Assembly: GCA_001687465.1 (NCBI GenBank)
Contig: LVLI01001173.1
Coordinates: 1-30,555, forward strand
Direction of reading: 5' to 3'
Origin: Halocafeteria seosinensis
Lineage: Eukaryota > Sar > Bigyra > Bicosoecida
Length of the DNA: 30,555 nucleotides
This document shows positions 1-30,555 of the stretch, in pieces. Numbering within the stretch: the stretch's first letter is position 1; each line of letters starts with the position of its first letter. Position numbers and translations under genes: made by a program. The notes under the pieces are model-generated. The model was not told the origin of the DNA, did no database searches, and was given only the letters and a program-made list of their open reading frames with translations.

Positions 1-556
1 GAGGAGCCATGCCTGCGCCCACAATGTCAGAGGTACCGACAAGGCTCAGTCTGGCAGGAGAAGACCCTGAGCCTGCCACAGCGGCGCCAACGCCAAGACC
101 GGTTGCAGCAGCGCAGGCAGGATGAAGTGTTGCTCCCGACGCAACAGTTGTGACCAATGACAAGCCTCCACCTGACGCAGGGGGCTCCCCTGAGATTCCG
201 TCCACCTCATTTTCGTCATCATAGCCCAGATTAAAGTACATCTCCTGCTCGAGATCGAAGAAGGTGCAGCTACCCAGGTCTTTCTGAAGCCACGAAGCCG
301 GTTCCCACGTCCGTGCTGCCTCTGGGTAGCCCTTCCAGTGGACGAGGATCCGCTTGTCGTGGAGCCTGACCGAGGGGTCAAAGGACCCCAAAAACCGGAC
401 CGGAACATTCGATCGCGGTCGGGTTTCTGCCCATGTCTGACTACAAAATGATCTTAGTTTCACATGATTGGGACCTGGTTTCAACGGAGTTTGCCCAAGC
501 GTAGCGTTCAGTCTTGTGGGTGAGGCAGTCACTGAGGCTCCACCCACACCATCCAT
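1..556 (-). CDS. Chromodomain-containing protein, partial (C-terminus beyond the left edge)
   Basis: The frame starting at the ATG at 556-554 stays open to base 1, giving about 185 codons. Near residues 58-90 it reads KRILVHWKGYPEAARTWEP, the central strands and aromatic cage region of a chromodomain; the family consensus is roughly LVKWKGY...TWEP. Such domains bind methylated lysines on histone tails, in nuclear chromatin proteins and also at the ends of chromovirus integrases. Here the region before the domain is short and lacks integrase core motifs, and what follows is acidic then Gly/Ala/Ser-rich, so a host nuclear protein is the simpler reading. An in-frame stop lies just upstream of the ATG, near 573. 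It is downstream of, and on the same strand as, the OLD-family gene (144-bp gap). A retroelement fragment cannot be excluded, because the rest lies outside the window. The chromodomain match is seen directly; histone binding is inferred. Confidence 0.62.
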   Translation of the reverse strand, partial: MDGVGGASVTASPTRLNATLGQTPLKPGPNHVKLRSFCSQTWAETRPRSNVPVRFLGSFDPSVRLHDKRILVHWKGYPEAARTWEPASWLQKDLGSCTFFDLEQEMYFNLGYDDENEVDGISGEPPASGGGLSLVTTVASGATLHPACAAATGLGVGAAVAGSGSSPARLSLVGTSDIVGAGMAP

Positions 557-700
557 TCCGGGACGGAGAACTTAGAAGCCACACGTCTCTCACTGCAATA
601 CATGGTACACGGGAAATGGGTAGTATTGCATCTATGTATTTGTTCCGCAAGGTGTGGTAAGGTATTACACTTCCTACGTGTGATGCAGTTTTCTTCCTTG

Positions 701-2632
701 TTAGGTCAGCTTTGCTATTGCTCGAAGAAGGAAAGCCATAGTCCGAGCAGCGTAGGGATTTATACCGCTATCTCCAGAAGGTTCAGGAAGATCATCAAGA
801 TTTTGGTGGTGATTACAGTCTTGATTGCAACGAAGTGGGTCTGGATAGAACCACTCAATGTTTTGGGAATTGCTCTGATACATCTGACGATGTTGTGCAT
901 AAAATCGCACCCAATCATTACTTGCGTATTTTGCAACTTCACTAATTGCATGTGACGAGCTTGCCTTGCGTTTGCGACGTCTCAATGCAGCAGGTGGCAA
1001 TAATGATTCAATTTCCCCAAAAGGGATAACTGAGATGGGAAGATTTTCAAAACACCGTACTAACACTTCCGCAAGACTTTCCCTGGCAATTGCGATATCA
1101 TCCTGGGTTTCATTCTCGCTTTGCGTTGCTTCGATTCCATTATCTTTAAGAATATCACGTGTGTTTCCATCGAATCGAACGTCCGAAGTGTCGATATTAC
1201 ACCCAAATAAGCTCATCATTTTGGTCAAAGGAGCGCCACCGTTCCCGGGCATGCAGAAGTCCACATCAACCCACATGTAGGCATCCACTCCCAAGGATCG
1301 CAGGAGGTCTAAAAGTTCAACCAGGTTGCCTAGACCTCCAAAACCGAGAAACAGAGGATCAGCTGGCGGAAAATCCACATTGAGCCCGCAACGAGCGTCG
1401 CAGTCTTTGAGATGGCTATGGAATTCTTTTAACTTGAGGTACATGTATCTGAATATTAGAGCATCTGTAGGGTTTTCTGCTAATACCACCAATTCTCTGA
1501 ATAGGCCCTCAAGCAAGGGACTAAGCAGAGGCGTCGCAGGGTCTCGTATCGGAATTTTATCGAAAGACACACTGTTTACTTTTGGATAACCATCGCTGGT
1601 TCTCGAGCAACGCGATATACGGACATTTGCGGCTCTGAGGCCAAAAGTGGTACCACTGCTGGGAATACGACGCGACAACAAATGAGTCATCAATCCCCTA
1701 AACATACTGACCTGGTGCGACACGATATATAATCGCATTTTCACTCTGGAGAACAAAGAAAGCAAGAGTGCCGCAAACCGCTCTGCTTGAAGTGAATTTA
1801 GATGCGCTTCCGGCTCATCGATCGCAAGAATTACACCGTTTGGGTCGTCAGTTCCATCAGACAGTAATGGGCAGCGAAGGCTTAAGAATAGCAGCAAAGT
1901 AACAATGGATCGCACTCCGAGTCCATGCGCAGCTAAGGGGGTGGTCGCGTTCCGTAACTTGCTTGTGTGGGGATCACTGCTCACAGCCTTGTAGAGAACG
2001 TGGTCGTCGTTAATGTTGTCGAAGACCAGAAATTCATAACACGGATACTGCGCTGTTTCAGGTGTAACCATGAGCATTATGTCCATATCAAACACGCTTT
2101 GAAACGATTGCTTTAGCCAGGACAGAAGGGGAACGTTCTGTTTTGATGCATTCCCTTCTCCAGAGTGAGTTATTTCATTTAGCAATGGATGGGAAGGTCG
2201 CCCTGAATGACCTTCTCCGTTTATGATTCTTTCCAAACGCTCGCCGTAGCAGGCATTGATTCGCGGAAATCCGTCGACACAGTCTATCGACCGACTTTCC
2301 TGTCGAGGTTCGACAGACTCGTGGGGATTCCCATCGAAGAAATCCACAAAGTGGGCGTACCCATAGTTACCATCACGCCGCAACTCGGGCATTCCAAGTG
2401 CTTGTGTCCTAGCTAAGTTCCGGACTCGGCAGAAACCGGCTGTTTCTGAGAGTATCTGAGTCTTCCATGTGTTGTTCGGGCCACAAATCAATTCTAGACT
2501 ACTCTCTTTTTCATTAGGGGAACGAGGCAAAAGCTGCCGATCACAAGTCCACACTTGAGGTGACGAGCCTTCTTCGGCGCGTCGGGTGTAACTAGTATGC
2601 TGCTCTTTCGGGGGGCTCTTGGCCTCCGTCAT
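701..2632 (-). CDS. OLD-family ATPase with C-terminal TOPRIM nuclease domain
   Basis: A 643-residue intronless frame. The N-terminal half is an ABC/SMC-like ATPase: P-loop GPNNTWKT (51-58), a signature-like GLGVRSIV (237-244), Walker B ILAIDEPEAHL (268-278) and H-loop IVSH (303-306). The C-terminal half is a TOPRIM fold: VVLAENPTD (382-390, catalytic Glu386), a Gly-rich turn GFGGLGN, the acidic pair VDVDF (Asp456, Asp458), and a later PFGEIESLL. In bacteria this order defines the OLD (overcoming lysogenization defect) family, ATP-dependent DNA nucleases that act in phage defence, sometimes with a helicase partner. No helicase lies next to it here. The P-loop is odd: the Gly before the catalytic Lys is Trp56 (family norm NNSGKT), which may weaken ATP binding. 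The lack of introns beside intron-bearing genes fits acquisition from bacteria, but that is inference. Start chosen at the first ATG of the frame. Confidence 0.85.
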   Translation of the reverse strand: MTEAKSPPKEQHTSYTRRAEEGSSPQVWTCDRQLLPRSPNEKESSLELICGPNNTWKTQILSETAGFCRVRNLARTQALGMPELRRDGNYGYAHFVDFFDGNPHESVEPRQESRSIDCVDGFPRINACYGERLERIINGEGHSGRPSHPLLNEITHSGEGNASKQNVPLLSWLKQSFQSVFDMDIMLMVTPETAQYPCYEFLVFDNINDDHVLYKAVSSDPHTSKLRNATTPLAAHGLGVRSIVTLLLFLSLRCPLLSDGTDDPNGVILAIDEPEAHLNSLQAERFAALLLSLFSRVKMRLYIVSHQVSMFRGLMTHLLSRRIPSSGTTFGLRAANVRISRCSRTSDGYPKVNSVSFDKIPIRDPATPLLSPLLEGLFRELVVLAENPTDALIFRYMYLKLKEFHSHLKDCDARCGLNVDFPPADPLFLGFGGLGNLVELLDLLRSLGVDAYMWVDVDFCMPGNGGAPLTKMMSLFGCNIDTSDVRFDGNTRDILKDNGIEATQSENETQDDIAIARESLAEVLVRCFENLPISVIPFGEIESLLPPAALRRRKRKASSSHAISEVAKYASNDWVRFYAQHRQMYQSNSQNIEWFYPDPLRCNQDCNHHQNLDDLPEPSGDSGINPYAARTMAFLLRAIAKLT

Positions 2633-5161
2633 TGTGTAAACTCTTTCCGCTCCGTTCGATAATGTATCTCAAGAAAAGATAAGGTTGGTGCAGCAACAGT
2701 CTGGTCTAAAATGTACAGTGAGCGCGTTCGCAACGTCCCAGGAAAAAGAATAAGGTGTTCTGATTTATGCTTCGCCCGCATTCAATAGGTGGTGGTGGCT
2801 GGTCTCTCGTCTCTGTTCTATTGTTAAACTGACGCAGTCTGAGTAAGGGAGCGTGGGACCAGGCCCATCCCCAGGTTTATCAAGCAAGAAGAGATCAGGG
2901 GCGTGCCGGTAAAGATAGCGGTGACCGCTTTGTCTGTTTGACCGCCCCTGTCTCAGGGTGCCCGACCGTAAAACAGTGCTCAATGGGGCAAGTCGTAAAT
3001 CAATTGTCGCTATTGTGTGTACTATTGGATATACATATTTGTGGTATATTTTCTACATCAGAAAGTTGTATACACCCTTCATTGGTGGTAACGTCTGTTT
3101 GAACAACTTTGAATTCCAGCTGCCGCCTCGGTTGGGAAGGCAACTTGAACCTGCCTGCCGGCATCCCGCGCCCCAGGAATTTAGATAATTCAGAGAGAGT
3201 GTCCCGGACACTAACCGGCGACAGAGACAGCTTTTGTAAAAAATGCTGGGACATGATATGAAAGCATATCAGATATATAGTGCTACTGTCTACTATGAAC
3301 CAATAAAAGATAGTACGTGGGTATGTGGTATCTATTTGGCGTACTAGTACCCTACTGCCCCACAGCCCTATAGCAGTCCCAACCAGACGGAACACTGGTC
3401 ACTACATCGTGAAGGAAGCGAGAATAGGTTGAGAAGTGTCGTCGAACTTGAGGCGAGTCAGTTGCTTAAGGATATTTACGTAGCCAACGTTGAAACTCCG
3501 GCTTTACTGGGCTTCGTCGATGCTCCTTCAGCCATCGGTGAATCACCGTAAATGGAGTTGCAGGTTGCAAGTCTATTGCAATTGCGAAACGTCTATTATG
3601 CCCATCTTATGATATCTGATGGCGGTGGAGTACTTGAGGCCCAGCAATTCTTTTTTTTTTTTTTAGCCCAATCCTAACGTACCTGGGGATCCCCGCGAAT
3701 TCCAGATCACCGCAGTAAGCGAAGATACTGGCTGTAGAACGCACCCACTCCGATAGGTTCGGGAGCTGCAGAAAGCTCCTATATCCCAAAAAATAGACAT
3801 GATAGTTGTAGCAGAGAAATTTCTCATCACGATCTGTCCCAGATTATACACTTCTTTTCGGCCCGAAAGTGTTCTTCCGGCGGCTCCCGACTCTTATTTT
3901 CCTCAAAATGTTGGGACTGGGGCAGCTTTTGTGGGACTTGCCCTGGGAATTAGGATGCCGAAAAGTCCGTCCCGCCCACACACTCAGTCGCCGAGCCAGC
4001 GATCGCTTGAAGCCTTGACGTCTTTTTGTGGCCCGACAGCGCCGGCTGTTGGGTGCCATACTTCCCCAGCTGGGGATGGGGATTCCATTGGGGAAGGCTT
4101 CCCGGGAAGCCTCCAGGGAACATGTTACGTGTGACTCATGTGACCCCACGTCCAGGTCGCATACCCCCACATGCGATTATTTTGCATAAGAACCATACAA
4201 GCATATTCATTATATCTAAACAAGGCCCTGTCTCAGTGTTTAAGGTCCATATGGATGCGTTACTAGTGATTTAGCAGTGATGGTTTGCTAAGAACCTGTT
4301 CCCGTACAACTGGCGCAGATTTAGGTCGGCCCTGGGCTCTCTAAGTTTGGTTCCTTCCGCCGGGAACCGTCGCATCTGCACTGGCGGTCTGCCTATCCAC
4401 GGAAGATCTCTTACATATATGTTCTTCGAATTTGTGCTCCTAGATTCATACATACAAGCAACCTGAAACGCCACTGCCACTTGGAATCAGTTCGTGGAGA
4501 AGTAGTGCAGAAGGGAGTCCAGCAACGAATCGAAAGAAAAAAGCTGCGCTCACACGACCGCATTCGAAGATATGTATGACTATGAAGACACTTTTGGCGA
4601 TGATGACAAGTTGCTGCCCATTCTTCGAACGGGAACAACTTGCCTCTTCTCGCTGACCGGGATGACTGGTCCGATTTTCGGACCGGAATGCCGACGTGAG
4701 AACTGCGTTCTCGAAGTACCCAATGGACTTTAATGTCTACTCGTATTTACATTTTTGTATACTTACCGTGTCACCATCATGCGACTGCGACGTGAATGCA
4801 CGCAACAAAGTTGGGGGGGGGGGGCTCTCCCAATACATGGAAAGCTCCATATCTCAAAAATCCTGAGTCCAGATAGCGTAACATGGACGTAGCGTTGCGC
4901 TAGTTCCCGATGAAATGAAACCGACAGGTTGAAGAGGGTCCTACCAGCACAGGATCCGTTGGGGGCGGGAAAGTAGACGATTTGTTTGTCGTGTCGTGTT
5001 CCACAAAGCTGAGGCATTTGTCGTGCGTGTCTACACGTCGTATACAAGATGATTGTCGAGCTGGATTCATGATATACTGCTAGTTTAGGTTGATATGCAC
5101 CTGGCGTGCAGTTGGTCCTCTTCTCGAATGAGGAGAGAAATGGCTCGGAAGCAAGTTTGAA
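2633..5161. other. 2.5-kb stretch without a supportable gene
   Basis: Open frames here are short (at most about 150 codons), overlap each other on both strands, and show no recognisable domain or credible exon-intron chain. Visible features are a run of 14 T (3651-3664), a run of 12 G (4813-4824) and a short perfect hairpin at 4668-4684. The part immediately before 5162 should hold the promoter of the three-exon gene, and the part after 2632 the promoter of the OLD-family gene. I see no tRNA or rRNA. Confidence 0.5.
4668..4684. repeat. Perfect short inverted repeat (7-bp arms, 3-nt loop)
   Basis: GGTCCGA, then TTT, then TCGGACC. It could form a small hairpin or be a dyad protein-binding site. 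It lies in an otherwise empty region and no function can be assigned. Confidence 0.4.
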
Positions 5162-5948
5162 ATGAGCCATGACTACAGCGTATTCACCATAATCCGCGAT
5201 AATGACGCCCATAGAGCCTCATTCGTAGCTCAGTCTCCCTCATTGGACGATCAGGTCACCACCAGTGGCACTGGAAGTGCCTCAGCAGGAGGAGAAAATG
5301 AACATGAACATGTTGAAGCACTGGTCCCGGGGCCTTGGAGGCAGCGTTTCGTGGAATTGCAGATGCAACGGGACCTGGAATTGAGTTCCACGCGGTGTTC
5401 CAGAGACCATGGCCGTCAACCCGCGAGTGGACCAAGGAGACGTTTCCCAACCTTGCAAGAGCTCTGTGTGAAAACTATCAGTGAACGACCCTGGCTCATT
5501 CGAGGTAAATAAACACTTGCAATAGTTGTCTTCGTCATAAATATGACGTGTATATGTGTCGCCCTGAATCATGTGCTGCAGACAATAATTTGACATGGGT
5601 AAGCGAAGAAAACTGCTTGCAAATTCTGGGAGTCTTGATGAAAAAATTGAAATTAACCCCTCGCTTAGTCATGGAATTCCGCAACACGGGACACGAAAGA
5701 GTACGAGAGTAAGTGCGCTCGGAAGGTGGTTGTGTGTTTAGAAAATGGCTGATCCCGAGCTAATATCTAAATCTATCGGTTCGTAAACGAGAACGTTACG
5801 CACTTTCCATTGCACCCCTACAAGCCTCACATGTATAAATGTGTACGTCCGTGTTTTCACGTGCAGAGCATTAAAAGACTTTGACGTGCTAGCAGGGATG
5901 AGCATAAAAGAGCCAGAGCCACAGTTTCGTCCTACCTATCAAGGTTGA
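5162..5948 (+). CDS. Hypothetical protein, three exons (183 aa)
   Basis: Exons 5162-5504, 5582-5708 and 5867-5948 join in frame through GT-AG introns of 77 and 158 nt (donors GTAAAT and GTAAGT, acceptors GCAG). Together they make exactly 184 codons with the stop at 5946-5948. Residues 1-90 are polar and probably disordered. From about residue 100 a helical block begins, with TLQELCVKTISERPWLI, then EENCLQILGVLMKKLKLTP. This pattern recalls the helical leaders found before leucine-rich repeats or in elongin-A-like proteins, but I do not recognise the family. It ends 23 bp from the NAA15 stop codon, in tail-to-tail orientation, so the two transcripts' 3' ends probably overlap. The splice joins are well supported by phase; function is unknown. 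Confidence 0.62.
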
Positions 5949-5971
5949 GCATTGGGCACTTCACCATGCTT

Positions 5972-8900
5972 TCAAGAGTTAGATACGGAGATGGATTGCA
6001 ATCCACTGGTTATCTGTTCAATGTCCCCGCTGTACTCGCGAATCATCTCTAGCGTTGCTTCGGATAAGTTGCTGTCCTCCTGGGCATTCTTAACAGTCTC
6101 ATTGACTACCTGAGCAATCTTCTCCGGTGACAAGTGCGATATATCTCCAGTGGAAGACTTTAAGTCTCTTAAATGCTTTATAGCCTGTAAAGGCTTGTTC
6201 CTTAAAGCAGCAACGTGAGCAGCTAGCGCTTGCGTTTCTGCAACATCTGGAGCATTTTTCACTAATTCACAGACTACCTCGTAGGCCTTCTGGAGGGGGT
6301 TCTCTTCTTTCAAGTAAGATTTGCCTTCTGCATCGTCGTCGGTCTTCTTGTTCTTTGCTTTATTTTCACTGTCCTCAGTCTCATTTTCTGTCGCTTTATT
6401 ACTATCCTCGTTTTTCTTCTTTTTTGCTTTTTCTTTCCTCATCTTTTGCTTGGCTTTCTTTTTCTCCGAAGCGCTCATGGCTGCCCATTCCTCCTCAGTA
6501 TATTCTCCGTTCTCTCGAGAAACGTCTCGCTTGAGAGAAGGGTCTAGATGCAAACGCAACCAGCATCGTGCCATTCCTGACGCGGCTTGAACAAAAAATG
6601 GATGACGGCGCCACCGTTCTTCGAGGAATAAGAACTGCAGCCAATAGAAGAACGGAAAATATTTTCATATACTCCAATGTTTGTTAAATTTACCAACCAC
6701 TAACTTACGTCAATATAGGAACGCAGTGTCATTCTTCTCAAGCAATACTGATGAAAATCAAACTGGTCTTCTTTGAAATCCTCAAAGTGCTTGAGAGTGT
6801 TACCAAACCGCTTGAGGGCCATTGCAACATTATTGTAAGTTTCGTACGACTTTGCAGCTTCTAGTTCGAACCAGATCGTTTGTAAATCTACCAAGTACAC
6901 CATAGGGTCCCCTTCTTGCTGCAAATGAGTACAGGAACAATGGTGCTATCTATGCCACCCCTGGACAGTTCTATAAAATGACTTACTCGAGCAAACAAGG
7001 ACGCATTCTCGTTCGCTTCCTCCTGTCTTCCAGCGCGAAACAAATACTTGACACATTTTGTGTTGATATATCGATCTGCTAGGTCTAGTTTCGTTGCCTC
7101 CAACAATAGTTCCGCAGCTTCTTGTATTCTACCGAGTTTTTTCAAAATCCTAGCTTTCGTCATATACAGTTCAATCGTGGTTGGCGTGTGCTCTATAGCA
7201 GTGTCAATCAGTTCTAGCGCTTTTTCTAAATTGCCTAAGCGAAGATGGTGATTAGAAGCCATATAGAAGGACCATAAACAAGTGCATGGTTCATAGTTTT
7301 CCAGGCTAGGGTCAGAAACATTAGTCCGGCGGTAGTTCTTAATAGCTGTAAATGCTCGCTGGGCGCTATCGAGATAGTTATCCAGCAGCAAAGACTCCAG
7401 TACTTTGACCTTGTCTTGGTTTTCGTACAGGCTTTTTATGTCTTGGGCTAGAGAGTATACACCCTTATTGATTCCGGCTTTTAGATACTCATCCAACTGA
7501 GACTTGAATTCTGCATGGCTTGCAGGCAAGAACGTGAGCGGTATTCGCTTGACGGCCTTACATCTAGGATTCTCTTCATGCAGTTCGTTATATAGCTGAA
7601 GAAAGGTGTCAACCAGTGCATCCGACAATTCTTCCCGGTGCACCGGGAGTTCGCATCCTCGTGCGGCTTGTGTTCCTCTTGCTGCACTATGAGCATTGTA
7701 AACACTGTTACTAAGTGTTCCTGATACTTGTTGCGAGTCGACTAATTCGTTTCGCCTCAAGACTGTTGCATACTCTGGTTTCTCTAGAATGCAAGCTTGT
7801 AGACCACGATGATAATTGTAATTTTCCGGATTGATATCCTTTAACAAATATCGCCACAAGGGCATTGCCTCATCGAATCTCCCCAGTTTAGTCAAGATAG
7901 TTGCCTGCCGCTCGGCAGCAGCTGGCCTGTCTCTAATTTTCTTCGTATTCCTTGTCAGTTCTTCTAACGCTTTCTCGTACTGCTCATCCTCTTCTAGTAT
8001 CCTTGATTTATACAAGACTAACTCATTTAGATCATATGACGATTTCTTGGCTTCTTCCTTACTAGCTGCGGCAGCAGCATCTAACGTTCCCTCGTATTGG
8101 GATAACACTTCCACCGCGAGACCAGTATTCCCGGCAACATGATGCCCCACAGCGAATCCTACCCAAGCAAGTTTATTACTTCCTTTCAAACTCAGTAGTT
8201 TCCTCTGAGTCTCCGAGAACCCTTTAATATCACGAATTTGCATTTGTAGCAGTCCTTGGTCCCGTAAGATTTGCATATTTTCCGGATCAAGTCGCAATGC
8301 TTGAGAATACGCCTTAACTGCTTCGGCATAATCTCCCGTACTGCGATGAAATAAACCGTACACGTGCCAGCATACATGAGACCGTAAATCATTTTTGAGC
8401 CCAGCTCGAATTAATTCCCGAGCTTCCTCACTTCGCTTAAGAGCGTTGAGAATCAGTCCCTTCATGGCCATGGTCTCTGTAGCACAAAATTCCACCAAGA
8501 GTCCCGTTTTCCGTTTTCGTTGAAACCAACGTCCACAAATTGGTTTGGGCTTTCTGGGAGACAAGTTCCCCCGTGTAACAAAGATGGTTTTGACGTACCT
8601 CCATGATCCTTATGCTTCTTCAGGATACCATCGGCCAATTTCAAGCCCCGTTTATACTGCTTTCGCTCGTAGCATTGGATCATTTGGCGAAAGTTGGACC
8701 CCTGTAGAAACATAAACAACAGATGTAGCACTCCATTGACCTCGTATAAGCCTCTTAAATGGACCATAATGAACGATTGGGCAAATAATGCCTTGTGCAT
8801 CGCTGCTTAGTGTCCTGGTTGGTCTCCATTTAGAGGCCCCACAGCCAGGACAGATAGTGGCGATGCTTCCCTTTCTCCCGACCATCGTTGTGGGCGTGTA

Positions 8901-9185
8901 TGTAGCCACTCTATGGGGTATAACAGGGTGTATATACAGTCAATAAGACGTGTAATAATGCCCTCAATACTGACACCCAGGTCTTTGAGAGCCAATTGCA
9001 CCACCTTCATCCCACTTAATTCGACATTTTCACACATCATCCGGTAGAGAATTGAATACTCTATCGAACGATGTCACCGGATGGAGTATGTCACGGACGG
9101 AAATGCATGAAAAAAGGGCTTAAAGTCGTACCTCTTTGCTGGACAGGGCGTCCTTGCCCTGTCCCTTCCGGGCGGAAGACGACAT
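5972..9185 (-). CDS. NAA15: NAA15, auxiliary subunit of the NatA N-terminal acetyltransferase complex
   Basis: Five exons on the minus strand: 9185-9132, 8701-8599, 8476-6987, 6918-6709 and 6634-5972, with introns of 430, 122, 68 and 74 nt. They join in frame to 839 residues, close to the roughly 866 of animal NAA15. The N-terminus ends SSKE, then FRQMIQCYERKQYKRGLKLA follows. Family landmarks include ETMAMKGLILNALKRSEEA, SHVCWHVYGLFHRS, NMQILRDQGLLQMQIRD, DQFDFHQYCLRRMTLRSY and HPFFVQAA. The whole is a tandem TPR-like helical solenoid. It carries the catalytic subunit NAA10 and anchors NatA at the ribosome, where newly made proteins starting with Ser, Ala, Thr, Gly, Val or Cys are acetylated. 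The C-terminal third has the usual Lys/Glu-rich basic stretch (EKKKAKQKMRKEKAKKKK). The 54-bp first exon, found by its family-like ending and a phase-0 donor, is the least certain part. Confidence 0.93.
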
Positions 9186-9430
9186 TCCTTTGATATGCGC
9201 GGACAGATAGCACAAAACTAGTTTATACCGAGATTAACCTCTTGTACACGCAAGCAAAGAGAGGACAATGAGGTGAAACAGAGGGGATATACAGGATCTA
9301 CAGACGTGTATATGTCGTCCCGGAAATCTTCATCCCGGGCGCTCAGCCCGGAAACTTTGTCGTCTATTTACACGTGTTTCCGTATGCTTGTCAGTTGTCA
9401 GACGCATCCCATGGCCTAGAGGAAAGGATA
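9186..9430. promoter_or_regulatory. Divergent promoter region between NAA15 and the deaminase gene
   Basis: A 245-bp gap separates the two start codons, which point away from each other, so both promoters and 5' UTRs must lie here or overlap the first exons. It holds two CCCGG-containing blocks, near 9318-9325 and 9335-9352. I see no clear TATA box. The role is inferred from layout only. Confidence 0.45.
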
Positions 9431-12102
9431 ATGGACCAATCGACGTATGCGCGAGCGTCACCGACGCATTGTACGGAGAATGAGAGCTCCCCGAACGTGA
9501 CCTTTACTTCTTCAACAACGCCTTCGATCCCCGCCGGATATCCAGAGGCTTATACACGTCATACACAGGCCGATACGCCTCATGAAGGGGTGTCCGTACT
9601 TGTGCACAATGTCAGCCATTCCGACTTCTTCGTGTCTCTGGAGGCGTGCCAAGGGGAGGGAGGGGGAAGCTGTCGACGCGACCGGGGATCCGATAGGAAT
9701 GCTGCAAGAGCGCCAGAATCGAATATAAAGAGTTTAAGGAAGCGCAGACGTGTTGTTGACGAAATTTCAGGCTCATCGAACTCGCGGGAGTTTGTTCCAT
9801 CGAGCAAAGAACAAGCGACGCAAACGGACCAAGTGGGCGAAGAAATCAGCCGTGATGAACGACAAGTGCGTCAGGACGAAGAGATACAACCACAACCCTT
9901 TGCTCGACCAAAGTTTTCAGCATTTGATCCGGTATCGGCGGCTGTGTTACAGTTTCTCAAGGAGACTCACTGTCCAAATTACCCCATGGAAGTTATCATG
10001 CATCCGTCGGAAGTGGTCGGGATGAACTACCCAATTGGACTCTCACTCCGTAAGTATTCACTCTGGGCCGTTTACGTTCTACACACACGGCACTGTTCAT
10101 TTTGGAGCCTGAAATCGCAGCTGATAGGTTGGTGTTCCCGGCCTGGGATGATTTCAAGCTTCGTGATCCGAGAGTGTGTATTTCAGGTCCTAAGCCTGCT
10201 CTGACGGGAGCCATTTTCCCCCTGATTTCTATTATTCTCCCGAAATGGCATCACTTGTTAACTGAAGGAGGGATCTCGGGGAAAAAAGTGCTAATCCTAT
10301 TGAGTGGATCAGGTACTCCTCGAAATCGGGAACACCGTATGGCCGGCAACAGTACAATTAACACGTCGAGGCTAATGGAGGTTTTTGTCAAAATCCTCTA
10401 CCCAGACATCGAAGTTGTACAGCTCGCATCCCCCGACAGTATATTCCGATTTGACCAGAACGTTCGATTTATGCGAAGCCAACTTCAGCCTATAATTAAC
10501 GAGGAAAGAAGATTATTAGCACAGAAATTCGATGACACATGGAAGCAGCGATTTCACCTAACGTTAGCGTTGGCTGACGGAGCTCCAGCTCGGGTTGCTG
10601 CCTTGAACGCAGCGCTTCGACAATACCGCCCCAACTACCTTCACCTTTTCGAACTAAAGAATCTCTGGTTTAACGGTCTTGTTACAACCGCGGACATCGA
10701 CTTCTTTCCTTTCGAGACTGGTGAGTCGCTTGCTGTAGGTAACCTCAATGCCCTTCGTAGTATTCAACGTCTTCTTTCCCACATGAAATTCGCAGCCCAA
10801 GTGTCGCCGCCAGTGGATATGGAATCACTCTCAGGCCTACTAAGACAGCTTGCAACCGAAATGTTAGATCACTACCGAAAGTTTACGAGCATTCGCGACG
10901 GTCACTTGGGAGACGCAGGCCATGATCTTGCAACGTTCTGGTTGCGAAAAAGCAGGAAACCGGTACTCGCTGTTCTTGCGGTTCAAAAAGAAGGGGATGA
11001 GTGCCCCACATTTTACAGGTGAGCATTTATAGTGCTTTCTCAAATTGTATTGCAAAATAGGTTGGCAATAACATTCATTTGCAGAGGAATGAACATGGAA
11101 GTTTCAATGCCCACAGGCTCCCTGTGCGCAGAGAGAAACGCTATAGGAAGTGCATTAGTCAGTGACCCTTCATTGAAGCGGCGAGACATCAAAGCTGTTG
11201 CCGTACTATCCGTGACGCTGCTCCCAACACAATCTTGGAAGCCTATCAAGCAAGTAATGAATGAGCGGAAGTCCGCAACAGAACGGGAGCACAATTCCTC
11301 TGGAAATACGGAAAAACGCAAGACAACAGACAGTACAGCCATTACCCCTGAAGCAAAAGCTGCTTTCTATGTCATGGATAGAACTCATGGTAAGAATTAC
11401 AACCAAGATGAGAATTTTACATTGGAAGCAACTAGAGGGGAATCGTCCTCTGTTACTCCTCCACGAGCTGAGCCATACAATAAGGTTGCTTCAGAGAAAG
11501 TATTCAGAAGCCCTGCCTCCAAGAGAAATTTGCCGACCGAAACTCCCGCTTCGCTTGATCTTAGCAACGATGAGCGGGAGTCATCAAGTTCCAACGGTGA
11601 AGGACTAGAGGAAAGGCAATCAAGTGACCAAAGTATCTCTTCTACCCAATCAGTGTTGATGCGGCAGGAGAGCGTGCAGCAACACTCGACTGGAAACTCA
11701 TTAGCCGAGATAGTGACTTCGACCAAGCCCGATGGATCCCCTAGGAGTCAGAGTGACTTTATACCGTCTCCAATAAAACTAGATGGCGAGAATCGCTCTG
11801 GTTCTTTATCGGATATCTCGCAAGCTGCAGGGGTCGTGCGGCCGCTTCAGCGAGGTGAGCATGACTGTTTCTCGAGACGAAAGAAGATTACTCCCGTTTT
11901 CCCGAAAGTGACGGAGAAGCAGATTCGAGAGGAGGGTTTAGGGGAGGGAGTTGATGGTTCTGATATCGTTTTGAACCCAATTTCTCCCTGCGGAAGCTGT
12001 ATTGAATGGCTCAAGAAGGTTGACGAAGTAAACCCAGATTTGGCCGTTGTCACGTTCACTGATACCAGCTGCAAGAAGCTCTATATCCGTAACGTTGTCT
12101 AG
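9431..12102 (+). CDS. Cytidine-deaminase-domain protein with conserved N-terminal Rossmann-like region
   Basis: Exons 9431-10049, 10121-11018 and 11085-12102 (introns 71 and 66 nt) join in frame to 844 residues. Residues 1-165 are polar and probably disordered, with a basic KSLRKRRRVV patch that may be a nuclear signal. About 180-440 is a compact region with KVLILLSGSGTPR, GNSTINTSRLMEVF, FDQNVRFM and DGAPARVAALNAALRQYRP, which looks like an alpha/beta nucleotide-binding fold. From about 475 a CDA-type deaminase begins: YRGMNMEVSMPTGSLCAERN, with zinc ligand Cys520 and proton-shuttle Glu522. The second zinc motif, PCGSC (Cys808, Cys811), comes about 285 residues later, against about 30 in free cytidine deaminases; the gap is a Ser/Glu/Arg-rich insertion. 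Catalytic residues are intact, so zinc-dependent deamination of a nucleoside, nucleotide or nucleic acid is likely, but the substrate is unknown. I chose the first in-frame ATG. Confidence 0.82.
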
Positions 12103-12659
12103 AGTCTAGCTTTGGTACTTCCACTGACCCAAGCAGTGAATGGAAACAAGGGAGCTGGTGTGACTATCTCTTACAAGGATCAGTGTCTGAATCTTTGCTC
12201 ATATGAGCTTTACATACTGTACATTGTACAACGAATTGTACTTGTACACCGTACTCATATTGTTACTTCTCCATGTACCCCAGCACACCATCGCGAAGGA
12301 AGCTCAACTTGGTTTCCCAAAATTGTCCTCCAAGCTTGATGCAGCATTTTCGCACCACAGCCACTGTAGTCATTGGCGTGTGTTTTGCAATTTTTCTACC
12401 TCAACAAGCCATAGAATTCCTTCGTCGCCGGTTGTAGCCACAACGAGCGAAAGGTCGCGCGCCGCCGACGACCGCTTTCCGGGATACCCGGGATCCATTG
12501 CAATATATCGTTGCAACCAAACTGGTTTGTTGTATCTGATGATAAAAACTTGATGCGCTCGTATTTTTCGAACTGGACGTACAAGTTGCCGACTCTGTAA
12601 GGCGTAAGGTGAGTCGTGGAATTCAAAAAAAGCAGCTGCGGCGTCGATCCCCACTTGAC
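12103..12659. other. Intergenic stretch before the integrase-like gene
   Basis: No supportable gene. Two overlapping minus-strand frames (12370-12761) run into the next gene's N-terminus, and neither has a known domain. A donor-like AAG/GTGAGT sits at about 12606-12614 on the plus strand, so a 5' exon or UTR intron of the next gene is possible but not proven. Confidence 0.35.
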
Positions 12660-13535
12660 ATGCCTCGCAAGAAAGTAGCCAGAAGGGCTGCTCGACGGGA
12701 GCCTTCGGATGGTAGAGATAAGGAGGCATCCAACAGTCACAACATGGAGCGAAGTGTTCATGAAGTTTTCGAGGAGTTCCTCGACGATTGCCGCGCGAGG
12801 TTACCGGAGAAAGCGGCTCGCCAGTATGAGAAACAACTGGACAATTTCAAAAATTCCTTGGAACGGCACGACGAATCGGCGCATTCATTGGAAATGGTGA
12901 TGGCGATTACTTATATCCCCGAGTTCCTCATGTACTATATGGTGCGCAAAGTGACGGGAGTAACGAAGAAACACCTCAAAGGAGCGGTCACTGTCATGAA
13001 AAATTTGGTCCAGTGGCTTCAGCGTAAAGAGTACATTGGGGTGTTCGGTACAAAAGCCGCCGAGCGACTGGAGAAATGCGGTGAGCACCTAGAAATGGCT
13101 GAGGATACTTTCGAAAGGATTGCAGAGTATGCTCCTTCACCTGATGGCGTGCACTCCAGGAACTATATGATGAATTCCCTTGACGCTGCACTGAGTGGAA
13201 AGAGCATCGCATTGCCTCCAGGAAACCTGCCGAATGGAATCTTCCCTGATGAAGAGGATCAGCGCAGAGGAATCTTTTCCATTGAGGATATTAAACCCGG
13301 GAAATTGTACGTGCAGAAAGAATCCCATTCACACGGCACACCGACAGGTGAGGTGCTGATTGTTAACGTGCCGGAAGAAGTAAGTAGTCATTGCCACAAA
13401 GGATGGACTCTTGAGGCTCGCCTAGAGAAGGATTCGCGAAACTGGAAAATAAAAGAGATTTGGACCATATATGTGATGGGTGCGTTCGGGGGAGACGGTA
13501 TGTTCTTCTTCATGGAAAAGGGTGATCACGAATAA
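12660..13535 (+). CDS. Integrase-core-like (SAM-like helical) protein without recombinase catalytic domain
   Basis: An intronless frame of 291 residues from the ATG at 12660; the frame is also open upstream, but no earlier ATG is seen. It starts with a very basic tail (PRKKVARRAARR). Residues about 30-160 are helical, with VHEVFEEFLDDCRARLPEKA and YEKQLDNFKNSLE, then YMVRKVTGVTKKHLKGAVTV and LVQWLQRKEYIGVF. This resembles the SAM-like core-binding domain at the front of tyrosine recombinases, but no R...HxxR...Y catalytic set follows. The C-terminal third is a small beta-rich region: GIFSIEDIKPGKLYV, GEVLIVNVPEEV, WKIKEIWTIYV. From memory, bacterial and archaeal proteins of unknown function share this layout, which would suggest transfer; a search is needed. 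DNA binding is plausible from the basic tail and helical domain, but is inference. Confidence 0.66.
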   Translation: MPRKKVARRAARREPSDGRDKEASNSHNMERSVHEVFEEFLDDCRARLPEKAARQYEKQLDNFKNSLERHDESAHSLEMVMAITYIPEFLMYYMVRKVTGVTKKHLKGAVTVMKNLVQWLQRKEYIGVFGTKAAERLEKCGEHLEMAEDTFERIAEYAPSPDGVHSRNYMMNSLDAALSGKSIALPPGNLPNGIFPDEEDQRRGIFSIEDIKPGKLYVQKESHSHGTPTGEVLIVNVPEEVSSHCHKGWTLEARLEKDSRNWKIKEIWTIYVMGAFGGDGMFFFMEKGDHE

Positions 13536-14626
13536 ACACCTCCTAACAGTTGAATACGAACGTATGCGCCCAGCTTGGCCCCTGGTACAGCCGGTAGTTG
13601 TATATCATTCAGGTAGGTCGGAAGCTCCTCGGTGCGGAGCTCATAGTGCATCTATGTAATTGAAACACGGTACAAGTTGTATTTCGCCAGAATTAGAGTT
13701 CAGCTTTGGCATACAGTGTTTACATCACATAAGCCACCCTTATTCGCGTGGAAATCAGAGTCTAGCCACATTAATCCGTTGGGCTATACCAGAGTCTCCC
13801 CGGAAAAGCCACTCAGCCTACGTCGGCGCGAGGTATAACTCACTTCCTTCAAGTTTCTTCGAGGAAGTTCTAAATTCCAAAATGTTCCGCAGTTACTCCA
13901 CAGACGAGATCGTCATCTCGAACACTATAGTGTACAGTGCGAGCAACATGTGCCGCCTGTAATCGCTGTTTTGTATCTAGCGTTCTCATGCAAAACAATG
14001 TGGCCAAGTTCCACTGTCGCCACTTGCTCACCCAATGTGAACAGAGATCGACGGCTGAGTTGCACGTTCGCTTGAGCAAACCTATACCTTCTGTATTGCC
14101 CAATCTAGATACAATTTCTCTCCTGCGTTCATCTGTAGAAGCGGGGCAAGGATCATGTAGCAGCATACGGTAATTGCGGAAGTTCAGTTTCCGGAATCCA
14201 ACCAACAAAATTAAATAAAGGGCCACTACGGAAGTGGCTTACGTCCACACCGGTTTTTCTATCGTGTCGTATTTTTTCAACGCTTGTGATAAATAAAAAA
14301 ATGCAGTGGAGCACGATTAGATGTTTTACTGGCTTCAGGCGACCGACACCCTGGGGTCCCAGCCTGGCAGCCGACACGTGCGACGTACGTTGGCGTTACG
14401 ACCTCGCCGGGAGATTCCTTTCTTTCCATAGCATGCCCCATACACTTTCAATACCTATGATTGCCAATGAAACCATGTGATGTAACACAGACAATAGGAT
14501 CCGGGTGCAAGAGAGTCAAAATTTGGGTCCATTGTCCATATAGAGCACCGCAACAGCTGTACTCGGTGTTTCTTCGCAAGGCGGCATCAGAAAACAGTTG
14601 CTTTACTGTCTATAATCGTCCTCCAA
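13536..14626. other. 1.1-kb intergenic stretch without a supportable gene
   Basis: Short frames on both strands (for example 13660-13962 plus, 13870-14226 minus) overlap and resemble no family. The part next to 14627 should contain the promoter of the PAS membrane protein gene. No repeat or RNA gene is visible. Confidence 0.4.
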
Positions 14627-16962
14627 ATGGCGTGTAATACGCTGACATGGTGCCTATGGAGGACCTTCGTCCACCCATGGTTCCAGCTGAAAAAAGTGCT
14701 TCTCGTGGACGATGCTGAGAAGAAGGCCTTCCTGGAGACCAAACTGCGGAAAGCAGCGACACATTCCTTCAAGCCATCTTCCAAAGCACCTTGCGTCAAA
14801 TCGCATTTCTACGGTTTATACATGAGTTTCCAGCCTCCGGGCGTCGAGAGAGCGTACCAGGAGTGGAAGGTCTACGACAATGCGCGAACGATCCTGATTG
14901 GGTTCAGCCTCATGACACTGATCATCGTGTATTACTGGCTGTCCGATTGGATGGGAACTGATGAGGGAGCTAAAGATCTTCGCTTAATTATTCGAGGGTA
15001 AGTTCGCTCTTGATGTTAATTTTTCGCGCAAATCGTAACTACAGGCCGCGTTTCGGAGCGCAGAATTAAACTACCGGTGCTGTTGATACTATTTCCGATA
15101 GCGCTTTCCCGGGAAATGAACCCACGGCTGAGAAATTATACAGTTCTCGGAATAATGTGCTTACTCTGCTTCTTACTGTTTCTGAGGTACATTTACGAAG
15201 CTAAAGAGTTGCTATACTTCCGATCAATGGGTAAGTGACGACTCGGGCACTGTTCCAGGAAACCGACTTCCTCACTTCATTCTGTGCAGGCATATGGACG
15301 ATATTTTTCAAGGTTGTAGCTTTTCTACTGACAGGGGTCCCCAGTGGCTATTTCTTGGTGGTCAATGCTTTTGATACCACTATTCATTTAGTCTGGCAGA
15401 ATTTTATACGCCCATATTCCACAGTGTCTGTGTACCCGTGGGAACTGCTCACTCTTCTCTTAATGCAAAATCAGTACTACTTAATGGAGAAACGCGACCG
15501 TGAGGATTTTCGATTGAAAGTGATTTCGTGGATGGAAAGACAAGAGAGAGACGCGCTGTCTCTTACATATGCTTATTGTGTGCACTTCACTAGGGACATC
15601 ATTGTGCTTCATAATCTGAAAGCGGACCAGAGGTCGTACTTTACATTCGTGAGGTAAGTGTACAAAAGCCTGACATAATTACCGGCATTTCTGGTAGACC
15701 TGATTTTGCCCGCCGCTTACAATCCACAGTCCCGCTGTAGAACCGTTAACTGGATGGACACCGGAAGATTTAATGGGTCAACTGGTCTCGGATTTCATCC
15801 ATCCTGAAGACAGCACTCTGGTCACTAACGTACTGGCCTTCGAAACTGCAAAAAGGGCCCCTGCCGTAACGAATGGCACCAATGGATATTTTGCTAGACT
15901 GAGTCGATTAGATGAGAATATTTCGAATCTAATTAAGCAGGTAGCAACCAGCACAATGCAGCATAGCATTACGACCAACAGACGGGGCGATGCCGAATCT
16001 AATTCGAACGAAGCTTCTATCAGCATTACAGGGAAAAGTCGATCTCTCGCCAGCTTTTTCGAAGAAAACGAAAACGCTGAGGAAGTCAAAGATCCTGATA
16101 GTGTATGGTCACGGGCGGTGGGCTCGCACATTGAATTCGCGGAACTATTCCAAACCCATTCGCTCCCCGACGATCAGCGAACTGATCCCGGATCAACGAC
16201 GGACGTGGAAATTCGGAGAGCTTCCGCTGCGCACGCCGCAGAGTCTAATGAAACGAACACCGTCGGAGCTGACAGAGAAGCTCAGAGTCTTGACCCTTCA
16301 AGGAGTGTGAGTGATTTCAGCGAAGCCGATTCAGCGCTCGGAGATGTACGTATCCCCGGGAGGCTTCGAAGAATAGCTACGAACCACTCTGCCTCTGACT
16401 ATCACGATCCGGACGCATTCGAACGAGCGGAAGACAATAAGGATAACAGCTTGCGCCTTAATGGGACAGATCACGGTAGGATTCAATCCTGGGTTCGCTT
16501 TCGAATGGCTTGCAAGCGCGGAGGCTATGTTTGGCTAGAAGGCTCATATAACGCGACTCCCCGAGGAGTCATGGCTATATGTATGTATTCATCTCCATAC
16601 TGCCGTAAAGGATAAAACCGTCCATGTCGAATATTCCTGTGCAGATAGACAACCCACGGGAGAATGACGTCCCAGCTGATTGTCTACGGGGAGTAGAATC
16701 CAATAAATACATGCTGCGCGCTCTCACGACTCCAGAAGGTCCATTCTTGTACACAATGCTAAGCAAAAGCGAAATCAGATCTGATTCTGCGTTGCACACA
16801 AGTTGTGACCGAGGAATTCACAATGATGACAGGAATACAGCTGTAAGAATCGAATATGCTGAAAGTTGCTCGTCCTTGGAAGGCTTGGTTGAGGTCCTCG
16901 ACGATACATCCAGCGTAGCGGCAATACGCGGAGATATGGTACATGCAAAAGTATTCCTTTAG
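14627..16962 (+). CDS. Multi-pass membrane protein with an interrupted C-terminal PAS domain
   Basis: Exons 14627-14997, 15064-15230, 15290-15653, 15730-16580 and 16676-16962 (introns 66, 59, 76 and 95 nt) join in frame to 679 residues. Hydrophobic segments lie near 87-106, 127-139, 150-168 and 181-205, so residues 85-205 form a four-helix membrane unit. A PAS domain starts at 301 with SPAVEPLTGWTPEDL and DFIHPED, typical of the first strands and helices of sensory PAS folds. Its last strands (RFRMACKRGGYVWLEG, GVMAI) come only at 554-584, after about 210 Ser/Asn/Asp/Glu-rich residues. PAS domains bind small ligands or partners. No kinase or DNA-binding domain follows, so output is unknown. 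The last splice is uncertain: a stronger acceptor at 16642-16644 would give a stop at 16667 (591 residues), whereas the one used here keeps a 95-codon frame open. Confidence 0.74.
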
Positions 16963-17089
16963 GATACTCAAACGAGTGTGCCAATCCAAACAAAATCAGC
17001 GTTCTGCGGCTTCTACTGATGCGCGATTTAGCAATCATACCCGAGCATGGCATGAACATCCTCATTGGGCCGCATTTGGCTCCTCTTGA

Positions 17090-18205
17090 TCAACTGGATG
17101 TCTGTTTTGTGAGTCGGTGTACATGCTGTATCAAATGAAGTTTACATGATAATGATATGTTTACGGCGTAGTTGTATAGTTCCTCATCTAACGAGTTTGA
17201 CTGCCGTAAGTAATCCAGTGCGTCCGCGTTCTGCTCCAAATAGCCATTGTTAGGATTTTCGTGACCGAAATCAATATCGTACCAACGGAAGATCGGCTCC
17301 AAGCATTCATGAACAAGTTTCTGGTCATGAAGTGGGACAATCACAGCGAAAGTTTCTCGGAGCTTACGCTTTGCACGATCCAAGTGATCCCTTGTTAGTG
17401 ACCCGGTAGGCAGATAAAAGACAGATGGGCCCAGTAGGAATCTAATGTAGTAGTTGTCAAAGAAAGCCTCCATGATTCCGTGCTGAAGATGCCCGATGGG
17501 AGGCTCCGCTCCTTGTAGCCACTTGACTGTATCTAATGCACTCATCCTATGTGCAGTAAGATGGCTTTGTATACGGTCTATTGGTGGCCGGATATTAGCA
17601 ATGTAATGAAAGTACCGGGGGCAGCTCTCAATTTCCAGAAAAGTTTCCGAAGCAACAAATGAATAGATCCTCAACCTATTATACCGCTCTTGACAAGACA
17701 ATCGGGCAAATTCTCCAGCTAATTGCGGCTCTAAGAGCTTCTGAACCATTTCCTCTTCCGAGTTACAAGTGGCTTCCACGTTAACCATTTCCCCATTCCG
17801 CTGTGCCGCCAGACAAACTCCAGTCCCTCCTACTTTGTGGAAGTGAATAAATCTCGGTAGTTTCCTCTCCCCACTCATCAAATACCTTCTTGTAAGCCCC
17901 CAGTCTTTATCGAATTTGGATTCCTCATCTACGTCTGGGATTTTCCGCGAGGAAGTAACTCGGGCTCTTCCTCTCTTTTCAATACCATCGTCATGTAAGG
18001 GTGATGACCAATTATACCCGGGACTGCCTGTGCTCTTATTGGGTGAATAATGACCTTGTATCGCTTTCAAATCGTGTCCTCCGGTGTAGGACATGGGGGA
18101 CCTTAGAATCACTCTTTCTGAATAAATAATGTAGTTTTGGACTAGCACGTAGGATATAATAACACTCATAGATATGGTAAACAGTCCCCAGCCTCCATTG
18201 GCCAT
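17090..18205 (-). CDS. Type II membrane carbohydrate sulfotransferase, copy 1
   Basis: An intronless frame of 371 residues from the ATG at 18205-18203; the frame continues upstream only without an ATG. A signal-anchor helix at about 8-28 suggests a type II Golgi protein with a lumenal catalytic domain after a polar stem. The PAPS-binding 5'-phosphosulfate loop is FIHFHKVGGTGVC (119-131), and the 3'-phosphate motif is IRPPIDRIQSHL (205-216). This is the arrangement of 2-O- and related polysaccharide sulfotransferases, which move sulfate from PAPS to sugar hydroxyls. It shares IRFLLGP, a TRDHL(D/E)(R/K)AKRKL block and FAV(I/V)VPL with the copy at 22918-23961, including the order and spacing of conserved blocks. 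Cysteines near the two motifs also match, so disulfides are likely conserved. Acceptor sugar is unknown. It converges on the PAS membrane protein gene (127-bp gap). Confidence 0.83.
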   Translation of the reverse strand: MANGGWGLFTISMSVIISYVLVQNYIIYSERVILRSPMSYTGGHDLKAIQGHYSPNKSTGSPGYNWSSPLHDDGIEKRGRARVTSSRKIPDVDEESKFDKDWGLTRRYLMSGERKLPRFIHFHKVGGTGVCLAAQRNGEMVNVEATCNSEEEMVQKLLEPQLAGEFARLSCQERYNRLRIYSFVASETFLEIESCPRYFHYIANIRPPIDRIQSHLTAHRMSALDTVKWLQGAEPPIGHLQHGIMEAFFDNYYIRFLLGPSVFYLPTGSLTRDHLDRAKRKLRETFAVIVPLHDQKLVHECLEPIFRWYDIDFGHENPNNGYLEQNADALDYLRQSNSLDEELYNYAVNISLSCKLHLIQHVHRLTKQTSS

Positions 18206-19419
18206 TTTATAGCCTTGGCTGCCAGGTCCATGGAGGAAGATTGCGAGCCCAAACAAGACTTTATGGAGGCTTATAGCATATTATTTACATTATATCACCC
18301 AGAAGGAAATGAATTAGAAGAATCTACAGACAAGAATCTATGGAATCATCCACCTTATGCCGCTGTCGCATCAAGACAACCTTGCGTAAAGGTCTCCCAA
18401 ACAGGACGACCCGATTGAAGTTCCCTCCTGGAATTTCCCTGCAAGTCTTGAGCCCATGGGCCACGGTAGGTCCTCGGGGGAAGTTTGGCTATGCAGTATA
18501 GATATCAAGCACCTATGAGCTATGAAGGAGGAGTTGCTGACGCATGCAACTTACAATCATTTATGGTAATTTGTAGCCAGTTGTACGGCACTCAATGCCG
18601 TTTCCACTTCGCTGAATTCGGGAAAGTAAGAAAATAACGAGCTTGAATGCATCATTGAGTTCGGATTAAGTCAATCCACCTGTGATATAGCCGTCAGCTC
18701 AAGGTATTATAACCGTATCAATTTGCAAAGTGCGTGTGTGTGTTTGTGTGTTTGTTTGCAGAAGATTGACCCTTCTTGTTTGGTGTGCACTGCACACCGA
18801 CTACATCACCACCGATGTGCCACAACGTGGCTATTAACCAATACAGTGATGCATGTAGTTGGTACAGTAGCTTTGTCTGTCTTCACGGTGCATGGATGTA
18901 GTCGTGGTCTATTTGAATACTGTACACGTACACCGACAGTCAGCCGGTAGGCGTATATACACTCGCAGGAGAACTTCTTTTTCCCTTTCTGAATTTTAGA
19001 GAACTTTCTATGAAATCCTATGTTATTGGCGAAGAAATTCAAACAGGGACTTGTGTGGGGTGCTACCACACAACAGAAAGCGAGTCCCCTAGGTACGCCG
19101 GCTACCGTTGGAGACTTACTGACTCCTCCAGGTAGGTGCTGGCTCAGCCTGGCTGACTTCTTGTGCTCTCACGGTGTGTATTAGCTAATGTATTGCTCCT
19201 ACCGGAAGAAGTCTAGTCTACACGCATGTTAGTCAGACCGTGTTCGGAGTGAATCATACCAGTACTGGAGCTATTTGGTCAAATGCTCTACTGCCGGTGA
19301 CTGCCAAACTCTCACTTGTAGGAGAACAACAAAAAGTTTGTCAAAAAAAAGTTGTGTAATTGGTTTGCCATCACACATTTACTCATTAGAGAAGCGCTTA
19401 CGTACATTACAAGCCAGAT
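18206..19419. other. 1.2-kb divergent intergenic region between sulfotransferase copy 1 and PP2C gene
   Basis: The genes on either side are transcribed away from each other, so both promoters should lie here. A GT-rich tract spans about 18730-18757. Frames are short and unrecognised. No RNA gene is visible. Confidence 0.4.
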
Positions 19420-21504
19420 ATGCTTGGAGGACGTACTAGACAGCTCTGGTGGAAACATTTAGTATATGCATGGTGGCGACACACAGGTCAAAGCACCAAA
19501 GTTTTGCAGAATAAAGTATCGAAAACTAAGTCGTCTATTTTCAAGGCCGGAGAGAGTTTGACAAACGGAATGACTCTCAAAAATTTCCATCCAAAGGTCA
19601 AAGGTACACATAAAAGGTCCGGATGGTTAGATGTTCTACAGCTAGAAGGATGCAGCGGTCGGAAGGGAATGGAAGATCGATCGTTTGTGGTATATTTCGA
19701 AAACTCAGGGGAAGATACGAAGACAAAAAAGGATGGGGATTGTGGTTTGCCCATCGCAGCATTTGGGGTAGCCGATGGACATTACGGGGATTCGGTAGCA
19801 CAGAGGATTGTAGACATACTTCCCTCAAAACTTCAAAAATATCAATGTAATCTACATGATGCTTCGGTTCTAAAACGAATACTTCTTGAGCTGGAGTTGC
19901 AAGTGATCTTCTCTCCATGGAAGCGGCACTTGGAGTGCTACCATGAGAAACTGAAAGAATTGTCCAATGGTTCAAAAAACCTGAGAGAGCGTGATGAATA
20001 CAAGCTCATAGACTCTCGAAATTGCGTGGAAGGTGACGACGGATATGATGGCTCAACTTTGGAGCTACTTGTCGTCTATCCCGACAAAGCAATCCAAATT
20101 CATGTTGGTGACAGTCAAACAAAGCATATTTCGAGCGCAAACCCTCATGAAGTAACGATATTAGACACTGCTTCGTCGGAGGAAGACTTGGTACAGAAAC
20201 AAATGTCGAACCCGATTTCGGAGAGACGCTATCAGGGCTCTATCATAGAACGGCAATGGACCAAAGATCATACGAGAATGGAAGGAAATGAGGCTACACA
20301 TATAAACAGTATCTTCGAAACTGAGGATAATTATGTCTACACAAGGATCCAAGACCACTACTCTATCGCTGGGTACTATGGCATGACACCTTCAAGGAAT
20401 ATCGGGGATCTCCCCATTAAAATTACGAAGGAAACATTCCTTGAATTCAATTCCTTGGCCGATTTTAAATGGGAGGATATGAATGAAGACCTTTTTAGTA
20501 CCGACCCCAAGGTCCAAAATGAGTATTTGAAACTACGTCGACCTTCTCGTTTTGAACCTGAGATTGTTATTCATCCTTTCAACCCAGGAGATGTATTTAT
20601 CGTCCACACAGATGGCTTTGATGAGAAAAAATCAATGGAGCTATTGTTCGAAACACTTGAGGGGAAAACGACCGAGTTAAAATTTAAACGAAATCCTACA
20701 ATGCTGCAAAATGCGATGTGGTATTTGAACGATAGAGGCAAAGATAATCAATCAGTAATATGCATTCAGCACAAAACAAATCCGGATTCTTGCACAACAG
20801 AGGGTCCCCGTGTCTCCCCTGCTACCACGAATCAAGAGAGCACTCTATCCTCGGAAGATACCGTCTCCCAAGTGCACAATGATGACAGTGTATGGAATCT
20901 CATACCTGACTATGAGGGTGTATTAGTGAAATTGTTTCGGGAATCTATTGGAGCCATCCAAGACTTCCTTCTTCATGATCAATATTTGATTTTTGCATGG
21001 AGAGAAGACAGTGGAAATGATTGGACTTGCTGGATCCCAAAACGGTTCGGACGGTCACCGTTTGGGATCGTCCAGCTTGCGGGATATATCCTGGACAGGG
21101 CTGTACGCTCACCCGATTTGTTTTCCGTTTTTCACTGTCCAAGGAATCATGAGTTCCTAACAGAAGCAAAGATGATTTGCACTGAAGAGGAATTCAATAT
21201 CGTGGAAGCTTCTGCGTTGAGTATAAATGACGACGTTAAGAATGTGGTGTCTGAAGCCGCTTTCGCCATGTCCCAGAGCAGGTCTCTGGGAACCGGCAGC
21301 CGTTCACCGAAAGACTATGAGAATGGTATACAGGAAATCTTTCGTATATATTGGTCGCACTTGGATCGTTGCGCCAGATTTCCTACTTGGGGTATGGGAT
21401 CTCATAAGGAGAGATGCCAGCCTTCGAAGGTAACCCCAGACTGCCCGGATTGCCTACTTGATACAGTTAAGGCACATCTGCCGCCTGATTTACGTCGCGA
21501 GTAG
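19420..21504 (+). CDS. PP2C-type (PPM family) protein phosphatase with C-terminal extension
   Basis: An intronless frame of 694 residues. PP2C motifs appear in order: GRKGMEDRSFV (Glu85, Asp86), FGVADGHYGDSVAQ (Asp119), GYDGSTLELLVV, IQIHVGDSQTKHI, WTKDHTRMEGNE, GMTPSRNIGD, GDVFIVHTDGFDE and DNQSVICIQ. The four acidic residues that hold the two catalytic metals are all present, so Ser/Thr phosphatase activity is likely. Several motifs are drifted (GDSQ for GDSR, HTDG for SDG, GSTL for GSTA), which suggests a divergent member. Domain length is about 390 residues against the usual 250-290, mainly through insertions between strands. The last 200 residues form a separate, unrecognised region with WREDSGNDWTCWIPKRFG and a Cys-rich end (CPDC). 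The basic N-terminus (1-40) might be a targeting peptide. Substrate and pathway are unknown. Confidence 0.82.
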   Translation: MLGGRTRQLWWKHLVYAWWRHTGQSTKVLQNKVSKTKSSIFKAGESLTNGMTLKNFHPKVKGTHKRSGWLDVLQLEGCSGRKGMEDRSFVVYFENSGEDTKTKKDGDCGLPIAAFGVADGHYGDSVAQRIVDILPSKLQKYQCNLHDASVLKRILLELELQVIFSPWKRHLECYHEKLKELSNGSKNLRERDEYKLIDSRNCVEGDDGYDGSTLELLVVYPDKAIQIHVGDSQTKHISSANPHEVTILDTASSEEDLVQKQMSNPISERRYQGSIIERQWTKDHTRMEGNEATHINSIFETEDNYVYTRIQDHYSIAGYYGMTPSRNIGDLPIKITKETFLEFNSLADFKWEDMNEDLFSTDPKVQNEYLKLRRPSRFEPEIVIHPFNPGDVFIVHTDGFDEKKSMELLFETLEGKTTELKFKRNPTMLQNAMWYLNDRGKDNQSVICIQHKTNPDSCTTEGPRVSPATTNQESTLSSEDTVSQVHNDDSVWNLIPDYEGVLVKLFRESIGAIQDFLLHDQYLIFAWREDSGNDWTCWIPKRFGRSPFGIVQLAGYILDRAVRSPDLFSVFHCPRNHEFLTEAKMICTEEEFNIVEASALSINDDVKNVVSEAAFAMSQSRSLGTGSRSPKDYENGIQEIFRIYWSHLDRCARFPTWGMGSHKERCQPSKVTPDCPDCLLDTVKAHLPPDLRRE

Positions 21505-22917
21505 CTTCATTCAATCGTGTAACCAGAGGAATGAGCTAGAGTCTCTGACAATCCTCAGCAACTCTCAAGAATTTGTGCGCCACTAGGGGTGCCAAATTGT
21601 GTACCACACATTATCGGTAGCTGTTGGGTGAATGAAACAAACTACCAATATCTGCCATTGTACTACATGAAGCGCCGATAAGCGAATTTTTTATTTCACT
21701 AGGCACCCCTCCGCGATCTCACCATTTGCCATATGCACGTTTCGGATAAATGGAACCTCTTCAAACGATTCTCTGCGCGTCGTTCGTCCGTGGACGAACT
21801 GGTACTGTTTTTTTAAGAAGACATATAACTGCCGCCACACACATATATATGTGACAGATAGCCGCCAGGGCGAGGCATCACGTCCCGCAAACTGCTGGAA
21901 AGCGAGGAACGAGTGCTGCTTTGAGATCAGACATTTTGCAGCGATACATGTATTCCGAAACGGATGAACTGTTTGCTAGGAAGGCCTCACTGGGTCCCTG
22001 CAGTTCATATTGCCAGTGAAAGTGATCTCCTGGACCAAAAGGATCACTTACGATTGAGGGATGCTCTACCGCTGCAGCAATCAGCAGTGCATCCAACGCC
22101 TTGATGACCGCATATTTTCCGCCATTCTCTCCCGCACGCTTCGAATCAGTATCTTGCTGGTCGACAGGAGACAACCTGAAACAGTTTCTTGGGGGAATTT
22201 TTAAGTGAGGACGTTTGAGCGGCCGAAGCAACATTGATACAACATTTGTGCGCATCTGAAGCAGGTAAGCATTGCTGCAGGTTTATTGGAGCAGTTGTAT
22301 CCGGCGGCAACAGTCCACATTGTGGACCACAACATGCAGAAATAAAATACTCGGTATCAGTTCGACGGGACGGTTCTCTGTCCAGAACGTGAGATCACTT
22401 GACATCAAAGAAATAAATAGCGGAATCTGAGCAGTATCAGACGTAGAGGTAAATTCCACCGCAAACGTTTAGACGAGCACCTCGGTCATCAACCGTGACC
22501 CAAACACGTTAGTGTTCTCCCCTTCACCTACAAATCCACCATCATAAAGCGTTTCAAATTACTCATTCACTAAATCACTGACGAACATCCCGATCCCTCG
22601 CCTTCACCGATAGCACTAGCTGCAACATAGCGTCGCCGCATAAGTGCGTGTAATACGGAATCACTGGAGAATGCAGCAAGCAAAGGCAGCCGGCAAAGTA
22701 TCCAAGAGCATGAGTTACCCGAGACATAGGCCCCGAAACAGTGAGCTCTTCCGGTTTCAATGAATCTTAAATAGGTCAAGACGTCGTACATGCAGGAAAG
22801 AAGAGGTAATGACGTGTAGATTTTCCGTGTGGACAAAAGGGACCAGCCGGAGGAGGGGGCGTATTCCAGGATGTTGGGCAATATTAACCATAGCGGTAGT
22901 GCCTCTTCCAGTATGTT
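21505..22917. other. Region between PP2C gene and sulfotransferase copy 2
   Basis: Apart from the weak minus-strand frame listed separately (21878-22255), no gene is supported. There is a 14-bp perfect palindrome, CACATATATATGTG, at 21840-21853, and a 7-bp-arm inverted repeat GTCCACA/TGTGGAC near 22312-22326. The frames in 22560-22881 are short and carry no domain. Confidence 0.35.
21878..22255 (-). CDS. Possible small hypothetical protein (125 aa)
   Basis: A minus-strand frame with an ATG at 22255-22253 and a TGA at 21880-21878. The sequence has a plausible mix of residues (helical AVIKALDALLIAAAVEHP, then a polar part) and no low-complexity bias, but no family is recognised. A good acceptor, CTTCAG, lies directly before the ATG, so it might be the last exon of a longer gene; I could not find an upstream exon. 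It is tail-to-tail with the PP2C gene, 373 bp away. It could equally be a chance frame. Confidence 0.33.
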   Translation of the reverse strand: MRTNVVSMLLRPLKRPHLKIPPRNCFRLSPVDQQDTDSKRAGENGGKYAVIKALDALLIAAAVEHPSIVSDPFGPGDHFHWQYELQGPSEAFLANSSSVSEYMYRCKMSDLKAALVPRFPAVCGT

Positions 22918-23961
22918 TTACTGACTAGTCTCATTGCGGAAATAGCGATTTACATGATTTACCAGATGTGTCCTACAGGAAGCAGCGATTTCTAACGCGT
23001 ACTTGTATAACTCCACATCTAGAGCATTCAACTCATCTAGATATTGCAGTGACTTTGCGTCCTGTCCAAGTCGAGATTTTCCCTGGTTATTGTGACCGAG
23101 ATTGACGTTTTTCCAGCGAAGGACAGTCTGGAGGCATTCTTCTACGGATTCTTGATGATATAAAGGGACTACTACGGCGAACGTATCTTCCAGTTTTCGC
23201 TTTGCTTTCTCCAAATGGTCTCGAGTAATAGAAAATGGAGGAAGAAAAAATGTATCAGGTCCTAAAAGAAAGCGAATATAGTAGTTATCGTAGAAAGCCA
23301 CTTTTCGACCAAATTTGTGGCGTACCGACGGCGTCTTCCCTCCGTGTAACCAGTCCACCGTTTCATTGGCCTTCATTTGATGACTATTCAAGTGACTGCG
23401 TATCCTGTCTAGCGGAGGCCGAATTATTGTTACATAATGAAACATCCTGGGGCAGGTTTCCTCTTCTAAGAATGTCTCTAGGGCGATGAATGAAAACTGA
23501 TGTAGTCGTTCCCAACGCAACTCGCAATTGCGTTTCGCAAACTCGACGGCCACCTTAGATTGACCAATCAAAGCCTGGGCGTTGTCTTTAGGAGAATTAC
23601 ATGTCCCTCCTTTCCCTACTTTTTCTTTGGTTTTCATGGCAGTCTTGCAAAATGTTGTTCCTCCGACTTTGTGTAAGTGTGGGAATCGAATCGGTCTTCG
23701 CTCTCCACTCAGCAGAAACTGGCGCGTCTGCTCCCAGCGATGACGAAGGGATTCTGGCAGATGGCTTACCTTCTCTGCCTTCTCAGAGATAATCGATTCT
23801 TCGAGACGTCGCGTCAAATCCCCAGAACCAGCCTCGGCGTGGTGGTTGTCACCATCTACTGGGTATTCGGCCGTGAGAGCTCCAAGCATCTGGAAGATGA
23901 CGAATGCCGAGACTATCCATCCTCCGATGATCGCCAGTCCTTTTCTCCCAAGACTTTTCAT
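22918..23961 (-). CDS. Type II membrane carbohydrate sulfotransferase, copy 2
   Basis: An intronless frame of 347 residues from the ATG at 23961-23959. A basic tip and signal anchor (about 8-28), then an acidic stem, then the catalytic domain. The 5'-phosphosulfate loop is FPHLHKVGGTTFC (93-105), and the 3'-phosphate motif IIRPPLDRIRSHL has a conserved Ser. It is a paralogue of 17090-18205: the shared blocks LSGERR/K, HKVGGT, DNYYIRFLLGP and LDE(L/E)...LY(K/N)YA(L/V) are collinear. Most sequence change is in the stem, as expected when only the lumenal enzyme is under strong selection. Both copies run in the same direction with the PP2C gene between them on the other strand, so this is a dispersed local duplication. 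Role: PAPS-dependent sulfation of a Golgi glycan, probably cell-wall or matrix polysaccharide; the acceptor is not known. Confidence 0.83.
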   Translation of the reverse strand: MKSLGRKGLAIIGGWIVSAFVIFQMLGALTAEYPVDGDNHHAEAGSGDLTRRLEESIISEKAEKVSHLPESLRHRWEQTRQFLLSGERRPIRFPHLHKVGGTTFCKTAMKTKEKVGKGGTCNSPKDNAQALIGQSKVAVEFAKRNCELRWERLHQFSFIALETFLEEETCPRMFHYVTIIRPPLDRIRSHLNSHQMKANETVDWLHGGKTPSVRHKFGRKVAFYDNYYIRFLLGPDTFFLPPFSITRDHLEKAKRKLEDTFAVVVPLYHQESVEECLQTVLRWKNVNLGHNNQGKSRLGQDAKSLQYLDELNALDVELYKYALEIAASCRTHLVNHVNRYFRNETSQ

Positions 23962-24574
23962 CTCCAACGAGCAGCTCGGAGAGTGGGTGCAAATAAAATG
24001 CCTTGTGCTCACGTTTTACAGGGGATTTAAGCAAATAGAGTGCCAAGGAAGAACCCCAACGGTAACGGAGTCACCAGTTCTTTGTTGCTGCCTTCAGTCC
24101 CTACGATTGCATGCAGTGTAGACTGCAAAACCTCCTCTGTATGTGGGGCTACCTTTGGACTGAACAGACTCTCTGTCGCTGTGTGTGCGTAGGTGAGTGG
24201 GATCGATCCCGGAAAAACCACGCTGCGACCCAAAAACTACACTGTACGTGTTTGTAGGTTTCTATTGACTATTACCCCTACAATAATACCGATACCATAC
24301 ACCGTGGATAAATGAACAAACCTGTTGGGAATGTGACATTGGTTTCTCGTTCTTACAGAGTACACGGTACAATAACGACCAAGCATACCATACCGTATGG
24401 TGATACATTTGTCCAAAACTTGTTGCGACCGCCCTAAGGTCGCTTCGCTTCAACGAAACTTTCGCAAGCATCCTCTATTGTACCACCATTGTGTTGCAAT
24501 TAGAGCATGCAAGTTGAACGATTCTTGATGCTCTATGCCCACAAGTCCTTCTCTTGTATGCACAGTACTCACAG
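23962..24574. other. Upstream region of sulfotransferase copy 2
   Basis: No gene is supported here. It should hold the promoter of copy 2 and the 3' end of the GLUG-repeat gene's neighbourhood; both genes lie on the minus strand. A minus-strand frame at 24262-24471 has no recognisable content. Confidence 0.4.
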
Positions 24575-25063
24575 CTACTCCGCGTTCTCAAGCTCTCTCC
24601 GTCTAAACTTGTTTCCGACAACTTGTACTTCTACGCTGCCCTCAAATCGCAGACCTTGATCCGTTGTACCGCTTATTAGTAACGTGACTGTTTGATGATA
24701 GACTGATATGCCAGTAGGTCCGAGCCAACGTAGTATAACGTCTGTTCTCGCGTCTCCATTTACATCTCTCATCTTCATTTCCGTGGCTGTCCCTTGTGTA
24801 ATGTTTGCAACTAGAAAGGGAGAGGTACCAACGAGAAGAGTTCCGATGTTGATAGAGACTGCATTGAATTCACTATCACTCAATACGGCCACATCTATTC
24901 CGCGTTTTGCACATGGGAGCACGGCCGCCTTCCCACTTCGTTTATTGTTGATCATGATGGCTGGAGTAGCAATCGGCAGTGCGCTCGGGGAAGCGGAAGC
25001 GGTTGACGTGGAAGTACCAGTCACCGATGCCGTCAGAGATGGAGTGACAGTGGAAGAAGGAGT

Positions 25064-25423
25064 CCCAGTGGAAGAAGGGGTCCCAGTGTTTGATGCAGTT
25101 TCAGAAGGAGTGAAGGATGCCGTTGTGCTTGCAGAGGGAGTATTGGTCTTGGACGGACTAACCGATGAAGTAGAGGATGCCGTTCCGGTTGCAGAGGGGC
25201 TATTCGTCTTGGATGGGGTTACTGAGGAAGTGACGGAGGCGCTTCTACTTGCAGAGGGGCTATTCGACTTTGACGGACTAACTGATGAAGTTTGCGAAGT
25301 TGTTTCGCTTGGAGAAGGAGTATTGGTCGTAGATGAGGTCACTGATGAAGTAACCGACACAGTTCCACTTGCTGAGGGGGAGGTAGTTCTCGATGGACTC
25401 ATCGATGACGTGAAGGATGCAGT
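25064..25423 (-). repeat. Six imperfect 60-bp tandem repeats coding a Ser/Thr/Pro stalk
   Basis: Within the GLUG-repeat gene, about six copies of a 20-residue unit of the type TASxTSSVSPSKTNSPSASG follow one another. The 60-bp period is plain in the DNA. Such stalks are typically O-glycosylated spacers that lift a domain off the cell surface. The copies differ at many sites, so the array is not freshly expanded. Confidence 0.85.
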
Positions 25424-26007
25424 CCCACTTGCAGTAGGAGTGCTACTGCTTGATGGAGTACGTGACCCTGTTACACTCGCCGATGCAGTTACTTTTGGCG
25501 AAGGACTCGTCGATGGACTAGCTGCAGGTGATGCCACAACGCTGACTAAATCACTGTTGACACATTCTCCCTGGTTATGTACTAGTGTTGGAAGTGTGCC
25601 ATTTTCCACTTCCCACCGTTTTTCATCCCATTTGGTTTCTCCATTGACAGTGTACAATACCCCCTCGATGCTATTAATTGCGTTAGAGTTATTTACCAAC
25701 TGCAGTGAGCTGCCACTACCTACGCTTCCGACCTCATTGCCTGAAGGAATGACAGAATTCTCAACCACGGCCAAAACTCCATTTGCATCGATAAAGTTAG
25801 ATATACCAAAAGCATCCAACCCCGTTATGGCACCGGACGCATACACGCTGTCAACTAACAAAGTCACTGCACCATACCCGAAGCTAAAGCCTGCAATGCC
25901 ACCACTCTTTTCTCCTGCAACATCACCTCTGCTGTAGGAATCGGACAGATGGAGTACACCTGTTGTCTCTAGTGCAAAGCGGCCAAGAATGCCTCCAGCC
26001 TCTTTGC

Positions 26008-26389
26008 ACCTCTACAGGAGAAATCAGCGGAGAAGGCAGCGGTGGAATTGCAGGATCCTTGAACCAGTTCTTGGTCGTCCTGTGCAGCTCGTCCAGTGGG
26101 AACATCTCAGCAGACTTCGCTGGCGGCATTTGCGGAGCAAACACAGGTGAGGAAGGCATCACACGGATTGATGATTGCCATTCTTCAGGGAATATCATTG
26201 GAAATGGTGCTGGTGGCATCCTCGGTGGCAATGCTGCTCACACAGCGGACTCGATTAATGTGTCCAATAGTTCTTCAACTGGGGCAATATATGGCCTAGG
26301 CGCTGGCGGGATAGTGGGAGAAGCCTTTGGATGGGGCTATGTTGAAGGTTTCATTTTGAGCTGTTTCAGCACCGGCGTCATTAACGGTA
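26008..26389 (+). other. Inverted internal segment of the GLUG-repeat gene
   Basis: The coding strand switches at both ends of this 382-bp block. Inside it the plus strand carries GLUG repeats in a frame beginning TSTGEISGEGSGGIAG and ending CFSTGVING; outside it the minus strand does. Plus-strand codons upstream of 26008 and minus-strand codons inside the block are antisense nonsense. Both edges carry the self-complementary dinucleotide GC (26006-26007 and 26390-26391), with weak wider similarity (GGT-GC and GGTAGC), so the breakpoints can slide by 2 bp. There are no long inverted repeats of the kind used by known invertases. Confidence 0.75.
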
Positions 26390-26827
26390 GCCATTAATGA
26401 TGCAATTCGCCTGGTTGCTCTGAAGTATAAATCCAGCTCCATCTGCAAGGCTTCCACCTCTTACATGGACGTTGATAATTTTTGGTGCTGTGCTCATAGA
26501 TTGAGCACTCGAGTTAAACATTCCCTCGAACCCACTCACACCGTCCATAACAACGCTCAAATCGTTGTTGCCGACGAAGGTTTCGTTGTCTTGAAGTGAA
26601 ATGAAATCTGTGGAGTCGAAAAAATCAGTCCACGTTAGATTACAAACTAGGTTGAAGGTAGATGTGTCAGGATTCCATTCGATACAAGGGATTCCACCAG
26701 ATGTAACAAATTCTCTTCTATCTGCAGCCATAGCGAAGGACGCAATTCCCAGCACTATCAATGATAGAACTACGTTTAGAGCGGCTATTTTCTGGTTTTC
26801 AATGCGGCAACGCAGCTGATGTGACTA

Positions 26828-28839
26828 CTATGTACTGTAATGTACAGTATACTATATTCCCGCAGCTGATCAGTTCAAGCTTCGGCAACTAAGAAGAAAC
26901 GTATGTTGGTAATTCAATATTCGCATACAAACCTGATTCCCGATACATAAGTCTGCTTTGGCGTTGGGGTAGACACAAGCTATGAGGAGCGTCAACAACG
27001 CAGCTGCAGTGGTCGATGTGACACGTTCAGCAAGTTTGACTGAATGAGCAGTCAACAGCAAGTGCCGTGCAAACAGGTGTTACTACATCGAAATTCCTAT
27101 ACAAATCTTACCCCCGATACATGTATGTATTGGGCTCCCAATTTTGTAGAACAACAGCAGCCTATGCGGAATCAGTGAATAATTACTGGGGACCACGGGT
27201 CATTGAGCGGTTGAAGCGGACCATTGGGACACGGCGGATTTTTACAGCCTCTGTTCTGCCCTTCTTGACTATATTGGAACCCTTGTTTCTAGGTTACCTC
27301 ATTCTCCACATATGCTTGCTTGTTAAGTTGCCAAACTCCTCTGGTGGCCACGCACTGCTAATTCCGCAATTCGGTCAGGCCTAACAATCCTCAATCCTGC
27401 ATCCCAGGATCTGGCGATGGATGGACTTACAGTAAATCGGCATGCATGTATTATACAGTATCGGCCTCACTTAGCAGAGAATTTTTTCTGGGAGTAAACA
27501 TAGCGCTTCAAGTCTCTTGGGATTTCCGGATTCTATATGACTAACGCAGCAGAAGTCTGCCTGGGAGCTTGGGCATGGGTAAGAAGCCTGATCTAGCCTC
27601 TCACCCACTGCCTGCTTACTGCACCGTGGATTCCCGGTTTGATGGAGCTGCCTACTGACATATGCGCTGGATTTATTAATGGTTGAGTTTTCGCTCGTTT
27701 ATGACCTCATACAAGTCAGATAAAAAAATTGACCGGGTATAATACACCGTCTTCCGTCCGTCTCGTTGACGACGCCTGCGAAATTACGCAGCCAGAGTTG
27801 TCTCCATGCGAATGCTAGGGAGAATGAGGGAACCTGCAATCATGATAGTGTTCGTTTGGTTTTCTCAACCTAAGGCGGAGTTTCTTTACTCTTTCGTAGG
27901 GTATATCGGTTGATGCTGCTCCCGCACCACCTGTCATACCAGCCATCGTTCATCATGATCAGTGAGTCTGACTGAGTCAAGTGCAAGTGAAATCAGTGTG
28001 AAATGTACACTCTGTACGCGGGAGTGATAAAGGCGATAGAAATATGAGGCCGGCTCTTTGATGGCCATTCCGTGCGAATGGGGATTTTGGATTCTGCGTT
28101 TCAGAGACGTGTGTAATGTATTCATGCGTACATTGCTCTTCCAAGAAGAAAACTAGCCTACATGGTACGGAGTTGTCATTCCCAAAGTCGGTCCAGCATC
28201 CTCATGGGTGGCGCATAATTTTGTAGAGAACACAGATGCCGAATTGTTCCTTGACTTCTTTGCCCCCAAGTAGTTCTTACGTACGTGCGCCTGAATTGAA
28301 GCAGTCTGGAGGTAGATTCAGTAGAGGTTTCCAGTGTGCATTGTTCATGCTACAATAACAATAGGTGCTGTAGCTTTGCTACTTGCGGAACAAATGTCCA
28401 CTCCTGCTGCCGCAGATAGCCGTGGAGTCACAATGTGGTCTACGATATTTTGATTCCTGTACTACCGCTAGTCTAGTCAGATGCTCCAATCCTCCACTTA
28501 ACGAGATAGTCTTAGTTTTAGCACCCTGTAAATCTCAAAACATGGCTATAAAAGTGTATCGTATGATACATATCCCTGGACATCTCCACAAATCCAACTT
28601 GAACTTTTTCCCGCTTCTGAAGAAAGTTGACCACGTTGAGCCAGAGAAAGTTAATGCTATTGCTTTGGAAGAAGCAACCTTTATGCTTGTTTTCCATCAA
28701 TGGCAAGCACTAGTATATGAACAAAGCCCTTGCTCCCCGCTCCTGATACCACCGCCAATCTTAGAGTGCTACATAAAGAAGTGCGCCGTGCAGTGCTAGC
28801 ACCTTCAGTAAAGGCTTAAGCGAACGTATCACATCTAAA
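26828..28839. other. 2-kb region without a firmly supported gene; possible leader-exon remnants
   Basis: A dyad ACTGTA-ATG-TACAGT (26834-26848) lies just before the GLUG-gene leader. On the minus strand, 26936-27039 encodes a signal-peptide-like stretch (TTAAALLTLLIACVYPNAKA, then DLCIG). A typical 72-nt intron (27111-27040, donor GTAAGA, acceptor CAG) could join it to an upstream frame ending TCIG. These may be 5' exons or a decayed duplicate of the surface-protein leader, but no ATG or complete chain was found. Frames at 27067-27384 and 28383-28799 (plus) have no recognised domain. The part before 28840 should hold the ankyrin gene's promoter. Confidence 0.35.
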
Positions 28840-30555
28840 ATGGGGATGTATTTGGAAAAAGAGAACCTGTTCAACATATTGTTCACGAAGCGTCCCGGTT
28901 CTAAGACTACGGAAGAGTTTCATGTTGCTTTAGGAGATTTTCTAAAACGGTTTGACATTTCCATCAATGATGAAGCGGACGCAATCTCTACCAGGATTCG
29001 TGAGGAGACCACCGGGAGAGAACGATCTCTACTATCAACTGCAGCCGTATATGGCCATGCAGATATAGTCCGCCTACTGATTGATCACTATGGAGCAAGT
29101 CCCAGTTCACGGGCCCACAAAGTAAGTTGAGTGCGCTGCTCCTGAACGTCAGAAACGAGAAAACAATCTCAGCGCATCACCGCAGACTGGCATTACTCCT
29201 TTGCATGGGGCAGCTTCTGGAGGTCATACGAACATTATAAAAATACTTATTGAAGAATACGGCGAAAATCCGAACGTACAAAATATGGTATGCTGGTTTG
29301 GTCTTTCCTGTTTGCTCAAGCATACAAAACTGTCTCACGCACGAACTTCATGGGCCAGACTGGATCCCGTCCCGTTCACACTGCCGCATTTCAAGGGCAC
29401 CGAGCAGCTATTACCTCTCTGGTGGATAACTATGGCGCAAGCATATCAGTCAAAACCTTGGTAAGCTCTGGTTGCTTATACGGAACCAGAAGACTGCAGT
29501 CTTTATTGCTAGTCACTCTACCCCAGGACGGGAAGTCAGTTTTGCACTATGCGGCAAAGGGTGGACATTTGGATACCGTCGCACTGTTGATTGAGAACTA
29601 CGGAATACCCGTTAATGTCAAAGATAAGGTGAGTGCGCATTCTGAGTGAATGTATTTATAATAGTGTTGTGGGTGCTACCTGCACTACAGAGAGGTTACA
29701 CTCCTATACATAGCGCTGCGTTGGGAGGAAACATAAACGTGATGAAGTATTTAATGCACAACCACGGACAGTCTGTGAGCGAACGAACCAAGGTAGGTCC
29801 AATTTTGGCATCTGAACCGAATTGTCTATCATTCGGTCGCACTTGTGGCGCAGGCCGGTTATACGCCATTGCATTCCGCTGCGCAAGGAGGAAGTGTCTA
29901 CACGCTCCGAACAATCATTCACACTTTTGGGCAAGATCCTAACCTCAAGACAGACGTGAGCACAAATTGCGTGGTAGCCGCATTAAGTCAGACATGAAAT
30001 TTCATATGGTACTTTACGTTGTCACCGCAGGATGGGTTCACGGCTTTGCATTGTGCTGCTGGAGCCGGTCATGTGGATGTCGTTCAGACACTGACGTATG
30101 AGTTTCGGCAAGACCCGACAACGAAAGAAGTTGATGTAAGTAATATATTCATTCGCACTTAATTTCAGTGGTGGGTCATCATGGTTGAACGTTTCAGGGA
30201 AACCCGGCATGGCAACTGCTCAGTTCGCCCGAGCAACGAGCGAAACTCCGTGAATGTCGACGGACCAAGAGTCTATTCAAGAGAGGAAACTCTATGCCGA
30301 GACGCTTCCAAGATTTCCAAAACTCGTTTTGGAATATCTCCTTTAGCCTCCTGCTAGCAGCGAAGATCTTAGGAGAGGTTAATCAACGGTATTCGCGCAA
30401 AGTTCAGAACGCCGGGGTCTCAGCCAGGGGAGTTACTGTCAGCCAAACAATCGAAGATTTCTTAAATAGAAGACTTGAACCCGGCTCCACTTGTGTCAAA
30501 GGAGCGGATATTTATGCCTTCCTCTGGTGTCATGAAAACTTGCGGCACCTTACAG
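28840..30555 (+). CDS. Ankyrin-repeat protein, one repeat per exon (partial, runs off the right edge)
   Basis: Exons: 28840-29121, 29186-29287, 29359-29460, 29527-29628, 29691-29792, 29854-29955, 30031-30135 and 30198 to the window end; introns are 60-75 nt, all GT-AG and all phase 0. At least 418 residues are encoded. Exon 1 ends with a first ankyrin repeat (STAAVYGHADIVRLLIDHYG). Exons 2-7 each hold exactly one repeat, for example TGITPLHGAASGGH, DGKSVLHYAAKGGH and AGYTPLHSAAQGGS. Repeats are 34 residues rather than 33, with a recurrent (Y/H/F)G in the second helix. Exon 8 leaves the ankyrin pattern for a basic helical region and stays open to the edge. Ankyrin arrays bind protein partners; the partner and any C-terminal domain are not visible. 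The phase and length regularity make this gene model strong. Confidence 0.88.

Follow-up and report, generated by a model that had tools for sequence, protein, structure and literature searches.

Programmed invertible DNA is familiar from bacteria, where invertases drive phase variation. Microinversions have been surveyed in animals. In the accessible part of a Drosophila survey, 77.6% of 143 microinversions were under 1 kb, 0 of 143 overlapped an exon of the host gene and 7 of 143 did so with an exon belonging to a nested or overlapping gene (PMC1779558). The excerpt of a human-chimpanzee comparison used here gives 1 of 59 microinversions in an exon, outside the coding segment, and 0 of 59 overlapping a coding segment; every definite microinversion in it was flanked by inverted repeats of 3-75 nt, the inversions themselves being 17-33 nt long (PMC8755829). 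A pure inversion that falls in coding sequence destroys the gene and would thus be expected to be lost.

The window analyzed here was the entire contig LVLI01001173.1 of Halocafeteria seosinensis (label C504; 30,555 nt), from an assembly of 30.6 Mb in 605 contigs. A minus-strand gene at 26,824-24,575 carried an inverted block. With a probability of about 0.82, two breaks recently allowed these 385 bp to be inverted in a single member of a large GLUG family, which probably left a null allele. The segment was reversed in place with its flanks in normal order, as in a microinversion, and the commonest spacing in the family, which is indirect evidence taken from paralogues, pointed to no net gain or loss of bases when the block was 385 bp. 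Flanking inverted repeats of the human-chimpanzee kind were absent, the edges sharing 1 nt; such repeats do not define all microinversions.

Layout of the gene and order of its pieces in relatives

The N-terminal part (N-part; 26390-26824, minus strand) was a stop-to-stop open frame from 26824 with a signal-like stretch at about 26770-26726 and an N-cap domain, and it ended in ...QANCIING. The C-terminal part (C-part; 24575-26004, minus strand) began with KEAGGILG. It held the remaining GLUG units, a linker, a Ser/Thr/Pro-rich stalk (24977-25540, minus strand; 60-nt tandem period, copies within 25049-25408) and a C-terminal domain (24578-24976, minus strand) common to paralogues on contigs C303, C268 and C565, followed by a stop at 24577-24575. 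Between the two parts, the block (26005-26389, with a 1-nt ambiguity) encoded four GLUG units and the beginning of a fifth on the plus strand. When the three pieces were cut at 26390-26770, 26008-26388 and 24578-26005, no stop was present over 730 codons. The initial annotation had given 729 codons in one frame; the pieces are indeed free of stops, but that count runs from stop to stop and the N-part exon has no ATG ahead of its signal-like stretch.

Only one of the six frames of the block was open, namely the plus-strand GLUG frame, which extended over 169 codons from stop to stop. An open frame of this length could be taken for a separate plus-strand gene lying inside an unrelated, split minus-strand gene. 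However, no ATG was found in it, 68 of 5,000 shuffled blocks were open in the same frame, and the frame was homologous to the missing part of the paralogues. Two overlapping genes are barely conceivable, and this explanation was rejected because it conflicts with what the paralogues show.

Relatives elsewhere in the genome carried the three pieces on one strand and in the same order. Among the matches listed, strand agreed in 231 of 233 neighboring pairs within 1.5 kb, and the two exceptions were this gene's own junctions. The count covered all 150 N-part matches listed in the genome (the gene itself included), all 92 C-part matches and 150 listed of 223 block matches; one gene may hold several matches, and the Ser/Thr-rich stalk may account for some of the C-part matches. 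In the genome search, 150 of 329 N-part, 89 of 1009 C-part and 150 of 733 block candidates were scored. When the pieces were searched separately, N-part and block matches were found together in 50 of 68 paralogue frames of at least 250 aa, and all three pieces in 49; L001, L006 and L036, which are the gene itself, were excluded, and some of the 68 frames are overlapping cuts of one gene. No other flipped family member was observed among the matches listed. The reversal of the block relative to its family is real, and unique among those matches.

An inversion within a GLUG-repeat gene had been proposed in the initial annotation, which also considered a chance origin of the frames unlikely. Both claims were borne out by the one-strand order in relatives and by the strand agreement, and chance open frames were rejected because relatives carry the pieces collinear on one strand. 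The annotation had further suggested aligning the three pieces to homologues, and held that homologues without the plus-strand repeats would count against an inversion; within this genome the opposite was found, as the paralogue frames show.

Besides the gene itself, a whole-genome DNA search returned one paralogue, located on C303 (L004), and no second arrangement of the locus in the assembly. The C303 paralogue had a 376-codon frame in which a block homologue (from block residue 46) was followed by a C-part homologue on the same strand. It lacked the N-part and the stalk, making it an incomplete reference. A short repeated sequence (TPRG...LPLGV) occupied L004 1703-2006, where the N-part is missing, and the paralogue appears truncated. 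No close intact orthologue showing the ancestral joins was found; the best block-bearing relative was about 70% identical and was itself without an N-part.

A neighboring intron-split gene encoded an NAA15-like NatA subunit that matched a transcript-derived EukProt protein at 100% identity across 89% of the query, indicating that the contig is eukaryotic. Elsewhere on it, two similar minus-strand genes with a common HKVGGT motif (17090-18256 and 22918-24012) flanked a 694-aa frame at 19420-21504; neither had a Pfam match at E 0.001, and by eye they look sulfotransferase-like. A CDD/CDA-like deaminase at 11032-12099 on the plus strand (PF14421, E 1.5e-42) carried a long insertion within its domain. 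Fragments at 2-556 (minus strand), L007 3024-3395 and L008 353-679, presumably of a chromodomain retroelement judging by eye, sat at the contig start and close to the paralogues on C268 and C565.

A divergent GLUG family

The block resembled the GLUG proteins of PF07581 in its repeat pattern (E 9.2e-4), but it scored 19.9 bits, just short of the curated 20.5-bit cut-off. This threshold was exceeded at one place on contig C93, and the transcript-derived paralogues P0126, P0127 and P0132 had no Pfam match even at E 1. The repeat pattern C-x-S-[ST]-G-x-[IV]-...-[AS]-G-G-[IV] was counted in 199 paralogue units, and four units of the block plus one of the C-part fit the tandem GLUG pattern. The family is a large, divergent eukaryotic expansion of GLUG-type proteins. 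Its listed matches were spread over 113 contigs, most of them on C117, C30, C515 and C324, and its open frames reached 5,735 aa (C580). The predicted model of the paralogue on C78 resembled parallel beta-helix proteins, and family members are probably secreted or surface beta-helix proteins. On C268 (L007) and C565 (L008), the C-terminal domain was joined to a different N-terminal domain.

Edges of the block and origin of the flip

When the block was cut at 26008, exactly one residue lay between N-part and block in 36 of 50 paralogue frames, and zero residues lay between block and C-part in 25 of 49. A 382-bp block predicts gaps of 0 and 1 at these joins, which were observed in 0/50 and 0/49 frames; a 385-bp block, with its left edge 3 nt outward at 26005, predicts 1 and 0, the commonest values. 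At the first join, 14 of 50 frames were off the expected spacing (12 shifted by 25-26 residues, 2 otherwise), and at the second join 24 of 49 (19 shifted by roughly one or more repeat units, 5 otherwise). If a frame held several stretches, the one nearest to a zero gap was taken; these differ by about one repeat unit, so this step makes no choice between 0 and 1. The residue before TSTG was C in the 385-bp reading, as in 121 of 199 paralogue units (S in 71 of 199), and G in the 382-bp reading, as in 1 of 199. The spacing at the second join was 4 residues in the 385-bp reading (175 of 199 units) and 5 in the 382-bp reading (1 of 199), the values at both joins being read by eye. Judged by paralogue spacing and these repeat-unit statistics, the block is 26005-26389 (385 bp), or 26006-26388 (383 bp), with one base pair shared at the edges.

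The block had originally been placed at 26008-26389 (382 bp). Its right edge stands, and its left edge was 3 nt off by the family spacing. The accompanying claim that no base was added or lost agrees with the spacing at both joins, provided that the block is 385 bp and not 382 bp. The palindromic GC described at the break arose from the left edge being placed 3 nt too far in, the corrected edges sharing 1 nt, and it was rejected as break-site microhomology because it depends on an edge that is contradicted by paralogue spacing.

With the edges set at 26008/26389, no inverted repeat was detected, and 1604 of 1786 random pairs had at least the same local similarity. At the corrected edges, between 1501 and 2869 of 5000 random pairs reached the ungapped similarity observed within 5, 10, 20 and 40 nt. 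The longest exact inverted word common to the 400-nt outer flanks was 9 nt, located about 50 nt from either edge. Recombination between flanking repeats was rejected as the origin, since inverted repeats did not exceed chance. The weak similarity of the edges mentioned in the initial annotation was no greater than that between random places. Its preference for breakage that is not site-specific is supported by this lack of similarity, but no longer by the GC. We propose that two breaks would have released the 385-bp segment (26005-26389), which would then have been reversed and, most likely by end-joining, sealed in again with its length unchanged. Both joins keep the family spacing, so no bases appear to have been gained or lost. 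The lack of an inverted repeat on either side of the block makes replication template switching a less likely origin.

The flipped state is known from one assembly, and the absence of stops in the pieces is what an intact gene would show; both points agree with an assembly or library artefact, in which the true gene runs in a single orientation and 385 bp were turned round by the assembler or by chimeric reads. However, there was no inverted repeat at the edges to mislead an assembler, and a chimeric read yields one false join, whereas two are present here, both consistent with the family spacing. We consider such an artefact unlikely.

When compared with C303, the block had a nucleotide identity of 70.0%, a dN of 0.254 and a dS of 1.00 (81 codons); the respective values for the adjoining C-part were 72.3%, 0.258 and 0.71 (141 codons). 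Nucleotide identity and dN were similar in the two, and dS was higher in the block. Because block and flank have diverged from C303 to a similar extent, the block is probably native to this gene. The C-terminal domain was 82.8% identical to C303 (L004) in DNA, against 70-72% in the repeats, and gene conversion between paralogues at this domain is possible. In a family as large and repetitive as this one, such a hint of patchy exchange would also suit replacement of the original repeats from another paralogue, by an inverted insertion or a gene-conversion patch. Against this stand the similar divergence of block and flank, the lack of a near-identical donor in the whole-genome DNA search and among the matches listed in the block search, and the matching spacing with which the block fills its gap at both ends. 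Insertion from another paralogue was rejected on these grounds, a patch of either kind being very unlikely.

The initial annotation had also raised a reversible DNA switch on a surface protein. In this reading, inversion would turn the protein on and off, and the assembled sequence would be the off state. A probable surface protein from a large family would be suited to antigenic or phase variation, and its frames were kept open. Two recombinase families were searched for in the genome, ignoring introns: resolvase (PF00239) gave 0 matches, with controls positive in 10 of 14 genomes, and phage integrase (PF00589) gave 0 matches, with controls positive in 14 of 14. No evidence in support of a switch emerged, as there were no flanking inverted repeats beyond chance, a single arrangement in the assembly and no other flipped member among the matches listed; nor was a transcript-derived protein with the C-part found among proteins 0.55 to 1.75 times its length. 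Programmed inversion was rejected for want of sites, of a resolvase or phage-integrase match and of recurrence in the listed family, and a reversible switch is highly improbable. Equally little credence is given to the flip being one state of a repeat-independent reversible inversion that varies a surface beta-helix protein, with both orientations in the population; if true, this would be a very unusual eukaryotic DNA switch.

Consequence, age and comparison with known inversions

Beyond 26390, the N-part frame ran for two codons inside the flipped block and then reached a stop (26383-26381), the third codon after the first join. Roughly four beta-helix turns would be encoded on the opposite strand, in a frame lacking an ATG, and the stalk and C-terminal domain would be severed from the signal-like stretch. 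From these predicted effects, the allele is probably null, and it is probably tolerated thanks to the relatives present on 112 other contigs (among the matches listed). The pieces are without any stop, indicating that the event is probably young. Neutral decay was limited to about 1-5% divergence (5% level; 0 to 0.15 assumed indels per substitution; 730 stop-free codons), and the sequence suggests a recent event. A recent null allele was the best supported of the three options named at the outset (null allele, switch or assembly error).

An ATG ahead of the signal-like stretch was absent from the N-part exon, whereas it was present in 22 of 22 comparable paralogue frames (left out were those with the 5' end cut, with the N-domain more than 140 aa in, or repeats). 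A 5' exon beyond the N-part exon may supply the start codon. In the paralogue on C268, the signal sequence is interrupted by an intron, so a 5' exon is possible for the inverted gene too. Were there no such exon, the missing ATG would be a second lesion, and the gene may have been dead before the flip; since a dead gene and a 5' exon are both possible, the inversion may not have come first. A candidate 5' exon holds an ATG at 26948 with a donor-like GT after it, and this ATG sits in a 52-nt direct repeat (26897-26948 / 27071-27122).

The paralogue on C78 was recovered at full length in the transcript-derived proteome, apparently of the same species, with a rounded identity of 100% over the query and one residue differing by eye. 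A full-length protein was also present in this set for the paralogue on C268. As no protein with the C-part of the inverted gene was found there among those 0.55 to 1.75 times its length, this speaks mildly for a silent gene.

Like bacterial invertase-driven phase variation, the locus shows a flipped segment of a probable surface-protein gene; unlike it, the segment has no inverted-repeat sites beyond chance, is accompanied by no PF00239 or PF00589 match and is unique among the matches listed. It is a short pure inversion, as are the Drosophila microinversions, but differs from those in the accessible part of that survey in lying in coding sequence (PMC1779558). It differs from the human-chimpanzee microinversions, as far as the excerpt of that study extends, in its position in coding sequence and in being without flanking inverted repeats (PMC8755829). 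Protein-family spacing fixes the edges to within 1 nt and the event appears young, so the locus can be used as an example of an inversion that lacks flanking inverted repeats, and of how a gene dies in a surface-protein family that is expanded and redundant. Microinversions are already well known, and the H. seosinensis case is probably a clean, recent example of one in coding sequence without flanking repeats.
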